Part shown: in pieces, positions 1 through 46,834 of the stretch
How positions within the stretch are numbered: position 1 is the first letter of the stretch
Layout of the letters: every line of letters begins with the position of its first letter
DNA from: a virus
Direction: 5' to 3' (one strand)
DNA length: 46,834 nucleotides
IMG/VR virus record: IMGVR_UViG_3300013104_000010
Coordinates: 1 to 46,834 of that record
Position numbers and translations under genes: made by a program
The notes under the pieces: generated by a model
What the model was told of the DNA's origin: nothing
What the model saw: only the letters and a program-made list of their open reading frames with translations
Databases searched by the model: none

Positions 1-123
1 CATCACCAGTTCTTCGGTCATGTTCTGTGCGCTATAGCCGTGTTCGAGCACCGTGCGCGGTTCATCCCGAACGGGGCGCAGTAGGCCACGGTCTAGCGTG
101 ACTTCGGAAAACCCACAGCCCAA
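1..123. repeat. Terminal direct repeat, left copy
   Basis: Bases 1-123 are identical to 46712-46834. The minus-strand tail-tip gene stays in frame when the two copies are superimposed, so the unique genome length is 46,711 bp. A repeat this short is more likely overlap from assembling a circular or circularly permuted molecule than a physical terminal repeat, but the sequence alone cannot decide. Confidence 0.95.
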
Positions 124-2016
124 CATGTTGTTCAGTACTTCTTTTGTCGTGCTTTCTTCCGTGACCGCCATGTCGACATGATCGGCCCGAGTTGCCCAGA
201 TGCCGTCGGCCAGTCGATCGGTTTCCATTAGGTCGATATCGGCGTCGGTCAAGCCAACGGACTCCGCCACGTAAATAAACGGCGGGGCGACATCGCGGGT
301 TGCCTGCGGCGACAGCCATACGCCGCCCGAACGGACAGGCAGCATGCGCGTCGCGATTACGTTGATCTGGCTTTCCGACTGCGATGAAATTCGATCGGAT
401 ATCTGGATCCGGCCGGAAATCGTCGTGCACTGCGGGTAGGACGCCGGCATGGGCAGCGTGCACTTCAGCGCCAACCATTGGATGGTTGAACGCCATTCGA
501 TGTTCTGGGCCATCGGGCCGGTCTTGCGCATGCGAACTTCGGGGCGCATCGGGTAGGGCAGCGCCAGGTTTTGGGTATCGCCGATCTGGTCAAGTGTGTT
601 GTCCGTCAGCGACCGGGGAACGCTGGTCCAGGCTCCGGCGATGTCCATGTCGCGGTACTGCAGTTCATAGGAAACTTCCAGGCTGTAAAAATCGCCCTTG
701 GCACCAACGCCTACCAGGCCTTCCGGTAAGAAAACATCCCATTCGAGGTTCTGCGTTATCTCGCACGCCGGGCACGCAGGGAACGGCCCGCGCCAGCCCC
801 CCTCTAAACTGGAGCCGTCGAGCGAAATACTGGCCGTGGTCAACGTCGTGTTATCGAATCCCGGAAAACTGACGTCAGTTGAGCCTGAAGAGGTCAGGCG
901 CTCAACGGTCATGACGTTGGAGCCGATCGACAGAATGCGATACCGCAGACCGGCCGGCCCGATGGTCGCCGATCCGGAACCCAGCACCAGGCTATTTGCG
1001 GCCCCGCCAGCAGCAAAGTTCAGCGTCAGGTTCGTGCCATCCCATGAATTGACGATGTAAAGCCCAGCGTTCGTCCCAACGATTTCGACCGACTGCCCAA
1101 CGAACGGCGCCAGCATGGCAAGCGGGCCGGTGATCACGTCGCGAGCCGCCCCGCCGCCATCGGTCACGGTGTAGGTGTAGGGCACGACCATGCGAATCGT
1201 CATGCCCACATCCCAATCAGTCGGGAAGGTGCCGGCGCCCAGCGGAATGGTCACGGTATAGGCGTTGAAGTTTATCGAGGACGCGACGACGTTGGGCGTC
1301 AAGGCCGTCGATGCTGTCAGCTCAAGGCCCGCCGCACCGGTCGAACTGGAGCCCACTTCAGGCGCGGTATGCCACCACACGCACGACGGGTCGCCGCTGG
1401 TTATCGCACCGGGCTGGTAGATTTGGTATTCGGCTTCTGCGCCCAGTGCCAGGATGGCGGTTTCGCCGACCTTGACGTTATCGGCGTTGATCTGGAACTG
1501 CCCGACACCAATATTCATGTGGAACCGAATTTGCTGGGTTCGGCGGTCGGAGAAATATTTATGGGGCGGGAGCAGGTAATCTGGATAGATTTTCTGCGTC
1601 CCGAAGGACTCGCGAACTGGTTCACCGAGTTTCACCTTGTTGCCGCGCACACTGCCCTGGCCCAGCGCCTGGCCCTGCCCCGGGGCGTTCGGAGTTCCCG
1701 GCAGCTTCGGCATCAGCATGCCAAAGATCGCCCGAATGCCGCCGAACAGCGCGGCCGTGATCGAAAAGGGGTCGGTGCCCTGAGGGACTGCGCGGACTTC
1801 CAGGTAGTCTTTCGGCCGGAAATAGGTGGTCGGCCAGTCCTCCTGCAGAATCACCTCTTCATCCAGTTTGACCAGTGCCGGCATGAAATCGCCGGGCTTG
1901 TAGCCGCCACTCAAACTGCAATAGTCGTCGAGCCATTCCGCAATAGACATGCGGCGGTTTGTGGTCTGCGTATCGCACGGGCCGCCGTCGAGTAGATTAG
2001 GGAATATTTCGATCAC
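1..2016 (-). CDS. Tail tip host-specificity (J-like) protein, N-terminal part; gene continues at 46711-46037
   Basis: Large tail-tip protein of siphoviruses, inferred to close the tail tip and help contact the host receptor. Reading on from base 1 to 46711 gives one uninterrupted frame ending at 46037, 896 residues in all. The start chosen is GTG at 2016, overlapping the end of the NlpC/P60 gene by 20 bases; an AAGGTGG Shine-Dalgarno lies 9 bases upstream. The ATG at 1950 has no such site. The middle is rich in Thr, Ser, Val and Gly, as expected for beta-sandwich tail domains. The order tape measure, DUF1833-type protein, NlpC/P60, J-like is the standard tail-tip order of this phage type. The family call rests mainly on position and size. 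Confidence 0.8.
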   Translation of the reverse strand, partial: MIEIFPNLLDGGPCDTQTTNRRMSIAEWLDDYCSLSGGYKPGDFMPALVKLDEEVILQEDWPTTYFRPKDYLEVRAVPQGTDPFSITAALFGGIRAIFGMLMPKLPGTPNAPGQGQALGQGSVRGNKVKLGEPVRESFGTQKIYPDYLLPPHKYFSDRRTQQIRFHMNIGVGQFQINADNVKVGETAILALGAEAEYQIYQPGAITSGDPSCVWWHTAPEVGSSSTGAAGLELTASTALTPNVVASSINFNAYTVTIPLGAGTFPTDWDVGMTIRMVVPYTYTVTDGGGAARDVITGPLAMLAPFVGQSVEIVGTNAGLYIVNSWDGTNLTLNFAAGGAANSLVLGSGSATIGPAGLRYRILSIGSNVMTVERLTSSGSTDVSFPGFDNTTLTTASISLDGSSLEGGWRGPFPACPACEITQNLEWDVFLPEGLVGVGAKGDFYSLEVSYELQYRDMDIAGAWTSVPRSLTDNTLDQIGDTQNLALPYPMRPEVRMRKTGPMAQNIEWRSTIQWLALKCTLPMPASYPQCTTISGRIQISDRISSQSESQINVIATRMLPVRSGGVWLSPQATRDVAPPFIYVAESVGLTDADIDLMETDRLADGIWATRADHVDMAVTEESTTKEVLNNMLGCGFSEVTLDRGLLRPVRDEPRTVLEHGYSAQNMTEELVM

Positions 2017-2401
2017 GATAAAACGCCACCTTGTAATAGGTCTGCAGAAAACGGTCGACGTACATCCAGCGGACGCCGCTGCCAGGGTTGGTTTCCAATA
2101 GCGCCATCCTACCATCTATTTCAATCGCGACGGCCACATGCACCAGCACCTGGGCCCGGAACACCGCGGCAATGTGCCCCGGCCGCAACTCCGGCACCCG
2201 CTCCAGTGGGCCGGTCGTCAGGTCGCGGAACAGCCGTTGCATGGCCAGCGGGTTGTCTTTGTTGGCGTCAAGCGTGCCGTCCAGCACCGGCAGGCCCAGC
2301 GCCTCACGAATCAAAAGCGTGAGGCCCCAGCAATCGAAGCCCTTCAGGGTCCGGCCGGATTTCACATAAGGCACGAACAGGTATTTTTCGATGTCGATCA
2401 T
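1997..2401 (-). CDS. NlpC/P60-type tail-tip peptidoglycan hydrolase
   Basis: A 134-residue cysteine peptidase of the NlpC/P60 type found in many siphovirus tail tips, where it cuts peptide cross-links in the cell wall during DNA entry. The catalytic Cys is C24 in the motif GFDCWGL. The likely catalytic His is H88 in VHVAVAIE, followed by the expected alternating strands. It follows the DUF1833-like gene with an ATGA overlap and overlaps the J-like gene, a lambda K/J-like arrangement. The protein is short, with only the catalytic domain. Confidence 0.85.
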   Translation of the reverse strand: MIDIEKYLFVPYVKSGRTLKGFDCWGLTLLIREALGLPVLDGTLDANKDNPLAMQRLFRDLTTGPLERVPELRPGHIAAVFRAQVLVHVAVAIEIDGRMALLETNPGSGVRWMYVDRFLQTYYKVAFYRDRNIP

Positions 2402-2886
2402 GTGATGTATTTGATCCCCGGTGCCCAGTCGGACGTGTAGCGGAAACGCGGCCAGGCCGAGCCGATCAGATTAAAATACCCGCCCTGAATTTCGATCGTC
2501 GCACCCCGGGCGCTGAAATTCAGGGCCGTCAGCACCATAGGCCGTTCGGCTGGGGCGGATGGGTCGGATTCGAGGTATACGCGATAAACCATTTCAACTT
2601 CAGCGCCGGCAGCCTTCGCCAGATCAAGGCGTTTTTGCGCCTCGCCGCGAACATTATCCATCGCGATACCCAAGACCTGGTTGGCTTCGTTGCCCTGCTT
2701 CGGCAACGCCGCATCCAGCCCGAGCGCCTGAAAAATTACCGTCTGCGACGTTTCCAGCGTAAACGTCTGATCGAAGAATCCCGATGTCAGATAAAGCGAA
2801 TCGGCCCACGCGGTCGAACGCAGCTCAATGGTCGGGATTTCGACGTCAGTGCCGCCGCTGGACCGCAGTATGTTCAGCGGGTTCAA
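2398..2886 (-). CDS. DUF1833-like minor tail/tail-tip protein
   Basis: A 162-residue protein of the type usually annotated DUF1833, placed between tape measure and NlpC/P60 genes in many siphoviruses. It is mainly predicted beta structure (IELRSTAW, YLTSGFFDQTFTLET, VYRVYLES), consistent with a tail-tip ring protein. The final part, with YTSDWAPGIKYIT, is aromatic-rich as in distal tail proteins. It overlaps the tape measure gene by four bases, so translation is probably coupled. The role in tip assembly is inferred from gene order. Confidence 0.7.
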   Translation of the reverse strand: MNPLNILRSSGGTDVEIPTIELRSTAWADSLYLTSGFFDQTFTLETSQTVIFQALGLDAALPKQGNEANQVLGIAMDNVRGEAQKRLDLAKAAGAEVEMVYRVYLESDPSAPAERPMVLTALNFSARGATIEIQGGYFNLIGSAWPRFRYTSDWAPGIKYIT

Positions 2887-5660
2887 TTGCCTGCCCTCCG
2901 CGTGTTGGTGATCTGATTGGTCGACTGTGCGGTTTTACCGCCACCCATCTGGTCACCGGCAACCACGTCGATCACCCAGGCCCGATCGGCGTCGCTGAAT
3001 CGAGCGACTGCTGACGCCTGCTGCCCGGTATAGTTATTCACGTTGACGATCGGCGCGTTGCCCCCGCCGCTGCCCATCTGTGCGCTGGCATCCTTGTTAT
3101 TGACAACCTGACCCCGCTGGTTGGGAATCATGTACTGCTGGCCCCCGGCGCTGAACACCTCAGGGGCGCCGCCTTCGTTGACCCGGTAAACGCTGTTCGC
3201 CGAAACGTTACCACCGGCACGCCGACCGCCGCCGAAGCTCTTGGCGAGCAACATGGTCGCCAGCAATGCCGCGCCGCCGATCACCGCCGCGCCGCCGAAC
3301 GATGCGATCGAGGACAGGCCTGCGGCCGGGGCCATCGAGGTTGCCACCGCTGGGCCGGTTGCCGCTGCGGCCGCCGTGGTGGTCGTTGCGATCGTTGCGG
3401 TCGCGCCAGCCTGAGCGGCGGTTACCGCTGCAATGCCGCCGGTCTGGGTTGCCGTGGTTGCCGCGGCTGCGCCCTGCATCATGATCTGTTGCTTGACCCA
3501 GTCGGTGCCCATTTGGGTAAAGGCGCCGATCACCGTTCCGAGAACCGTTTGCGCTACGCCGCCCAGTGCTTCGCGCCAGTTTGCTGTGCCTGAAGCCAGG
3601 CCCGCCAGCGCCTGCGCACCCTGAGCGCTGAGCGCGTCAAGGCTATCGAACAGGATCTGGTTCCCCATTGCCTGCGATTTAAAGTTTTCCTCTTGAAGCT
3701 GTTTCATTTTCGCCGCGTTTTCCGTCTCGGCGATGTGCTTCAGCTCCAGATAACGCTGATCGCTGAGCAGCTTCTGCGCGTTCAGGTCGTCCAGGCGCTT
3801 CAGTTCTTCGTCATAGCTCTGGGTCTGCGCGGCGATCGGATCGGCCTGCGCAAGCGCGGCCTTCGCGCCTTTCAGATCGTACAGGGCCGCCGCCATATCG
3901 CGAATGCGCTGCACTTCGTCAGGGGTGGCGAATCGGCTCAGCCCTGCCTGCGCAACGTCCTGCGCAACTTCACGAGCGGTCTGCCCCACGTTGCTGATTG
4001 CCAGGCCCAGTTCTGCAAATTTCTTCTGATCGCCAGCGATCGCGGTGCTGCGTTCCTTTTCTGCTTTGCGTTCGGCGGCCTCGGCTTCACGCTGCAATTT
4101 CGCGGATTCAGAAATCCCGGCTTTCTTGACCTTCAGACGGTTTTTCTCAGCCTCGGCCAAGTTGAAGTTTTCCACGGCCAGGGCGACCGCTGCGGCACGT
4201 TCCGAATCCGTAGCCCCAGCACCGAGTTTTTGAATGGCGGCCAGTTTGGCGCGCTCGACCCCCTGAGCGCGCAAAAGCACGTTTTGTTCGGCCAGTTGCT
4301 GGATTACCTTCTGGCCTTCGACGGTCGTCGTTGCGGCGGCGCCGCCGGTTCCAGATTCCTGTTTCTGCTGAGCAACGCGACGATCCTGCATCGCCCGAAT
4401 TTCTTCGTTCAGCGCGTCGATCCGCTGACTGGTGGCGTCGGCAGTTTTCGTCAGCCCGGCTCTGACCTGAACGGCATATTGCTGTTCGGCTACGGCACGC
4501 TGCCGTAGCAGGTCGTTGAACCGCTCCACGTCGGTCGGACTGAACGAACGCTGAACGCCCAGCGCTACCGCATCGAGGGCCGCAGCCAGGGTACGCGATG
4601 CGCCCGTTGCACGATCGATCACCGACAGCGCGGCGCCGAATTGAGTGGTAAGGGCGTTCGCCGCCTGGCCGATCGTGCGTGGCAGCTTTTCGAATTCTGC
4701 ATTGACGTCTTGCGAGCGGCCCAGCAGCACATCGAACAGATTTTCGGCCGTGATCTGACCGTCCAGCATCATCTGCCGCAATTGGCCCAGGCTGACGCCG
4801 AAGCCCTTGGCGATCTGCCTGGCGAGCTCCGGAGTGTTCTCGATAACACTGTTGAACTCTTCAGCGCGCAGCGTTCCGCCAGCCAGGCCTTGGCTCAGTT
4901 GGCGCAGGGCGTTGCTGGTTTCCTCGGCGCTCGAACCGCCGATCGTGCCGATTTTCTGCAGGGTTCCGGTCAGCTGCAGGACTTGGGCGTTTGTTGCACC
5001 GAGCGCAGTCAGGGTGCCGGTCAGGGACTCCCAGAGTTTGACCGTATCGCCCATCGTGCTACCGGTTTTGCTGGAAATGCCGAGTAACGCCTGATAGCTG
5101 GCTGCAGCAGTATCAATATCGGGGCTGAGGCGGTTGATCCGGGACTGAAACAGCGTGAACTGTTCAGCCATCTGCCCCCATTGCTTGATGGTCTGGATAC
5201 TGATCAGGCCGGCGATCACTGTTGCAAGCGGGGTAAGCGTTGCGGCAAAGCCTTGAGAGCTCTTCGCCGTCTTGACGGTATTGCTCTGAAGATCGGCGTA
5301 ACGCTTATCGAGCTTCGCCAGTTCGGCGGAATACTGCGCGGCGCTGAGCCGGCCGGCATCGAAGTGCTGACCCAGTTCTTCGGTCCAGTTGTCGAGCTGC
5401 TGGGTTTTGCCGATCAGCGGGTCGATCTGGCCGAGCAGCTTGCGCAGCGAAGCCGCAGCGCCATCGGCGTCCTTGCCCATACTGTCGAACGAATCGCCAG
5501 CCCCCTTCGTAGATTTCTTGGTCCGGTCGGCCGCCCTGTCGGTTTTATCGAAAGACGCCTGTAGCGCATCGAGACTGTCGACCGCACGTTTGCCGGCATC
5601 GATGACCTTGTCTGTCTTGGCATCGACTTCGTAGTAGATCGCGCCGGCGTTTTCTGCCAT
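2883..5660 (-). CDS. Tail tape measure protein
   Basis: A 925-residue tape measure protein that sets tail length and is ejected ahead of the DNA. The N-terminal 120 residues are Lys/Asp-rich and coiled-coil-like. Residues about 150-350 match the conserved tape-measure domain (AEETSNALRQLSQGLAGGTLRAEEFNSVIENTPEL is recognisable in part). A long Ala/Gln/Glu coiled coil follows, and hydrophobic Ala/Gly/Thr-rich segments lie near 690-820, as expected for a membrane-inserting region. At about 0.15 nm per residue the tail would be near 140 nm. It is the longest gene of the window and starts one base after the preceding gene's stop begins (TAATG), consistent with coupled translation. Confidence 0.93.
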   Translation of the reverse strand: MAENAGAIYYEVDAKTDKVIDAGKRAVDSLDALQASFDKTDRAADRTKKSTKGAGDSFDSMGKDADGAAASLRKLLGQIDPLIGKTQQLDNWTEELGQHFDAGRLSAAQYSAELAKLDKRYADLQSNTVKTAKSSQGFAATLTPLATVIAGLISIQTIKQWGQMAEQFTLFQSRINRLSPDIDTAAASYQALLGISSKTGSTMGDTVKLWESLTGTLTALGATNAQVLQLTGTLQKIGTIGGSSAEETSNALRQLSQGLAGGTLRAEEFNSVIENTPELARQIAKGFGVSLGQLRQMMLDGQITAENLFDVLLGRSQDVNAEFEKLPRTIGQAANALTTQFGAALSVIDRATGASRTLAAALDAVALGVQRSFSPTDVERFNDLLRQRAVAEQQYAVQVRAGLTKTADATSQRIDALNEEIRAMQDRRVAQQKQESGTGGAAATTTVEGQKVIQQLAEQNVLLRAQGVERAKLAAIQKLGAGATDSERAAAVALAVENFNLAEAEKNRLKVKKAGISESAKLQREAEAAERKAEKERSTAIAGDQKKFAELGLAISNVGQTAREVAQDVAQAGLSRFATPDEVQRIRDMAAALYDLKGAKAALAQADPIAAQTQSYDEELKRLDDLNAQKLLSDQRYLELKHIAETENAAKMKQLQEENFKSQAMGNQILFDSLDALSAQGAQALAGLASGTANWREALGGVAQTVLGTVIGAFTQMGTDWVKQQIMMQGAAAATTATQTGGIAAVTAAQAGATATIATTTTAAAAATGPAVATSMAPAAGLSSIASFGGAAVIGGAALLATMLLAKSFGGGRRAGGNVSANSVYRVNEGGAPEVFSAGGQQYMIPNQRGQVVNNKDASAQMGSGGGNAPIVNVNNYTGQQASAVARFSDADRAWVIDVVAGDQMGGGKTAQSTNQITNTRRAGN

Positions 5661-6286
5661 TACTTTTTCCCCGACCGCAGTTTATTGATTTCAGCAAGTC
5701 GGGCCATTGTAGCCTCAACCTCCGAACCGGTCAGGGGTTTCGCAGCAACTTCGCCAGGTTTGCGCGGGAACTTGGATTTCATGACATTGACGAAACTGGT
5801 CATGGTCATGTTCCAGGCATCCGATTCTGACAGGCCCAGGTGCGCGATGGCCGCCGAAACGTATTCCTGCGCATGAAACTCGGCCAGCGGTTCGCCGCCA
5901 GCCTGCCCATCGTTCTCGACGTCGCCCGGCACCCCGTGACGGATCAGGCCTTGGGCAATCGCGACGATGTCATAGGCCGGCATGGTCCCGGGGCTGTAAT
6001 TGATCCGCCCACGGCCAGGCACCATGCCGCCGATCAAATCGCCCAAGTCCTGGTCACCGGCGCAGGAATAGAGCACCGTCAGCGCCCATTCGAACCGTTC
6101 CTTGCGAAAACGCTTCAGCAGGAACGGGTTTTCGGGCCCCGGTTCAGGAGCCAGGAGCAGGGCGGTCGCTTCGATAATGTCGGCTGGCGAACCGATCTGC
6201 GACACAGAAAAAAGGGACGGCCGCAATAGATACGACCGTCCCCCTGTTTCTATGCCGACCTCGCCAATGGCGGTCAGCGCGCGCAT
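5660..6286 (-). CDS. Putative tail assembly chaperone (DUF6246-like)
   Basis: A 208-residue protein directly upstream of the tape measure gene, the position of the tail assembly chaperone in siphoviruses. It resembles proteins annotated DUF6246 in Pseudomonas phages. The C-terminal third is helical and basic (FVNVMKSKFPRKPGE and ARLAEINKLRSGKK). The stop overlaps the tape measure ATG as TAATG. I looked for a G/GT-type frameshift extension: only a weak GAAAAAG run precedes the stop and a -1 shift there would fuse it to the tape measure, so no frameshift is claimed. Confidence 0.6.
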   Translation of the reverse strand: MRALTAIGEVGIETGGRSYLLRPSLFSVSQIGSPADIIEATALLLAPEPGPENPFLLKRFRKERFEWALTVLYSCAGDQDLGDLIGGMVPGRGRINYSPGTMPAYDIVAIAQGLIRHGVPGDVENDGQAGGEPLAEFHAQEYVSAAIAHLGLSESDAWNMTMTSFVNVMKSKFPRKPGEVAAKPLTGSEVEATMARLAEINKLRSGKK

Positions 6287-6646
6287 TTAAAACTCGAGCA
6301 TCCAGGCGGTGACACTGGTTGCCAGGGAAATGTCCAGCGTTACCGCACCTTTGAGGTAGGTGCGGAAGTTGGCCAGCGGAATCGCGACTTTTGCGCCGGC
6401 CCCCACGGTCAAAACAGCCCCTGTCGAGGTGTTGAACGTGGAGCCGGTGCCCTCAACCTTGACCGTTGCCGGGGCGTCGGAGCCGTCGAGGGTCGCGGTG
6501 ATGCTCGATCCGGAGGCGTTTTCGATGAACAGAACCTGGCGCTTGCTCGAATCAAAACTGAGCGTGTTGGACAGGCCAACCGCGACCGGAGTGAGGACCG
6601 TTTGACCAACAGCGGCGAACGGGTTGACGCTCGGAATATTAGCCAT
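6287..6646 (-). CDS. Small virion-type protein between tail tube and chaperone genes
   Basis: A 119-residue protein, almost all predicted beta strand, with repeated Thr/Ser/Val/Gly stretches (SGSSITATLDGSDAP, GAVLTVGAGAKVAI). This looks like an Ig-like or jelly-roll fold, so a tail decoration or minor virion role is plausible. It lies between the probable tube protein and the chaperone and overlaps the tube gene by one base. I do not recognise a named family. Confidence 0.6.
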   Translation of the reverse strand: MANIPSVNPFAAVGQTVLTPVAVGLSNTLSFDSSKRQVLFIENASGSSITATLDGSDAPATVKVEGTGSTFNTSTGAVLTVGAGAKVAIPLANFRTYLKGAVTLDISLATSVTAWMLEF

Positions 6647-7137
6647 TATGGAACCACCGGAGTGTCAGTGATGATCAGGCCGAACGGCGAGGACGCCGCC
6701 TTGGCTTCGAACGTACGGGTCGCGACGTCAGTGGTCGGCGAGGCGTTCGACAGGTTGGTGATGAGCATAAAACACTCGTACGTCAGATCCGGCGCCGTCA
6801 GTCGGATCCAGGCGTAGGGCTGGCCACCGGTCAACACCGGGTTGGCAACGTGCTTGATCAGCGCGATCTGGTTGGTGATACCGACCACGTCAGCGCGACG
6901 GGCAACCAGGTCACCGCTGATCGAGTAGTTCAGGTAGGTGGCGATGGTTTCTTTCAGGTTGCCGACGGTGTCGTCCGCAGTCGGGTCCGCCTCATCCCAC
7001 TGGATGGTCTGGTCCTTACTGGTGAACGCGCCGATCGGGATGTAGTCGCCAGAATCTGGCTGGACGTCGCCGCAACCGATGAAATACTCGATTGCAACGT
7101 CACGCCCGACGTATTTCGGGTTAGCGCAGGTTGCCAT
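6646..7137 (-). CDS. Major tail (tube) protein
   Basis: A 163-residue protein in the position of the major tail tube protein. The N-terminus (MATCANPKYVGRDVAIEYFIGCGD) is followed by a beta-rich body with FTSKDQTIQWDEADPTADD and NLKETIATYLNYSISGDL. These are typical of tube proteins that describe a target value and a domain swap between rings. It is preceded by a 74-bp gap with a GCCCTCTAGGGC palindrome, which may separate it from the neck genes and allow higher expression. The product call comes from fold pattern, size and order. Confidence 0.72.
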   Translation of the reverse strand: MATCANPKYVGRDVAIEYFIGCGDVQPDSGDYIPIGAFTSKDQTIQWDEADPTADDTVGNLKETIATYLNYSISGDLVARRADVVGITNQIALIKHVANPVLTGGQPYAWIRLTAPDLTYECFMLITNLSNASPTTDVATRTFEAKAASSPFGLIITDTPVVP

Positions 7138-7140
7138 TTG

Positions 7141-7179
7141 ACGGCCCTCTGTAGGAATAAAAGTTTTGCCCTAGAGGGC
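7141..7179 (-). promoter_or_regulatory. Hairpin in the leader of the tail tube gene
   Basis: GCCCTCT at 7144-7150 can pair with AGAGGGC at 7173-7179. The inner half GCCCTAGAGGGC at 7168-7179 is also a self-complementary palindrome, followed on the minus strand by an AAAACTTTTATT stretch. It lies in the 74-bp gap before the tail tube gene. It could be an attenuating terminator, an mRNA-stabilising hairpin or a processing site. Confidence 0.4.
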
Positions 7180-7211
7180 GCGTATCATGTTAACGCATCG
7201 CCGACAAGACG

Positions 7212-7601
7212 TCAGCTAATCACTTCGATGTTTAATTCCATCCATGGGCGCTCTTCGATCGTGAAATGCGGGCCGATCGGCGACGCCTGCATCTTTAGCT
7301 GAGCCGCCCCGCAAACCTTGAAGTCATCGACAAGGCGTTCCCTGATCGCGTAGGCGATATCCCGGATCGGTTTCATGTCGGCGCCGCCCTTCTGCGGCCC
7401 CAGCAGCGTGACGCGAATCGAATCGTAGAAAACCCCCGGGTCTCTTGAAACCGGGCCCCCCATCGAACCCAGGTAGCAGATCCGCTGCGTGGCGTTTGCT
7501 GCGGTGTCTTGCCATTTACCTTGGGCGAACACGAAGCCGTACCCCGCCCACAGCGGATCGGCGCTCAGCCACTCTTTGACCGCTTCGACCGGGATGATCA
7601 T
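7212..7601 (-). CDS. Probable tail terminator/tail completion protein
   Basis: A 129-residue protein in the neck cluster. It has an N-terminal helix (VEAVKEWLSADPLW), strands around RVTLLGPQKGG, a long helix (MKPIRDIAYAIRERLVD) and terminal strands. This arrangement fits tail terminator (lambda gpU-like) proteins. It follows the gp10-like gene with a four-base overlap and precedes the tube gene. Assignment is by size, predicted fold and gene order. Confidence 0.55.
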   Translation of the reverse strand: MIIPVEAVKEWLSADPLWAGYGFVFAQGKWQDTAANATQRICYLGSMGGPVSRDPGVFYDSIRVTLLGPQKGGADMKPIRDIAYAIRERLVDDFKVCGAAQLKMQASPIGPHFTIEERPWMELNIEVIS

Positions 7602-8017
7602 AACTGCATGCTCTTCTTGATTACCGCTTTGATGTCTTCAAGGCCGTCGCGCTCGAAACCCTTCGTCAGGAATCCGGGTTCCGCCCCATTCGGCCCTAGC
7701 GCGCCGTCCCAGACGTTGCCGAGCGACGCCGGATAACGCGGGGTGTCGGTGCCCTTGAGCGTGCCAGGGGCTTCGTGAACGGCGGCAGCATATTTTGCCG
7801 TGTAGCCGTAGCGGCCGGTCCAGCCGTTGGCGTTGCGTTCGATTTCACGGAACCGGCTGTTGACCAGTGTGCCGATCGCCATCGGGGTCAAGGCGTCTGC
7901 GTACCCGCCGCCGACGATCAGCACGTTGGTTATCGTTTCCTCAGTCATCGGCCCGGCGATGTCCTCGAAAATCTGCGCCAGCTTTGACCGAACCGTGTTC
8001 ATTCCGCGCGCAGGCAT
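7598..8017 (-). CDS. HK97 gp10-like neck/tail completion protein
   Basis: A 139-residue protein resembling the HK97 gp10/minor tail-completion family. It has an N-terminal amphipathic helix (TVRSKLAQIFEDIAG), a GYTAKYAAAVHEAPG segment (the usual 'Y..YVHEG'-type signature of this family), and a C-terminal FLTKGFERDGLEDIKAVIKKSM helix. It sits between the head-closure gene and the tail terminator, the usual place. The start codon is one base past the preceding stop. Confidence 0.7.
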   Translation of the reverse strand: MPARGMNTVRSKLAQIFEDIAGPMTEETITNVLIVGGGYADALTPMAIGTLVNSRFREIERNANGWTGRYGYTAKYAAAVHEAPGTLKGTDTPRYPASLGNVWDGALGPNGAEPGFLTKGFERDGLEDIKAVIKKSMQL

Positions 8018-8018
8018 C

Positions 8019-8345
8019 TCAGGTCACCGTCCGAAAATCGGGCACGTCGTCAAACATGAGCATGTCCCATTCCATGTGGCTGCGGATTTCTTGCCAGTCA
8101 GTCGCCGCCGTGGTGTTGAGCTTGATCAGGTCCAGGTGTTTAGGTCGGTTGTCTTCAGACCAGATAATGTACTGGCTGACGAACTCGACGCCGTTCGCGT
8201 CCTTCATTTCCTTGGATTCCGCAGCCCAGGTACAGGCGATTTCGTATTCCGGCCCATAGGTAGGCGTCTGCGTGTCCAGATCCAGGCCGGTCAGCGGCTT
8301 GACCGTGGCGGTGTTCTTGTAAGACCAGCGTGCGATCACCGACAT
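8019..8345 (-). CDS. Probable head closure/head-tail joining protein
   Basis: A 108-residue beta-rich protein. The start is ATG at 8345, one base after the preceding gene's stop; longer reading frames upstream would run through that gene. The pattern YEIACTWAAESKEMKDANGVEFVSQYIIWSEDN resembles head-closure (stopper) proteins that describe a strand, a turn with E/D, then another strand. It lies between the gp6-like adaptor and the gp10-like protein, matching canonical neck gene order. I do not recognise a specific named family. Confidence 0.6.
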   Translation of the reverse strand: MSVIARWSYKNTATVKPLTGLDLDTQTPTYGPEYEIACTWAAESKEMKDANGVEFVSQYIIWSEDNRPKHLDLIKLNTTAATDWQEIRSHMEWDMLMFDDVPDFRTVT

Positions 8346-8346
8346 A

Positions 8347-8742
8347 TCAGCAGCACCCGCCGTTCGGGGCGCCAAGGAAAAACGCGCAATTGGCTGCGGT
8401 CGGATCCTGAGGAATGATGTCGGCGAAACAGCCGTATTTGTCGAGGCTGTCGAGCAGCGCCCGGTATTTGCTGTAGCCCTCTTCAAGCGTGCCGAACGCA
8501 TAGGACTGCGACGCCCCGGAGGGCGCCCGCTGCTGAGTGATGTACTTGTTCCCGGCCACCACACCGAACAGGGCCAGGGCGTAATACTTCATCATCAGCG
8601 CGTCGCCCGGGTCGACCCCGTTGTTCGTCAGGCAGTCATCGGCCGAGTTCAGCTTATTGACGATCAGCTGCAGGAGCGGGTCGGGGATCGTCAGGCCGAG
8701 CGACGCGAGCCATTCTTTCGCGGCTTCAAGGGTCAGTTCCAT
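8347..8742 (-). CDS. Head-tail adaptor (gp6-like connector) protein
   Basis: A 131-residue helical protein with the pattern of head-tail connector (gp6-like, DUF7370-type) proteins: AAKEWLASLGLTIPDPLLQLIVNKLNSADDCL, then a long helix (ALMMKYYALALFGVVAG) and a tyrosine-rich AFGTLEEGYSKYRALLDSLD. The Cys-rich end (CFADIIPQ..NCAFF..GGCC) is unusual and could bind metal or form cross-links. An adaptor at the start of a neck cluster is the expected order. Confidence 0.62.
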   Translation of the reverse strand: MELTLEAAKEWLASLGLTIPDPLLQLIVNKLNSADDCLTNNGVDPGDALMMKYYALALFGVVAGNKYITQQRAPSGASQSYAFGTLEEGYSKYRALLDSLDKYGCFADIIPQDPTAANCAFFLGAPNGGCC

Positions 8743-8745
8743 CGC

Positions 8746-9606
8746 TTATTGCCTCAACGGCAGATCGGTGCCGCCTTCGTACCAGGTTAGGAAATAGTCG
8801 ATATCCGCCGTACCCGTACCGGTGTTTTTGATTTCGATGAGGTACGTGCTGTTCGTTTTCAAGATCCGATCGCCCCCGGGCGCCAGGCCCGAGCCTACGC
8901 GTTGCCCGGCAGCCGAGGAGCCGAACAGGCGTTGCGGGTCGCCCCATGCCGTACCGTTCGAAACCACGGTAACCCCGCCCTGTACCGCAACCGTTGTCGC
9001 CACCGGGGCCACGTCATTGTAGTTCTGAACGACGATCGGCGAACCACCCGATGGGGTCGTCGGCTGTTTGAAAATCTGCAGCGAAGACACCGCACCGTTG
9101 CTGTACATTTCCCGGGCCTTGATCAACACGCGTTTGGCGCCGGTCGTGAACAGGATTTTATAGAGCCCAGTCGTGGCGACCAGTTGCGGCAGCGCATGCT
9201 GGATGTAGAACTGCACACCGGCCTTTGTATTGGCTTCGATGTAGCCCTGCTGGGTCTGCGCGCGGAAACCGCTGTAAACCCCTGGTGGCGATAGATCCAT
9301 CGGGAAGCCATAGCGCCAGATTTCGGCGGACGCGGACGCCGCAACGACCGCACCAGTGCCTGCTATGCTCAGGCGGACGCGCAAGATCGGGCCGTTGATG
9401 AGCCACTGGCCCAGGCCTGATGGATGGATGGCTACGAAGTCTTCAAGCGTTGCCGTGGTTGAGACCGAAACCGTGCCCTCTACACTGGGCTGGATCTGCA
9501 CGCCACCGGCATCGAAATAGCGAACCAGGATGCTGGCACCGCAGTACTCAGCCGGCATGACCTCTGATTGGGTCGAACCGCGGGGAATGTCGAATCGAAA
9601 GGCCAT
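8746..9606 (-). CDS. Putative virion structural protein
   Basis: A 286-residue protein. The start is ATG at 9606 because AAGGAG lies 9 bases upstream; a longer form from 9642 is less likely. The protein has a beta-rich N-terminus (VMPAEYCGASILVRYFDAGG), a central VYSGFRAQTQQGYIEANTKAG, and a C-terminal STYLIEIKNTGTGTADIDYF strand pair, typical of a capsid decoration or fibre domain. It lies four bases from the connector gene. No named family recognised; a virion role is inferred from location and composition. Confidence 0.6.
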   Translation of the reverse strand: MAFRFDIPRGSTQSEVMPAEYCGASILVRYFDAGGVQIQPSVEGTVSVSTTATLEDFVAIHPSGLGQWLINGPILRVRLSIAGTGAVVAASASAEIWRYGFPMDLSPPGVYSGFRAQTQQGYIEANTKAGVQFYIQHALPQLVATTGLYKILFTTGAKRVLIKAREMYSNGAVSSLQIFKQPTTPSGGSPIVVQNYNDVAPVATTVAVQGGVTVVSNGTAWGDPQRLFGSSAAGQRVGSGLAPGGDRILKTNSTYLIEIKNTGTGTADIDYFLTWYEGGTDLPLRQ

Positions 9607-9669
9607 GGGCGAACGCTCCTTGAAGTTGGCACAGCGTACCACGTCACGACGAACGGGTAAAAATAACGC

Positions 9670-9698
9670 TTGACTGTACGCGCAAAGCCGAATAACCT
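9670..9698 (+). promoter_or_regulatory. Phage-consensus promoter for the inserted plus-strand cassette
   Basis: TTGACT at 9670-9675, a 17-bp spacer ending in AAAGCCGAA, and TAACCT at 9693-9698. It matches the promoter family seen at eight or more other places in this genome. It drives the six small genes 9734-11018. The AGGAG site 36 bp downstream is in a leader (TAGCTAGGAGCG) shared almost exactly with the gene starting at 27877. Confidence 0.75.
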
Positions 9699-9733
9699 CA
9701 GTTCATCAAATCAATAGCTAGGAGCGCAACGCG

Positions 9734-9910
9734 ATGGATACCGTTACGGAAGTCTTATTTTTGCTTTTTGTTACAGTTTCCACCTGGTCCGCCGGTAGCT
9801 GGGCGCTATTTAAATTGAACAAGCCGATTGCTTGCTGGGCGGTTCTCCTAACGATGCTCCTTGTTCAGGGTGCAGCCTTGGTTCGAATATGCACAATCCC
9901 AATCGAATAA
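9734..9910 (+). CDS. Small two-helix membrane protein, first gene of plus cassette
   Basis: A 58-residue ORF starting at ATG 9734 with a good AGGAG site 9 bases upstream. It has two hydrophobic segments: residues about 7-25 (VLFLLFVTVSTWSAG) and about 34-52 (ACWAVLLTMLLVQGAALV), separated by FKLNKP. It is therefore likely an inner-membrane protein with a short cytoplasmic or periplasmic loop. It is first in a cassette of six small genes with its own promoter, orientated against the surrounding virion genes. Function unknown; host-takeover, superinfection exclusion or anti-defence roles are guesses. Confidence 0.7.
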   Translation: MDTVTEVLFLLFVTVSTWSAGSWALFKLNKPIACWAVLLTMLLVQGAALVRICTIPIE

Positions 9911-10038
9911 AACGCCCGCCCCAACCGCCAGCAAAAGGCTACTGCTGGGCCCGCATCAAAGGCGGCCCACGCGACGGCGAATGGGTTCAGGTTCTTTTGC
10001 CTCAATATCAGGAGCTTAAACCGTGGAAAACGACATGA
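9889..10038 (+). CDS. Small basic protein, cassette gene 2
   Basis: A 49-residue protein; ATG 9889 lies inside the end of the preceding gene, and a longer frame from 9832 would overlap that gene extensively. It begins basic and proline-rich (NPNRIKRPPQPPAKGYCWARI), then KGGPRDGEWVQVLLPQYQELKPW. The 'GGPxDGEWV' phrase is common in small phage proteins. No clear RBS is seen, so translational coupling is likely. Function unknown. Confidence 0.55.
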   Translation: MHNPNRIKRPPQPPAKGYCWARIKGGPRDGEWVQVLLPQYQELKPWKTT

Positions 10039-10256
10039 AAATCCGCATCGACGGGGCCCCGTGGACTTCGATGGACGAATATCGGTTACCTGGGGGCGGC
10101 TACCGTCTGCCCGCCTATTGCGAAATTCAAATAAGCGGCACCTTGATCGTCAATGACCCCCTGATCTTTGGCGATCTCGAATACCGGTTTCAGCCTTGCC
10201 GCCACGCTCGCAAACCGCGTCAAACCCCACCGTTCTGGAGTGCTTACAAAAAATGA
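10023..10256 (+). CDS. Small hypothetical protein, cassette gene 3
   Basis: A 77-residue protein overlapping the previous gene by 16 bases. Start could be ATG 10023 or 10035; the first gives MENDMKIRID. It contains a likely beta-strand pair (YRLPAYCEIQISGTLIVNDPLIF) and a basic tail (CRHARKPRQTPPF). No family recognised. Confidence 0.6.
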   Translation: MENDMKIRIDGAPWTSMDEYRLPGGGYRLPAYCEIQISGTLIVNDPLIFGDLEYRFQPCRHARKPRQTPPFWSAYKK

Positions 10257-10555
10257 ACAATAATTTCTGTGACTGCAGCCAAGGGCGTTTCCCGTGCACC
10301 TGCACATTGAAGGCCGATCTCGCTTCGTCCGACCCGCTGCGCGGCCGCCGGGTTATCGGCCTGCCGCCTGAACTGGCGGCGCCGTATGGCGATGAGCAGC
10401 CGGACTTCTACCGCAAGGCGGCCGAAACCGCACAGGCCCGGGTTTCCACTACGTGGGTCGAGCTGAACGCGATCAAATGGAAACTGCGCATCGTCGAGAC
10501 CCTGGCCCTGATCGGCTGGGCGGGGCTGGTGCTGACTCAACTGGGGGTGCTGTGA
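10253..10555 (+). CDS. Small protein with C-terminal membrane helix, cassette gene 4
   Basis: A 100-residue protein starting at ATG 10253, which overlaps the previous stop as ATGA. The N-terminus is Cys-rich (CDCSQGRFPCTCTL), possibly metal binding. The C-terminus (IVETLALIGWAGLVLTQLGVL) is one hydrophobic helix, suggesting a tail-anchored membrane protein. Between them lies a helical stretch (DFYRKAAETAQARVSTTWVE). Function unknown. Confidence 0.65.
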   Translation: MNNNFCDCSQGRFPCTCTLKADLASSDPLRGRRVIGLPPELAAPYGDEQPDFYRKAAETAQARVSTTWVELNAIKWKLRIVETLALIGWAGLVLTQLGVL

Positions 10556-10848
10556 TGGATGATAAATTTGAGTTCGGTCGGTTGTCGGCCGTTGAAGTGG
10601 GCAACGCCATGCATACAGCGTTTGAACAGGAACTGCGCGGGCCGTTTGCTGCAGCGCCGGCCGACGAGCAGGTCACCAGCCTGGAATGGGGTATCTTTTT
10701 CCCGAGCGGCATCGTCGACGTGCGGCCATCGGCCAAGCTCCTGCTTCACCCGATCATGCGTAACTACTATTCGATCATGATCCTTGAACAAATGCTCGGT
10801 CGCACAGCGGTCGCGCGTTCGGGCTACGTGGAACTGGTGCTGAAATGA
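10555..10848 (+). CDS. Small hypothetical protein, cassette gene 5
   Basis: A 97-residue soluble protein. ATG 10555 overlaps the previous stop by one base (TGATG). It has an amphipathic N-terminal half (VEVGNAMHTAFEQELRGPF), and a segment SLEWGIFFPSGIVDVRPSAKLLLHP that could be a small alpha/beta fold. No known family recognised. Overlapping stops and starts show that cassette genes 3 to 6 are one translationally coupled operon. Confidence 0.65.
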   Translation: MDDKFEFGRLSAVEVGNAMHTAFEQELRGPFAAAPADEQVTSLEWGIFFPSGIVDVRPSAKLLLHPIMRNYYSIMILEQMLGRTAVARSGYVELVLK

Positions 10849-11018
10849 AAACGAACGACTGCGATGTCGAAGCCTCATATGACGGCGGGAAGACCTGGCA
10901 ACCTTTCGGCATGACGGTTAGCCGCCAGTTTGTCGAAGAACTGACATATGAGCTGAACTGGACTGAAGTTGACGAACCGACAGAAACAAAATCCGACACA
11001 GCAAAAAGCCCCGATTAA
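10845..11018 (+). CDS. Small acidic protein, last gene of plus cassette
   Basis: A 57-residue acidic protein (MKTNDCDVEASYDGGKTWQP...). The 'SYDGGKTW' phrase resembles a BNR/Asp-box-like strand but one copy proves nothing. Its start overlaps the previous stop as ATGA, and its stop lies in the first arm-loop of the terminator at 11005-11033. Function unknown. Confidence 0.62.
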   Translation: MKTNDCDVEASYDGGKTWQPFGMTVSRQFVEELTYELNWTEVDEPTETKSDTAKSPD

Positions 11019-11033
11019 GGGGCTTTCTTTTTT
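11003..11033. terminator. Bidirectional intrinsic terminator between cassette and capsid genes
   Basis: AAAGCCCC (11005-11012) pairs with GGGGCTTT (11019-11026), loop GATTAA, followed by CTTTTTTT on the plus strand and TTTTTG on the minus strand. It ends the plus-strand cassette and can also stop minus-strand transcripts coming from the capsid genes, so it may lower expression of the downstream neck and tail genes unless antitermination or another promoter is used. Confidence 0.85.
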
Positions 11034-11047
11034 ACAGTCGATCACCG

Positions 11048-11389
11048 TCAGGACTTGGCAGCATCCATCAGGGCAGCAGCGTCGGCGTTCGCCTTGTCAA
11101 CGATCGCAGCAGCGTCAGCTTCGGCTTTCTCGATGATTTCCTTAGCCGAAGCCTTTGCACCATCGATGATTTCCTTGGCCTTGCCCTTCGCTTCCTTGTC
11201 GGTCATCGCTCCGCCTTCAGCTTCCTTGCGGTCGGCGAGGGGGCGGGTACGCTGACGCAACAGCTCGGAGGTTGGCAGGCCATCATCGCCTACTTCCAGT
11301 CGCAGAACGTCGCCCGGCTGGGCGTCCGGAAAATCCGGATGGCCCACCAGGAAACCGCGCAGTTCAAAGTCTTTTTTCTTCATGATCAT
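11048..11389 (-). CDS. Ala/Lys-rich coiled-coil protein after major capsid gene
   Basis: A 113-residue protein with a compact N-terminus (FELRGFLVGHPDFPDAQPGDVLRLE) and a long C-terminal helix made of repeated A-K-E-I-I/A-D-A-A units from about residue 62 (KEIIDGAKASAKEIIEKAEA). This is strongly coiled-coil. The start overlaps the major capsid stop by four bases. Position after the capsid gene suggests a head-related role, possibly a scaffold or connector-associated protein. No family assigned. Confidence 0.6.
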   Translation of the reverse strand: MIMKKKDFELRGFLVGHPDFPDAQPGDVLRLEVGDDGLPTSELLRQRTRPLADRKEAEGGAMTDKEAKGKAKEIIDGAKASAKEIIEKAEADAAAIVDKANADAAALMDAAKS

Positions 11390-12420
11390 GACGCCCCGTA
11401 CGCAACGCCGGTTCGGCCGTTCTGGTCTGCTTTAATCAGCAGGCCCGAGGCAGACCAGGTCAACCAATGGTAGTCCGCAAACGGCACCTGACGTGGAACC
11501 GGTACGGTGTTGATGGCCATGCCGGTAACCGGCTGGATGTATTGGCTGCTGAGCACCATGCCGACCATCTGGTTACCGGTCAGCAGGTTCGACGTTTTGA
11601 TCGCCGCCAGGCCTGGGGTGTCTTCCAGCAACGCGCGGTAGAACGAACGGCTGATAGTCGTCGCGTCCACGGTGCGCATCAGGTTCTTTTCGATATCCGA
11701 AGAGATATAGACAGTAACCGGAGCGACGACCAGGTTGGTGGGGCCACGCAGCGCCCAGATGAAGTTCACGAACTGCGTTTGCAGCTGCGCGTAGGTGGCC
11801 GCGCCCGAAGTCATGTCCTGCGTCAGGGTGACCGCTTTGGTGTTCGGGTTGTTGCGGATACCGTAGGCGTTCGCGCCCTGGTAGTTGATCGTCGCGTTGC
11901 CGTCCATGAAGTTGACCGACATCAGGCGAGTAACCTCACGGCCGGCGGCCGCCTGGTTCTCGGCCACGTCGTCGGCACCGATGCTGCGTTTGCCTTCCAG
12001 TTCGCGCCACTGAACACCGAAGGTTTTTTCGTGAATCGGGATCACGATACCGTCGTAGTCGGCGGCGACCTGGCCCATCAGCTTGGTGCCTTGACCGCTG
12101 AGAGTGGTCGAACCGACATCCATTGCGCCGATGCGCTTGTATGCAGCCACCAGTTTGCCGATGTTGACGGAACGACTCAGCGCCATCAGGTCGGTGAACA
12201 GGACGTCGGCTTCCTGGCCGATCAGGTTGACCAGCTGGTTATCCAGATCCAGCCACGCTTTCGGGGTCAGGTCCGGCAGGGCGTTGACTTGCAGACCGGC
12301 GTTCCGTGCGAGCGACTGGTTCCAGTGGAAACCGATCGAGCGCATTTGTTCACGCTGGTCGTATTGCGCGCGGCAGGCATCGGAGCCCGCGACGGCCTTG
12401 GCATTGAGAATCAGCGACAT
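11386..12420 (-). CDS. Major capsid protein
   Basis: A 344-residue major capsid protein of the type that follows DUF2213 protease and a decoration gene in many Pseudomonas siphoviruses (DUF2184/DUF6260-like; HK97 fold expected). Visible marks are an N-terminal helix region, the spine-like LDLDNQLVNLIGQEADVLF, the extended AADYDGIVIPIHEKTFGVQWRELEG region corresponding to an E-loop/beta hairpin, and a C-terminal PVTGMAINTVPVPRQVPFADY. The gene is preceded by a decoration-like gene, with which it shares one base. High expression is expected. Confidence 0.85.
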   Translation of the reverse strand: MSLILNAKAVAGSDACRAQYDQREQMRSIGFHWNQSLARNAGLQVNALPDLTPKAWLDLDNQLVNLIGQEADVLFTDLMALSRSVNIGKLVAAYKRIGAMDVGSTTLSGQGTKLMGQVAADYDGIVIPIHEKTFGVQWRELEGKRSIGADDVAENQAAAGREVTRLMSVNFMDGNATINYQGANAYGIRNNPNTKAVTLTQDMTSGAATYAQLQTQFVNFIWALRGPTNLVVAPVTVYISSDIEKNLMRTVDATTISRSFYRALLEDTPGLAAIKTSNLLTGNQMVGMVLSSQYIQPVTGMAINTVPVPRQVPFADYHWLTWSASGLLIKADQNGRTGVAYGAS

Positions 12421-12866
12421 TATGGGATCCTCATGTCGATCAGGGTGTCCACTGCGACCGAAGCCGAAGCGAAAACGGAATAGCCGATAACCGGTTCAGT
12501 CGCCGGGACCGCCAGGCGTACACGCCCCGCGGCATCCATGGTCAGCGGCGAATCGGCGGCCAGTGCTTGTGCGGCAGCCACACGCACCAGGTACACGTCT
12601 CGGCTACGCGGGATGTAGGCCTGAACCATTTCGCCACTCGCGTGACTGTAGGTCAGAGTATTCTGGTGCATCGGGGCGTTCGCGATGTATACGAACACCC
12701 CCGGCGCTGCGGCCACGCCAGATTTCAGCAGGGTCGTCGCGGTGCGGGTCAGGATGTTGCCGGCCAGGATGCCCGAGGCTGCAGCAGGCAGTTCGAGGAT
12801 CTGCGGGGTGTTTTCTTCAACCCCACCCCGATAGATTTTGCGCTTAGCGCCGATATCGATCGCCAT
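12420..12866 (-). CDS. Probable capsid decoration/head stabilising protein
   Basis: A 148-residue protein, beta-rich and Ala/Val-rich, with the shape of head decoration proteins. The repeated 'AxxxLAxNILTRTATTL', 'VYIANAPMHQNTLTY' and 'AADSPLTMDAAGRVRLAV' are typical of DUF2190-like decorations that cap the capsid. It lies between prohead protease and major capsid gene. A GGAG site precedes the ATG. The exact family is uncertain. Confidence 0.6.
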   Translation of the reverse strand: MAIDIGAKRKIYRGGVEENTPQILELPAAASGILAGNILTRTATTLLKSGVAAAPGVFVYIANAPMHQNTLTYSHASGEMVQAYIPRSRDVYLVRVAAAQALAADSPLTMDAAGRVRLAVPATEPVIGYSVFASASVAVDTLIDMRIP

Positions 12867-12872
12867 TTTCCG

Positions 12873-14246
12873 TTACTCCGGCAGCTGGGTGTTTTTGAAA
12901 CCGCCAGTGTCCGAGTTACCTTGGAAACCCGGGATGAGCGGAGCGGCGCCGACCAGTTTGGCGTGTGCTTCGTCGAGCGCGTTGCCAGTCAACTGATCAG
13001 CAGCGGCCTGACCGAGGACTTCCGCAACGACCTTGCGTTTGTCGGCTTCAGCTGCACGGGTGTTGGCCGTCAGGCTGTCACTGATCGCTTTCTGATTGGT
13101 TTCGAGCGCGGTCAGGCGTTCAGCGATTGGGGCAAGGAGCTTTTCCAGCGCTTCGCCTTGCGTTTTGGCGTTGGCGGCGAGCGCCTCGTCAAGTTCTTTA
13201 CGATCCATATCGTTATCGCCCTCGGCGGTTGGTTTGGTGTCTGGGGCCGAGTTTAACTGGTTTCGTACCCATTGCAAAATTCTATTGACAGTGGGGTTCT
13301 TATCAACCCATTCGGTTTTTTGCTGCACAGGCATTTCGGCTTCAGCAAAAACCACGTTTCCATCCTTCACCGTGTAATTTATAGCGCTCGATCCGCCGTC
13401 ACGGTGAACGATCGCCGTCACGCTGTCGAAGTCCTCGACCCAGGCCCATTTATCCTGTCCGCCCCACTTGGCGGTAGCCGCTTCGTTGAGCATGCGCGAC
13501 AGGTTGCCGTAGCTGAGCTTCGACAAAACGTCGTCATTCACCGCCAGAGGGATGGCGTCCTCGACGTTCAGCGTATTGACCAGCAGGCCCACGCCGTCGT
13601 CTGGAGTGGCGGCGCCCACTTCGCCGATCAGAATCGCGTCGTGATCCATCACCATGTGCCGAGCGGTGCCGCGGTAGGCCTTGCCGTTGGCTGCGGTGCC
13701 GTTGGCCGTCAGGTCGGCATGCAGGAAAATACCGGTCGACGTGTGGATCGGCTCGCCTTTGTCCAGCGCGTCGAACAGCTTGCGACCGCCTTCGGTGTTG
13801 GCTGCGTACTCTTCGTCTACCCACTTTTCGACGAACAGCCTGTTGCCGCGGCGCTCAACGTTGCGGTTAAACGCGCCGATGTGGTGGGCATTGATCGCTT
13901 CGGCGGTGTTGGCGGGCACGTAAACTCCGTCGATGGTTGGGTGCCCGAGCGGTGCCAGCGTCCCTTCCAGTCCTTTATAACTGGCCTCGATTTCCGTATG
14001 CGTGTACAGCAGGCCGTTCATCACCACTTCATCGGGCAGCGTGTAACTCGGGATCACCGTATGGGCCCGGTTGTTGTGCATGACGCCGCGCCGAACTTCG
14101 GCGTTGTTCACTTTGTAGCGCAGGTTGACCCGCACCGTTTCCGGTTCGTTGCCCTTGTTGACATGGAACTGCAACGGCACGACTGCATGGGGCTCCGGCG
14201 TAGCCTTGAGGATCGCGCAAAACAGCCGGCGCAGGGCTTTAAACAT
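12873..14246 (-). CDS. DUF2213 prohead protease with C-terminal scaffold
   Basis: A 457-residue protein with the DUF2213 module (about residues 60-260), a predicted prohead maturation protease of phages. Recognisable parts are LAPLGHPTIDGVYV, GEPIHTSTGIFLHAD, and the histidine-containing MVMDHDAILIGEVGAA. From about residue 345 to 457 it is helical and charged (KELDEALAANAKTQGEALEKLLAPIAERL), typical of a fused scaffolding domain. It is the first gene of the left-hand minus-strand late operon and faces the portal gene across a 78-bp divergent gap. Confidence 0.78.
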   Translation of the reverse strand: MFKALRRLFCAILKATPEPHAVVPLQFHVNKGNEPETVRVNLRYKVNNAEVRRGVMHNNRAHTVIPSYTLPDEVVMNGLLYTHTEIEASYKGLEGTLAPLGHPTIDGVYVPANTAEAINAHHIGAFNRNVERRGNRLFVEKWVDEEYAANTEGGRKLFDALDKGEPIHTSTGIFLHADLTANGTAANGKAYRGTARHMVMDHDAILIGEVGAATPDDGVGLLVNTLNVEDAIPLAVNDDVLSKLSYGNLSRMLNEAATAKWGGQDKWAWVEDFDSVTAIVHRDGGSSAINYTVKDGNVVFAEAEMPVQQKTEWVDKNPTVNRILQWVRNQLNSAPDTKPTAEGDNDMDRKELDEALAANAKTQGEALEKLLAPIAERLTALETNQKAISDSLTANTRAAEADKRKVVAEVLGQAAADQLTGNALDEAHAKLVGAAPLIPGFQGNSDTGGFKNTQLPE

Positions 14247-14249
14247 GGG

Positions 14250-14320
14250 TTGACTCTCCGGGGTGGGTAATGTACGGCCTAAAGGGTATCATACCCGCAT
14301 TCCAACGCCACCGGACTCCT
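14250..14320. promoter_or_regulatory. Divergent intergenic region between capsid and portal operons
   Basis: The 78-bp gap holds the starts of two opposite operons. A weak plus-strand candidate promoter is TTGACT (14250-14255), 17 bp, TACGGC (14273-14278). The palindromic GGGTATCATACCC (14285-14297) carries a possible TATGAT on the minus strand and could be an operator. Neither shows the full consensus of the other promoters, so late transcription may need a regulator. Confidence 0.35.
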
Positions 14321-14324
14321 TGAC

Positions 14325-15752
14325 ATGGCAACGACTCACGAACAGCGCCTACGGCTTGCCTGCAACGCCGCACTTAACCAGCAAGCTATGTTCGGCTCGA
14401 ACTTTCGCGCTGCCCTGATGCATGGCCAGGGCGCCGACGACAAACGCAAATGCGCCTGGGAAGAGTACGGCTGGAAACAGAACCTGTGCTTCAACGATTT
14501 TTTCAACCTCTACGAACGCCAAGGCATCGCGCATGGGGTCGTCGACTTGCTCAACGAAAAATGCTTTGAAACCAATCCGTGGGTTATTCAAGGCGATGAG
14601 TTCGACGAAAAGCGCAAGGAAACCCCGTGGGAAAAAACCATCCGCCTCTTCGCCAAGAAGTCCAAGCTGTGGAAGGCCTTCAAGACCGCCGATGCTTATC
14701 GCCTGGTCGGCCGTTATTCCGCCATTATCCTGCAGCTGGCCGACGGCAAGGTCTGGTCCGATCCGGTTGTCGGTACTCGCCCGGTGATCAAAAAGCTGTT
14801 CTGCGCGTGGGAGGGCCAGCTAACGCCGGCCGAAATCGAGACGAACCCGACGAGCCCGAACTACGGCGAGCCCGCGTTCTGGCAATACGCTGAAGGCGAC
14901 GTCAAACAGCTCGACGCTGAAGAGGGCGTGACGCCGCGCAACCTGAAAATCCATCCTGATCGGATCATCATTCTCGGCGATTGGCGTTCCGGTGCCAGTT
15001 TCTTGAAGGCCGGCTATAACGCGTTCGTCAACCTTGAAAAAATCGAAGGTGGCAGCGGCGAGTCCTTCCTGAAGAACGCCGGCCGGCAGATGCACGTCAA
15101 CTATGACAAGGAAGTGAACCTCACCCAGATCGCCCGGGATTATGGCCTGAAGGACGTTGCTGACCTGAAAGCCCTGTTCGACGATGAGGCCCGATCCCTG
15201 AACAACGGCGGCGATCGCCTGATGGTGACGCAGGGCGCCACCGCTACGCCGCTGGTCTCCGTCGTGCCGGATCCCGAGCCACATTACAACATCAGCATCC
15301 AGACCATTTCGGCTTCGACCCGCATGCCCGCCAAGGTCATCGTTGGCATGCAGACCGGCGAGCGCGGCAGCGTCGAGGACTTGAAGCAGTTCAACAAACG
15401 GGGCCAGGGTCGTCGGGTGTCCGACCTGAGCGACGACAGCGATCAGATCATCGATCACCTGATCCGAATCAAAGTCATCGAGCCCGCACCGGGTGGCGAG
15501 TTCACCACCATGTGGGACGACCTGACTGAATCGACCCAGGCGGAAAAACTGGCGTTTGCCGACCAGATGGCCACGATCAATCAGAAGAACAACGGCAACG
15601 GCGAGCCGCCGGTATTCCTGTCGAGCGAAATGCGCGAAACCGCCGGGTTCAACAACGATGCGGACGTCGAGGCCGAACGCGAAGCCTTGGCCGAAGGACC
15701 CGACCCGGAGGTTCCCCCGATCGTCGTTCCGCCGTTGGCGGCTAACGCCTGA
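14325..15752 (+). CDS. Portal protein (DUF1073-type)
   Basis: A 475-residue portal protein of the DUF1073 (phage anti-CBASS/portal-like SPP1-type) class. It forms the dodecameric DNA channel of the head. Visible segments are FFNLYERQGIAHGVVDLLNEKCFETNPWVIQGDE near the N-terminus, WEGQLTPAEIETNP, HPDRIIILGDW, and a C-terminal TESTQAEKLAFADQMATINQ helix. It lies on the plus strand and is translationally coupled to the MuF gene by a TGATG overlap. In most phages portal and terminase are in the same direction; here they are not. Confidence 0.85.
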   Translation: MATTHEQRLRLACNAALNQQAMFGSNFRAALMHGQGADDKRKCAWEEYGWKQNLCFNDFFNLYERQGIAHGVVDLLNEKCFETNPWVIQGDEFDEKRKETPWEKTIRLFAKKSKLWKAFKTADAYRLVGRYSAIILQLADGKVWSDPVVGTRPVIKKLFCAWEGQLTPAEIETNPTSPNYGEPAFWQYAEGDVKQLDAEEGVTPRNLKIHPDRIIILGDWRSGASFLKAGYNAFVNLEKIEGGSGESFLKNAGRQMHVNYDKEVNLTQIARDYGLKDVADLKALFDDEARSLNNGGDRLMVTQGATATPLVSVVPDPEPHYNISIQTISASTRMPAKVIVGMQTGERGSVEDLKQFNKRGQGRRVSDLSDDSDQIIDHLIRIKVIEPAPGGEFTTMWDDLTESTQAEKLAFADQMATINQKNNGNGEPPVFLSSEMRETAGFNNDADVEAEREALAEGPDPEVPPIVVPPLAANA

Positions 15753-16660
15753 TGGCCCGCGCCCCGATCCTGCCTACCAACATGGGCGACCCGACCGGCA
15801 CCGATGCCAAGGAACGGCAGGCGATGAAGGAATTCGCCCGGCGCATTGATCAGTGCACGCGCGCATACCTGGACCTGCTCGATCAGATCGAATTCACGAC
15901 TGTGACGACGAACGCCATTCGCTACGAATTCCGCACGCTGCCGGCGATCCTCAACCAGTTGTTGGAAACGACCTCGAACCTGATCGATACGATCCTCGGC
16001 GCCGATCGCGTGCGTAACTGGTTCACGATCGGCTATGTCCTGCCGTCCTATGAGAAAGGCGCCGCGCAGGCCTGGCGCAACCTGGGCGTTCAGTCCGCCG
16101 AATACGCAGCGCTACGCCCGACGCTGGAAACGATCCTGCTGAGCGAACCCTATCAGGCGCGGATTGGGCTGATCAGCGCCCGCGAATTCGAACTGATGAA
16201 AGGCCTGAGCGCCTCGGTCAAGTCGACCATGAGCCAGCAGCTGACCGCCGGCCTGGTACAGGGCATCGGCCCGCGCGAGATTTCGAAGAACCTGCAGGCT
16301 CAGGCGGGGATCGAGAAACGCCGCGCCAACAGGATCGCCAGGACTGAAATCAATCAGGCGTTGCGCACAGCGCGTCTTGATGAAACGCAGGACGCTGCCC
16401 AGCGGCTGCAGATCAAGGTCAAGGTTCTGCATATTTCGGCGCTGAGCCCGACCACTCGGGCAACGCACGCCGCACGGTCGGGGCACCTGTTCACTGTGCA
16501 GGAAGAACGGGATTGGTACGCTGAGGACGGCAACGCGATCAACTGCAAGTGCAGCACCAGCGAAGCCCTGGTGGACGATAACGGGCAGCCGGTCAGCAAA
16601 AACCTGGTCGATCGGCTGCAAAAGGCGGCGACGGATTGGGAAGCGAAAAATGCCGGGTGA
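15752..16660 (+). CDS. MuF-like head morphogenesis protein
   Basis: A 302-residue protein of the phage Mu gpF-like minor head family. It has the family's central helical region (SVKSTMSQQLTAGLVQGIGPREISKNLQ), the RIARTEINQALRTARL signature, and a C-terminal domain with the conserved H..R.G....EERDWYAEDGNAINCKCS pattern with two Cys. It lies right behind the portal gene, as in many phages, and probably sits at the inside of the portal vertex. No C-terminal toxin domain is fused. Confidence 0.85.
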   Translation: MARAPILPTNMGDPTGTDAKERQAMKEFARRIDQCTRAYLDLLDQIEFTTVTTNAIRYEFRTLPAILNQLLETTSNLIDTILGADRVRNWFTIGYVLPSYEKGAAQAWRNLGVQSAEYAALRPTLETILLSEPYQARIGLISAREFELMKGLSASVKSTMSQQLTAGLVQGIGPREISKNLQAQAGIEKRRANRIARTEINQALRTARLDETQDAAQRLQIKVKVLHISALSPTTRATHAARSGHLFTVQEERDWYAEDGNAINCKCSTSEALVDDNGQPVSKNLVDRLQKAATDWEAKNAG

Positions 16661-16684
16661 CGGTCACCCGGCGATGCGGTTTTT
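16652..16684 (+). terminator. Hairpin at the end of the portal/MuF operon
   Basis: A perfect inverted repeat, GCCGGGTGAC (16652-16661) and GTCACCCGGC (16663-16672), contains the MuF stop codon and is followed after 7 bases by TTTTT. The offset makes it a weak intrinsic terminator. It also lies between convergent genes and may protect both transcripts. Confidence 0.5.
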
Positions 16685-17240
16685 AATCGTGACCGTCATA
16701 CGCAGGTAGCGCTTGAAGGTATCCGGGCACTGCCTTCGGATCTGACGACCAGTAAAACCAGCTATCGAGCCCCCATTGCAGCCAACGGCCGGCTGGGTCC
16801 TGCTTGTACCTCACTCCGCCGGCGTCACGGTGGGTAGCCTCTGACTCCGAAGGCAGGTGAACGGTGCACAGACCGAACTTGTTCGCCGGTTCCTGGCAAC
16901 CCGGGGTGGTGCAATGGAAAGGCGGCAGCTGCTCAGGCAGGAAGGTTCTAGCCGGTAAAGTGCCCCCTCTTTGAACCGCTGCCGTATCGTCCGCAATACC
17001 GTCACCGACTGGTGCGGCCCGGTCTTCTTCAAACATCTGGAGCCTGCGCGCCAACGTGTCATAGGCCTCCCGCATATCCTGCTCGAATGTCTTGTTTCCG
17101 CGCTGCCCAGCGCAGAGCAGCTTTTTTAAGGCGTGCTGAGCTGCCCCGTCAGTTACCCCGAACAAGTCGATCACTCGATAAACGTCGATCGACTTCAAGT
17201 GCGAGACGTCTTTGTGGTAGTGCCCGTGTTTGCGGCTCAT
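16683..17240 (-). CDS. Phage accessory protein with conserved N-terminal helix domain and C-terminal CxH-type motif
   Basis: A 185-residue protein. Residues 1-70 match a domain often found in phage proteins (SIDVYRVIDLFGVTDGAAQHALKKLLCAGQRG, then an AYDTLARRLQM helix). Residues about 108-127 (FHCTTPGCQEPANKFGLCTVH) form a probable zinc-binding C-x5-C-x9-C-x2-H site. It is the last gene of the long minus operon, and converges on the portal operon. The function is unknown; the domain is often near replication genes. Confidence 0.65.
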   Translation of the reverse strand: MSRKHGHYHKDVSHLKSIDVYRVIDLFGVTDGAAQHALKKLLCAGQRGNKTFEQDMREAYDTLARRLQMFEEDRAAPVGDGIADDTAAVQRGGTLPARTFLPEQLPPFHCTTPGCQEPANKFGLCTVHLPSESEATHRDAGGVRYKQDPAGRWLQWGLDSWFYWSSDPKAVPGYLQALPAYDGHD

Positions 17241-17503
17241 GCGAAAACCCCTGCCTGCTGTTTGATGAATGCGCGTCGCCGATCGATTTCGGCTTGACGC
17301 TTGTCGATTTCTTCCTGCTTGCGGTCCAGGTACTTCGCTGCCGCCTTCAAGGCCGCCGGGCGCAGCTTGAACAGCCGGGTCGCCAGATAGATCACGCCCT
17401 TGTCGTCGGCGCCGTATTGGCCGTTCGCGCTGCAGCTGACGATTTCAACCCGGTGCACCGTGCAGGTTTTCGTCCCGAAGGTGAAGTAAATGCCGGGCGT
17501 CAT
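17237..17503 (-). CDS. Small basic helical protein
   Basis: An 88-residue protein. The N-terminal half is beta-rich (GIYFTFGTKTCTVHRVEIVSC), while the C-terminal half is a long charged helix (KYLDRKQEEIDKRQAEIDRRRAF). It overlaps both neighbours by four bases (ATGA), showing coupled translation. No family recognised. Confidence 0.6.
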   Translation of the reverse strand: MTPGIYFTFGTKTCTVHRVEIVSCSANGQYGADDKGVIYLATRLFKLRPAALKAAAKYLDRKQEEIDKRQAEIDRRRAFIKQQAGVFA

Positions 17504-18084
17504 GATTTATCGGCCTCAGCGATGATCGCGTAGACGGCTTCGAGGAAGTCTTCACGCTTCGTATCCGCCTCCCAGAGTTCAACCAGTTGCGGCCAGTATT
17601 TGGCTCGATGCGCGTCCCGGGCCAGTTGCTCGGCGGTGCACATCGGCCGGAAATTCGACAGTTCGCCGTTGTTATAGGTCGAAACTCGCTCGGCTTGGAT
17701 CTCCCCTTTCCGCTGCCCGCTGGTGAATCGGAACACTGCCTGCCCTTCATCATGCGCAAGAACCTTACCGGTGACATATGTGCGCTCTTGCGAACTCCAA
17801 AGTACTTCGACCGTCAAGCCTACCGGCGGCAAGCCTTCGCCGTTCCACTCAGAAGACCGAATTACCGCCTGCGGCGTACCGAACGGCACCGTTACCGCGA
17901 CCTCGCCAGGGCGAACCCCTGCAGGCGCGTCCTCAAGGTCAAACTCGCCGCAGCCATCTGGCCCTATTCGGCACCCGGCAATCACAAAAATACCCTGACC
18001 GACTTTGATAAAACGGCGTTTTTCGAAGGCCCCGATCAGTTCTTTGCTGAGGCTGTCGTGCGTAACTGCAAGTATACATTTCAT
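17500..18084 (-). CDS. Hypothetical protein downstream of terminator-promoter cassette
   Basis: A 194-residue protein. The start taken is ATG 18084; an apparent upstream extension would run through the promoter at 18119-18147. The N-terminal half contains CILAVTHDSLSKELIGAFEKRRFIKVGQGIFVIAG; the centre has beta-rich repeats (VAVTVPFGTPQAVIRSS, GLTVEVLWSSQERTYVTGKVL) as in small SH3-like or OB folds. The C-terminus contains a HRAKYWPQLVELWEADTKREDFLEAVYAIIAEADK helix. Function unknown. Confidence 0.6.
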   Translation of the reverse strand: MKCILAVTHDSLSKELIGAFEKRRFIKVGQGIFVIAGCRIGPDGCGEFDLEDAPAGVRPGEVAVTVPFGTPQAVIRSSEWNGEGLPPVGLTVEVLWSSQERTYVTGKVLAHDEGQAVFRFTSGQRKGEIQAERVSTYNNGELSNFRPMCTAEQLARDAHRAKYWPQLVELWEADTKREDFLEAVYAIIAEADKS

Positions 18085-18118
18085 CAGTTCTAACGCCTTT
18101 TCGGTTGATTGAGCCCGT

Positions 18119-18147
18119 AGGCTATTCGCCTTTATGTGCACTGTCAA
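18119..18147 (-). promoter_or_regulatory. Phage-consensus promoter
   Basis: On the minus strand: TTGACA (18147-18142), 17 bp spacer ending in AAAGGCGAA, TAGCCT (18124-18119). It follows the terminator at 18161-18178 with only a short link, making a terminator-promoter cassette, and drives the genes 18084 to 16683. Confidence 0.82.
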
Positions 18148-18151
18148 GCGC

Positions 18152-18178
18152 ACAATAAAAAGCCCCGGTAAAGGGGCT
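18152..18178 (-). terminator. Intrinsic terminator
   Basis: On the minus strand AGCCCC (18178-18173 side) pairs with GGGGCT (18166-18161), loop TTTACC, followed by TTTTTATT. It ends transcripts from the genes 19097-18333. Confidence 0.8.
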
Positions 18179-18183
18179 CTGTA

Positions 18184-18332
18184 ATTTTTACTCCCCCTTG
18201 TCGCCTACCGGCGGGGAGGGTACCGGCTTGCTTTCGCTACTGCATTGGCTGGGCCCATTCCCTGACTTGTCCTGCCGCGTTAGGACGGGGAGGGGCGCAA
18301 CCGTCAGGGCGATGGCTGGGCATGCGCTGAGG
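18184..18332. other. Gap without a supported gene
   Basis: This 149-bp stretch lies between the terminator and the stop of the gene ending at 18333. It is GC-rich. A 28-codon ORF (ATG around 18321) exists on the minus strand but has no ribosome binding site, and another open frame has no start codon. I see no feature I can support. Confidence 0.3.
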
Positions 18333-18509
18333 TTATTCGTCTAGCACCATGGCGTCAAGCTGTTTGATCAGTTCGCGGGCGTCGCCGATAGCCATCAGGG
18401 CCGCCGTCTTCGGCGGGTAGCGCAGACCGTTACCCTGTAGGGCCGCAGCCATCAACGCGACAGCGATCCGCTCCAGTCGTTGTTTTTCGGTTTCAGGTTT
18501 GCAGCTCAT
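18333..18509 (-). CDS. Small helical protein
   Basis: A 58-residue protein; ATG 18509 is chosen because AAGGA is 8 bases upstream, whereas the GTG two codons earlier is too close to that site. It is mostly helical (TEKQRLERIAVALMAAALQ, ALMAIGDARELIKQLDAMV). It overlaps the preceding gene by 17 bases. Function unknown. Confidence 0.6.
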   Translation of the reverse strand: MSCKPETEKQRLERIAVALMAAALQGNGLRYPPKTAALMAIGDARELIKQLDAMVLDE

Positions 18510-18891
18510 TGTCACGTTCCTTTTTCAGTTTGATGTGAAAATCTACAATCGAACGTTTCTCGGCGTAGTAGTCCCAGCACTGGTGCCGAGCGCGCCACGC
18601 CTTCGAAATGATCAGCCGATCGACCTGGCCCAGCTCTTCGACTTCCGCGATGAAGTGCCGCAGTCTGCTGTTCGGGTCGTGCCACATGGTCAGCCCACAT
18701 GGCGCCCCGGCCCGCCCCTTGCTTCGATACAGACGCGCGTCCTCGGCCATCCTGGATAGTTGTTCAGGAATCGATACCTGACCCCCGTCGGGTGGGTCCA
18801 TGTAGGTGACCCCTGGCAGCGTGGCAGCGCAAGCTTCTAGGGTGGCGCGCAGGGCGGCCAGTTCTTCCAGTAACTCAATATTCGGATTCAC
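18493..18891 (-). CDS. Hypothetical protein, helical
   Basis: A 132-residue protein with helical ends (NIELLEELAALRATLEACAA and HIKLKKERDNEL) and a middle with conserved-looking tryptophans (GLTMWHDPNSRLRHFIAEVEELG, AWRARHQCWDYYAEKR). The start overlaps the preceding gene by four bases. I recognise no family. Confidence 0.6.
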   Translation of the reverse strand: MNPNIELLEELAALRATLEACAATLPGVTYMDPPDGGQVSIPEQLSRMAEDARLYRSKGRAGAPCGLTMWHDPNSRLRHFIAEVEELGQVDRLIISKAWRARHQCWDYYAEKRSIVDFHIKLKKERDNELQT

Positions 18892-19097
18892 GGTTCGACC
18901 TCCGTGCGCAGCACCACGCCGCTGATCCCCTTGTCGGGTTCGATGTTCTTCACCGTCGACTGTTCAGGGTCGCGCCAAACCGCCGTGCCCTCTTCGCGAG
19001 CATTCTCGACGGCTACGCGCCTGGCACAGGCAACGCACACGGCGCGCAGGACCTGTTTGATCCGGCCGTCCTTCGTTTCGAGTAGGTACAGGGGCAT
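18888..19097 (-). CDS. Small hypothetical protein
   Basis: A 69-residue protein with a short CVACARR motif (Cys21, Cys24 region) and beta-like ends (LYLLETKDGRIKQVLRAV and GISGVVLRTEVEP). It is first after the promoter at 19138-19166 and has a GAGGCG-like ribosome site. Function unknown. Confidence 0.6.
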   Translation of the reverse strand: MPLYLLETKDGRIKQVLRAVCVACARRVAVENAREEGTAVWRDPEQSTVKNIEPDKGISGVVLRTEVEP

Positions 19098-19137
19098 AAA
19101 TTAACGCCTCATCGGTGAATCGGTTGATTGAAACCGC

Positions 19138-19166
19138 AGGCTATTCGCCTTTGCGCTTGCTGTCAA
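19138..19166 (-). promoter_or_regulatory. Phage-consensus promoter
   Basis: On the minus strand: TTGACA (19166-19161), 17 bp spacer ending in AAAGGCGAA, TAGCCT (19143-19138). It lies directly after the terminator of the large RNA and drives the genes 19097-18333. Its initially transcribed region (TTTCAATCAACCGA) resembles that of the promoter at 18119-18147. Confidence 0.83.
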
Positions 19167-19171
19167 GCAGG

Positions 19172-19198
19172 CAATAAAAAGCCCCGGGGGAGCGGGGC
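19172..19198 (-). terminator. Strong intrinsic terminator ending the non-coding transcript
   Basis: On the minus strand GCCCCG (19198-19193) pairs with CGGGGC (19186-19181), loop CTCCCC, followed by TTTTTATT. It is the only strong terminator downstream of the terminase genes and the structured RNA. Confidence 0.85.
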
Positions 19199-19272
19199 AA
19201 GGGTGTAGCAGGAGCAAGCTAGGTGGTGCAATCGACCGCGTACCGTGTAGCGGGGTGGCCGGTATTGCTCAA

Positions 19273-19393
19273 TTGCACCAGATGAACCGTCGGCAGCCGC
19301 ATTTAATGTCTGCTGGACTGGAGAACGCATTGATCCCGACTTACCCTTACGGGCTCGGGGAGCGCACAGGCCCCGACGGTTCATCTGGTGCAA
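19273..19393. repeat. Perfect 21-bp inverted repeat
   Basis: Bases 19273-19293 are the exact reverse complement of 19373-19393, with 79 bases between. The core of the left arm (GGTGCAAT read on the minus strand, 19279-19272) can also pair with ATTGCACC at 19232-19225, so two pairings compete. In between, CCCGA/TCGGG and CCC-GTAA-GGG form a smaller arm. It is most easily explained as a long helix of the non-coding RNA. Confidence 0.85.
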
Positions 19394-19481
19394 CTCGCCG
19401 CGTCGGCGGCCCCTTGTCGTTTACCCTCGGACGATTTGGGCATCGTTGAGAGGCCTGCCGAGCTGGCGTTGGTTGATCAGC

Positions 19482-19566
19482 GGGTAAACGTGAGGGATTT
19501 GAACCCTTCACCTTGACGCCGTTTGCCGGTTTGCGAACGTCAAAGCCCTAGCCAGGCGAACCCATA
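19482..19566 (-). ncRNA. tRNA-like element, probably degenerate or structural
   Basis: Four bases after tRNA-Asp, the minus strand holds a classical T-arm-like sequence (AAGGGTTCAAATCCC), a D-arm-like GCC-TGGCTA-GGGC and a TTGACG/CGTCAA stem where the anticodon stem would be, but with a 19-base loop. The 5' acceptor strand does not match ACGTTTA after the T arm. ACGTTTACCC instead pairs with GGGTAAACG 56 bases downstream. It is either a decayed tRNA or a tRNA mimic in the larger RNA. Confidence 0.35.
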
Positions 19567-19569
19567 AAT

Positions 19570-19646
19570 TGGCGGAACTGAAGGGCTTCGAACCCTCGGC
19601 CTCACGCGTGACAGGCGTGCGCTCTAACCATCTGAGCTACAGTTCC
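19570..19646 (-). tRNA. tRNA-Asp (anticodon GUC), CCA encoded
   Basis: A full 77-nt cloverleaf on the minus strand: perfect acceptor stem GGAACTG/CAGTTCC, D arm GCTC-AGATGGTTA-GAGC, anticodon arm CACGC-CTGTCAC-GCGTG with anticodon GTC (bases 19612-19610), T arm GAGGG-TTCGAAG-CCCTT, discriminator G as usual for Asp, and encoded CCA. It would be released from the larger transcript by host RNase P and 3' trimming. GAC/GAT are common codons in this genome. Confidence 0.95.
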
Positions 19647-19854
19647 AAATGCGACGTACTTGGCTCGCATTGTCCCGATACGCTTGGGCCTATGGCCTTT
19701 CGGCTTCGTCCGGCTCTCGGCACGACTAGACACCGTCGCTGTTTGTAGGGGCCGGCGTTATCACTTCGTCAGGCTTTCAGCTCAATTGCCCTGATCAAGT
19801 ATCCGGCGACGGATAGGCGTTTCCCCAACAAACTGGGCTAGCCCTACGCCTCGC

Positions 19855-19883
19855 AAGCTATCCGCCTATAACCGTTCCGTCAA
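19855..19883 (-). promoter_or_regulatory. Phage-consensus promoter for the structured RNA
   Basis: On the minus strand: TTGACG (19883-19878), 17 bp spacer GAACGGTTATAGGCGGA, TAGCTT (19860-19855). It overlaps the last codons of the terminase large-subunit gene. The end of the spacer (AGGCGGA) differs by one base from AGGCGAA of the other promoters. Transcription would begin near 19850, precisely at the first helix of the RNA. Confidence 0.72.
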
Positions 19884-21157
19884 CCCCTCTTTTTAATCAG
19901 CATGCCCACCTGGCGCCCTTTCGATTTCATAACTTTCTCGACCGCATACCGCAGCGCATCGATGTAGTGGTTGTATTTGTCGACGATCACCCTGGTAACT
20001 TCACCCGTCAGGCGGTCGACCTTGAAGCTGTAGTGCTTGAACTCGTTCTGCACAGCGTGGCAGGTCGGATGCACGATAATCGAGTAGGTTTTCAGGTGGT
20101 CGATGCCGTCCTCGACGCTGCCGGGGCCCTTCACAGCGCCCTCGATAAGCATGAGGTAATCAGCCTTGCGCTGGCCGTTCGGCGACATGGCCTTCGACAG
20201 GTGACTGATCGATTCAGGCCTGGCGCTATCGGCAATCACCTCATGCTTATCGATGCCCGGGATCTTGGCCTTGAGGAATTTCGCGGTGTCGTCCAGTTCA
20301 AGCCCGATCTGCCCGGCCTCCTTGTCGATGTACAGCTCGGTTTCGTCCGGCGATATCCAGCAGCGCACCGCGGCCGTCGGATCCATCGCGAAGCCGAAGT
20401 CGAGACAGTGGTAGGGCCCGTGCCAGGACGCATCAGGGAACCGGATGCCTTCTTTCCAGGCGCCCGCGAATATTTTCGATTCGTCGTTGGTCAGGTAGGC
20501 ACCCTTCCAGATCCAATCGAACTTCGCAGCGTCGAACTTCGCCCGTTGTTTCTCCCGCAGCTTGCGCAGCCCGATCGGGAACCACGGGTTATCCTCGGCG
20601 TTCATTTCGACGATCGCATAATCCGGATCGTTCGCCGCAACGTCGGTCCTGAACCTGGTATCGGTCGGGCTGCCTTCGTCTTTCGGGTTCCAAATCACCC
20701 AGATTTCCGACCGCAGTTTGCGCAGGACCGTCGCTTCGAGCGCCACCCAGGCATCTTCGCTGATGTCCTCCGCCTCTTCGACTACCGTCAAATCGATGTT
20801 GGCCAACGACTTGACGCTGGTCAGGTTGTTGTAGAGCCCCTTGAACAGGAATTCAGTCGTGTTGATCTTGCTGCGCAGGTAGTCGATGCCCACGTCGTAG
20901 GCTGCAGCCAACCACGGTTCTGAGGCGATCGCCGCTTTCAGCTCAGCGTGAAACGAATCCTTGATCGAGGACTGAATTTCGCGAACGCACAGCACCCGCA
21001 GCGGCTCGATCACGCCGAATATCGCCGCCATCTTGGCGAAGCTCATCGATTTACCCGATCCCCTGCCCCCGTGCGCCCCTCTGTAGGTCAGCGAGCCGCG
21101 TTTCCTGGCGAAAACCGGGATCAGCTTAGGGGGCAGACGGACTTCGGCGTTACTCAT
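19880..21157 (-). CDS. terL: Terminase large subunit
   Basis: A 425-residue packaging ATPase-nuclease. Walker A is GGRGSGKS (about residues 30-37); Walker B with its catalytic Glu is LTVVEEAE (about 125-132). The C-terminal RNase H-like nuclease shows its acidic residues in CLDFGF (about 251), VIADSARPES (about 309) and HYIDALRY (about 397). The subfamily looks like Terminase_3/PBSX-type. It follows the terminase small-subunit reading frames with a short overlap. Its last codons overlap a promoter for the downstream RNA. Confidence 0.95.
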   Translation of the reverse strand: MSNAEVRLPPKLIPVFARKRGSLTYRGAHGGRGSGKSMSFAKMAAIFGVIEPLRVLCVREIQSSIKDSFHAELKAAIASEPWLAAAYDVGIDYLRSKINTTEFLFKGLYNNLTSVKSLANIDLTVVEEAEDISEDAWVALEATVLRKLRSEIWVIWNPKDEGSPTDTRFRTDVAANDPDYAIVEMNAEDNPWFPIGLRKLREKQRAKFDAAKFDWIWKGAYLTNDESKIFAGAWKEGIRFPDASWHGPYHCLDFGFAMDPTAAVRCWISPDETELYIDKEAGQIGLELDDTAKFLKAKIPGIDKHEVIADSARPESISHLSKAMSPNGQRKADYLMLIEGAVKGPGSVEDGIDHLKTYSIIVHPTCHAVQNEFKHYSFKVDRLTGEVTRVIVDKYNHYIDALRYAVEKVMKSKGRQVGMLIKKRG

Positions 21158-21617
21158 CGTCGGCAGACCCCTCTACGGCTTCCGTCTGGGCCACCAGGGT
21201 GATCATCGTCGGCATTTCAACAAGTGGGGCGCCGTTCTTCCCGGTCAGCTCCTTGCGGTCGATCTGGTAGCCGCACAGCTGAGCGTAGAACACCCGGGCA
21301 GCCTGCTGATCGTGCATCTGGATTTCGTAACCGTTACGCGTTGGCTTGATCCCCTTGTACAGCGCGCGGCCTGCCTCCGACAGATCCCTGAAGTCGGTCG
21401 GCCGCACCTCTTCGTGCCCCTTACCGTCACAGTGTGGGCAATCAGGGTTCGGGTCCGCGTTCGTCGTGAAGCCCATGCCGCCAGCCCAGTCGGGCATCGG
21501 CACCTTGTCGGGGGTTTTCTCGTGCCGCTCGACGGCCGCTTCGAACTCGTGTTCCTTCCACTGGTACTTGAAGTCCTCGCCCCAGCAGTGCCTGCAGCCG
21601 ATGCGGACATGACACAC
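21150..21617 (-). CDS. terS: Terminase small subunit, C-terminal part after in-frame amber
   Basis: A 155-residue frame with two probable zinc-binding Cys pairs (CRHCWG near residues 9-12; CPHCDGKG near 59-63), YQWKEHEFEAAVERHE and RALYKGIKPTRNGYEIQMHDQQAA. This is the C-terminal region of a known long type of terminase small subunit that in other phages follows directly on an HTH domain like that at 21905. The frame is the same as that gene; only the TAG at 21662-21660 interrupts. Restart at GTG 21617 has only a weak site (GAGCTG). Either readthrough, separate translation or a mutation is possible. Confidence 0.7.
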   Translation of the reverse strand: MCHVRIGCRHCWGEDFKYQWKEHEFEAAVERHEKTPDKVPMPDWAGGMGFTTNADPNPDCPHCDGKGHEEVRPTDFRDLSEAGRALYKGIKPTRNGYEIQMHDQQAARVFYAQLCGYQIDRKELTGKNGAPLVEMPTMITLVAQTEAVEGSADDE

Positions 21618-21659
21618 CAGCTCAGCGGGGTCCGCAGTGGCGACGAGCCAGGTCCTGTG

Positions 21660-21905
21660 CTACAGCTCTTCAGCGCTGACGTGAAAGGTTTCCAGGCGCT
21701 TCGCCTTCCTGGCCATCGCCGTTTCGTATAGCGCCGGCTTGAGGTGCGGCTGACGGAACCAGCTGTAAACGGTTTTACGCGCCACATCGCGACTGTAGCC
21801 GGCGGCCAATGCGCTGTTGTAGGGGTCGAGCGTTTCCTCGTATCGCAGGATCAATTCCTGCTCACGGGCGTTCAGCTCTTCGAACCGGTCTCGGTGATCG
21901 GCCAT
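21660..21905 (-). CDS. terS: Terminase small subunit, N-terminal HTH part ending at amber
   Basis: An 81-residue protein with a terminase-type HTH: helix NAREQELILRYEETLDPYNSALAAGYSRDVARKTVYSWF, followed by LKPALYETAMARKAKRLETF and VSAEEL. It ends at TAG (21662-21660). The downstream sequence in the same frame (TWLVATADPAELV) continues naturally into the Cys-rich region. Together the open length would be 251 residues, close to the usual size of this small-subunit type. The protein would bind the packaging site. Confidence 0.75.
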   Translation of the reverse strand: MADHRDRFEELNAREQELILRYEETLDPYNSALAAGYSRDVARKTVYSWFRQPHLKPALYETAMARKAKRLETFHVSAEEL

Positions 21906-21957
21906 CGTCTTGACTCTTGAGTCATGTAATTACCGCTAAATATACCATTCCTACAGG

Positions 21958-22277
21958 TGCCGAGTATCAAAGCCGAGTGCCGAGTATTGTTTTTCGCATA
22001 CTCGGCAGGCTACAGGCCACGTATTCCGCGGGTTCCAGCCATTTCTGCCGAGTATTGCCGAGTATGCCGAGGTGGTTTCGTCGCCGCGCCAGCTGGCAGC
22101 CCACAGCCTACCGGCCGCCCCCTATATCCTATAAATATAATCTATCTCTACTACTTAAAGTAATACTCGGCATACTCGGCAAAAAGGCTACAGGCCACGG
22201 TTTTAAAGGGTTCCAGCTGCCGAGTATTGTTTTTCGCATACTCGGCAAAACCCGTTTGATACTCGGCATCATCGGCA
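21958..22277. repeat. Iteron-like array, ten copies of TGCCGAGTAT in both orientations
   Basis: Exact copies in plus orientation start at 21958, 21978, 22046, 22056 and 22218. Exact copies in minus orientation (ATACTCGGCA) start at 21998, 22163, 22172, 22238 and 22259. Partial copies are at 22065 and 22269. Two copies face each other across a 10-base loop in an identical 30-bp hairpin at 21978-22007 and 22218-22247. The flank GGCTACAGGCCACG is also duplicated (about 22008 and 22186), as is GGTTCCAGC. The array is a candidate protein-binding region, such as a replication origin or packaging site. Confidence 0.9.
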
Positions 22278-22360
22278 GATCGATTAAAATTTATCATCGT
22301 GCAGACCGAATCGATTATAAATTTCATAATTTATGAAAAATTACATAAATTACAGGCGAT
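22120..22360. other. AT-rich DNA beside the iteron array
   Basis: Two stretches stand out in a GC-rich genome: about 22121-22165 (TATATCCTATAAATATAATC and following) and about 22283-22355 (AAATTTATCATC, ATTATAAATTTCATAATTTA and following). These would melt easily, as needed for an origin. No protein gene fits between the terminator at 22365-22382 and the terminase small-subunit start at 21905. Confidence 0.6.
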
Positions 22361-22382
22361 AAAAAACCCGCCGAAGCGGGTT
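22361..22382 (-). terminator. Intrinsic terminator after primase-polymerase gene
   Basis: On the minus strand AACCCGC (22382-22376) pairs with GCGGGTT (22371-22365), loop TTCG, followed by TTTTTT. It follows the stop of the primase/helicase gene by a few bases and isolates the iteron region from upstream transcription. Confidence 0.88.
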
Positions 22383-22387
22383 AAAAA

Positions 22388-25051
22388 TTATAGATTTTCA
22401 AGCCTCCAGACTATTCGCCGCTTTCGGTCCTGCACGCCGACGAACTTTCTACCGTTCAATGCCCGGCCTTTCATGTCCCGCAGGAACCACCCGAGCCGCT
22501 GCGGGTTGTTGCGACCGTGCTTGTCTGTGTTCACCAGCTCAATGGCCTCAAGCCAGTTCGGGCAGGCCACCGGGTCGACAGGCTCATGCAGGATTTCGTA
22601 GGTCGTCCGCCCTGCATCGCCGAACCGTTCGAACCAGGCACCCATGAGCATTTCAAGCTTCTGGACTTCCGGGTCAGCTTGTTGTTGTGCCTGCATTTCC
22701 TCGATCGGGTCCCCCCAGCCCAGCCACACGACGGCGCCACGGACTAGGGCGTTCCATTCTTCGAACGACGCGTAGCCACCGATCCGGCGTCGGGTTTCTT
22801 CACGGCCGTAAGCCGAGTAGGTCACCAGCAGGTCGATCAGGTCACCGCGTATCGAATCCATGTTTGTGCGGATCACCTCGACCGGATCAAAGCCGTGCTT
22901 GCGCAGCTCGGGCGCCTCATCGCTGCACAGGTTGATCGGCAGCAGCCGGCGCACCATGTCGCCGCTGATCGATACGTTGTTGCCGTTCAGGACCCACATG
23001 GCCCGGTTCGGCAGGCGCAGCATCACTGATTTGCCCAGCAGGCGGCTGTTGTATTCCTCACAGGTGAGCGCCATGCAGAGTTCGCTGGACGCATCCAGGT
23101 AGCGCATCACGTTGTCGAACATGATGGTCAGCGGCCCTTGGTCGAGGATCGACGTCAGTACCTTGGCCTGTTCGGCCTGTTCCCGCCCGATGGCCGACAT
23201 CCGTGGTTTTTCGCCCGTCAGCCACAGCAGCGCCGACGACAGCAGGGTTTTGCCGGTGCCGAACACCTGAGCATTGACCAGGAACGCAGGCGCCGTGGGC
23301 AACGCTGGCCGGCACACCGCCGTGAACATCGCCGCCAGGCACACCGCCCGGGCCGACTGATCAGCGAACGGGAACTCGGCGAACGGCGCCCATACCCGTT
23401 TCAAAGCCTCAGCCATTTCATCGGTCGTCAGCAGGCGGGGCGCTCGAACAGCCCCGCGCAGAACGTAAAGCCCCGTGCGTTCGTCCAGGCCCTGTTCACT
23501 GGCGACTGAGCCATCGGCGCGCACCACCGGCAGCGGCACCGCGGCTTTGATTTCGCCCACGCCGGGGAACCACTCACGCTCGACCACCCGGCGCATCAGT
23601 TCGCCCGGGAGTTTTGCCGGTGCGCCCTTGCCGCCTTTTTCGACGCGCATGTGCGTTTCGACTTCGGAGGCGATCGTGTTGAGGGTGTGTTTGAGGATCC
23701 GGCCGTCCGGCAGCACGCTGACCAGCTGCTGATTGCGCTGGAACAGGTTGGGGAACGCGGCCAGGGCCTTGACGATTGCCCGTTCGGCGCTGACCAGCTT
23801 GCCGTCGTCAACCTCGATGCGTTCGCAGCCGGCGGCGATCTGATCGGCCGTCAGGCGACCCACGGTTGCCCAGGTTGTGCGAGTGGCGCAGTTGTGCGCG
23901 ATCCAGGCCCGCAGTTCAGGTGTGTCAGCGGCGGCCGGATGCATCAGCAGCATGTCGAGCACCGCCTGACAATTGCCGCCGGATTTCCACGCCAGATCTT
24001 CGAGTAGCGTGCCGATATCGCCGGCTGCCCAGCGTGCCGAGAAATCCCGGGTGTCGCTGTCCTGCAGTTCGGCCAGAAGCTGGGCCGGGTCCGTTGATCC
24101 GCGGTACAGGTCGACCGGCTGCGTCGTCCAGGTAATTTCGCGTGGTGCCGCAGTGACAGCCGGCGGAAACGAATTGAAGGCGGCAGCCGCATCGACCGGG
24201 GCGCGTTGACTGGCGGTCATACCGGCCTCATGCAGGAGCGAACCGAGCGTGCGCGCCCCGGGCTTGAAGCTGTCGTGATGGTTCCACTTGTCTTCGAAGA
24301 ACCCGTCGTCATGCTTATCGGACGTCTCGGACCACTGGCGCGCTAGCTCATAACCGACACCCTCAGCACCTTCGGTGTGTTCTTCCCAATGACGGATCGA
24401 GGCGATCGCCGGCTGCCAACTGTGGTAGTCGTCAGGATCCCGCCCAGACAGGGCCTGCATGATCAGTTCGACGTCGTCGAGTTTGCCGGCGTAATCAGCC
24501 GCGGTACGCGCAGGACGGGGCGCACGGACGTTGATCAGGAAACCGGGGATCGGCGCCGGGGTCACCGCGCCAGGCGTAACGCCCGCGGCCCACTCATAGA
24601 AACGGCCGTTCGGGTGGCGCGACGGGGGCAGCACCGCATAGCCGTTGTATTTGCCATCGATACCCCGACCGTCGACCAGGGCGCCCGGCTGACTGTTATA
24701 GGTGGCATCGGCCCGCATCGGCGCGTAATAGTAGTCATGAAACCCGCCGCCCGGGCTCAGGACCTTGAGCGGCGAGGATAACGGCCCGTGCAGCGCCTGC
24801 AGCCGTTCGTGATCGATATGGCCGTCGTTGCGTGGATCGACGTCGTAGACGTACAGACCGCCGGCCGATGGGCGGGTGCCGATGTTCGCGTCAGGATTGG
24901 CCGACCACCAGGCGTCGATTTGTTTCAGGTCAGTCGTTGCTTCGCTGGAACCGTTGCTGCCCTTGAACGGTGATTTCGTGCCGGCGACAAGCGGGAAGAC
25001 ATGCCAGCCCAAACCGGCGTAATAACGGGCCCACTGGTGAAGGGGGCTCAT
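22388..25051 (-). CDS. Bifunctional primase-polymerase/helicase replication protein
   Basis: An 887-residue protein, starting at ATG 25051 which overlaps the previous stop as ATGA. The N-terminal 250 residues form a primase-polymerase (prim-pol) domain, with WHVFPLVAGTKSP, AWWSANPDANIGTRPSAGGLYVYDVDPRNDG (catalytic Asp near residues 68-72) and PGGGFHDYYYAP. The C-terminal third is a helicase/ATPase, with Walker A FGTGKTLLSSALLW (about 594-601), LTIMFDNVMRY as Walker B-like, and MLRLPNRAMWVLNGNNVSISGDMVRRLLPI as sensor region. It likely primes and unwinds DNA at the phage origin. The iteron array lies just beyond its 3' end. Confidence 0.88.
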   Translation of the reverse strand: MSPLHQWARYYAGLGWHVFPLVAGTKSPFKGSNGSSEATTDLKQIDAWWSANPDANIGTRPSAGGLYVYDVDPRNDGHIDHERLQALHGPLSSPLKVLSPGGGFHDYYYAPMRADATYNSQPGALVDGRGIDGKYNGYAVLPPSRHPNGRFYEWAAGVTPGAVTPAPIPGFLINVRAPRPARTAADYAGKLDDVELIMQALSGRDPDDYHSWQPAIASIRHWEEHTEGAEGVGYELARQWSETSDKHDDGFFEDKWNHHDSFKPGARTLGSLLHEAGMTASQRAPVDAAAAFNSFPPAVTAAPREITWTTQPVDLYRGSTDPAQLLAELQDSDTRDFSARWAAGDIGTLLEDLAWKSGGNCQAVLDMLLMHPAAADTPELRAWIAHNCATRTTWATVGRLTADQIAAGCERIEVDDGKLVSAERAIVKALAAFPNLFQRNQQLVSVLPDGRILKHTLNTIASEVETHMRVEKGGKGAPAKLPGELMRRVVEREWFPGVGEIKAAVPLPVVRADGSVASEQGLDERTGLYVLRGAVRAPRLLTTDEMAEALKRVWAPFAEFPFADQSARAVCLAAMFTAVCRPALPTAPAFLVNAQVFGTGKTLLSSALLWLTGEKPRMSAIGREQAEQAKVLTSILDQGPLTIMFDNVMRYLDASSELCMALTCEEYNSRLLGKSVMLRLPNRAMWVLNGNNVSISGDMVRRLLPINLCSDEAPELRKHGFDPVEVIRTNMDSIRGDLIDLLVTYSAYGREETRRRIGGYASFEEWNALVRGAVVWLGWGDPIEEMQAQQQADPEVQKLEMLMGAWFERFGDAGRTTYEILHEPVDPVACPNWLEAIELVNTDKHGRNNPQRLGWFLRDMKGRALNGRKFVGVQDRKRRIVWRLENL

Positions 25052-25239
25052 CGGATAATCGCCCAGCAGAACCGACGGCAATCGACCCAGCCGGTAACGG
25101 CCAGTCGCTGAAGGACCAAAGAGGCTTGCCCCCAAGTGCACCCTACTGCCCGTGCAATTAAGTAGGTCGTGTATCGGCCTTCGCGGTAATACAAAAATTC
25201 AATGATCGGCTGTTCGAGGTCCTGACGATGCAAGCTCAT
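25048..25239 (-). CDS. Small winged-helix-like protein
   Basis: A 63-residue protein. LEQPIIEFLYYREGRYTTYLIARAVGCTWGQASLVLQRLAVTGWVD looks like a helix-turn-helix with a wing, so DNA binding is likely. It is coupled to the primase gene and to the upstream gene by four-base overlaps. It might act with the primase or control the operon. Confidence 0.6.
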   Translation of the reverse strand: MSLHRQDLEQPIIEFLYYREGRYTTYLIARAVGCTWGQASLVLQRLAVTGWVDCRRFCWAIIR

Positions 25240-25673
25240 TTCGACTGCCCCCGCTGCCCATCCAGTTCCACTTCGATTAGATGCTGCATATCAGCGATAG
25301 CCTCGGGGCCTCGCAAATGCAGCATCATTCCATAATTGGCCGAGTCGATGATATCGCCTGCCAATACGCTGCGGACGAACAGCATGACCAATCGCGCTAC
25401 GCTGCACCGCTCCGGATCGTCCCACCCTTCCCTCCCCTTCGCCCTGGCCTGTGCCATCTTGGCGTGCATCGCAGCGGCGAAACGGTCGACCGCCTCATCG
25501 TCAGGGTGCTGGTTCACGGCGGTATGCGCCAGGACGTCGGCCAGTGTGTAGCGAATGGTCCCGGCACCGATACGGTGATGCGGAAGCAGGCCGTCACGGG
25601 TCAGTTTCTGAATGGTTTTGATGTTGATCGACAGGACGTCGGCCAATTGTTCCGCGCTAAGAACTTCGGGCAT
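25236..25673 (-). CDS. Excisionase-like HTH protein with C-terminal phage domain
   Basis: A 145-residue protein. Residues 1-50 (VLSAEQLADVLSINIKTIQKLTRDGLLPHHRIG..RYTLADVLAHT) form a HTH_17/excisionase-type DNA-binding domain. Residues about 85-130 (GWDDPERCSVARLVMLFVRSVLAGDIIDSANYGMMLHLRG) match a short conserved segment found in many phage proteins ('GWDD..CS...L...HV..GD.VD.ANF.MML'); its role is unknown. No integrase is present, so a regulatory or replication role is more likely than excision. Confidence 0.7.
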   Translation of the reverse strand: MPEVLSAEQLADVLSINIKTIQKLTRDGLLPHHRIGAGTIRYTLADVLAHTAVNQHPDDEAVDRFAAAMHAKMAQARAKGREGWDDPERCSVARLVMLFVRSVLAGDIIDSANYGMMLHLRGPEAIADMQHLIEVELDGQRGQSK

Positions 25674-25716
25674 GGTGCTTTACTCCGGCTAATTACGACG
25701 CAGGTTAACCCATAGT

Positions 25717-25745
25717 TACCTGTTTCGACTAATAGCCAATTTCAA
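25717..25745 (-). promoter_or_regulatory. Weak promoter candidate of the phage type
   Basis: On the minus strand: TTGAAA (25745-25740), 17 bp ending in GTCGAAA, CAGGTA (25722-25717). The -10 is poor. The link between the terminator just upstream and this site (TTTTTAATGCCTGATTGAAA) matches that of the other terminator-promoter cassettes, which is the main reason for listing it. Confidence 0.4.
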
Positions 25746-25751
25746 TCAGGC

Positions 25752-25776
25752 ATTAAAAAGCCCCGGCTAAGGGGCT
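25752..25776 (-). terminator. Intrinsic terminator overlapping the end of the HTH gene
   Basis: On the minus strand AGCCCC (25776-25771) pairs with GGGGCT (25764-25759), loop TTAGCC, followed by TTTTTAAT. The TAG stop of the upstream gene lies in the loop. Confidence 0.8.
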
Positions 25777-26078
25777 ATCGGTTTATCTACGTAGACCGCT
25801 CGGGCCAGGGTCTGCCATTTCTCGACGCCCAGCTCACGGGCGATTACTTTCCAGCGTATGCCCCGTTCCCGCATCGCCCGGGCCTTGGCGATATTTGCCG
25901 CCGAACCATCCAGCGTCAGCCGTCCGGCGATGCCCGGGATTTTCTCGCGACGGTATTGCAACCAGGTCAGCGTGACGTCGAGGCGTTTGGCGATTTCCGT
26001 CCAGGTCAGTTTTTCATCGTTGCGCAGGCGCAGCATTTCTTCGGTCAGCTCAACGGTTTTACGCCTTGAGTACCTCAC
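25767..26078 (-). CDS. Small DNA-binding protein with two HTH segments
   Basis: A 103-residue basic protein with two helix-turn-helix-like segments: LTWTEIAKRLDVTLTWLQYRREK (about residues 23-45) and IRWKVIARELGVEKWQTLARAVY (about 74-96). Both have the pattern of a GcrA/homeodomain-like HTH where a helix holding W/T-E-I-A is followed by a recognition helix. Its stop lies inside a terminator. It could be a transcription regulator for the phage. Confidence 0.65.
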   Translation of the reverse strand: MRYSRRKTVELTEEMLRLRNDEKLTWTEIAKRLDVTLTWLQYRREKIPGIAGRLTLDGSAANIAKARAMRERGIRWKVIARELGVEKWQTLARAVYVDKPIAP

Positions 26079-26503
26079 GCCAGCACCGCTCGCAGGTCGC
26101 TTGCTCCCGATTCGGCGGGTTGTGCCAGAGCTGCGTCGATTGATTCAGCATGTCGCTGTAACGCATACCAGACAAAGCCGGTGGTTAACTCTGCCGAAAC
26201 TCGAAGACCATCATCATCGTTTAGGAGTTGGCGCAATGCCCGTTCATAGCGAGCATTCCGCTGCTCGGCGACTTTCAGTCTCTTCTCGACCAAATTAAGC
26301 GTTTCGCTATCAAGTTCGGCTAGTACAACAATTTCTCGCTTCGCCTTATCCAGCTCTTCCCGCAGCGCAGCCAGCTCGGATTGGGCGGCGTCGTAGTCCA
26401 TCGCCTGAACCCACTCGCCTTCGGTGGTTTCTGTCATCTGATAGCAGCCGTAACAGTGCTGAGCTTTGCCATTCGTGCAGTCGTAACGCATCACTTTATT
26501 CAT
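26075..26503 (-). CDS. Coiled-coil accessory protein with Cys-rich N-terminus
   Basis: A 142-residue protein. The N-terminus (MRYDCTNGKAQHCYGCYQM) holds three Cys and a His that might bind zinc. Residues 38-90 form a coiled coil (DYDAAQSELAALREELDKAKREIVVLAEL). The C-terminal part is helical. AGGAGATACGAAG precedes the ATG as a good ribosome site. Related coiled-coil proteins are frequent in Pseudomonas phages, function unknown. Confidence 0.65.
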   Translation of the reverse strand: MNKVMRYDCTNGKAQHCYGCYQMTETTEGEWVQAMDYDAAQSELAALREELDKAKREIVVLAELDSETLNLVEKRLKVAEQRNARYERALRQLLNDDDGLRVSAELTTGFVWYALQRHAESIDAALAQPAESGASDLRAVLA

Positions 26504-26545
26504 CTTCGTATCTCCTGAATCATGTTGGATAAATCGGCGGGGCGG

Positions 26546-27304
26546 TTAATACGTGCAGACCAGACATCCGGGGTTATCAGCGTTTCTCTCTTTACCGCCC
26601 TTCGATGTCCAGATGCTTTTCCCGATCTCATCTGCAACTTGCCTGGTTCTGATCAACTGGCCTTTTCCAAAGTCATCGTATTGAAAAGCCTTTTCCTTCC
26701 ACTTGTCGCCGGAAGCAAGGCAAGGAAAGCAGCCAACTCTAGGGAATCCATCGTGATACAGAGGGTTCAGGTTATCCCAACCAACGCATTCGGTTACTTG
26801 CTCTTCGCTCCAGTCCAAAACACAGAGGCGGAACCAAACGCCAAGTTTGTTTAGGTACTTCGGGTATTTGCTCGGGATAACCAAATGCGGCGGATACAGT
26901 TCACCAGGTAGTTTCCCATCGTAACGCTTTGCCCTGGCAGCACTCTCCTGAGTACGCATGCCATACCAAACCTCAAAGCCATGCCCTTGCTCTTCGGCAA
27001 GAGCCTTGCAGAATTTCTTGGTTGGCACGATCTTCAACTCGTCCGTGCAGTGCCTTGCGCCTCCGCCAGGGAAGCGACCGTATTTCGTCGACTTCTCCAG
27101 TACATCGCCGGCCGTAATAGTGACGATCTCCACGCCGTAATATTCAGCCATCCAGGCGACATGGGCGTAAGTCTTTGGGTGTTCGTAATGGGTATCACAG
27201 AACATGCCAAGGATTTCAGAGCGGTCGAAGTTCTCAACCGCCATCTTCAAGCACGCCTGGCTATCTCTACCGCCGCTTATTGGAACCAAACATTTGACTG
27301 TCAT
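26546..27304 (-). CDS. PP-loop ATP pyrophosphatase, PAPS-reductase-like
   Basis: A 252-residue PP-loop enzyme with the SGGRDS motif at residues 10-15, the adenylating motif seen in PAPS reductase, QueC and DndC families. Further parts of the family are MFCDTHYEHPKTYAHV, GGARHCTDELKIVPTKKF, a GMRTQESAARAKRYDG segment and CVLDWSEEQVTECV. Cys residues GCFPCLA and PGCLVC may form a metal or FeS site. It may activate a sulfur or nucleotide group; a role in modifying phage DNA or tRNA is possible but not shown. The ATG overlaps the stop of the small gene upstream. Confidence 0.8.
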   Translation of the reverse strand: MTVKCLVPISGGRDSQACLKMAVENFDRSEILGMFCDTHYEHPKTYAHVAWMAEYYGVEIVTITAGDVLEKSTKYGRFPGGGARHCTDELKIVPTKKFCKALAEEQGHGFEVWYGMRTQESAARAKRYDGKLPGELYPPHLVIPSKYPKYLNKLGVWFRLCVLDWSEEQVTECVGWDNLNPLYHDGFPRVGCFPCLASGDKWKEKAFQYDDFGKGQLIRTRQVADEIGKSIWTSKGGKERNADNPGCLVCTY

Positions 27305-27417
27305 GCCAAAAACCCCTCATCCCGCAATTTAGATTTGTGAACCGCCCGGCATATCGCCGCGACCAGCAGAAAGGCCACAATGGGCCAGCAGGCGGCGGCG
27401 TAGAGGAAGATGGTCAT
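27301..27417 (-). CDS. Small single-span membrane protein
   Basis: A 38-residue ORF with ATG 27417 overlapping the previous stop, and a stop overlapping the next ATG as ATGA. Residues 3-25 (IFLYAAACWPIVAFLLVAAIC) are one membrane helix; the tail HKSKLRDEGFLA is charged and cytoplasmic. Tight coupling on both sides supports it being real. Confidence 0.6.
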   Translation of the reverse strand: MTIFLYAAACWPIVAFLLVAAICRAVHKSKLRDEGFLA

Positions 27418-27608
27418 AGCTGCCCCAGCTCGACGGGTGCATAGCTCACGGCGAACGCGATGAAGGATCCGTCTTCAAAGTGGATGATTTTCTTGTCGCC
27501 CTGGTGATCCTCGGAATTGATCAGCTCACGGCGAATCAGCCGTGCAATGGCCGCCTTGTAGGGGTTGGGTGCGCGTTGAACCTGTTCGGCGATGGTTTCG
27601 ATGTTCAT
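27414..27608 (-). CDS. Small hypothetical protein
   Basis: A 64-residue protein with an N-terminal helix (IETIAEQVQRAPNPYKAAIARLIRREL) followed by strands (KKIIHFEDGSFIAFAVSYAPV). The pattern hints at a small winged or alpha/beta fold. It lies downstream of the hairpin at 27640-27659 which is near-identical to one before the TerB-like gene. Function unknown. Confidence 0.6.
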   Translation of the reverse strand: MNIETIAEQVQRAPNPYKAAIARLIRRELINSEDHQGDKKIIHFEDGSFIAFAVSYAPVELGQL

Positions 27609-27639
27609 GATGGCGGACCTCCGGTGTCTGGTACTGGCA

Positions 27640-27659
27640 AAGCCCCAGTGAAGGGGCTT
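27640..27659 (-). promoter_or_regulatory. Intercistronic hairpin, copy 1 of duplicated element
   Basis: On the minus strand AAGCCCC-TTCACT-GGGGCTT, followed by TGCCAGTACC. The first 31 bases from the C before it match the element at 38594-38624 in 29 places. The T run is short, so it may be a partial terminator or an mRNA-stabilising or regulator-binding element. Confidence 0.65.
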
Positions 27660-27676
27660 GAGGTGGGCGCGAGCGG

Positions 27677-27877
27677 TTATTCGCGTTCGCTGATGAAGTG
27701 CGCAACCCGCTCAAGCCCCCGAGATACGTTCATCGGCACCTCGCGTTCCTCGCTCCACTTGAGCTGTCCGCTGGAGCATTGCACGGGGTCAATCGCTACG
27801 ACGGTATGGTCAAGCACGGACACTGCTTTGTAGCCAGCATCTTTAAGCATTTTCAGGGCAGTAGTTACGTTGTTCAT
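27677..27877 (-). CDS. Small hypothetical protein
   Basis: A 66-residue protein with N-terminal helix (NNVTTALKMLKDAGYKAVSVLDHTVVAIDP), then DPVQCSSGQLKWSEEREVPM and SRGLERVAHFISERE. Start ATG 27877 has AGGAG in the leader CAGCTAGGAGCG that also precedes the gene at 9734. It is first after the promoter 27916-27944. Function unknown. Confidence 0.65.
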   Translation of the reverse strand: MNNVTTALKMLKDAGYKAVSVLDHTVVAIDPVQCSSGQLKWSEEREVPMNVSRGLERVAHFISERE

Positions 27878-27915
27878 TTTGTGTCGCTCCTAGCTGTTTG
27901 CGTTTCGTTGAGCCT

Positions 27916-27944
27916 ATATTATTCGGCTTTGAGCCTACCGTCAA
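27916..27944 (-). promoter_or_regulatory. Phage-consensus promoter
   Basis: On the minus strand: TTGACG (27944-27939), 17 bp ending in AAAGCCGAA, TAATAT (27921-27916). Its leader (GGCTCAACGAAACGCAAACAGC) nearly matches the leader of the plus-strand promoter at 38444-38472, so conserved sequence extends into the 5' UTR. Confidence 0.83.
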
Positions 27945-27951
27945 ACAATAC

Positions 27952-28314
27952 TTATAACCGATCGTCGGGTGCCGGTTCATCGCCGAGCAGGGCGAAATAA
28001 TGGTTCAGGCTATCGGTCGGGATGGTGACAGTCACCCGAGTTAGCGCATCGAATAGCTGACGGTCACCGGCAGTCAGCAACGCGTCAAGCCGACGAATTT
28101 GCAGATCGAGCAGCTCCCGAGGGTCTTCGAACCCGCCAGCCGCGCAGACCCGATCGAGCGCCGCAGCGATGCCCGGCGGCAACGGCAGGACCAGGGTCGG
28201 ATCAGCCGCCGCCCGAGCGGCACGTTTGCACAGTTTATTGTTGTGACGCTTGAGGTCGGCAGGCGTGCCGGTGAACGGGTCACCGTTGCGGTCGAGTAGT
28301 TGTTGAGTGGTCAT
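27952..28314 (-). CDS. Hypothetical protein with basic N-terminus
   Basis: A 120-residue protein. It has a basic N-terminal stretch (ADLKRHNNKLCKRAARAAADPTL), then PLPPGIAAALDRVCAAGGFEDPRELLDLQIRRLDALLTAGDRQLFDAL, helical and consistent with a small DNA- or protein-binding fold. The ending (VTIPTDSLNHYFALLGD) is beta/helix. ATG 28314 overlaps the stop of the upstream gene. No family recognised. Confidence 0.62.
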   Translation of the reverse strand: MTTQQLLDRNGDPFTGTPADLKRHNNKLCKRAARAAADPTLVLPLPPGIAAALDRVCAAGGFEDPRELLDLQIRRLDALLTAGDRQLFDALTRVTVTIPTDSLNHYFALLGDEPAPDDRL

Positions 28315-28919
28315 AGGCGGCCTCTTGAATGCAGAGCTAGGTCGATCAGTACCTGCTTAAATGCCGGGGGCGTGGCATTAGCTTCCCGCTTGTACAGCGT
28401 TGGCTTATTGGCGGCCTTACCTCGCTGATCCTGAAAGCCGATCTGGTGACTGCCTTTCGGTCGGGACCAGTCCAGTTCGAAAGGAGGGTTTATCGAACTG
28501 CTGTAATAAAGCCAAGTCGCTTTGTTCGCGCGATGCCCATAAGCGGACTGCCAGACCTCACAAACCCATTCATGCAGCCCGGCACGTTTCCAGCCAACGC
28601 CGACAGGTTTGGCCAGTCCATAAGCGGCAAAGGCCCGGGTCCGCGCAGGGTGCTCAAGGACGCCACCGCAACGCACTACGCTGCAAAGGGCTGAAGAAAA
28701 GCATCCGTCGTCATTACCCGGCCGGTTGTGCTCGCCACCCCATCGCGCGAAGTTTACGGCTGCCATGGGGCCCCATAACTGGCAAGGCGGGTGCGCAATT
28801 ACCGGGAAATCGCCGAGATACAGGCGGGCATCTCTTGACTCAGGCCAAGCGTCTATCAACGGATCGTTAGCGTAGCAGCCCTCCGGCTGAACAAATAAAG
28901 CAGCTATCTGGTGCATCAT
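28311..28919 (-). CDS. Phage protein with C5-methyltransferase-like motifs
   Basis: A 202-residue protein. ATG 28919 is chosen because it overlaps the stop of the small gene upstream (ATGA); the first codon of a longer frame at 28949 has no advantage. VIAHPPCQLWG resembles the catalytic PPCQ motif of cytosine C5 methyltransferases, and GGVLEHPARTRAF resembles their ENV-type motif. No clear AdoMet-binding FxGxG is visible, so it may be a divergent or minimal methyltransferase-like family. It is near the PAPS-reductase-like gene. Confidence 0.55.
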   Translation of the reverse strand: MMHQIAALFVQPEGCYANDPLIDAWPESRDARLYLGDFPVIAHPPCQLWGPMAAVNFARWGGEHNRPGNDDGCFSSALCSVVRCGGVLEHPARTRAFAAYGLAKPVGVGWKRAGLHEWVCEVWQSAYGHRANKATWLYYSSSINPPFELDWSRPKGSHQIGFQDQRGKAANKPTLYKREANATPPAFKQVLIDLALHSRGRL

Positions 28920-29056
28920 GCTAAATGCCATCCGTTGCAGTGGTGACATGCCTCGATCAGGCGCCCAGCCCGAACACCAGCCGCACGGGCGGACTCAGCG
29001 GTCGAGAAACGTTTGCGCGGAGCGCAGAGTGGTTTTATGGCGGAGGTGGGTTTCAT
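28916..29056 (-). CDS. Small protein with CHHCNGWH motif
   Basis: A 46-residue ORF, MKPTSAIKPLCAPRKRFSTA..., ending RAGRLIEACHHCNGWHLA. This matches a type of tiny phage protein with a basic AxxAA helix and a C-terminal CxxCxGWHL, probably zinc binding. The ATG (29056) follows directly after the T tract of the terminator at 29066-29093, so readthrough or the upstream hairpin may control it. Stop overlaps the next ATG. Confidence 0.6.
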   Translation of the reverse strand: MKPTSAIKPLCAPRKRFSTAESARAAGVRAGRLIEACHHCNGWHLA

Positions 29057-29061
29057 AAATA

Positions 29062-29093
29062 AAAAATCCCCGTATCAGTGAAGGTACGGGGAT
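29062..29093 (-). terminator. Strong intrinsic terminator
   Basis: On the minus strand ATCCCCGTA (29093-29085) pairs with TACGGGGAT (29074-29066), loop CCTTCACTGA, followed by TTTTTTATTT. It follows the TetR-like gene. The CTTCACT in the loop also occurs in the duplicated hairpins at 27640 and 38595. Confidence 0.9.
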
Positions 29094-29112
29094 GAGGTTA
29101 TCCGGCTTTGTG

Positions 29113-29637
29113 CTATCGCGCAAGGTTTTTAGCGGCCGCCTGCTTGATTTTCTCAGGGGTGCCGAATTTATCGGCCAGTTCGTGTTCGCGCACCAGCGCT
29201 GCGTTGCCTTCAGCCTTGGCGATATCCAGCACTTCAAGGCGTAGCCCCTCGATACTGCCGAAGTAATTGCGCACGGTGCCGACGCTGAACCCCGTCTCGG
29301 CGGCTACCTTCGGCAGCGACAAGGTATACAGGCCTTTCGATACCGACATCCGGTAGGCAACCTGGGCGATGTCGCGTTTGTCGTGTTTCTTCCACAGGTT
29401 AGACAAGGTCGGCACCCGTTCGCCGGCAGGCAGCGCCAGGCGATCTTTAGCCTCGACAATCTGATCGATCAGCTCGCCCATTTTGCCTTCATTGATCAGG
29501 TAGTTCAGGGTTTTGGGGACATCGCGCCCCCAACCTGGTGTCGCCGCCAGTTCTTCGGCAAGAAGCTGTCGGGTGATATTGCGATACCCGACTCGCCGGG
29601 CGACCGCTACGGCGGCATCGAAAACTTCGGTCGTCAT
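29113..29637 (-). CDS. Putative transcription regulator with two TetR-like HTH segments
   Basis: A 174-residue protein. KGLYTLSLPKVAAETGFSVGTVRNYFGSIEGLRLEVLDIA (about residues 100-140) has the layout of a TetR N-terminal domain: a helix, HTH, then 'YFGS.EGL'. A second, weaker segment (YRNITRQLLAEELAATPGWGRDVPKTLNYLINEGKMGELID, about 18-58) shows the same order. No ligand-binding core remains, since TetR proteins are near 200 residues with one HTH. It likely binds phage operators. It has its own promoter (29669-29697) and terminator, so is monocistronic. Confidence 0.65.
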   Translation of the reverse strand: MTTEVFDAAVAVARRVGYRNITRQLLAEELAATPGWGRDVPKTLNYLINEGKMGELIDQIVEAKDRLALPAGERVPTLSNLWKKHDKRDIAQVAYRMSVSKGLYTLSLPKVAAETGFSVGTVRNYFGSIEGLRLEVLDIAKAEGNAALVREHELADKFGTPEKIKQAAAKNLAR

Positions 29638-29668
29638 GATAGAAACTCACTATTACTAGATTGCTGCA

Positions 29669-29697
29669 AGCCTATTCCTTTATGCGCTAGGGTTCAA
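29669..29697 (-). promoter_or_regulatory. Phage-consensus promoter
   Basis: On the minus strand: TTGAAC (29697-29692), 17 bp ending in AAAGGAA, TAGGCT (29674-29669). It drives the TetR-like gene. The stop codon region of the upstream gene overlaps its -35. Confidence 0.7.
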
Positions 29698-29881
29698 GCC
29701 TTAATACAAAATCGCTGACGGCGAAATCGGCGTAGGTGATGCAGCGTGCGTGCCGGTTGACCCAGTCAGGGCCGAACAGATCAGCGGCAGCGTCCAGGGT
29801 TTCCAGCCCGCAATCCTCACTCGGGCCGCTCGGCAGTTTGCGTTCATGCGTCGGGTCGTATGGCGTCACGTAGATGGGCAT
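29687..29881 (-). CDS. Small hypothetical protein
   Basis: A 64-residue protein. Start ATG 29881 has AAGGAG 9 bases upstream, so a longer form from 29995 is rejected. It contains VTPYDPTHERKLPSGPSEDCGLETLDAA and an ending ITYADFAVSDFVLRLEP, beta-like. It overlaps the zinc-finger gene by 16 bases. Function unknown. Confidence 0.6.
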   Translation of the reverse strand: MPIYVTPYDPTHERKLPSGPSEDCGLETLDAAADLFGPDWVNRHARCITYADFAVSDFVLRLEP

Positions 29882-30096
29882 TCGTCCCGCTCCTTGAAGT
29901 GCACCGCGACCGCCTGCTGCGTGTAGAACAGGGCGCCGCAAGTGCAACGATGGCCGGTTACCTTCTGCAGTAGGTGGCTCGGTCGGGCCGAACATTCACA
30001 GAAAGGACAGCTGAACCCGGCCCCGGTCATTACGACGTCTCGGCTTTCTATTTGCTTGCGGCGGTTTCCCACGTCTGCCCATGTCGGTCCGTTCAT
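29866..30096 (-). CDS. Small protein with zinc-finger-like Cys pairs
   Basis: A 76-residue protein with CPFCECSARPSH (about residues 30-41), then GHRCTCGALF (about 48-57). The four main Cys/His positions could bind one zinc. It ends VHFKERDECPST. It overlaps the gene upstream by four bases. It probably binds nucleic acid; function unknown. Confidence 0.65.
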   Translation of the reverse strand: MNGPTWADVGNRRKQIESRDVVMTGAGFSCPFCECSARPSHLLQKVTGHRCTCGALFYTQQAVAVHFKERDECPST

Positions 30097-30620
30097 AATT
30101 CAGGCGCCTTATCATCGAGGGCCGGGAAGCGAACGCCCTGTGGGAGCGAACCCGTCGTAAAGCAGGCGATGCCGCCGCCGGCCTGCACCATGTTGATCGC
30201 GCGTAACTGGGCGACTTCGCGTTTATCGTTGGGGCTGAATTTCCAGCCGGCCTTCTTACATTCAGTCATCGCGAACACGGCGACCTTGACCGGTTCCAGC
30301 GTCTGGTAATCACGGAACCAGCCCGACTGGTAGCCCAGCAGGTCGCCGGTTTTGCAGACCTTGTCGAGCTGCGGCGTATCGTTCAGCCAGCCGAAACGGA
30401 TCGGAACGCCGGCCTCATTCGGCAGGGCGCCGCGGTTGTTGCGGCCCAGGTTGTATGCGTACATCGGCGCGGCCAGGCGCACGGCGGACTGAACGTAGGC
30501 TTCGTTCTTGCCTTCGAGCTCGACCGGTGTATCCGGCACGAACCCGATGAGTTTGTAGAGGGCAGACATGGCGTCGTCACTGACGCTCCAGTCGTTGGCC
30601 CAATCGCTTAACTGGCTCAT
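30093..30620 (-). CDS. VRR-NUC-like nuclease domain protein
   Basis: A 175-residue protein. The C-terminal third (VAVFAMTECKKAGWKFSPNDKREVAQLRAINMVQAGGGIACF) matches the VRR-NUC/PDxK nuclease pattern: a strand ending in E-C-K-K, then 'S..Q...L..I...GG.A'. The first Asp may lie in the preceding FRDYQTLEPVK. The N-terminal half has a distinct helical region. VRR-NUC proteins cleave branched or flapped DNA. It neighbours a helicase, with which a repair/recombination pair is plausible. Confidence 0.68.
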   Translation of the reverse strand: MSQLSDWANDWSVSDDAMSALYKLIGFVPDTPVELEGKNEAYVQSAVRLAAPMYAYNLGRNNRGALPNEAGVPIRFGWLNDTPQLDKVCKTGDLLGYQSGWFRDYQTLEPVKVAVFAMTECKKAGWKFSPNDKREVAQLRAINMVQAGGGIACFTTGSLPQGVRFPALDDKAPEL

Positions 30621-30778
30621 TTCTTACGATCTCCACGGTTCGACGATACAAGGGGTTGCTGACCGGGTTTAAGCGGCCAGGGAGTTTCGGTTTTGCAATC
30701 CGGCCAGAGGACCGACTGATAGCTGCTCAGCCGTACCACGTCCGGATTACCGCATTTGCTGCAGACCGGCAGGCTCAC
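30617..30778 (-). CDS. Small zinc-ribbon-like protein (GTG start)
   Basis: A 53-residue ORF starting at GTG 30778, which overlaps the helicase stop as GTGA, with AGGAGC 9 bases upstream. Its CSKCGNPDVVRLSSY (residues 6-20) holds one Cys pair; a third Cys is near 28 (WPDCKT). It ends in a basic tail. It is the first gene after the promoter inside the helicase gene. Function unknown. Confidence 0.65.
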   Translation of the reverse strand: MSLPVCSKCGNPDVVRLSSYQSVLWPDCKTETPWPLKPGQQPLVSSNRGDRKK

Positions 30779-32742
30779 GCGTGTTGCTCCTGTTGATTTG
30801 AAGCCTGATCGTATTCGGCTATGTCTATGCCGTCAAGCAATAGTTTTGCAGTAATTTTCAGGCGCAACGCTTCGGCGTCGGCACGCTTCAAGGCCTGAGC
30901 GCTGATCACGTCGACGCCGAACAGATGGAAGAACCGCCGCTGCATCTGGCTGTCACTGTCACCTTTGAACTTGCGGAAACCACCCCAGAAGCCCATCACC
31001 TTTCGCAGTTCGGCCGCTTCGGTCAGCCGTTCCTGGTGCTGACGCATGTGCTTCGATATGGCGATGTTCGGCGTGCGCACCTGCAGCAAGTACTGGTTAT
31101 ATTGATCGATCGGCAGCGGCTCGCGCCGGACGGTCGCATACAGCTCTTCAAGCTTTTCAGGGGTCAACAGTTCCAAGTCCCCTTCGACGTGCTCCGGATC
31201 GGTTCGGGTGATGGGTTCTGGGAAAAACCCACAGTGGGGGCAGGCCTTGTAAATCCGTTCGTATGGCTGCGCGCAGGGTAGCGGCGTCTCGACCAGGTGG
31301 CCGGCGGTCAGCATCTGCTGATTCGTCCAGCCGATCGAGCGGAACGCCTCCCAGGTCGAGCCGTTCGGATTTGCTAGGCGCAGACCGGGGTTCGCGCAAA
31401 CGCGATAGGGCACGGTTTCCCCGGCGACAGACTTGCGGCCGGCGCGGCCCAGCTGCCAAACCCTGTGCGGCGCTTCAGGCGGCCCGTTGAATCGAATGAT
31501 GTTCGACCCGTGGTCGATCAGGATGCCGAAGGGCTTCGGACTGTCGGCGATGCGCGCCCGGCGCCCAGCGCTGTCGATATCGTCGAATCCGACCCACTGT
31601 TCGGGCCGTAGGAGCAGCCGGTAGAGACGGCCGACCATCTGCATAAATCGCGGCAGACTGGCCGTACCGGTGCCGAGAATCACCACCTCCAGCGCCGGCA
31701 GGTCGTTGCCCTCGCCGAAAATCCCGACGTTCACCAGCATTTTCAGCTTGCCGGATTCCAGATCTCGCCCCGCCTGGTCACGAATATCAGCGTCGGTTTC
31801 GCCGTCGAGTGCCAGCGCCGGGACGCCCGCCTCGATAAACCGCTGGGCCGTGGCGACCGCCTTGCTGCGGCTGGACACGAACGCGATGCCTTTTTTACCG
31901 GGCGCATATTCCAGGTACTTTTCGACAATGTCGCCAACCAGGTCGGCGTCCTCTTCGGCGGCGATCAGCTTCGCCTGCACGAACTCGCCGCCTGAACCGA
32001 TGTCGATTTTGTCGGAGGCCACCGAGCAGGGCACACAGTAGATTTTGTAGGGGCACAGGTAACCGTCTTGGAACAGTTCAAGCAGTGTCGGCCCCATAAC
32101 CATCGCGTCGAACAATCCGTCGCTTTCACGACTCAGGCCGCCGCCGTCTGCCCGGCCCGGGGTGGCCGTCACGCCCAGCCCCTTCAGCTGCGGGTGCGTG
32201 AAAATGTGAACGGCCTTGGCCCACTGGTTGCCCTTGTCCTGGATATCGGCGTCGCCCTGCTGGTGGTGCGCTTCATCGCAGACCCAGAGCGTGACGCTGG
32301 CGAAGTACTTGGCGTATTGGGCCGCCTGTTTGCCCTTGGGGATGCGCCACAACGTGCCGACACTGGCCACGCTGATCGCGGCATTGGTGTCGTGAAAACA
32401 GACTTTCTGTTTGCGCAGAATGCCGGCGATGATATTTTTCCGGTCTTCCTTATCGCAGATCAGCCGAAACGGGATACCGAACTCATTCAGCGTTGCAGCG
32501 ATCTGGGCAACCAGTTCTTTACGGTGGGCGAAAATACAGGCGGCGCCCTGGTGCTTGGAAATGATCGAGGCGATCAGCCGGGTTTTCCCCCCGCCGGTCG
32601 GGATCACGCATAAAACGTTCTGGTGACCCAGGTCCCATTCCAGGTAGATCCCGGTTTCGGCTTTCTGTTGATACCCGCGAAGGCTGACATGCTTGCGCAC
32701 CCCAGCGGCGATCTGGCTCGCCTTGAAATCGAATGCAGACAT
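30775..32742 (-). CDS. SF2 DEAD/H-box helicase
   Basis: A 655-residue superfamily 2 helicase. Visible motifs are I PTGGGKT (48-54), Ia AHRKELVAQI (72-81), II VCDEAHH (154-160), III TATPGR (192-197), a later FVSSRSKAVATAQRF segment, and VI MQMVGRLYR (about 375). CPHCG (about residue 508) may be a zinc knuckle. Similar proteins occur in phage replication/recombination modules as branch-migration or replication-restart helicases. It is the first gene of the minus operon, facing the plus operon. Confidence 0.9.
   Translation of the reverse strand: MSAFDFKASQIAAGVRKHVSLRGYQQKAETGIYLEWDLGHQNVLCVIPTGGGKTRLIASIISKHQGAACIFAHRKELVAQIAATLNEFGIPFRLICDKEDRKNIIAGILRKQKVCFHDTNAAISVASVGTLWRIPKGKQAAQYAKYFASVTLWVCDEAHHQQGDADIQDKGNQWAKAVHIFTHPQLKGLGVTATPGRADGGGLSRESDGLFDAMVMGPTLLELFQDGYLCPYKIYCVPCSVASDKIDIGSGGEFVQAKLIAAEEDADLVGDIVEKYLEYAPGKKGIAFVSSRSKAVATAQRFIEAGVPALALDGETDADIRDQAGRDLESGKLKMLVNVGIFGEGNDLPALEVVILGTGTASLPRFMQMVGRLYRLLLRPEQWVGFDDIDSAGRRARIADSPKPFGILIDHGSNIIRFNGPPEAPHRVWQLGRAGRKSVAGETVPYRVCANPGLRLANPNGSTWEAFRSIGWTNQQMLTAGHLVETPLPCAQPYERIYKACPHCGFFPEPITRTDPEHVEGDLELLTPEKLEELYATVRREPLPIDQYNQYLLQVRTPNIAISKHMRQHQERLTEAAELRKVMGFWGGFRKFKGDSDSQMQRRFFHLFGVDVISAQALKRADAEALRLKITAKLLLDGIDIAEYDQASNQQEQHA
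30808..30836 (-). promoter_or_regulatory. Phage-consensus promoter inside the helicase gene
   Basis: On the minus strand: TTGACG (30836-30831), 17 bp ending in TAGCCGAA, TACGAT (30813-30808). It lies in the last codons of the helicase and would transcribe the zinc-ribbon gene and those beyond. Its leader GGCTTCAAATCAACAGGAGC resembles those of the other promoters. Confidence 0.78.
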
Positions 32743-32756
32743 TCAAAAATTCCCCA

Positions 32757-32785
32757 TTGACAATACCGTTAATGGTGAATAAAGT
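32757..32785 (+). promoter_or_regulatory. Phage-consensus promoter for the plus-strand replication operon
   Basis: TTGACA (32757-32762), 17 bp ending in ATGGTGAA, TAAAGT (32780-32785). It lies 38 bp before the ATG at 32824 in the divergent gap between helicase and plus operon and should drive 32824-35853. Confidence 0.82.
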
Positions 32786-32823
32786 TCGGGCCGTAGTCAA
32801 GACAAACCAACGGAGTCAACCGG

Positions 32824-33201
32824 ATGAAACGAATTTTAGGATTGGCGGCGCTGATGGGCTCAATAATCGCCTCTGCGACGACTAACGCAACGCGCTTCAG
32901 TGCAGGCGGCCGCGGCGCCAGTAAACGCCCTTGGAAAATGTTGCAGGCCTACCGCGAACGCTACGGCTACAAACCGAACCCAGAGCAGCCGCGTTTCTGG
33001 CACAACATCAGCGAACCGGTTCAGGTTCAACGATTCCGTGACGCGCAGGTTAAACGCCTGCGCAAAGCTGCGAAGTTGTCTCGAGACACGGCCGCTGCAA
33101 CGAACAATAACTGGGCGCACGGTATCGGCAAACGTGGTCTGCACCTTACCCCGGTACCGGAGTTTTCCGGCCGCCTCAACCCTTTCTATATCGCCAAGTG
33201 A
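32824..33201 (+). CDS. Hypothetical protein with possible signal peptide
   Basis: A 125-residue basic protein. The N-terminus KRILGLAALMGSIIASATTNA looks like a signal peptide or membrane anchor. The mature part is highly basic (RFRDAQVKRLRKAAKLSRD) and ends YIAK. It begins the plus-strand operon with CGGAG upstream. A cell-envelope or nucleic-acid role cannot be decided. Confidence 0.6.
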   Translation: MKRILGLAALMGSIIASATTNATRFSAGGRGASKRPWKMLQAYRERYGYKPNPEQPRFWHNISEPVQVQRFRDAQVKRLRKAAKLSRDTAAATNNNWAHGIGKRGLHLTPVPEFSGRLNPFYIAK

Positions 33202-33893
33202 GTCAAACTACTATGCAAATTTCTCTCAACCCTGCTGACGAACAACCGAGCACGCTGCGCGCTGTCGCCCTGCTGCTCAATTCCATCGCTTCCGACCGTG
33301 ACGGCGGCAAGCCTGCAACTCAGGTAAACGTGCACCTCCCAAACGCTGTAGCTGGTGCCGAAACGCCGCCCGCACCTCCGCCGCTGGAAACTGCGAACGG
33401 TGCCAACGCTACCTCGACGAACGAAACCAACAGCAATGCCAACACTTCGAACGCTTCCGGCGAACTCGATAAAAACGGCCTGCCGTGGGATGAACGCATC
33501 CACTCCAGCAGCAAAAACACCAATGCCGACGGAACCTGGCGCTATCTGCGCGGCGGTGACCCGGTTTACCGTGCCCAAATCGAAGCCGAGCTGCGTGCAG
33601 CCCAGGGCGGCGATCAGCAACAACCGCCACCGCCGCCACCGTTGAACCAGGGTGCCGAGACCCCGCCACCTCCTCCGCCTCTGGAAAACAAACCTGCTGA
33701 TGCCGGCGGCGCCCCGGTTGAAATGAAAGAAGTGTTCAGCCGCGCGGCGAAGCTGCCGAAGGATCTGCAGACCATGGCCCTCGACGCCGTCGGCCTTTCC
33801 TCGATGGCCGAATTCCTCAAGGCCGTCAAGGAACGCCCAGAAGTGGCTGCCGAACTGCTACAGGCGGTGATTGCCGTCGAAGGTGATGATTGA
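33198..33893 (+). CDS. Hypothetical protein with Pro-rich linkers and conserved LPWDERIHSSSK motif
   Basis: A 231-residue protein. It contains GLPWDERIHSSSKNTNADGTWRYLRG (about residues 93-118), a motif widely found in phage proteins next to DNA-binding and recombination genes. Flanks are rich in Pro (PPAPPPLE, QQQPPPPPPLN, PPPPPPLEN). The C-terminal 60 residues are helical. Part of its DNA is nearly repeated in the DUF2815 gene (see findings). It probably acts with the nuclease and SSB-like proteins that follow. Confidence 0.6.
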   Translation: MSQTTMQISLNPADEQPSTLRAVALLLNSIASDRDGGKPATQVNVHLPNAVAGAETPPAPPPLETANGANATSTNETNSNANTSNASGELDKNGLPWDERIHSSSKNTNADGTWRYLRGGDPVYRAQIEAELRAAQGGDQQQPPPPPPLNQGAETPPPPPPLENKPADAGGAPVEMKEVFSRAAKLPKDLQTMALDAVGLSSMAEFLKAVKERPEVAAELLQAVIAVEGDD

Positions 33894-35047
33894 CCGGGCA
33901 TAGCCGCCTAGCTCCGTCGAGTGCATTCCGGTGGGTGCCTTGCCCATTTTCGGTCGCACTCGGCGAGCAATTCCCCGCCCTGACGCAAGACCCGTCAGGG
34001 CCCGAGGGCACCGCGGCCCATGAGGTCTGGTTGATGATGCTCAACGGCTACACGCCGGCACTCGGCGAGCTGACATCCGAAGGCATCGTGATCACGGATG
34101 AAATGCTTGAAGGCGCCCAGCAGTTCGTCGATAAGGTGCACGAAATCGCCGACCCGTACGACGCTATGCACAAAGTCAGGCTTGAAGAAACAGTCGAAAT
34201 GCGCGGGATTCACCACGTCATGTTCGGCACTTCTGACGGCTCGATAGACCTGCTGGAAGAGTGCGGCCAGTGGCACCTGATCGATTACAAGTTCGGGCAT
34301 CGAGCGGTCAGCCCGTTCGAAAATCTGCAGCTCGCCAGTTATTTTTTCGGCGAGTGCGAGCGTCTGCAGCTCACGGAAGAGCAAATCGATAATTGCAGCG
34401 TGTTTTTCCATATCGTGCAGCCTCGGTGCTTTCACAACCGGCCGGCGAACATGACGTGGGAAACGACCGGTAAGAACTTGCGGCACCTGTGGCGCGCGAT
34501 GAAAGAATCCGCACTGGATGCCATGACGCACGAACTCGGGGCCCGTCCTAAGGTCGGCGCCTGGTGCCGGGATTGCCCAGGCCGAAGGGCCTGCCCAACG
34601 TTGCGCACCAACGCCGGGGCGAATATTGACTGGATCAACCGCAGTTGGCCCGTCGAAATGCCACTGGACGCCGCAGGCCTGGAACTGAAGTTTGTCGAAG
34701 CAGCGCTAGCCCAGCTTGAAGCCCATGCAACGGGTTTGCGTGAACAGGTCGAGCACGGCATCGAAACCGGTGGTTACTGCCCAGACTGGGCGCGTGAAAC
34801 TGGCAAGGGGCGCGGGCGCCACTGGACTGTGCCGGCCGCTGAAGTTTTTGCACTGGGCGACATGGCCGAGACCGATTTGCGCAAACAGGTCGAACCGATC
34901 ACCCCAACGCAGGCAATTGAAGCATTTAAGAAAAAACGCTTTGACACCTCAGTCATAGAAGAATATTCTGCACCCAACCCCGGATCGGTCAAGTTGATTG
35001 CCCGGACAGACAACCTCGCTCATCGCGTATTTGGAGTTAAATCATAA
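33890..35047 (+). CDS. DUF2800 PD-(D/E)XK nuclease-like protein
   Basis: A 385-residue protein of the DUF2800 family, related to Cas4/RecB-type nucleases. It begins at TTG 33890, which overlaps the previous stop as TTGA; no upstream start exists in frame. The typical start SRLAPSSAFRWVPCPFS is intact. Nuclease motifs are GTSDGSIDLLEE and WHLIDYKFG (Asp then D-x-K), then QLASYFF. Four Cys near CRDCPGRRACPTL may hold an FeS cluster. It likely processes DNA ends in phage recombination with the DUF2815 protein. Confidence 0.88.
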   Translation: MTGHSRLAPSSAFRWVPCPFSVALGEQFPALTQDPSGPEGTAAHEVWLMMLNGYTPALGELTSEGIVITDEMLEGAQQFVDKVHEIADPYDAMHKVRLEETVEMRGIHHVMFGTSDGSIDLLEECGQWHLIDYKFGHRAVSPFENLQLASYFFGECERLQLTEEQIDNCSVFFHIVQPRCFHNRPANMTWETTGKNLRHLWRAMKESALDAMTHELGARPKVGAWCRDCPGRRACPTLRTNAGANIDWINRSWPVEMPLDAAGLELKFVEAALAQLEAHATGLREQVEHGIETGGYCPDWARETGKGRGRHWTVPAAEVFALGDMAETDLRKQVEPITPTQAIEAFKKKRFDTSVIEEYSAPNPGSVKLIARTDNLAHRVFGVKS

Positions 35048-35853
35048 TGGCATGGCATGATGCAGACCACGTAATCACCTGTGACGGCATTGTTATTTGG
35101 GAAGCCGTCACCAAACCCGACGTCAGCGATAAAGATCAGTCGCTGACCTGGAACCTGCGCATCGCAGTAAACCCCAATGCTCCAGAGGTTGGCGAACTCC
35201 GTCAGCTGCACGAAAAAGCGTTGCGCGAAAGCAAGAAACCGAACGTCAATCTGCAACGCCCAGGTAACAATCCGATCGGGCAGATCGATGCGCCGAAGTT
35301 CCCTGAAATCGATCCATCCTGGCTGGTGTTCAGTGCAGGTACGAAACAGGGCGCACCCACCGTCATGTCTGCCGATGGCCATGAGCTGCAGCCGATGACT
35401 TATGGCCCGCAGCTTTATAACGGTACGATCGTCCGTCTGCTGGTGCACGCCTACGCCTATGACAACGTTCAGAAGGGCGTGAACTTCGGCCTCGACGGCG
35501 TTCAGATCATCAACAGCCAAGCCCCGCGCCTGAGCATCGGTGCCGCTGGCATGTCGAAGGATGCGGTTAAAGCGGCATTCGGCGCGGTATCGGGCGGCAG
35601 CCAGCAACCGCCGGCTCAACAGCAGCAACAAACCCCACCGCCTCCGCCGCAACAACAGCAATCGCACCAGCCGCCTCCTCCGCCACACACCGGCTACATG
35701 GGCGGGGATCAGCAACAACCGCCACCACCGCCACCGGCTGCAGTCTTCCCGCCTGCCGGCTGGTGGCCACATCCTGCCGCCCCGGGCAGTTTCTACAATG
35801 CCCAGAACGAAGTGCTGACCGAAGCGTTGCTACGCGCCCGCGTCGGCGCATAA
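35047..35853 (+). CDS. DUF2815 single-stranded DNA-binding protein
   Basis: A 268-residue protein of the DUF2815 type, an OB-fold ssDNA-binding protein that follows DUF2800 genes in many phages. The N-terminal 160 residues hold the conserved core (GVNFGLDGVQIINSQAPRLSIG near the end). The C-terminal 85 residues are disordered and rich in Pro and Gln (QQQQQTPPPPPQQQQ), ending with a short acidic/aromatic part; this mimics the tail of SSB proteins. An intrinsic terminator follows. Confidence 0.85.
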   Translation: MAWHDADHVITCDGIVIWEAVTKPDVSDKDQSLTWNLRIAVNPNAPEVGELRQLHEKALRESKKPNVNLQRPGNNPIGQIDAPKFPEIDPSWLVFSAGTKQGAPTVMSADGHELQPMTYGPQLYNGTIVRLLVHAYAYDNVQKGVNFGLDGVQIINSQAPRLSIGAAGMSKDAVKAAFGAVSGGSQQPPAQQQQQTPPPPPQQQQSHQPPPPPHTGYMGGDQQQPPPPPPAAVFPPAGWWPHPAAPGSFYNAQNEVLTEALLRARVGA

Positions 35854-35872
35854 TCGACAACCGATCAACCCG

Positions 35873-35896
35873 ACGGCTCCGAAAGGGGCCGTTTTT
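35873..35896 (+). terminator. Intrinsic terminator after the DUF2815 gene
   Basis: ACGGCTCC (35873-35880) pairs with GGGGCCGT (35885-35892, one G-T pair), loop GAAA, followed by TTTTTG. Transcription of the polymerase gene needs partial readthrough or another promoter that I do not see. Confidence 0.82.
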
Positions 35897-35913
35897 GTCT
35901 GAGGCGTTAAACG

Positions 35914-36084
35914 ATGTTAGAACAATTGAAAATTCTTCTAGATGCCGCCCGGTACAGGGCTAAAGCGGCTGAACAGGATGACGCTCATAATTACGATTCT
36001 TGCGTCGCTTTAGGGCGGCTTGTCGATCGACTTGAAAGCGCCGTCGCTGCGGCCGAAACTTATGAAGGGTTGATGTCGCAATGA
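35914..36084 (+). CDS. Small helical protein before DNA polymerase
   Basis: A 56-residue protein (MLEQLKILLDAARYRAKAAEQ...), all helical with coiled-coil character. ATG 35914; its stop overlaps the polymerase ATG as ATGA. The coupling suggests it influences polymerase synthesis or is a partner. No family known to me. Confidence 0.65.
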   Translation: MLEQLKILLDAARYRAKAAEQDDAHNYDSCVALGRLVDRLESAVAAAETYEGLMSQ

Positions 36085-38417
36085 CCAGCATGCCGCCACC
36101 TCCGCCGGCGCTGCCCTACGGCTTTCAGATCCAGGTCGGCCCCGGCGTCAGCACCGTGCTTGCCGATTGCGACTTTGAAACCTACAGCGCGGCAGGTTTT
36201 CGCTGGTGCGGGCCTACGCCGAAAAAACCATTGGGCCATTGGCAGGGGCCGCCAGGGGCTGCGCAGGGCAAGAAAGGTCTTCCGGTGATCGGCGTTCGGG
36301 TTTATGCCGAAGACCCGTCAACCGAAGTCCTCACGTTCAAATACGACCTGAAGGACGGACGTGGTAAGCGCGGATGGAAACCGGGTCAACCGAATCCGCA
36401 GGAGCTGTTCGACCACTTTGCCGCAGGCAAACTATGCGAAGCGCACAACGCAGGATTTGAACAGACGATATGGGAACAGGTCTGCGTTCCTAAATACGGC
36501 TGGCCCTCGATCAATCCAGCTCTCTGGCGCTGCAGTGCGGCCAAGTCCCGGGCATTCGGGCTACCTTCGGCCCTGGCGGATGTTGGTCAAGCGCTGAACC
36601 TGGATACGCAAAAGGACGCCGACGGCAAACGCCTGCTCAAGCTGTTCAGCTGGCCGAAAGACCCGACGAAAAAAGACCCGCGCTGGCGAGTGCTGCCCAG
36701 TGAAGAACCAGCCGACGCCGTCAAGCTCGACAACTACTGCGAAACCGATATTGAGGTCGAAGCCCAGGTCAGCGCACGGTGCCCAGACCTGATGCCGCAG
36801 GAACTGGACTATTGGCTGGCCGACCAGGCGATCAATCGTCGCGGGATCGGCGTAGATATGAACGCGGTGCACGACTGCATCGCCGTCGTCATGGAAGTTC
36901 TAGCCGCCTATGACGAAGAAATGTTCGACCTGATCGGTCTGCGCACCAGCCAGGCGAAAAAACTCGTCCAGTGGATGGCAGACAACGGCGTTCGCGGATC
37001 GGACGGGCGCCCGGTCAAGTCACTGGCTGCTGAAGAACTGGAATTCCTATATGAACAGCGCCATCTGTACCCGCACCCGGTCGGGCGCGTCCTGGAAATT
37101 CGGGGCCTGACGGCTTCGGCCAGCGTCAAGAAAGTGTTCTCCATGGCCAACCACGCCAACCGGAACGCGCGGCTATGCGACCTGTTCATTTACCACGGGG
37201 CGCGCACGGGGCGTGACACCCACGCCGACGTGCAGCCGGGCAACCTGCCGAAGACTGGGCCAGATCTGCGCTGGTGCGATAACCAGGGCGTCTGCCGGCG
37301 GCCCTACGCGAAGTACGTCGACAACTGCCCATGGTGCGGCTGTTCGGCGGCTTTCTCTACGGAAAAATCCCCAATCGAGCAGGACGAACGCTGGTGCTTT
37401 GAAGGCGTTGAACACGTTCTGGAAATCCTGCGGCTGCGCTCTATGGCGGCGCTCGAATACTTTTTCGGCGATGCGCTGCTCTGCATATCCGGTGTGATCC
37501 GATCACTCTTGGTCGCCGCCGAAGGTCACCGGCTGCTGTGCTCCGACTACGCCAGTATCGAGGCGGTCGTTTCGGCGGTACTGACGGGCGAGGCCTGGCG
37601 CGTCGAAGCGTTCCAACGTCGTGAGGATATCTACCTGCATGGCGCGGCCGGCGTAACCGGAAAAACCTACGAGTGGTACAAAGAAAACGGGTTTAAGAAG
37701 CACCCCGACCGCCAGAAGATCGGCAAGCCGGCGGAACTGGGTCTAGGGTTCGGCGGGTTCTCCGGCGCTCTGTTTGCCTTTGGTTTTGAGGGCGACAAGA
37801 AGGAAGCCGATAAGGTCTGGATGGCCTGGCGAGCGGCCAGTCCGCAGTTCGAGGAAATGTGGGGCGGCCAGTATCGAGGCGTGCCGTGGTCGCCGACAAG
37901 CATCGAGTTCTTCGGCCTTGAAGGCGCTGCGGTAAACGCCACACTGCACCCTGGCGAGATTTGCGGCTACCGCGGCATCAGCTACCAGGTTATCGACGAC
38001 GTGCTCTATTGCACGTTGCTGAGCGGTCGGCGCATGGCCTATCACCAGCCGCGGGTTTGGTACGGGGCGAAGCGTGACGGCTGGCAAGAGTGCTATTCGC
38101 TGACCTACATGACGTGGAACACCAACGCCAAGATGGGGCCCAAAGGCTGGGTTCGGATGGAAACCTACGGCGGCCGACTGTTTGAAAACGTCGTTCAGGC
38201 TACCGCCCGGGACATCATGGCCCATGCCGTGGTCAACCTTGAGCGCGCGGGCTACCCGGTCGTGCTGCGGGTGCACGACGAAGTGGCCGCCGAAGTGCCG
38301 AACGGTTTCGGATCCCTGCAGGAATTCGAAGCGATCTTGACCGATCTGCCGTGGTGGGCGAAAGGCTGGCCGATCCGTGCGGCTGGCTGGGAGGGGCAGC
38401 GCTACCATAAAGATTGA
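36081..38417 (+). CDS. polA: Family A DNA polymerase
   Basis: A 778-residue replicative DNA polymerase I-type enzyme. The 3'-5' exonuclease has motifs DFETYS (about residue 30), EAHNAGFEQTIWE (about 120), and YCETDIEVE (about 220). The polymerase motifs are A SDYASIE (about 488), B KIGKPAELGLGFGG (about 548) and C RVHDEV (about 731). Between TGRDTHADVQPGNLP and motif A lies a Cys-rich insert (GVCRRPYAKYVDNCPWCGC), a possible zinc ribbon. No 5' nuclease domain. The N-terminus starts with PPPPP, which would depend on EF-P. Confidence 0.95.
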   Translation: MTSMPPPPPALPYGFQIQVGPGVSTVLADCDFETYSAAGFRWCGPTPKKPLGHWQGPPGAAQGKKGLPVIGVRVYAEDPSTEVLTFKYDLKDGRGKRGWKPGQPNPQELFDHFAAGKLCEAHNAGFEQTIWEQVCVPKYGWPSINPALWRCSAAKSRAFGLPSALADVGQALNLDTQKDADGKRLLKLFSWPKDPTKKDPRWRVLPSEEPADAVKLDNYCETDIEVEAQVSARCPDLMPQELDYWLADQAINRRGIGVDMNAVHDCIAVVMEVLAAYDEEMFDLIGLRTSQAKKLVQWMADNGVRGSDGRPVKSLAAEELEFLYEQRHLYPHPVGRVLEIRGLTASASVKKVFSMANHANRNARLCDLFIYHGARTGRDTHADVQPGNLPKTGPDLRWCDNQGVCRRPYAKYVDNCPWCGCSAAFSTEKSPIEQDERWCFEGVEHVLEILRLRSMAALEYFFGDALLCISGVIRSLLVAAEGHRLLCSDYASIEAVVSAVLTGEAWRVEAFQRREDIYLHGAAGVTGKTYEWYKENGFKKHPDRQKIGKPAELGLGFGGFSGALFAFGFEGDKKEADKVWMAWRAASPQFEEMWGGQYRGVPWSPTSIEFFGLEGAAVNATLHPGEICGYRGISYQVIDDVLYCTLLSGRRMAYHQPRVWYGAKRDGWQECYSLTYMTWNTNAKMGPKGWVRMETYGGRLFENVVQATARDIMAHAVVNLERAGYPVVLRVHDEVAAEVPNGFGSLQEFEAILTDLPWWAKGWPIRAAGWEGQRYHKD

Positions 38418-38443
38418 TGCCGACGAACGGTCGATAATATCGT

Positions 38444-38472
38444 TTGACAGGTAGGTTAAAGGCGAATAGAGT
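38444..38472 (+). promoter_or_regulatory. Phage-consensus promoter for accessory plus operon
   Basis: TTGACA (38444-38449), 17 bp ending in AAAGGCGAA, TAGAGT (38467-38472). It lies after the DNA polymerase gene and should drive the leader ORF, the TerB-like gene and the CsrA-like gene. Confidence 0.85.
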
Positions 38473-38536
38473 TAGCTCAACGAAACGAGAAACAGCAACC
38501 CGGTTCGCCGGCCCATAAATAACGGAGTAAACAGCC

Positions 38537-38575
38537 ATGCTGACCGCCGCCATTATCTTGCTCATCCTGTTTTAA
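38537..38575 (+). CDS. 12-codon hydrophobic leader peptide ORF
   Basis: MLTAAIILLILF, with GGAG 10 bases upstream. It lies between a consensus promoter and a terminator-like hairpin. Nine of twelve residues are Ala, Ile, Leu or Phe. The position recalls a leader peptide in attenuation, or a minimal toxin or membrane peptide. Only position and its ribosome site support it. Confidence 0.4.
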   Translation: MLTAAIILLILF

Positions 38576-38593
38576 CCCTTCGCCAACCTGCCG

Positions 38594-38616
38594 CAAGCCC
38601 CTTCACTGGGGCTTTT
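38594..38616 (+). promoter_or_regulatory. Terminator-like hairpin, copy 2 of duplicated element
   Basis: AAGCCCC (38595-38601), loop TTCACT, GGGGCTT (38608-38614), then TTGCAGTACC. The element matches that at 27640-27659 on the other strand in 29 of 31 bases, including CAGTACC. It may be an attenuator between the leader ORF and the TerB-like gene. Confidence 0.7.
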
Positions 38617-38663
38617 GCAGTACCGGGATTCCCTCGGAACTCAAATTTTATAAGGACTTCACC

Positions 38664-39101
38664 ATGTTCGGTTTCTTGAAGAAAAAAGCAAAAGTTGCGA
38701 TGCGCGACGTTTCCAAGTTCGACAAAAAAGATCTGATGGAAGCCACCGTCGGTATCTGCGTTCTGGTCATGTACGCCGACGGTACCGCCGAAGACGCCGA
38801 ACGCAGCAAGATCCAAAAGATCCTCGACAACACCCCGGCGCTGGCGAACTTCGGTCCCGAGGTCCAGGTCTGTTTCAGCCGCTTCGACGCGCTGTGCCGG
38901 GACGCCGGCATGATCATGGCCCGTTCGCAGATCATGCGCGAAATCAAAGACTGTCAGGGCGACACCCGAGAAATGGAAGACGTTCTGGTTACCGGCCTGA
39001 CCGTCGCACTGTCCGATGGCGAAATGGAAGAGGCCGAGGAAAAGATTCTCAAAGAGGTAGCCAGCGCCTTCGGCCTTCGTCTCGAAAGCTTCCTCGGTTG
39101 A
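38664..39101 (+). CDS. TerB-like (tellurite resistance/DUF533) protein
   Basis: A 145-residue acidic helical protein of the TerB-like family. It shows the repeat of VLVMYADGTAEDAERSKIQKILDNTP and VTGLTVALSDGEMEEAEEKILKEVASAFGL. TerB proteins bind divalent metals at such Asp/Glu clusters (here YADGTAEDAE and LSDGEMEEAEE). The N-terminal FGFLKKKAK is basic. TerB homologues occur in several phages and phage-defence systems; the role in infection is not known. Confidence 0.8.
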   Translation: MFGFLKKKAKVAMRDVSKFDKKDLMEATVGICVLVMYADGTAEDAERSKIQKILDNTPALANFGPEVQVCFSRFDALCRDAGMIMARSQIMREIKDCQGDTREMEDVLVTGLTVALSDGEMEEAEEKILKEVASAFGLRLESFLG

Positions 39102-39289
39102 AGCTGAAAATCTGGATCGGTGTTGCTGTCGGGGTTGCGCTTGCAGCCTCGGCCGCCAGTAACTGGACCACTTGCGCGTGGTACGGCTACCAGACCGACA
39201 GGACAACGCGCTATGCCCTCGGGGTCGGCTGCCTTGTGAAAATGCCAACAGGCTGGACGCCACGCGCCGAGATTCGAACTGAACAATAA
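39098..39289 (+). CDS. Small secreted or membrane protein (TTG start)
   Basis: A 63-residue protein that starts at TTG 39098, overlapping the TerB stop as TTGA, the same structure as at 33890. It has a basic N-terminus and hydrophobic segment (KLKIWIGVAVGVALAASAASN), likely a signal anchor, then CAWYGYQTDRTTRYALGVGC with two Cys. An exported or membrane role is inferred. Confidence 0.6.
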   Translation: MKLKIWIGVAVGVALAASAASNWTTCAWYGYQTDRTTRYALGVGCLVKMPTGWTPRAEIRTEQ

Positions 39290-39307
39290 CTGCAAGGAGG
39301 AAAACCC

Positions 39308-39475
39308 ATGTACGCCATCGTTACGGCAATCCTGATCGCTACAACGCCCGGTCTCGCGCCGGAAAACAAAGCTGCGTATTTTTCTGCCGAAGGCCCTGAA
39401 CTCTGCTACGCCCAGGCCGACAAGCTGAACGATCGCGACGACTCGACTCTTTACGTTTGCAAGGTGGCCGAATGA
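39308..39475 (+). CDS. Small secreted protein
   Basis: A 55-residue protein with a strong AAGGAGG site. The N-terminus (MYAIVTAILIATTPGLA) is a short signal peptide-like stretch. The rest (PENKAAYFSAEGPELCYAQADKLNDRDDSTLYVCKV) has two Cys that could form a disulfide. It is similar in plan to the 89-residue protein at 40043. Its stop overlaps the next ATG. Confidence 0.62.
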   Translation: MYAIVTAILIATTPGLAPENKAAYFSAEGPELCYAQADKLNDRDDSTLYVCKVAE

Positions 39476-39768
39476 GTAACCTGGTCTTGACCCGTACAGC
39501 GGGTAAATCGATTCGCCTGGAAATGCAGCCGGGCGCCTTTCACATCTTGACGGTGGCTTATGTGGGTGGCGAGCAGATCAAACTGGAGCTAACCAATCCA
39601 GACGGCTCAACGCAAAGCAAACGCCTCAACGTGGGCGCCGAATGGCCGATCGGTTCCGGACTGACGATCAAGCTGATCGGCATTCAGTTTCGGCAGGCCA
39701 AGCTGGGGTTCGATGCCCCGCAGAGCGTCAAGATCGTCAGGACTGAACTACTGGAGCGCGTGCAATGA
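39472..39768 (+). CDS. CsrA/RsmA-like RNA-binding regulator, apparently a fused tandem dimer
   Basis: A 98-residue protein. Start ATG 39472 overlaps the previous stop (ATGA). The N-terminus LVLTRTAGKSIRL is the CsrA beta-1 signature. Residues about 22-41 (AFHILTVAYVGGEQIKLELT) look like CsrA beta-2 to beta-4. A second core follows from residue 55 (GAEWPIGSGLTIKLIGIQFRQAKLGFDAPQSVKIVRTEL), ending LERVQ, closely like CsrA's C-terminal half including the RNA-binding Arg (R90, in VKIVRTEL). CsrA's site is made by beta-1 of one subunit and beta-5 of the other; here one of each is kept in a single chain. It could block or replace host RsmA/RsmE. Duplicate reading is my inference. Confidence 0.75.
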   Translation: MSNLVLTRTAGKSIRLEMQPGAFHILTVAYVGGEQIKLELTNPDGSTQSKRLNVGAEWPIGSGLTIKLIGIQFRQAKLGFDAPQSVKIVRTELLERVQ

Positions 39769-40046
39769 TCCTTGATATCACGATTGACCAGGCGCTGATC
39801 GAGCTCAAGCGAACCGAGAAAGCCCTACTGGCGTTGCGCAATGCGCGCAAACTGGGCGACCGGCGCTGCATCAATACTGGCTGCACTGCAGCATGGAAGC
39901 CGCAGCCTTTCGGTATCGGTGACGAGTGCGTGCACTGTGACGGCAAAATGGCACTATGCATGAACCCTATCGTTGAGCACGCAACGGCCAAGCGGGCGTC
40001 GCTCGACTTGACCCGTAAACTGGCAGATTTGAGGGCCGGACGATGA
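39765..40046 (+). CDS. Small protein with Cys motifs
   Basis: A 93-residue protein. The N-terminal helix (IDQALIELKRTEKALLALRNARKLGDR) is followed by RCINTGCTAAWKP and GDECVHCDGKMALC, five Cys and a His likely for one zinc site. The C-terminus is a helix (ATAKRASLDLTRKLADL). It overlaps the CsrA-like gene by four bases. Function unknown. Confidence 0.62.
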   Translation: MILDITIDQALIELKRTEKALLALRNARKLGDRRCINTGCTAAWKPQPFGIGDECVHCDGKMALCMNPIVEHATAKRASLDLTRKLADLRAGR

Positions 40047-40312
40047 GCCCGCTGACCCTATTACTGGTTGTCGGTCTGTGCTCGGCTGACGGTCCTGAAC
40101 GCGTTTGCAGCTACATGGATGTGACGCAGCGGATGCAGGTCGCCTCCGACGTTGAGTGCTACGATCTGGCGATGCAGGCCAATCGGCACAACATCGAAAT
40201 CGGCGAAACGCCGCGCTACGATTGCGTGTCGGCGACCAAGTTTCTCACCCTGGTCGGCGAGAAACCGACGCCTGAACCCGCTGTAGTGGTCAAGCCGCGC
40301 AGTGTATTGTAA
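40043..40312 (+). CDS. Small secreted protein with Cys residues
   Basis: An 89-residue protein with an N-terminal hydrophobic segment (LTLLLVVGLCSADG), likely a short signal sequence. The mature part has Cys near 22, 39 and 61 and the phrase DVECYDLAMQANRHNIEIGETPRYDCVSAT. It resembles small exported phage proteins; function unknown. It overlaps the gene upstream by four bases. Confidence 0.6.
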   Translation: MSPLTLLLVVGLCSADGPERVCSYMDVTQRMQVASDVECYDLAMQANRHNIEIGETPRYDCVSATKFLTLVGEKPTPEPAVVVKPRSVL

Positions 40313-40344
40313 CCACCCGTTGTTAAACTGAAGAGGACACCGCA

Positions 40345-40530
40345 ATGCCAACCCCTAATTGGGCTGAAGCCCCCGCAGTTGCTACACATGCATGGCTAGA
40401 TGAAGAGGGCTCAATGCTACACTGGGTGAAATTCGAAAACGAGCACTACTTCTTCTTCAGGGACGGGATCTGGCCGGTCGTTCCGCTCGATTTACTGCAC
40501 ACCCGCGGTTCGCTTGTCGCTCGGCCGTAG
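40345..40530 (+). CDS. Small aromatic-rich protein, last gene of plus operon
   Basis: A 61-residue protein, MPTPNWAEAPAVATHAWLDEEG, then MLHWVKFENEHYFFFRDGIWPV, a strand pair rich in aromatic residues. A GAAGAGGA-like ribosome site precedes it. Its 3' end overlaps the Rz gene on the other strand by 39 bp, so late minus transcripts would be antisense to it. Confidence 0.6.
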   Translation: MPTPNWAEAPAVATHAWLDEEGSMLHWVKFENEHYFFFRDGIWPVVPLDLLHTRGSLVARP

Positions 40531-41031
40531 CCCTTCGACAAAACGTTCGCAGGCCAGGGCGGCTACTCGGTTTCGGTCAAACGTTTTACTGAGTTCTGAG
40601 AGTCGGCCCTGACAGCTTCCGTACAGGTCGGATAACACCATAGCGGCGCGGGTTGCTGACGCGCTGCTGACGGGAGTATCGGCACCTGGGCGGGCTCCAC
40701 CGAGACGGGCCTGCAGTCCGGCAAGTTGTTCGCGCAACCGGCGGTTATCAGCATCAAGCCCATCACCAGAAGCGCGTAGACGTTCTGTTTCTTGAATTGC
40801 ATCGCGTTGGACTCCGGCCGCCCAGTCTTGACGGCGTTGCTCTTCTGTACGTTGGGTCAGTTCGGCGGCCGCTCGGGCTTCAGCATCCGCGGTGTCGCGT
40901 TCCGCCCATCTGGTTTCCCAGTCAGCTCGCTCGGTTGAAACCCCGTGCCGGTAGCAGCCATAAGCCGCGCCGGCAGCGATCGCAACTGCAATGATGTACG
41001 GGGCGAAACGCCGCAACAGGTCAAAGCCCAT
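40492..41031 (-). CDS. Rz-like i-spanin
   Basis: A 179-residue inner-membrane spanin. The N-terminal helix (YIIAVAIAAGAAYGCYRHG) anchors the protein; a long periplasmic coiled coil follows (DTADAEARAAAELTQRTEEQRRQDW and RLRASGDGLDADNRRLREQLAGLQARL). The start ATG 41031 overlaps the endolysin stop by 11 bp. An o-spanin gene lies fully inside in another frame. Works in the last step of lysis to fuse inner and outer membranes. Confidence 0.85.
   Translation of the reverse strand: MGFDLLRRFAPYIIAVAIAAGAAYGCYRHGVSTERADWETRWAERDTADAEARAAAELTQRTEEQRRQDWAAGVQRDAIQETERLRASGDGLDADNRRLREQLAGLQARLGGARPGADTPVSSASATRAAMVLSDLYGSCQGRLSELSKTFDRNRVAALACERFVEGLRPSDKRTAGVQ
40563..40802 (-). CDS. Rz1-like o-spanin lipoprotein, nested in Rz
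   Basis: A 79-residue ORF within the Rz gene, in a different frame. It has a basic N-terminus, a hydrophobic signal and a lipobox-like ITAGC with C23 (MGLMLITAGCANNLPDC). It continues Pro-rich (VEPAQVPILPSAARQQPAP), as normal for Rz1 proteins. Nested Rz/Rz1 is an established lysis-gene layout. The T at -3 of the lipobox is less common than Leu. Confidence 0.85.
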   Translation of the reverse strand: MQFKKQNVYALLVMGLMLITAGCANNLPDCRPVSVEPAQVPILPSAARQQPAPLWCYPTCTEAVRADSQNSVKRLTETE

Positions 41032-41509
41032 AGGCGGCCATTGCGTCGGCGTAGGACTTTTTCCATTTAGCGCGCAGCTCTTCAGGCTGTCGGGCGTAGG
41101 CTCCCGGGCGCCAGGTGCGCAGGTACAGGGCCCAGCCTTCGGCTTCATCGCCAGGGTCGGGCAACGGTTTCGGGTCGGTGTAATAGAGCAGCCGCGCCAT
41201 GCCGGCGGCAAGAACCGGATCGGTCTTCAAGGCTTGATAAATCGAATCGGGGTCGAATGCAACCTTGCGCGCATTGCACAGCAGTTTCGAGGCGGCATAG
41301 ACGGTTTTGAACTGGGGGTTGGTGACACCCTTGACGCCACCTCCACGCTCAAACTGGTAGTCTCCGACGGCTGGACCGCCAACCTGTTTCGGCAGGCGCT
41401 GCGGGTTCTCCTGCCGACTGGTGGCGTAGAGTTGAACAGCAGCGGCCAGTGAATCCATATTTGCCGGTAATAGCGCAAAGCCTGCGGCAATATCGGTTTT
41501 CAGCGTCAT
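41021..41509 (-). CDS. Endolysin (lysozyme-like)
   Basis: A 162-residue protein in the endolysin position between holin-like genes and spanins. Its layout suggests a lysozyme-fold enzyme: GDYQFERGGGVKGVTNPQFKTVYAASKL with a Glu in a glycine-rich loop, then DPDSIYQALKTDPVLAAGMARLLYYTDP. The exact family (muramidase or transglycosylase) cannot be told. No signal peptide is visible, so release through holin pores is expected. Confidence 0.65.
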   Translation of the reverse strand: MTLKTDIAAGFALLPANMDSLAAAVQLYATSRQENPQRLPKQVGGPAVGDYQFERGGGVKGVTNPQFKTVYAASKLLCNARKVAFDPDSIYQALKTDPVLAAGMARLLYYTDPKPLPDPGDEAEGWALYLRTWRPGAYARQPEELRAKWKKSYADAMAAYGL

Positions 41510-41811
41510 ACGTGGGCCCTGCCTTTAAACGGCGGAACGATCTTGGCCAGATTGCCGCGACAGCCCAGGACCAGGCCGAACACCGATAGGCAATAGGCCG
41601 TTTGCAGCACCGTCGAGACGATATAGACGACAGCCGGAGGGGAAAGGAAAGAGTAAACGGCGAGGGCTGCAGAGGAACCCGCCAGCACGACCGCAAACAG
41701 CGAAACCATCGGGCGCCAGCGCGAACCTTTACCGGAGAATGAGGCGAGCAGAATAAAAGTCGCCAGGTAGACCAGGCCCCGGGCGTAAACGATAAATTCT
41801 TCAAACCCCAT
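41506..41811 (-). CDS. Putative holin with three membrane helices
   Basis: A 101-residue protein starting at ATG 41811 with CGGGGTG upstream (a GTG nine bases earlier is possible). It has three hydrophobic segments: ARGLVYLATFILLASF, PMVSLFAVVLAGSSAALAVYSFL and VVYIVSTVLQTAYCLSVFGLVLG. The C-terminal RGNLAKIVPPFKGRAHV is basic. This is the layout of class I/III holins. It overlaps the membrane gene upstream and the endolysin downstream. Confidence 0.7.
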   Translation of the reverse strand: MGFEEFIVYARGLVYLATFILLASFSGKGSRWRPMVSLFAVVLAGSSAALAVYSFLSPPAVVYIVSTVLQTAYCLSVFGLVLGCRGNLAKIVPPFKGRAHV

Positions 41812-42184
41812 CGGAATCACCCCGGCGTTTTAACATGGGAATTCTGTCAAGGATAGACTCTAGCCAAGCTGGCAAAGGGCCACTGCGATCGACGACAAAA
41901 TAGAATGCCGTGAAGGTTACCGCAGCCATGGCCGACACAACAGCCGACACCAACATCGCCTTTTCGTTCCACGGTGGGCCGCCGCTGTAGGTGAAAACAC
42001 CGCCTGCGTAGCCCATGCCCATCGAAAACGGGATCAGCTTCAGACGCTGCCAGCCGGTCGTGATCATCGGTGCGAATAGAAAAAAGCAGCATCCGAATGC
42101 CGCGCCGGTTGCTGCCCATGGGTTGATTGCCGCTCCGATTGCGAACAGGGTCGCACAAAGCCAGCCAGCGCACTGATCAGACAT
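41801..42184 (-). CDS. Membrane protein in lysis cassette, possible holin or antiholin
   Basis: A 127-residue protein with an N-terminal hydrophobic stretch (AGWLCATLFAIGAAINPWAATGAAFGCCFFLFAP) and a central one (AMLVSAVVSAMAAVTFTAFYFVV), ending in a charged tail (LDRIPMLKRRGDSDGV). Together with the next gene it forms a dual holin set, so one may be an antiholin. A hairpin lies just before its start (42193-42221). Confidence 0.65.
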   Translation of the reverse strand: MSDQCAGWLCATLFAIGAAINPWAATGAAFGCCFFLFAPMITTGWQRLKLIPFSMGMGYAGGVFTYSGGPPWNEKAMLVSAVVSAMAAVTFTAFYFVVDRSGPLPAWLESILDRIPMLKRRGDSDGV

Positions 42185-42192
42185 TACGCCCC

Positions 42193-42221
42193 CTCGCCAG
42201 TCATATTAAATTAGTGGCGAG
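42193..42221 (-). promoter_or_regulatory. Hairpin at the start of the lysis cassette
   Basis: On the minus strand CTCGCCA (42221-42215) pairs with TGGCGAG (42199-42193) with an AT-rich 15-base loop containing TTTAATAT. The ribosome site GAGGGGG of the holin-like gene overlaps the lower end of the stem. It may control holin translation. Confidence 0.5.
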
Positions 42222-42261
42222 TGTATCACGGGCGCAACGTCCAGCCATTACAGGCCGTCGA

Positions 42262-44298
42262 TCAGATGATCATGTCGAGCGGCGTCATAACGACCTGGCA
42301 GCTGATGAGGTTTCGCGTGGTCGTGCCGTTGTGCTTGATATTCAATTCCCAATAGGAGCCGGGGGCCCCATAAACGTCAGCGGTAAAATGGATTCCGTCG
42401 CCGTAGGGGTTGGCCTTGCCGTCAAATCCATAGGTTGCGCTGACCCCCTTCCAGCGAGCACCGGCAGACGTCTGGATCTGGGCAGAAATCGCCTTGGCCA
42501 GGTTGTCGCCGGCATCGATCACGATATCGACTTCAATGCGCATTTTCGAACAGCCATTCGGCATGTTGAATCGTGTCGGGTTGGCCGGTATGAAGGCCCC
42601 GGCGACGGTGTCATATTGCGGCGTTGTGTTGAACGCAATGATGTTGTCCGCACTGGCGTTGGCCAAAGACGGCGTTGTTTTGACGATTCGCGTATTCCGG
42701 CCATCAATCAGGTACGGGTATAGGCCATCAGGAATAAAAGGTCGAAGCGGGCTGTAGGCGCGAAGGTCCGTAATGATGTTGCGCGGATCCAGTTTGAAGT
42801 ATTCGCTGGCCTGTTTGCCCGTAGTACCTTGGAACGCTGCGAAGTACCCGGGAAGGTCCAGAGACGACAGGTTGCGGATCAACGGGCTGCTAACCTGGCC
42901 ACTGTAATTGCCAAACGTCATGGTATTAGGCACCTGGCCCTGAATACCCATGATGCAGGCGTCCGGATCACCAGCAGGCCCGCAGAACGCTAGGCCACCG
43001 GTCACGCTGACTTCAGATTTATTCCAGGGAAACAAGGTGTCCAGCACCGCCAGGTGATCGACGATGCGCATGCCGCCAAATTCGCCGCCCCAACGCACGT
43101 CAGTCGAAATGAAACTGCCCCAGTTATCCGCCCAACGCACCTGCGAAGGTCGGTCGACGCCGTAAGTGCCGACGTCGGGAATACCGAAGCCCCGGTTAAT
43201 GAATAGGCGTGTCTGCGCCGTCGGGTCCAGCGGAGTGGCGCCGCGGTTGTTAATCGAAGCTGCACTCGCATCCAGGTTGGTAGAGCTGGGTTGAAACCAC
43301 GGGTCATTAATGACCATGCTGTCGAAGCAGTTGTCGATAATCCGACGACAGGCAATCCAGCGGCAATTCGCCATAGTGCCGTTGGTCGACATGTGAGTCC
43401 AAACGCCGCCAGTTGCCTGGGTTTTGATCGAGTAGCTGCTGGACAGAAAGAACTGGCAGTGGTCGACCTGGTACATCGATGAGTTGATGTTGCCGTTATG
43501 CACACGCAGATGATGCCGGCCGCCGACGAACTGCATACCCGACATTCTGAATTGATAGAAGTCGATGTCGAAAATGTCAGCGTTCGGATCATCCTGTTTG
43601 ATGATCGCCGAGTCGCCATCGATCTCCAGATACGGGCCCCAGTTGATCGCCGCAGTCACCCGATAAGTGCCCGCTGGGAAATATGCGATCGGCGACGTCC
43701 CCGAGTAAGCAGCCGTCAGCGCGCCGGATGTGGTCAATCCCGATTGAGTTTGCGCGATGATGTAGTTCGCAAGCGCCTGGATGGCCGCCGTATCGTCCGC
43801 AACGCCGTCCCCCACCGCGTTAAATGGTGCGTCCTTGACGCTGACGTGTTCGGCCAGTTTCTGGAACAGGGTGCGGCCGCCAAAACCGATGATTGTCGTG
43901 CCATCGGATGCCGCCAATGCTGCTCGCAGCGACGCATCGCCAGTCGATACGAATTTCGGCTGATCGATTACCCAGTTGTTGACAGTCGTATATGGCAGGG
44001 TCAAGGAGGGGCCGGGACGCCAGTACTCGCCGTCCTTCGACATGACCTGGTTCGGACGCGTGAATGTCAGCTCGCCGACGTCATCATAATCGCCGATGAA
44101 TTCATAGCCGCTGTTCAGCAGGAAGTTCGTCCAGTCGGTCTCGATCCCGGACCAGGACTTACGCACGTTGCCGAACCGGTCAACCCAGGTAATGTTTTCG
44201 CCATTGACGGCGTCGTCGAGGTTCGAGACGTTGTTATAAAACGGCTTGACCTCGGTCGTCCCCAGCGGCAGCGACGCAGTCGGATAAAGGTTGGACAT
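42262..44298 (-). CDS. Tail spike with pectate-lyase-like beta helix
   Basis: A 678-residue tail spike. Residues 1-130 form an anchor domain frequent in tail spikes (ITWVDRFGNVRKSWSGIETDW, YTTVNNWVIDQPKFV, IGFGGRTLFQKLAEHVSVKD). Then the pectate-lyase-3 start AVGDGVADDTAAIQALANYI (about 150-172), followed by a parallel beta helix with VTAAINWGPYLEIDGDSAIIK and short-turn strands. Such spikes often cut host polysaccharides. Catalytic residues cannot be named from sequence alone. A 28-base gap separates it from the hairpin region. Confidence 0.82.
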   Translation of the reverse strand: MSNLYPTASLPLGTTEVKPFYNNVSNLDDAVNGENITWVDRFGNVRKSWSGIETDWTNFLLNSGYEFIGDYDDVGELTFTRPNQVMSKDGEYWRPGPSLTLPYTTVNNWVIDQPKFVSTGDASLRAALAASDGTTIIGFGGRTLFQKLAEHVSVKDAPFNAVGDGVADDTAAIQALANYIIAQTQSGLTTSGALTAAYSGTSPIAYFPAGTYRVTAAINWGPYLEIDGDSAIIKQDDPNADIFDIDFYQFRMSGMQFVGGRHHLRVHNGNINSSMYQVDHCQFFLSSSYSIKTQATGGVWTHMSTNGTMANCRWIACRRIIDNCFDSMVINDPWFQPSSTNLDASAASINNRGATPLDPTAQTRLFINRGFGIPDVGTYGVDRPSQVRWADNWGSFISTDVRWGGEFGGMRIVDHLAVLDTLFPWNKSEVSVTGGLAFCGPAGDPDACIMGIQGQVPNTMTFGNYSGQVSSPLIRNLSSLDLPGYFAAFQGTTGKQASEYFKLDPRNIITDLRAYSPLRPFIPDGLYPYLIDGRNTRIVKTTPSLANASADNIIAFNTTPQYDTVAGAFIPANPTRFNMPNGCSKMRIEVDIVIDAGDNLAKAISAQIQTSAGARWKGVSATYGFDGKANPYGDGIHFTADVYGAPGSYWELNIKHNGTTTRNLISCQVVMTPLDMII

Positions 44299-44582
44299 TA
44301 CTCGACCCCTTCAGTGAATCGGCTTTTCAGCAGGGCATGACACTGCTTGATGAAGTCGATGTCTTCCTGCGGCAACGGCGGCATCGGTGGTTCCATTACG
44401 GCCAGGTGGTCGTTAACGAAGTCCATCTGTGCCTGGGCGTCACCTTCGAGTGTGATGGCCGTCCGGTGCCAGGCGCAAGAAAGCTCAATGTCGTCTTCCA
44501 TGAGCAGGAACGCTAGGCGGATCTGGAGCAGGCCGGAGCGGTGCAACTCAGGCTGGTCAAGAACTGTTTTTCTGTAGATCAT
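44298..44582 (-). CDS. Small tail-fibre assembly-type protein
   Basis: A 94-residue protein. ATG 44582 has AAGGTGG just upstream, hence it is preferred over a longer frame. It is mostly helical (LHRSGLLQIRLAFLLMEDDIEL and QEDIDFIKQCHALLKSRF). Its position between tail fibre and spike suggests a chaperone or a small adaptor. No family recognised. Confidence 0.6.
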   Translation of the reverse strand: MIYRKTVLDQPELHRSGLLQIRLAFLLMEDDIELSCAWHRTAITLEGDAQAQMDFVNDHLAVMEPPMPPLPQEDIDFIKQCHALLKSRFTEGVE

Positions 44583-44592
44583 TGTGTCCACC

Positions 44593-45498
44593 TTAAGCTG
44601 TGGCGTATGTGCCGCTGATAAGTATGTTCTTCTGAGTGCCGCTTGGGGCATTTGCCTGCGTCAGTGTTGCGGTTGTTCCGGCCGCCACGTTCATGACTTC
44701 AAACTGGATATTCGGCGAGCTGACTAACGCAAAGACTTGCGGTGTGGTTACTGCAGACACGATGCCAGTCCACCTCCCAATCGATGCAACGGGCGTCCCA
44801 CTGCCGGAAGCAATCGGCAGGCCTGTTAGGCGCAAAGAGCCTGAAGCAGTTGTATATGTGAACGTGGTAGTCGTGACCGTACCGTCATATGTAAACGCAC
44901 GACCGATCTTTGTGTAGCGCCCGCTTTGCGAACTGTAAACGACGTTAAGGTCACCTGCAGTAGCAAAGGTGATGCCCATCGTCCAGGTTCCCTCTTCATA
45001 ATCGTCAAGGGTGTTGGGATCAGCTGACGGGATTTGCGTAGCAGGGAACGCCGCCTGCCCGCCGGTAAGGGTTAGCAGACCGGATACTGTCGGAGTGACC
45101 AAGGTCAGGGCGTCCGGCAGTGTCAGCGTCGGGTTCCCGGAGACCCCGTCACCGTTCGTTACAGTGACTTTATTGGCCGTACCGGTCAGCGTGCGCGATG
45201 AAACCGTGCCCGCCCCGGTTCGCGAAATAAAACCGGTGCCGCTATTTGCCGCCAGGGCTGCCAGGTCGACGTCATACTGCTGAACGTCGGTGCCGATTGT
45301 CAGCCCGATGGCGGTACGGGCAGCGCCTGGGTTTGCCGATCCGAGAAAGGTACGAATAAACGTTTGCCAGGCACTGAGAATGCCGGTCCGCAACTGGGTC
45401 CGGGTCTGCTTGCGGGTCTGCCCAGCCTGCACGACGTAGTGCAGATCCGCTTCGGAGCCTGCGCCGGCTGGTGGTTGGTCTGAAAGTTTACCCGACAT
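44593..45498 (-). CDS. Tail fibre protein
   Basis: A 301-residue tail fibre. Residues 1-30 could bind the tail tip. Repeats of Gly/Ala/Thr (AARTAIGLTIGTDVQQYDVDLAALAANSGTGFISRTGAGTVSSRTLTGTANKVTVTNGDGV) in part match phage fibre 'TGTANKVTVTNG' motifs. The C-terminal half (YEEGTWTMGITFATAGDLNVVYSSQSGRYTKIGRAFTYD) is a beta-sandwich receptor-binding-like domain found in many phage fibres. Confidence 0.8.
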   Translation of the reverse strand: MSGKLSDQPPAGAGSEADLHYVVQAGQTRKQTRTQLRTGILSAWQTFIRTFLGSANPGAARTAIGLTIGTDVQQYDVDLAALAANSGTGFISRTGAGTVSSRTLTGTANKVTVTNGDGVSGNPTLTLPDALTLVTPTVSGLLTLTGGQAAFPATQIPSADPNTLDDYEEGTWTMGITFATAGDLNVVYSSQSGRYTKIGRAFTYDGTVTTTTFTYTTASGSLRLTGLPIASGSGTPVASIGRWTGIVSAVTTPQVFALVSSPNIQFEVMNVAAGTTATLTQANAPSGTQKNILISGTYATA

Positions 45499-45500
45499 GC

Positions 45501-46040
45501 TCAGTTCTCCAGATAAAAAGGTGTGTCGTCTTCAAGCGTCATCGGCGTGCCGTCTTCAAGCTGGACCTGGATCAGCGGCCCCCGGATATCGAGCGGCCAT
45601 TCGCGGTTCATCGCGATGTCGAAAATGTCCTTATTCAGCAGGAAACTCGGCATCAGTGACCATTCACCCGGCAGCACCGCACGTTCGCGCAGTTCCAGTT
45701 CGGCGCTGTACGCCCACAGGTTCGGACCTACCCGGCTCGGGCCTGAATAAACTCCGGTAAACCTGCAGGTGTAGTCCTGAAACCCGATCGGGGTGTCGAG
45801 CGGGCATTCGAACCACAGCGAGCCATCGACCAGCTGGTCACGCCACCAAACTTCAAACAGCTGGCCTTCGGAATCATTGAACAACCAATTGATCTTGGCG
45901 CCCATAGGCACGTTGGTGAAACGCCGCCGTTGGCGGGCGCGACCGCTCTCCAGATCCGAGCGCAGTAACGGCGATTGCAACTGGTACGATCGACCGGAAT
46001 GCAGGCCGACCGGCAACCCTACGGGGTAATAGACTGTCAT
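45501..46040 (-). CDS. Minor tail-tip protein
   Basis: A 179-residue protein following the J-like gene with a four-base overlap. It has aromatic-rich parts (INWLFNDSEGQLFEVWWRDQLVDGSLWFECPL, YTCRFTGVYSGPSRVGPNLWAYSAELELRERAVL) that look like distal-tail or tip proteins. It repeats LEDGTPMTLEDDTPFYLE at the end, common in siphoviral tip proteins ahead of fibres. Function inferred from position. Confidence 0.65.
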   Translation of the reverse strand: MTVYYPVGLPVGLHSGRSYQLQSPLLRSDLESGRARQRRRFTNVPMGAKINWLFNDSEGQLFEVWWRDQLVDGSLWFECPLDTPIGFQDYTCRFTGVYSGPSRVGPNLWAYSAELELRERAVLPGEWSLMPSFLLNKDIFDIAMNREWPLDIRGPLIQVQLEDGTPMTLEDDTPFYLEN

Positions 46041-46834
46041 GGCGCCGTCGCATCGTCTGATAGATAAACGCGAACATCATAACCTACCATTTCCACCGAT
46101 GCGTCAAAAACTCCCTTGGGGCTGATCGAGGTCACCAGGACTTTGTAGACCCAAGACACCGTCGGGCCGAACAGGATGTGCGGCGGGTCTTCGTTATTGT
46201 CCCAAGAAACATCGGGCACGAAGTCCAGCGGCGGCACGGAAAAGGTGAAATCGTCGATCCTGGTCGCCACGTAAGGGCCCGACAGGGTGCCGTCCTTACG
46301 GCGCAGGGCGGCCAGGTAAACGCCCGGTTCGTCCCAGTTCAACGGCTCGGAAGACGTCAACACCGCACCGCCGATAATGGGCAGGTACTCCAGCAACAGC
46401 GCCGACTGGCCGTAGCCTGGAATGTCCGAGCACACGGCGCAATATGACAGGTAGCGACTGTTCAAGGCGTCGCCCGGGGTGCTGAAGCTGAAGCGATCGC
46501 GACGGTACTCATGAATCCGACGGCGCCGCATGCCGAACTGATAGGCTTTGTTGCGATCGGTGATCCCCGGGGCGCTGATCTTGTCGACCCGCATGCCTTG
46601 CAACGGGTCACTGGGCAGCCGGCAGTCGACCACTTCTTCGGTCCAGGTCGTCGAATCCTGATAGGTCACCTGAACGCCGTCGAAGTCATTGGCCGATTTC
46701 AGATCGGATTCCATCACCAGTTCTTCGGTCATGTTCTGTGCGCTATAGCCGTGTTCGAGCACCGTGCGCGGTTCATCCCGAACGGGGCGCAGTAGGCCAC
46801 GGTCTAGCGTGACTTCGGAAAACCCACAGCCCAA
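46037..46834 (-). CDS. Tail tip host-specificity (J-like) protein, C-terminal part
   Basis: Continuation of the gene at 1-2016. Bases 46834-46712 repeat 123-1; unique codons run from 46711 to the stop at 46037 and add 224 residues. The first apparent start (TTG at the end of the window) is only an internal Leu codon. The region has beta-rich fibronectin-like stretches (QVTYQDSTTWTEEVVDCRL, PGVYLAALRRKDGTLSGPYVATRIDDFTFSVPPLDFVP, TVSWVYKVLVTSISPKG), typical of the C-terminal part of tip proteins. Confidence 0.82.
   Translation of the reverse strand: MGCGFSEVTLDRGLLRPVRDEPRTVLEHGYSAQNMTEELVMESDLKSANDFDGVQVTYQDSTTWTEEVVDCRLPSDPLQGMRVDKISAPGITDRNKAYQFGMRRRRIHEYRRDRFSFSTPGDALNSRYLSYCAVCSDIPGYGQSALLLEYLPIIGGAVLTSSEPLNWDEPGVYLAALRRKDGTLSGPYVATRIDDFTFSVPPLDFVPDVSWDNNEDPPHILFGPTVSWVYKVLVTSISPKGVFDASVEMVGYDVRVYLSDDATAP
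46712..46834. repeat. Terminal direct repeat, right copy
   Basis: Identical to bases 1-123. See the left copy. Confidence 0.95.

Follow-up and report, generated by a model that had tools for sequence, protein, structure and literature searches.

The window studied here, a stretch of 46,834 nucleotides corresponding to the virus record IMGVR_UViG_3300013104_000010, contains downstream of the terminase gene terL a non-coding unit on the minus strand (19883-19172) that runs from a promoter through a tRNA-Asp to a terminator. This locus raises the question of what kind of RNA is made from it. The first-pass annotation took it for a single structured RNA of about 680 nt, either a giant RNA of the GOLLD/ROOL type or a representative of a new class of this sort. 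The unit is instead a composite, a chassis into which separate small-RNA modules are inserted, of which the informative one is an antitoxin RNA hairpin, abiF, that was overlooked in that annotation. The features of the unit and its flanks are collected in Table 1.

Table 1. Features of the non-coding unit and of its flanks, in window coordinates
Feature	Position	Strand	Evidence or remark
terL, terminase large subunit	19880..21157	-	PF04466/PF17288, phrog_3717; upstream neighbor of the non-coding unit
Unit promoter, TTGACG-N17-TAGCTT	19855..19883	-	motif recurrent phage-wide
5′ domain	19647..19848	-	helices present, not above chance
tRNA-Asp (anticodon GTC), encoded CCA	19570..19646	-	ARAGORN; RF00005, 67.2 bits
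tRNA-like or decayed tRNA segment	19485..19565	-	T-arm-like AGGGTTCAAATCCCT (repeat D5), 8-bp stem
Clamp helix around the abiF hairpin	19418..19490	-	19490-19483 CGTTTACC pairs with 19425-19418 GGTAAACG; inverted repeat I3
abiF RNA (RF03085), orphan antitoxin RNA hairpin	19425..19462	-	cmscan 43.5 bits, gathering score 37
Long hairpin, perfect 21-bp stem, 79-nt apical part	19273..19393	-	inverted repeat 19273-19293/19373-19393
Intrinsic terminator of the unit (terminator-like hairpin and T-run)	19172..19198	-	CGGGGCTTTTTAT tract common to L019
Next promoter, same family	19138..19166	-	drives gene 19097-18888
Small gene of no assigned family	19097-18888	-	far flank of the non-coding unit

The promoter-to-terminator organization of the unit is confirmed, its promoter matching a motif that is repeated elsewhere in the phage. 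The motif recurs at 19166 and 18147 on the minus strand and at 38444 on the plus strand, and in weaker form at 27944 (minus) and 9670 (plus). These sites and that of the unit follow the phage-wide promoter-like pattern TTGAC(A/G)-N17-TANNNT, with a conserved GCGAA-like stretch ahead of the −10 box. A generic sigma-70 scan did not pick up the unit promoter. Transcription of the unit is expected to start near 19848. At the other end, the terminator described earlier as strong does exist as a terminator-like hairpin with a T-run, but about 1.5 such hairpins are expected by chance in that region.

The composite nature of the unit is visible in L019, the nearest relative of this phage according to TerL (91%). 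The unit of L019 is shorter, about 420 nt, and shares with the window the promoter region, the base of the 3′ hairpin and the terminator, with neither the tRNA nor abiF RNA. The presence of a full tRNA-Asp with CCA is confirmed by both ARAGORN and Rfam (Table 1), and its absence from the L019 unit agrees with the earlier proposal that the tRNA is carried as a module. Among 26 records of TerL relatives that were scanned, none has abiF RNA and L019 alone shares the ends of the unit. Since these relatives lack the RNA, it is not kept across the phage lineage. In the 3′ hairpin, the stem base TTGCACCAGATGAAC is conserved in L019 (L019:6462-6560), while the loop differs. Another short element, CAACCARCGCC, is found at 19475-19464 of the window and usually precedes a small CCGC-NNNN-GCGG hairpin; it occurs in phages with and without abiF RNA (L098:7225, L099:6994, L100:7058, L101:6678, L102:7481, L012:137, L016:6105 and L019:6424).

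The idea of a single giant RNA was attractive, as the unit is non-coding and of the right size, contains a tRNA, a promoter and a terminator and, taken over its whole 675 nt, folds with a z-score of -3.0. Like GOLLD and ROOL, it is a large non-coding phage transcript near a tRNA. It differs from them in matching no covariance model of this type: cmscan against all 4227 Rfam families, run at E<=5 over 19050-19950, retrieved no GOLLD, ROOL or other large-RNA model, but only tRNA, abiF and one chance match. The structure is also unevenly distributed. The 3′ hairpin is far more stable than its shuffled versions (z=-6.13; 0/200 shuffles as good) and the abiF hairpin with its clamp is moderately so (z=-2.54, 200 dinucleotide shuffles), whereas the tRNA-like segment at 19565-19485, called neither as a tRNA nor by Rfam, reaches only z=-0.68 (200 dinucleotide shuffles) and the 5′ domain z=+0.29, with 118 of 200 dinucleotide shuffles folding as well. 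The 3′ hairpin and the tRNA probably account for the score of the whole unit. From the multiple helices listed in the first-pass annotation, the perfect 21-bp stem outperforms shuffled sequences, but those of the 5′ domain are not above chance; the 11-bp pairing with one mismatch (19833-19823 with 19751-19741) does appear in the minimum-energy fold, but within this same unremarkable domain. No homologue of the 5′ domain was found in the phages searched, and the domain is absent from L019, which keeps the ends of the unit without its middle. Because no giant-RNA model matches and the 5′ domain is no better than its shuffles, the unit is not a giant RNA of the GOLLD/ROOL type, and a single structured RNA of a new class is very improbable; it is a composite of small modules.

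In bacteria, abiF RNA serves as the antitoxin of AbiF, a toxin of the HEPN RNase type (Abi_2, PF07751), and is located just upstream of the toxin gene (PMC12373285). The RNA of the window is a member of this family without a toxin gene. The exact abiF core is present (chance expectation for the window, with up to 3 mismatches allowed, 0.02 occurrences), together with the conserved loop CUCUCAACGAUGC and an AAAU bulge, in a hairpin that covaries among phage copies. Its idiosyncrasies are one extra nucleotide in the lower stem and a G-C pair replacing the consensus A-U at one inner position; 8 of 37 positions differ from the nearest AbiF-linked RNA sampled. The hairpin follows the tRNA-Asp by 107 nt and the tRNA-like stretch by about 22 nt. 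A search for Abi_2 (PF07751) over the 46.8-kb record, which is linear and may be incomplete, gave no match. As there is no Abi_2 in the record, the locus is not an AbiF toxin–antitoxin system but an orphan of its RNA.

Such orphans are frequent in viruses. Currently, 37 distinct viral records including the window are known to us with the motif, drawn from IMG/VR and from phages of Mycobacterium, Synechococcus, Aeromonas, Acinetobacter, Arthrobacter, Roseobacter and Salicola, and 36 of them are devoid of Abi_2 (one of these, L111, looks like a chance match and is probably one). A single exact core pattern retrieved 17 IMG/VR contigs, all scoring to RF03085 (6 over the cut-off) and none with Abi_2; five more viral contigs came from a looser pattern, and of these L107 alone encodes Abi_2. 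The isolate phage genomes checked in full all carry RF03085 (14/14, 13 over the cut-off) and all lack Abi_2 (0/14). They are Aeromonas T7-Ah and PZL-Ah8, Mycobacterium LittleE, DmpstrDiver, Bromden, Jobypre and MrMagoo, Arthrobacter Mimi, Acinetobacter Acj61, Salicola CGphi29, Synechococcus S-SZBM1, S-CREM1 and S-SRM01, and Roseobacter CRP-143. BLAST with the hairpin matches 70-99 phage records, the weakest by chance; the matches in phages Arace01 and PACT201 are of this kind. As a control, the same exact pattern was applied to bacterial and archaeal genomes, where it retrieved 33 loci. An AbiF ORF adjoins the RNA in 19 of them, and Abi_2 is present in 25/32 of the genomes concerned. Two bacterial loci, L055 and L067, look like chance matches within coding sequence in which the hairpin is absent. 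The consensus hairpin had no match in E. coli genomes, and the 10 matches on plasmids are weak or sporadic. Two details of individual phages may be mentioned. In Jobypre (L094:1194-1307), abiF RNA overlaps what has been annotated, probably wrongly, as a tRNA-Pyl gene; the 93-kb phage L103, a carrier of abiF RNA, has two group I introns (L103:2300-2467 and 3422-3598).

The phage hairpin is under selection as an RNA structure. This was established on 24 phage copies, 23 of them distinct, compared with 500 shuffles. Helix cells are paired in 88.9% of cases versus 71.6% after shuffling, double-change cells number 30 versus 9.8, and the covariation score is 0.465 versus 0.163. None of the 500 shuffles reaches the observed pairing, double-change or covariation values, structures slid along the alignment are only 34-53% paired, and the loop is almost invariant. 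Thus, when the helices are checked for covariation in homologues, as the first-pass annotation suggested, the abiF hairpin passes, but it is the sole part of the unit to do so. A direct connection with a genuine antitoxin is provided by the orphan RNA of LittleE, which over 42/42 nt is identical to the RNA preceding AbiF in L107, an intact AbiF locus. Megablast detected no further DNA shared by LittleE and L107, and identity in the midst of otherwise unrelated sequence fits a capture of the antitoxin alone.

Orphan abiF RNAs occupy recurrent sites. In L002, L005, L010, L011, L013, L109 and L112, as well as in the isolates Mimi, S-CREM1, S-SZBM1, S-SRM01, Bromden and MrMagoo, no more than 12 nt separate them from a tRNA gene, and often there is a tRNA gene on either side. 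In Aeromonas T7-like phages, the RNA is placed between the genes for connector and scaffold and starts about 20-30 nt past a T7-type promoter, and in Roseobacter CRP-143 it is found between the scaffold and capsid genes. In the siphophages L099 and L100, it stands ahead of the holin genes, with a terminator behind it. We infer that transcripts from these places are either strongly expressed or subject to tRNA trimming. In L011 (590-711) and L013 (4412-4533), three tandem abiF motifs lie on the margin of an array of 23 tRNAs. These tandem motifs resemble the repeat arrays of type III antitoxins.

Family identity, absence of the toxin, recurrence, structural selection, placement and the 42-nt identity, added to two precedents (RCd22 and PhiTE, see below), are the reasons for proposing an antitoxin mimic. 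The window unit is probably a small-RNA cassette whose orphan abiF hairpin would imitate the antitoxin RNA and act in trans on the AbiF of the host. We infer the expression, processing and action of this RNA to be as follows. The phage's own promoter would drive transcription of the unit, and the hairpin would be freed or exposed by the clamp helix, by trimming of the neighboring tRNA, or by both. It would then bind dimers of the host AbiF (Abi_2/HEPN) RNase in trans, replacing the host antitoxin RNA once infection depletes it, so that AbiF would stay inhibited and the suicide response would fail. The neighboring tRNA-Asp may replace tRNA lost to RNase damage, but a review reports that AbiF cleaves single-stranded RNA non-specifically (PMC12737573). 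Several facts count against the mimic: the window has a single motif, whereas RCd22 of C. difficile has two and a terminator; the lower stem contains an insertion; 8/37 positions differ; TerL relatives lack the RNA; and sk1 lacks RF03085. The last point concerns the lactococcal phages sk1 and 712, in which a scan found no RF03085 match, and a region of sk1 is reported, according to a title cited in PMC12737573, to protect phage 712 from AbiF. A second tRNA-like gene is present in sk1 (L086, 27645-27717) and absent from 712; with regard to the protection reported in that title, a tRNA-based route is a lead.

Other origins or roles of the hairpin have to be weighed against this proposal. It could be a relic, a functionless RNA left behind by a phage that lost the AbiF toxin of a former toxin–antitoxin module. 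AbiF systems do occur in prophages (PMC12373285; L107), and the bacterial locus L077 seems to keep a decayed AbiF-like fragment beside the RNA. Decay is nevertheless an unlikely origin, given that no AbiF remnant exists in the window or in 36/37 viral records, that the helix is maintained by compensatory changes and its loop hardly varies across many lineages, and that recurrent sites in tRNA arrays and at phage promoters are unlike decay in place. The frequent contact with tRNAs, the U-run that follows the hairpin in several phages and its position in L099/L100 before holin genes, with a terminator behind, would also suit a general processing, stability or termination element, that is a tRNA spacer, a 3′-end protector or a terminator, rather than an antitoxin. 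For such purposes, a stem would suffice, and neither the CAAAU bulge nor the near-invariant loop of 11 nt, CUCUCAACGAU, would be needed; furthermore, the same sequence adjoins AbiF in bacteria and one phage copy is identical over 42 nt to such an RNA. A general element of this type thus has little probability.

A broader partnership deserves separate consideration. In some Bacteroidales abiF RNA precedes RhuM, and the partner of the RNA may therefore be broader than AbiF. The RNA is directly upstream of RhuM (PF13310; PADLOC candidate system PDC-S05) in L056 (6503-7396), L059 and L062, and in L071 it is upstream of a RhuM-like start whose gene is apparently broken. RhuM in Bacteroidales may be a second toxin under the control of abiF RNA. 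The phage RNA could accordingly counter another defense, such as RhuM/PDC-S05, with AbiF as one of several partners. This arrangement was seen only in Bacteroidales, AbiF is the commoner neighbor (19/33) and published binding exists for AbiF alone (PMC12373285), which makes it doubtful that the phage RNAs are directed in this way. Inhibition of host AbiF by an antitoxin mimic is the interpretation retained here.

Taken beyond the window, we lean towards viewing orphan abiF RNAs as a widespread and largely overlooked class of RNA anti-defense agents, captured separately by unrelated phages with many different hosts, expressed from tRNA arrays or strong promoters, and locking AbiF and perhaps RhuM. 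If this is true, phage tRNA clusters would be counter-defense islands with RNA inhibitors and replacement tRNAs, which would give another reason for the existence of phage tRNA arrays, and the theft of antitoxin RNAs would be a general viral strategy extending beyond the one case of PhiTE. It may also answer the question of how phages meet AbiF, namely by supplying the missing antitoxin. Cas13 is inferred to descend from AbiF (PMC12165695, PMC12737573). In the papers searched, the only mention of abiF RNA from a lytic phage was in a report on cyanophage S-CREM1 (PMC9964418). The carriers of orphans comprise dozens of sequenced phages, including laboratory-grown phages of Mycobacterium smegmatis and T7-like phages of Aeromonas, so the proposal is directly testable.

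Comparison with known systems shows where the orphan RNAs stand. One of the closest is RCd22 of C. difficile, which binds AbiF directly and neutralizes it both in cis and in trans; stem-breaking mutations abolish the neutralization in trans (PMC12373285). RCd22 and the window RNA belong to the same family, RF03085, with the same hairpin and conserved loop, and RCd22 acts as a free RNA that binds the protein in trans (PMC12373285). RCd22 differs in having two motifs and its own terminator and in being located upstream of the toxin gene, whereas the window RNA has one copy, lies within a tRNA unit and has no toxin. In S-CREM1, the abiF RNA was described as a small RNA possibly functional in infection (PMC9964418); this RF03085 member between tRNA genes was found independently here (L091). 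That report dealt with one phage, noted three phage members in Rfam, and neither remarked on the missing toxin nor proposed mimicry (PMC9964418).

Phage mimics of antitoxins and of CRISPR repeats are already known, and it is the breadth of the abiF orphans that is unexpected. Racrs are the example for CRISPR: as proposed for the window RNA, the phage carries the lone RNA part of a host defense to disable its protein (PMC10651486). Racrs mimic CRISPR repeats, while the window RNA would mimic the RNA antitoxin of a toxin, and no Rfam CRISPR family matched 19050-19950 at E<=5. The example for antitoxins is the pseudo-ToxI of phage PhiTE, an antitoxin-RNA mimic able to defeat the type III system ToxIN (PMC3475682). 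Like pseudo-ToxI, the window RNA is a phage non-coding RNA that resembles a host antitoxin RNA and comes without the toxin. The families differ, those of PhiTE being ToxI and ToxN, and the repeat array of pseudo-ToxI is expanded in escape mutants, whereas an abiF orphan mostly consists of one conserved hairpin, which many natural phages already have.

Follow-up and report, generated by a model that had tools for sequence, protein, structure and literature searches.

The repeat array located at 21906-22387 of the window, the whole 46,834-base virus record analyzed here, is most probably the replication origin of this phage. Judged from sequence comparison and from analogy with known systems, it is probably bound by the C-terminal winged helix of the adjacent primase-helicase (the initiator), and the repeated word and this domain probably coevolve. 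The origin assignment is well supported by the layout of the array, its position, precedents characterized in the laboratory and its linkage to the C-terminal part of the initiator. The preliminary description had proposed an origin or a packaging site. The first part of that proposal stands on these grounds, and the second is disfavored, as the array is linked to the initiator rather than to the small terminase gene (terS). This kind of origin is already known, and the phage adds a member to it. What is new is that the array layout persists in relatives while the word changes.

Anatomy of the array

The word TGCCGAGTAT is found in ten exact copies, five on each strand, that span 21958-22268. 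They start at 21958, 21978, 21998(-), 22046, 22056, 22163(-), 22172(-), 22218, 22238(-) and 22259(-), and no other exact copy exists in the record. With up to one mismatch allowed, the window contains 13 matches compared to 1.95 expected, and none of 100 shuffles reaches 13. Read from either side, the order of the words is ++-++ and then --+--, a mirror arrangement about an AT-rich center. From the outside inward, each half-array contains a single word and a 30-nt hairpin, then a flank element of 33 nt and finally two tandem words spaced at 9-10 bp. In the half-array on the terS side (21958-22065), the outer word is located at 21958, the hairpin words at 21978 and 21998(-), and the inner tandem pair at 22046 and 22056. 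In the mirror half-array on the primase side (22163-22268), the inner tandem pair is located at 22163(-) and 22172(-), the hairpin words at 22218 and 22238(-), and the outer word at 22259(-).

The two hairpins, at 21978-22007 and 22218-22247, are each formed by two inverted words and are identical (fold z score of -5.6 for each). The flank element, GGCTACAGGCCACG...GGGTTCCAGC, is found at 22007-22039 and in the same orientation at 22185-22217, with 82% identity between the copies. Unlike the words, which are mirrored, the flanks are direct copies. Flank-like pairs 178-192 bp apart are also present in the related loci L012 and L022. The center between the half-arrays (22119-22165) is 74% AT, compared to 41% for the record, and is likely the melting site. 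An outer AT-rich stretch (22287-22362, 75% AT compared to the same 41%) is located between the array and the intrinsic terminator of the primase gene (22365-22382, minus strand). The array begins 120 bp behind the primase-like gene, and the terS start is 53 bp from it on the other side.

The ten word copies with five in each direction, the two inverted pairs forming identical 30-bp hairpins, the duplicated flank, the two AT-rich stretches and the primase gene with its terminator had all been listed in the preliminary description, and each was recovered. Its statement that the region holds no protein gene needs qualification. Mechanical open reading frames run across the array region, for example at 21917-22336 on the plus strand (139 aa); we nevertheless take the region to be non-coding, since the repeat frame is all that relatives preserve of it.

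The initiator gene (22388-25141, minus strand) encodes a Prim-Pol domain, PriCT_2, a helicase-like part and a predicted C-terminal winged helix; translation may actually begin at an ATG inside this frame. The Prim-Pol (PF09250, E 2e-28) and PriCT_2 domains were matched in Pfam, and the protein matches phage primase PHROGs as well as PHROGs of unknown function. The helicase-like part contains GTGKT at residues 628-632, identified by eye, and its PHROG relatives are of unknown function; the Pfam search gave no helicase match for the initiator. An HTH_17 protein gene (25236-25673) is located upstream of the primase.

The terS gene (21150-21905, minus strand), followed by the large terminase gene, is a neighbor that we do not think is part of the origin. 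The preliminary description had named it a small terminase subunit, and this identity comes only through relatives, Terminase_2 being matched (E 9e-8) in L012. The gene is interrupted by an in-frame TAG at 21660-21662 (minus strand), where aligned relatives have AAG (K), and similarity is good beyond the stop. The stop may be a nonsense mutation, a population variant or a sequencing error. A comparison of all frames of the relative G004 with the window gave mostly shadow frames; among the large genuine genes, terS alone was seen to carry an internal stop, in a non-rigorous count by eye.

Arrays and words in relatives

In relatives with initiators 58-87% identical, the array occupies the same slot and is composed of other words. 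Lack of conservation of the repeats had been put forward in the preliminary description as an argument against its reading. The word is indeed not conserved; the array layout is. Inner words with a period of 9 were assigned by us for the word-distance test described below, giving seven words for seven genomes: TGCCGAGTA in the window, TGCTGAGTA in G005, TGCAGGGGA in G004 (the genome of L012), TGCAGGAGA in G003/L011, TGCATAGGA in L027, TGACAGGGA in G002/L010 and TGCGACATA in G001/L009. The best 9-mer count exceeded all 60 shuffles in 12 of 15 regions, the exceptions being L092, phage BPP-1 and a 98-bp stretch behind the L020 primase.

The words differ at specific positions. Between the window and G004, whose initiators are 87% identical, eight exact copies are in register, and every one of them is changed at positions 4, 6 and 8 of the word. 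Counted over these exact copies only, 24 of 24 cells are changed at the three positions and 0 of 55 elsewhere, compared to a background of 34 of 205 sites. Between the window and G005, seven copies, again exact ones only, differ at position 4 alone (7 of 68 cells; background 73 of 191 sites). Mixed arrays are also found. The L027 array contains TGCATAGGAT alongside TGCAGGGGAT, as judged by eye, and G004 carries one hybrid copy, TGCAGAGTAT.

The 30-nt hairpin had no exact match in viral_contigs, and a scan of genome_contigs with the primase alignment found no relative. A strict scan for mirrored pairs recovered 6 of the 15 loci that we consider to carry arrays; reading the sequences backward did not serve as a control, because reversal preserves the property. 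Three contigs break in or beside the array (the L014 end and L022 start, both G005; the L023 start, 3300034069_000764; the L024 start, 2162886012_000045), which reflects either assembly trouble caused by the repeats or ends. In L047, a second inverted repeat family, ATTATGG, is present at 5680-5790 between the iteron array and a terS-like gene.

In a more distant group (L013 and L015-L021), no array directly follows the primase. In the four members read on the terminase side, the array is located 2.5-3 kb from the primase, before HNH and terS. Exact GGTAGAGAT is present in three of these four arrays (L013, L113 and L106), and L105 contains one-mismatch copies only. The same recognition-helix stretch is found in all five C-termini of this group that were examined. 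In L105, L106, L113 and L013, HNH or HNH-like genes lie directly behind the array. The primase frame of L018 (5324-7927) contains a stop codon.

Linkage to the initiator and alternative readings

A comparison of L010 and L011 separates the array from terS. Identity between the two initiators is 97, 100 and 99% over three segments covering residues 198-520, and further on it is 80% (521-760), 82% (761-820) and 56% (821-917). In 120-bp bins, the DNA is 58-86% identical over the C-terminal half, 34-50% over the array and 99% at the bin of the terS start. The TerS proteins differ at about 4 of 259 residues, counted by eye. By these sequences the pair is a natural swap, in which the C-terminal half of the initiator and the array would have been replaced as a block; the N-terminal half of the primase and terS are near-identical. 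In L027 (initiator at 336-3056), identity to the window initiator is 22% in the Prim-Pol stretch and 74% in the helicase stretch, and from this the primase end seems to have been exchanged too.

Linkage to the primase was also observed in a survey of the best 80 of 165 TerL loci. A locus was scored as having an array when some 8-mer occurred five or more times within 420 bp, with two or more copies on each strand, a threshold set by us; 15 of the 80 loci had one. Forty-five loci, counted by hand, extend 3 kb or more upstream of TerL. A primase is located upstream in 19 of these, and 11 of the 19 carry an array, compared to 1 of the 26 that lack an upstream primase (Fisher p 7e-5; the loci are not independent, as L132/L133 and L136/L137/L141 look like duplicates). 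The numbers for all 80 loci are 13 of 21 and 2 of 59. The sole primase-less array locus of the 26 is L113, and the primase of its contig (L016) ends about 200 bp from the other contig end. Weaker arrays are seen in three of the eight uncalled primase loci (L099, L105 and L106). Seven further arrays were read in detail. A Pfam-supported primase or primase-helicase is located upstream on the same strand in six of them, in four within 140 bp.

These data bear on the proposal that the array is a pac or cos site, where TerS would bind repeats beside its own gene and TerL would cut nearby. The array is indeed close to the terS start, and in many relatives it is found just before terS or HNH-terS. 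However, near-identical TerS proteins in L010 and L011 accompany different arrays, which argues that array specificity is not tied to the small terminase. Of the 26 terminase loci with no primase in view, L113 alone had an array. In L118 and L132, the array is located behind the primase and the TerL start is kilobases away. Phage Sfi21 has an origin in the same position, and in five related records the contig ends, which may be assembly products, lie at differing distances from the array. We consider a packaging site unlikely.

The part of the initiator that changes with the array contains a candidate word reader. The AlphaFold2 (AF2) model of the whole initiator is poor (pLDDT 54), and the C-terminal domain alone was used. 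Residues 815-917 are predicted to form a winged helix (pLDDT 89.7, pTM 0.80). In this domain (residues 821-917; 22391-22681, minus strand), the predicted recognition helix comprises residues 881-890 (22472-22501, minus strand), with hypervariable residue 878 just ahead of it, and the wing tip comprises residues 903-908 (22418-22435, minus strand), with hypervariable residues 904 and 907. Variability was counted in the seven genomes with seven words, over 742 columns with all residues present. Six columns contain at least six different residues (834, 851, 878, 904, 907 and 916), and all six fall among the 97 C-terminal columns (p 4e-6). Only two columns contain seven different residues, 878 before the predicted recognition helix and 907, which belongs to the wing. 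When L010, L011 or L027 is omitted singly, the p value weakens to between 3e-4 and 0.06; 878 and 907 stay among the most variable columns in every case, sometimes together with others.

A Mantel test of word distance against identity, underpowered at seven genomes, gave no significance for any initiator domain or for TerS (C-terminus, rho 0.28, p 0.20). Foldseek with the C-terminal domain model gave no match at E<=0.001, and sequence searches of the PDB gave nothing useful. VIA-align 2 matches reach Z 6.3 with many winged-helix proteins among them, which reflects a common fold and does not show relatedness. The winged-helix model and the hypervariability agree with the C-terminal domain binding the iterons.

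The HTH_17 protein could instead bind the words and start or control replication, with the primase following. It is a protein of DNA-binding type in the same cluster, is present with both primase groups, and is 69% identical to its L012 counterpart, compared to 87% for the primase. However, the hypervariable columns are concentrated in the winged helix of the initiator. The L010/L011 swap block covers the initiator C-half and the array, in a comparison that stops short of the HTH_17 gene, where the L010 contig ends, and SaPI Rep and Cch2 are described as using their own C-terminal domains (PMC7581432). We consider this role for the HTH_17 protein very unlikely. Even more improbable, in our view, is that the array serves as an operator or a partition site and not as an origin. 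Repeats ahead of a gene start can be operators, and a TATATT-like stretch precedes terS. Against this, all ten copies in the record are found in one place, extending over 310 bp with an AT-rich center; no partition gene was found among ten proteins scanned, and the terS-proximal stretch is common to L010 and L011 despite their different arrays.

Several observations count against the origin assignment itself. The minimum of the cumulative GC skew, a check suggested in the preliminary description, is located near 35-36 kb and not at the array. The others are the 2.5-3 kb gap in the distant group, the initiator without a Pfam helicase, the null result for word distance and the weakening when single genomes are left out.

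Known origins and proposed mechanism

PICI origins are described as two iteron sets that flank an AT-rich region right behind the primase/initiator gene, and terS can come after the origin there too (PMC6092414). The SaPI Rep reads its iterons through its C-terminal domain (PMC7581432). Similarly, the half-arrays in the window are mirrored about the center at 22119-22165 and located directly 3' of the initiator gene. Unlike in these elements, the array belongs to a phage record of 46.8 kb that carries terminase genes itself, and the initiator is an archaeo-eukaryotic-type Prim-Pol with PriCT_2, not a DUF927 or D5 type. The size of the record and its TerL speak against it being a PICI itself. 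An organization called peculiar to PICIs would extend to full-size tailed phages with Prim-Pol initiators.

In the record of Sfi21, a Streptococcus thermophilus phage, a non-coding stretch of 302 bp behind the primase gene is annotated as the origin. It combines an AT tract with tandem words in mirrored arrangement (TTAGTTACTTAGTTAC ... GTAACTAAGTAACTAA) and has further inverted words on the outside. The window shares this anatomy of non-coding mirrored repeats and an AT tract behind a primase gene. The Sfi21 word is different (TTAGTTAC, with a period of 8), as is the host, and terS is not beside the origin. This origin was reportedly characterized in the laboratory by Foley in 1998. The Sfi21 element, known as a PER element, is described as an ori able to block incoming phage DNA (PMC6356513).

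Proteins of the Bordetella phage BPP-1 type contain Prim-Pol, PriCT_2, a helicase and a winged helix, with a proposed origin behind the gene, and a stem-loop without iterons is described downstream of the replication protein gene in BPP-1/BIP-1 and plasmid pRN1 (PMC4234260). The window initiator resembles these in its Prim-Pol, PriCT_2 and winged-helix model. In the BPP-1 stem-loop, we observed a 9-bp word that is present as a tandem pair and again in mirror image, with a copy count that does not beat shuffles. This suggests that the published stem-loop holds a mirrored iteron pair.

In the Vibrio cholerae PLE, the initiator's DNA-binding domain covaries with the iterons of the origin, both function as modules, and the iterons are targeted by a phage nuclease (PMC8263062; iterons given in PMC7145576). 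This targeting provides a model for why words turn over, and the HNH genes beside the arrays of the distant group are a possible link to it. The PLE differs from the window in having a RepA_N initiator without primase or helicase and three semi-palindromic iterons of about 30 bp. The origin layout of phage P4 includes crr. Its alpha protein, a fusion of primase, helicase and winged helix, binds repeats at its own origin and has a primase of Toprim type (PMC4234260), whereas the window initiator is a Prim-Pol (PF09250). A literature search, mostly outside subscription journals, found no account of word turnover at Prim-Pol phage origins.

Our proposed mechanism is based on the pRN1 model and the SaPI scheme (PMC4234260, PMC7581432). 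Several copies of the neighboring primase-helicase would dock on the 9-10 bp word through the C-terminal winged helix. The two mirror-image clusters would load helicase assemblies, possibly opposed rings, facing opposite ways. The AT-rich center would melt between the clusters, and the Prim-Pol domain would prime both strands. The changes at positions 4, 6 and 8, the L010/L011 swap, the hypervariable winged helix, and the word and helix shared in the distant group suggest that each word evolves together with its matching winged helix, which would give each phage its own origin specificity. The block of helicase, winged helix and array may be exchangeable as a cassette. Turnover of the word may be driven by origin exclusion or by escape from interference.

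It is possible, though short of probable, that word and winged helix are matched to each other in a natural series across these phages, that very few residues (878, 904 and 907) set origin identity, and that all copies of a word are exchanged together within an origin that otherwise stays as it is. The mixed array of L027 and the hybrid copy of L012 would then be in transition, and the origin would act as a fast-changing lock. Such a lock would prevent co-infecting phages, satellites and nucleases directed at origins from interfering with one another's replication. Among the relatives, natural alleles of the initiator domain come paired with alleles of the origin word in similar backgrounds, which makes it testable how an origin swaps its word when about ten copies and a protein must change together. 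The array layout may also serve as a simple signature for origins in unannotated phages.

The window has a 123-base direct terminal repeat (1-123 and 46712-46834). Terminal repeats of 115, 127, 110 and 42 bases are found in G001, G003, G004 and G005, and all these records look like circular assemblies. A PAPS-reductase-like gene (PF01507) is located near the replication genes at 26546-27304 (minus strand). A perfect 21-nt inverted repeat is found at 19273-19293 and 19373-19393, with 79 nt between its arms, and a 68-nt direct repeat, 82% identical and ending in terminator-like hairpin sequence, at 18101-18168 and 19120-19187.

Follow-up and report, generated by a model that had tools for sequence, protein, structure and literature searches.

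A phage CsrA-family protein predicted to be a single-chain pseudo-dimer with one putative RNA-binding site

The window analysed here, an IMG/VR virus record, comprises 46,834 bases and contains the CsrA family at a single place. The protein under study, P0001, is the product of 39472..39768 on the plus strand, an open reading frame with its ATG at 39472, its TGA at 39766-39768 and 98 codons for 98 amino acids. The gene stands in a tightly packed strip, after those for an exonuclease, a Gp2.5-like SSB and a family A DNA polymerase, and the helicase of this neighbourhood is on the opposite strand. The flanking reading frames overlap it by ATGA at both ends, and the downstream one shares a further ATGA overlap with the frame that follows. 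The features of the locus are:

36081..38417, plus strand: family A DNA polymerase, in the same gene strip as the csrA-like gene (PHROG, polymerase comparison)
39308..39475, plus strand: upstream 55-aa ORF, ATGA overlap with the csrA-like start (ORF list; no PHROG match)
39472..39768, plus strand: CsrA-family protein P0001, 98 aa, predicted single-chain pseudo-dimer (ORF, Pfam, phmmer, AlphaFold2)
39472..39594, plus strand: unit 1, residues 1-41, predicted beta1-beta4 without beta5 (AlphaFold2 strands; weak CsrA match of residues 12-57)
39481..39495, plus strand: LVLTR, residues 4-8, beta1 half of the retained putative RNA site (L4, L6 and R8 invariant in 12 members)
39610..39630, plus strand: predicted strand 47-53, in place of unit 1 beta5 and unit 2 beta1 (AlphaFold2, VIA-align)
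39610..39765, plus strand: unit 2, residues 47-98, a predicted beta1-like strand followed by beta2-beta5 (Pfam, phmmer, AlphaFold2)
39727..39750, plus strand: VKIVRTEL, residues 86-93, beta5 half of the retained putative RNA site (I88, R90, E92 and L93 invariant)
39765..40046, plus strand: downstream 93-aa ORF, ATGA overlap with the csrA-like stop (ORF list; no PHROG or Pfam match)

P0001 matches the Pfam CsrA family (PF02599) with 46.6 bits against a cut-off of 27 (E 3.4e-12), and its PHROG matches include a CsrA-like regulator family. The original prediction of a 98-residue CsrA homologue at this place thus holds, with the reading frame as described and the Pfam score above the curated cut-off. 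The best-matching stretch is residues 60-98, and RsmE and CsrA chains of the PDB match residues 53-98 without gaps (phmmer, best 1.1e-4). The N-terminal half by itself yields no Pfam CsrA hit; what ties it to CsrA is beta1, the predicted structure and a weak match given by residues 12-57. Residues 4-53 and 53-98 had both been assigned to CsrA: the PDB chains bear out the second assignment, and the boundary was slightly off, as the model gives 1-41 for unit 1, 47-53 for a common strand and an end at 98 for unit 2. P0001 resembles CsrA, RsmA and RsmE in beta1 (LxLTR, with L6, T7 and R8) and beta5 (VxIxRxEL), that is, in residues of the GGA site, R90 being the equivalent of CsrA R44 and E92 that of CsrA E46. 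It differs from them in architecture, since those proteins have about 60 residues and two sites per homodimer, whereas P0001 would have two units and one intact site; against the usual 60-75 residues with five strands and a helix, it has 98 residues and nine predicted strands.

Among 50,697 phage records, tblastn with P0001 gave no full-length relative, none of the 17 matching records reaching 80% coverage. The IMG/VR scan with P0001 confirmed nine loci, one of them of equal length (L001), and with L001 as query it gave 25: 21 intact proteins of 94-104 aa (L018-L038, L018 being the contig of L001), a split copy (L039), two single-unit CsrAs (L040 and L041) and a divergent protein of 98 aa (L042), of which a further scan found a 92% relative (L043). 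At L039 (3527-3783) the csrA-like gene extends over two reading frames, as a broken copy or an assembly error. Six isolate Vibrio phages (D93, D71, D81, D82, vB_VpP_1 and vB_VpM-pA2SJ1) encode proteins of the same length and motif order; those of the four D phages are identical, those of vB_VpP_1 and vB_VpM-pA2SJ1 are 63% and 61% identical to D93, and the D93, vB_VpP_1 and pA2SJ1 members are annotated as hypothetical or carbon storage regulator. The version in Pseudomonas phage Psp6 has 81 aa, is encoded downstream of the phage's DNA polymerase and is annotated csrA/carbon storage regulator; it has two IMG/VR relatives at 70%. The suggestion that homologues of the same architecture be sought has yielded 25 other IMG/VR records and seven isolate phages (the six of Vibrio and Psp6), which with the window make 33 intact records, several of them identical. 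In the first alignment, each of the 20 members has a Pfam CsrA match at E <= 1; the 20-row alignment omits L021 and L022 (identical to L020) and L027 (identical to L026).

The gene family is under purifying selection, with 981, 613 and 3178 nucleotide differences at codon positions 1, 2 and 3 among 15 coding sequences and a pN/pS of 0.11-0.35 across six homologue pairs. The long form is found at none of the 29 loci confirmed in a scan of bacterial genomes, made with patterns from two peptides only; 28 of these encode a single CsrA unit and one (L047) an RsmN-like protein. With two profiles at E <= 1, no CsrA-like ORF was detected at L074-L079, six phage loci whose DNA polymerases are related. 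In ten records (L018, L019, L026, L028, L029, L031-L034 and L038) the match to the family A polymerase lies in 3-4 pieces, which may reflect intervening sequences or else strong divergence; in the L042 record it is a single piece, at 52%.

The conservation pattern concerns the RNA site. In CsrA, each of the two sites combines beta1 from one chain with beta5 from its partner (PMC7652899). Five clade consensuses, representing 21 sequences, have 12 residues identical throughout (M1, L4, V5, L6, R8, L78, F80, P83, I88, R90, E92 and L93). The eight columns that we take to be equivalent to CsrA RNA-site positions give 30 of 32 clade agreements, a score equalled by 0 of 100000 random column sets. Two of these positions, L4 and R44, are given in PMC7652899. 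A 12-row alignment, which additionally takes in Psp6, L120, L043 and two further Vibrio proteins, has ten invariant columns, namely L4, L6 and R8 in beta1 of unit 1 and L78, F80, P83, I88, R90, E92 and L93 in beta4-beta5 of unit 2. Strand 47-53 has no invariant residue among the 12 aligned members and does not keep the LTR motif, and all 12 lack a second beta1 of the LxLTR type and a first beta5 of the VxIxRxE type. As had been predicted, LVLTR occurs only in the first unit (residues 4-8) and VKIVRTEL only in the second (residues 86-93), and the column score and the ten invariant residues at the two ends argue for exactly one conserved beta1 and beta5 site. Judged from the sequences, the invariant residues together would form one canonical CsrA site, the other being degenerate, and we infer one RNA site per molecule. 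The same pattern would also result from a CsrA core with an insertion, so that it supports one site per chain and not duplication.

Such an insertion is known from RsmN/RsmF of P. aeruginosa, a homodimer that holds beta1 and beta5 of its own chain together via a 16-residue insertion, an inserted helix (PMC3791407); its R8-E64 salt bridge is intrasubunit, whereas it is intersubunit in RsmA (PMC3791407). P0001 resembles RsmN in that beta1 and beta5 of one chain are predicted to make one site, R8 and E92 corresponding to the R8-E64 pair. It could accordingly be an RsmN-like homodimer with two sites, each chain having one CsrA core and an unrelated beta-rich insertion between beta2 and beta3. RsmN-like phage proteins exist: L002 (5001-5207), L003 (5001-5207) and L047 (405-611) are phage or phage-like CsrAs of 68 aa in which beta2 and beta3 are separated by an insert like that of RsmN/RsmF. 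Conserved ends around a variable middle that is hard to match to CsrA are likewise expected from an insertion.

Against a profile of bacterial CsrA, the middle segment of P0001 (residues 12-57) obtains 6.1 bits, a score reached by 3 of 2000, 7 of 3000 and 5 of 4000 shuffles in separate runs and by 9 of 2828 windows of 46 aa from the other genes called in the window. The segment thereby resembles CsrA beta3-beta4, which speaks against an unrelated insertion. The homologues are less telling, as L019 (76 of 4000 shuffles) and Vibrio D93 (102 of 4000) are marginal, and Psp6 (405 of 4000) and L042 (975 of 4000) are not significant; when 24 distinct single-domain CsrAs of phages supply the profile, P0001 alone stands out (7 of 3000). 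When the middle segments of the five clades are pooled, 0 of 4000 shuffle pools reach the sum, and 1 of 4000 with the second profile. As shuffling destroys strand periodicity, all these shuffle values are somewhat generous. In hhalign, the middle segment, taken without beta1, falls short of significance against CsrA, with 21 of 300 column shuffles scoring at least as high, and the comparison of the two units with each other has a probability of 0.5%; on these two values, proof of duplication through profile comparison was dropped. A CsrA origin of the middle segment is thus weakly indicated by sequence, and this weakness leaves room for an RsmN-like protein with a beta-rich insertion.

The predicted fold bears on the same choice. 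AlphaFold2, given the 20-row alignment, models P0001 with nine strands (2-9, 13-19, 22-32, 35-41, 47-53, 57-61, 64-72, 75-82 and 87-90) at a mean pLDDT of 84.1 and a pTM of 0.73; residues 93-98 have a pLDDT below 50 and are not assigned as a helix, so that no C-terminal helix is predicted, a further likeness to RsmN. The loops joining the first four strands have 3, 2 and 2 residues in each half, as would be expected if the units were alike. Where a CsrA pair has ten strands, the predicted chain has a single strand between the units in place of a beta5 and a beta1, and its order is beta1-beta4 of unit 1, strand 47-53 and beta2-beta5 of unit 2. The homologue L019, modelled from 17 sequences without P0001, has the same strand order to residue 78 (best pLDDT 72.6, the remaining four models 47.5-59.2). 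The models of both proteins lack the RsmN-type insertion, helical and about 16 residues long, between beta2 and beta3. In P0001 the place of the helix is taken by predicted strands of CsrA-like number and spacing, at odds with an RsmN-like architecture.

Structure searches lend something to both sides. Foldseek found nothing in the PDB at E <= 1e-3 for the P0001 model; RsmF/RsmN chains were the best of the CsrA family (probability up to 1.00; 4k59 with probability 1.00, TMt 0.69 and E 5.3e-2), which favours the RsmN-like alternative, and RsmE reached 0.96. In VIA-align, RsmF was placed on model residues 1..93 (Z 5.3, rmsd 2.8, 55 residues, 38% identity) and residues 0..54 of CsrA 5z38_H on 46..98 (Z 5.0, rmsd 3.5, 53 residues), so that strand 47-53 and unit 2 align to a complete CsrA chain, against the RsmN-like alternative. 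The Z scores of CsrA-family rows (4.3-5.3) are lower than those of unrelated beta folds (up to 8.0), as with the second model, that of L019 (RsmF 4.7, CsrA 4.7, unrelated folds up to 7.7). With both placements, the same-sheet and the swapped places of beta1 are occupied. In our own reading of the alignments, a fused, swapped pair would give this pattern: beta1 of unit 1 would adjoin the sheet of unit 2, and the strand in the middle would take the position of unit 2 beta1 in the other sheet. Among predicted viral structures, 14 match at E <= 1e-3 with query TM-scores of 0.63-0.83, most over nearly the whole chain, and one of them carries the name carbon storage regulator. A0A2H4PHU8 (81 aa, 33%) is, at a guess from its length and identity, the Psp6 protein. 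The AlphaFold2 model and the structure alignments are therefore in line with the two tandem CsrA units in one chain of the original prediction. On sequences and models together, we consider it fairly probable that P0001 is a CsrA pseudo-dimer in a single chain, with one GGA-type RNA site, acting as a monovalent regulator, and we hold the RsmN-like alternative to be unlikely, if still worth keeping in mind.

It could also be argued that a pseudo-dimer has lost its RNA function and acts by protein contacts, for example through inactive mixed dimers with host RsmA or RsmE. The middle strands are strongly divergent, and proteins such as FliW and CesT are known to bind CsrA; however, the residues kept family-wide are those of the RNA site, and a closed single-chain sandwich would have no free swap partner, which makes this very unlikely. 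That P0001 is an ordinary phage CsrA of inconsequential extra length, working as a dimer like host RsmA, we find hardly credible: CsrA is frequent in phages, with matches to the E. coli protein in 94 of 50,697 phage records, and the annotation of the vB_VpP_1 and Psp6 members says no more than carbon storage regulator, but the second beta1 and first beta5 motifs are missing throughout the family alignment.

The single-chain pseudo-dimer would have arisen by head-to-tail fusion of two CsrA units, in which the last strand of unit 1 (beta5) and the first of unit 2 (beta1) collapsed into a single one. The remaining beta1, in unit 1, and the remaining beta5, in unit 2, would then meet, as these strands do across CsrA chains, to form one GGA-type RNA site, the second site having decayed. 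P0001 would most likely be a monovalent RNA-binding regulator made alongside the replication genes, whose vicinity suggests early expression, and its targets may be single GGA sites, such as Shine-Dalgarno regions, in host or phage mRNAs; RNA binding and targets are both inferred. Full repression of glgC needs both CsrA sites, although one of the known targets carries just one (PMC7652899), so that a monovalent regulator is at least as compatible with the literature as the dominant competitor that had also been envisaged. CsrA can bridge two sites on one RNA, and RsmE binds a multi-site sRNA sequentially and cooperatively (PMC7652899). A one-site protein should therefore suit single GGA sites and compete poorly at multi-site sponge RNAs, by which it would also be poorly captured. 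A bolder proposal, which we regard as doubtful, is that the monovalent, single-chain CsrA of several phage lineages binds single GGA sites without bridging two, thereby escapes the host's multi-site RsmY/RsmZ-type sponges and imposes RsmA-like repression that the host's Gac/Rsm switch could not relieve. No Csr/Rsm sponge RNA is found in the window at Rfam gathering thresholds.

If the pseudo-dimer reading is right, P0001 is a natural counterpart to CsrA dimers engineered to carry R44A on one surface (Mercante et al. 2009, according to PMC7652899), which have one working site on a dimer-like body; those are laboratory mutants, whereas P0001 would be a natural fusion. It would then offer a direct route to the purpose of bivalent Csr/Rsm binding, be it sponge capture, repression strength or both, and phage CsrAs would be more than copies of host CsrA. 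CsrA in phages is already known (PMC7366521, PMC8450108), it has been proposed that phage RsmA may suppress CRISPR-Cas (PMC8450108), and the annotated members of Psp6 and vB_VpP_1 are already public as carbon storage regulators. The word 'tandem' is absent from PMC7366521 and PMC8450108, and no report of a tandem, fused or single-chain CsrA was recognised by title or abstract in a literature search whose library leaves out most subscription papers and all bioRxiv preprints. The phage single-domain CsrAs PTXU04 gp28, Parlo and Pavtok are phage-borne too, but they are single units of 60-66 aa; Serratia phage Parlo (60 aa) and Erwinia phage Pavtok (63 aa), single units by their length, are phage examples in PMC8450108. 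E. coli phage PTXU04 has a helicase, exonuclease, SSB and polymerase module like that of the window, with its csrA beyond the polymerase:

29991-30191 of L122, minus strand: PTXU04 gp28 (csrA, single unit, 66 aa)

PTXU04 gp28 was scored semi-fit, its knock-down giving smaller plaques, and is among the genes toxic on expression or interfering with infection (PMC11879866).

The closest named phages by polymerase are Pseudomonas phages vsMR (54.4% identity) and MR14 (53.7%), and the DNA polymerase alone points to Pseudomonas phages as kin; megablast of two 25-kb stretches that jointly cover the window matched no phage record. Elsewhere in the window lies one RNA pair:

19425-19462 and 19570-19646, both minus strand: abiF RNA / tRNA-Asp (gtc) pair

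The abiF RNA (RF03085, 43.5 bits, cut-off 37) is about 100 bases from the tRNA. Just before the csrA-like strip, 38664-39101 on the plus strand matches PHROG 632 (tellurite resistance) at 3.1e-46. The 93-aa protein encoded immediately downstream of P0001 has paired cysteines (CINTGC and CVHC), and its homologues, up to 73% identical, lie near the csrA-like gene in 7 of the 27 loci compared (L018, L026, L027, L028, L029, L031 and L032).
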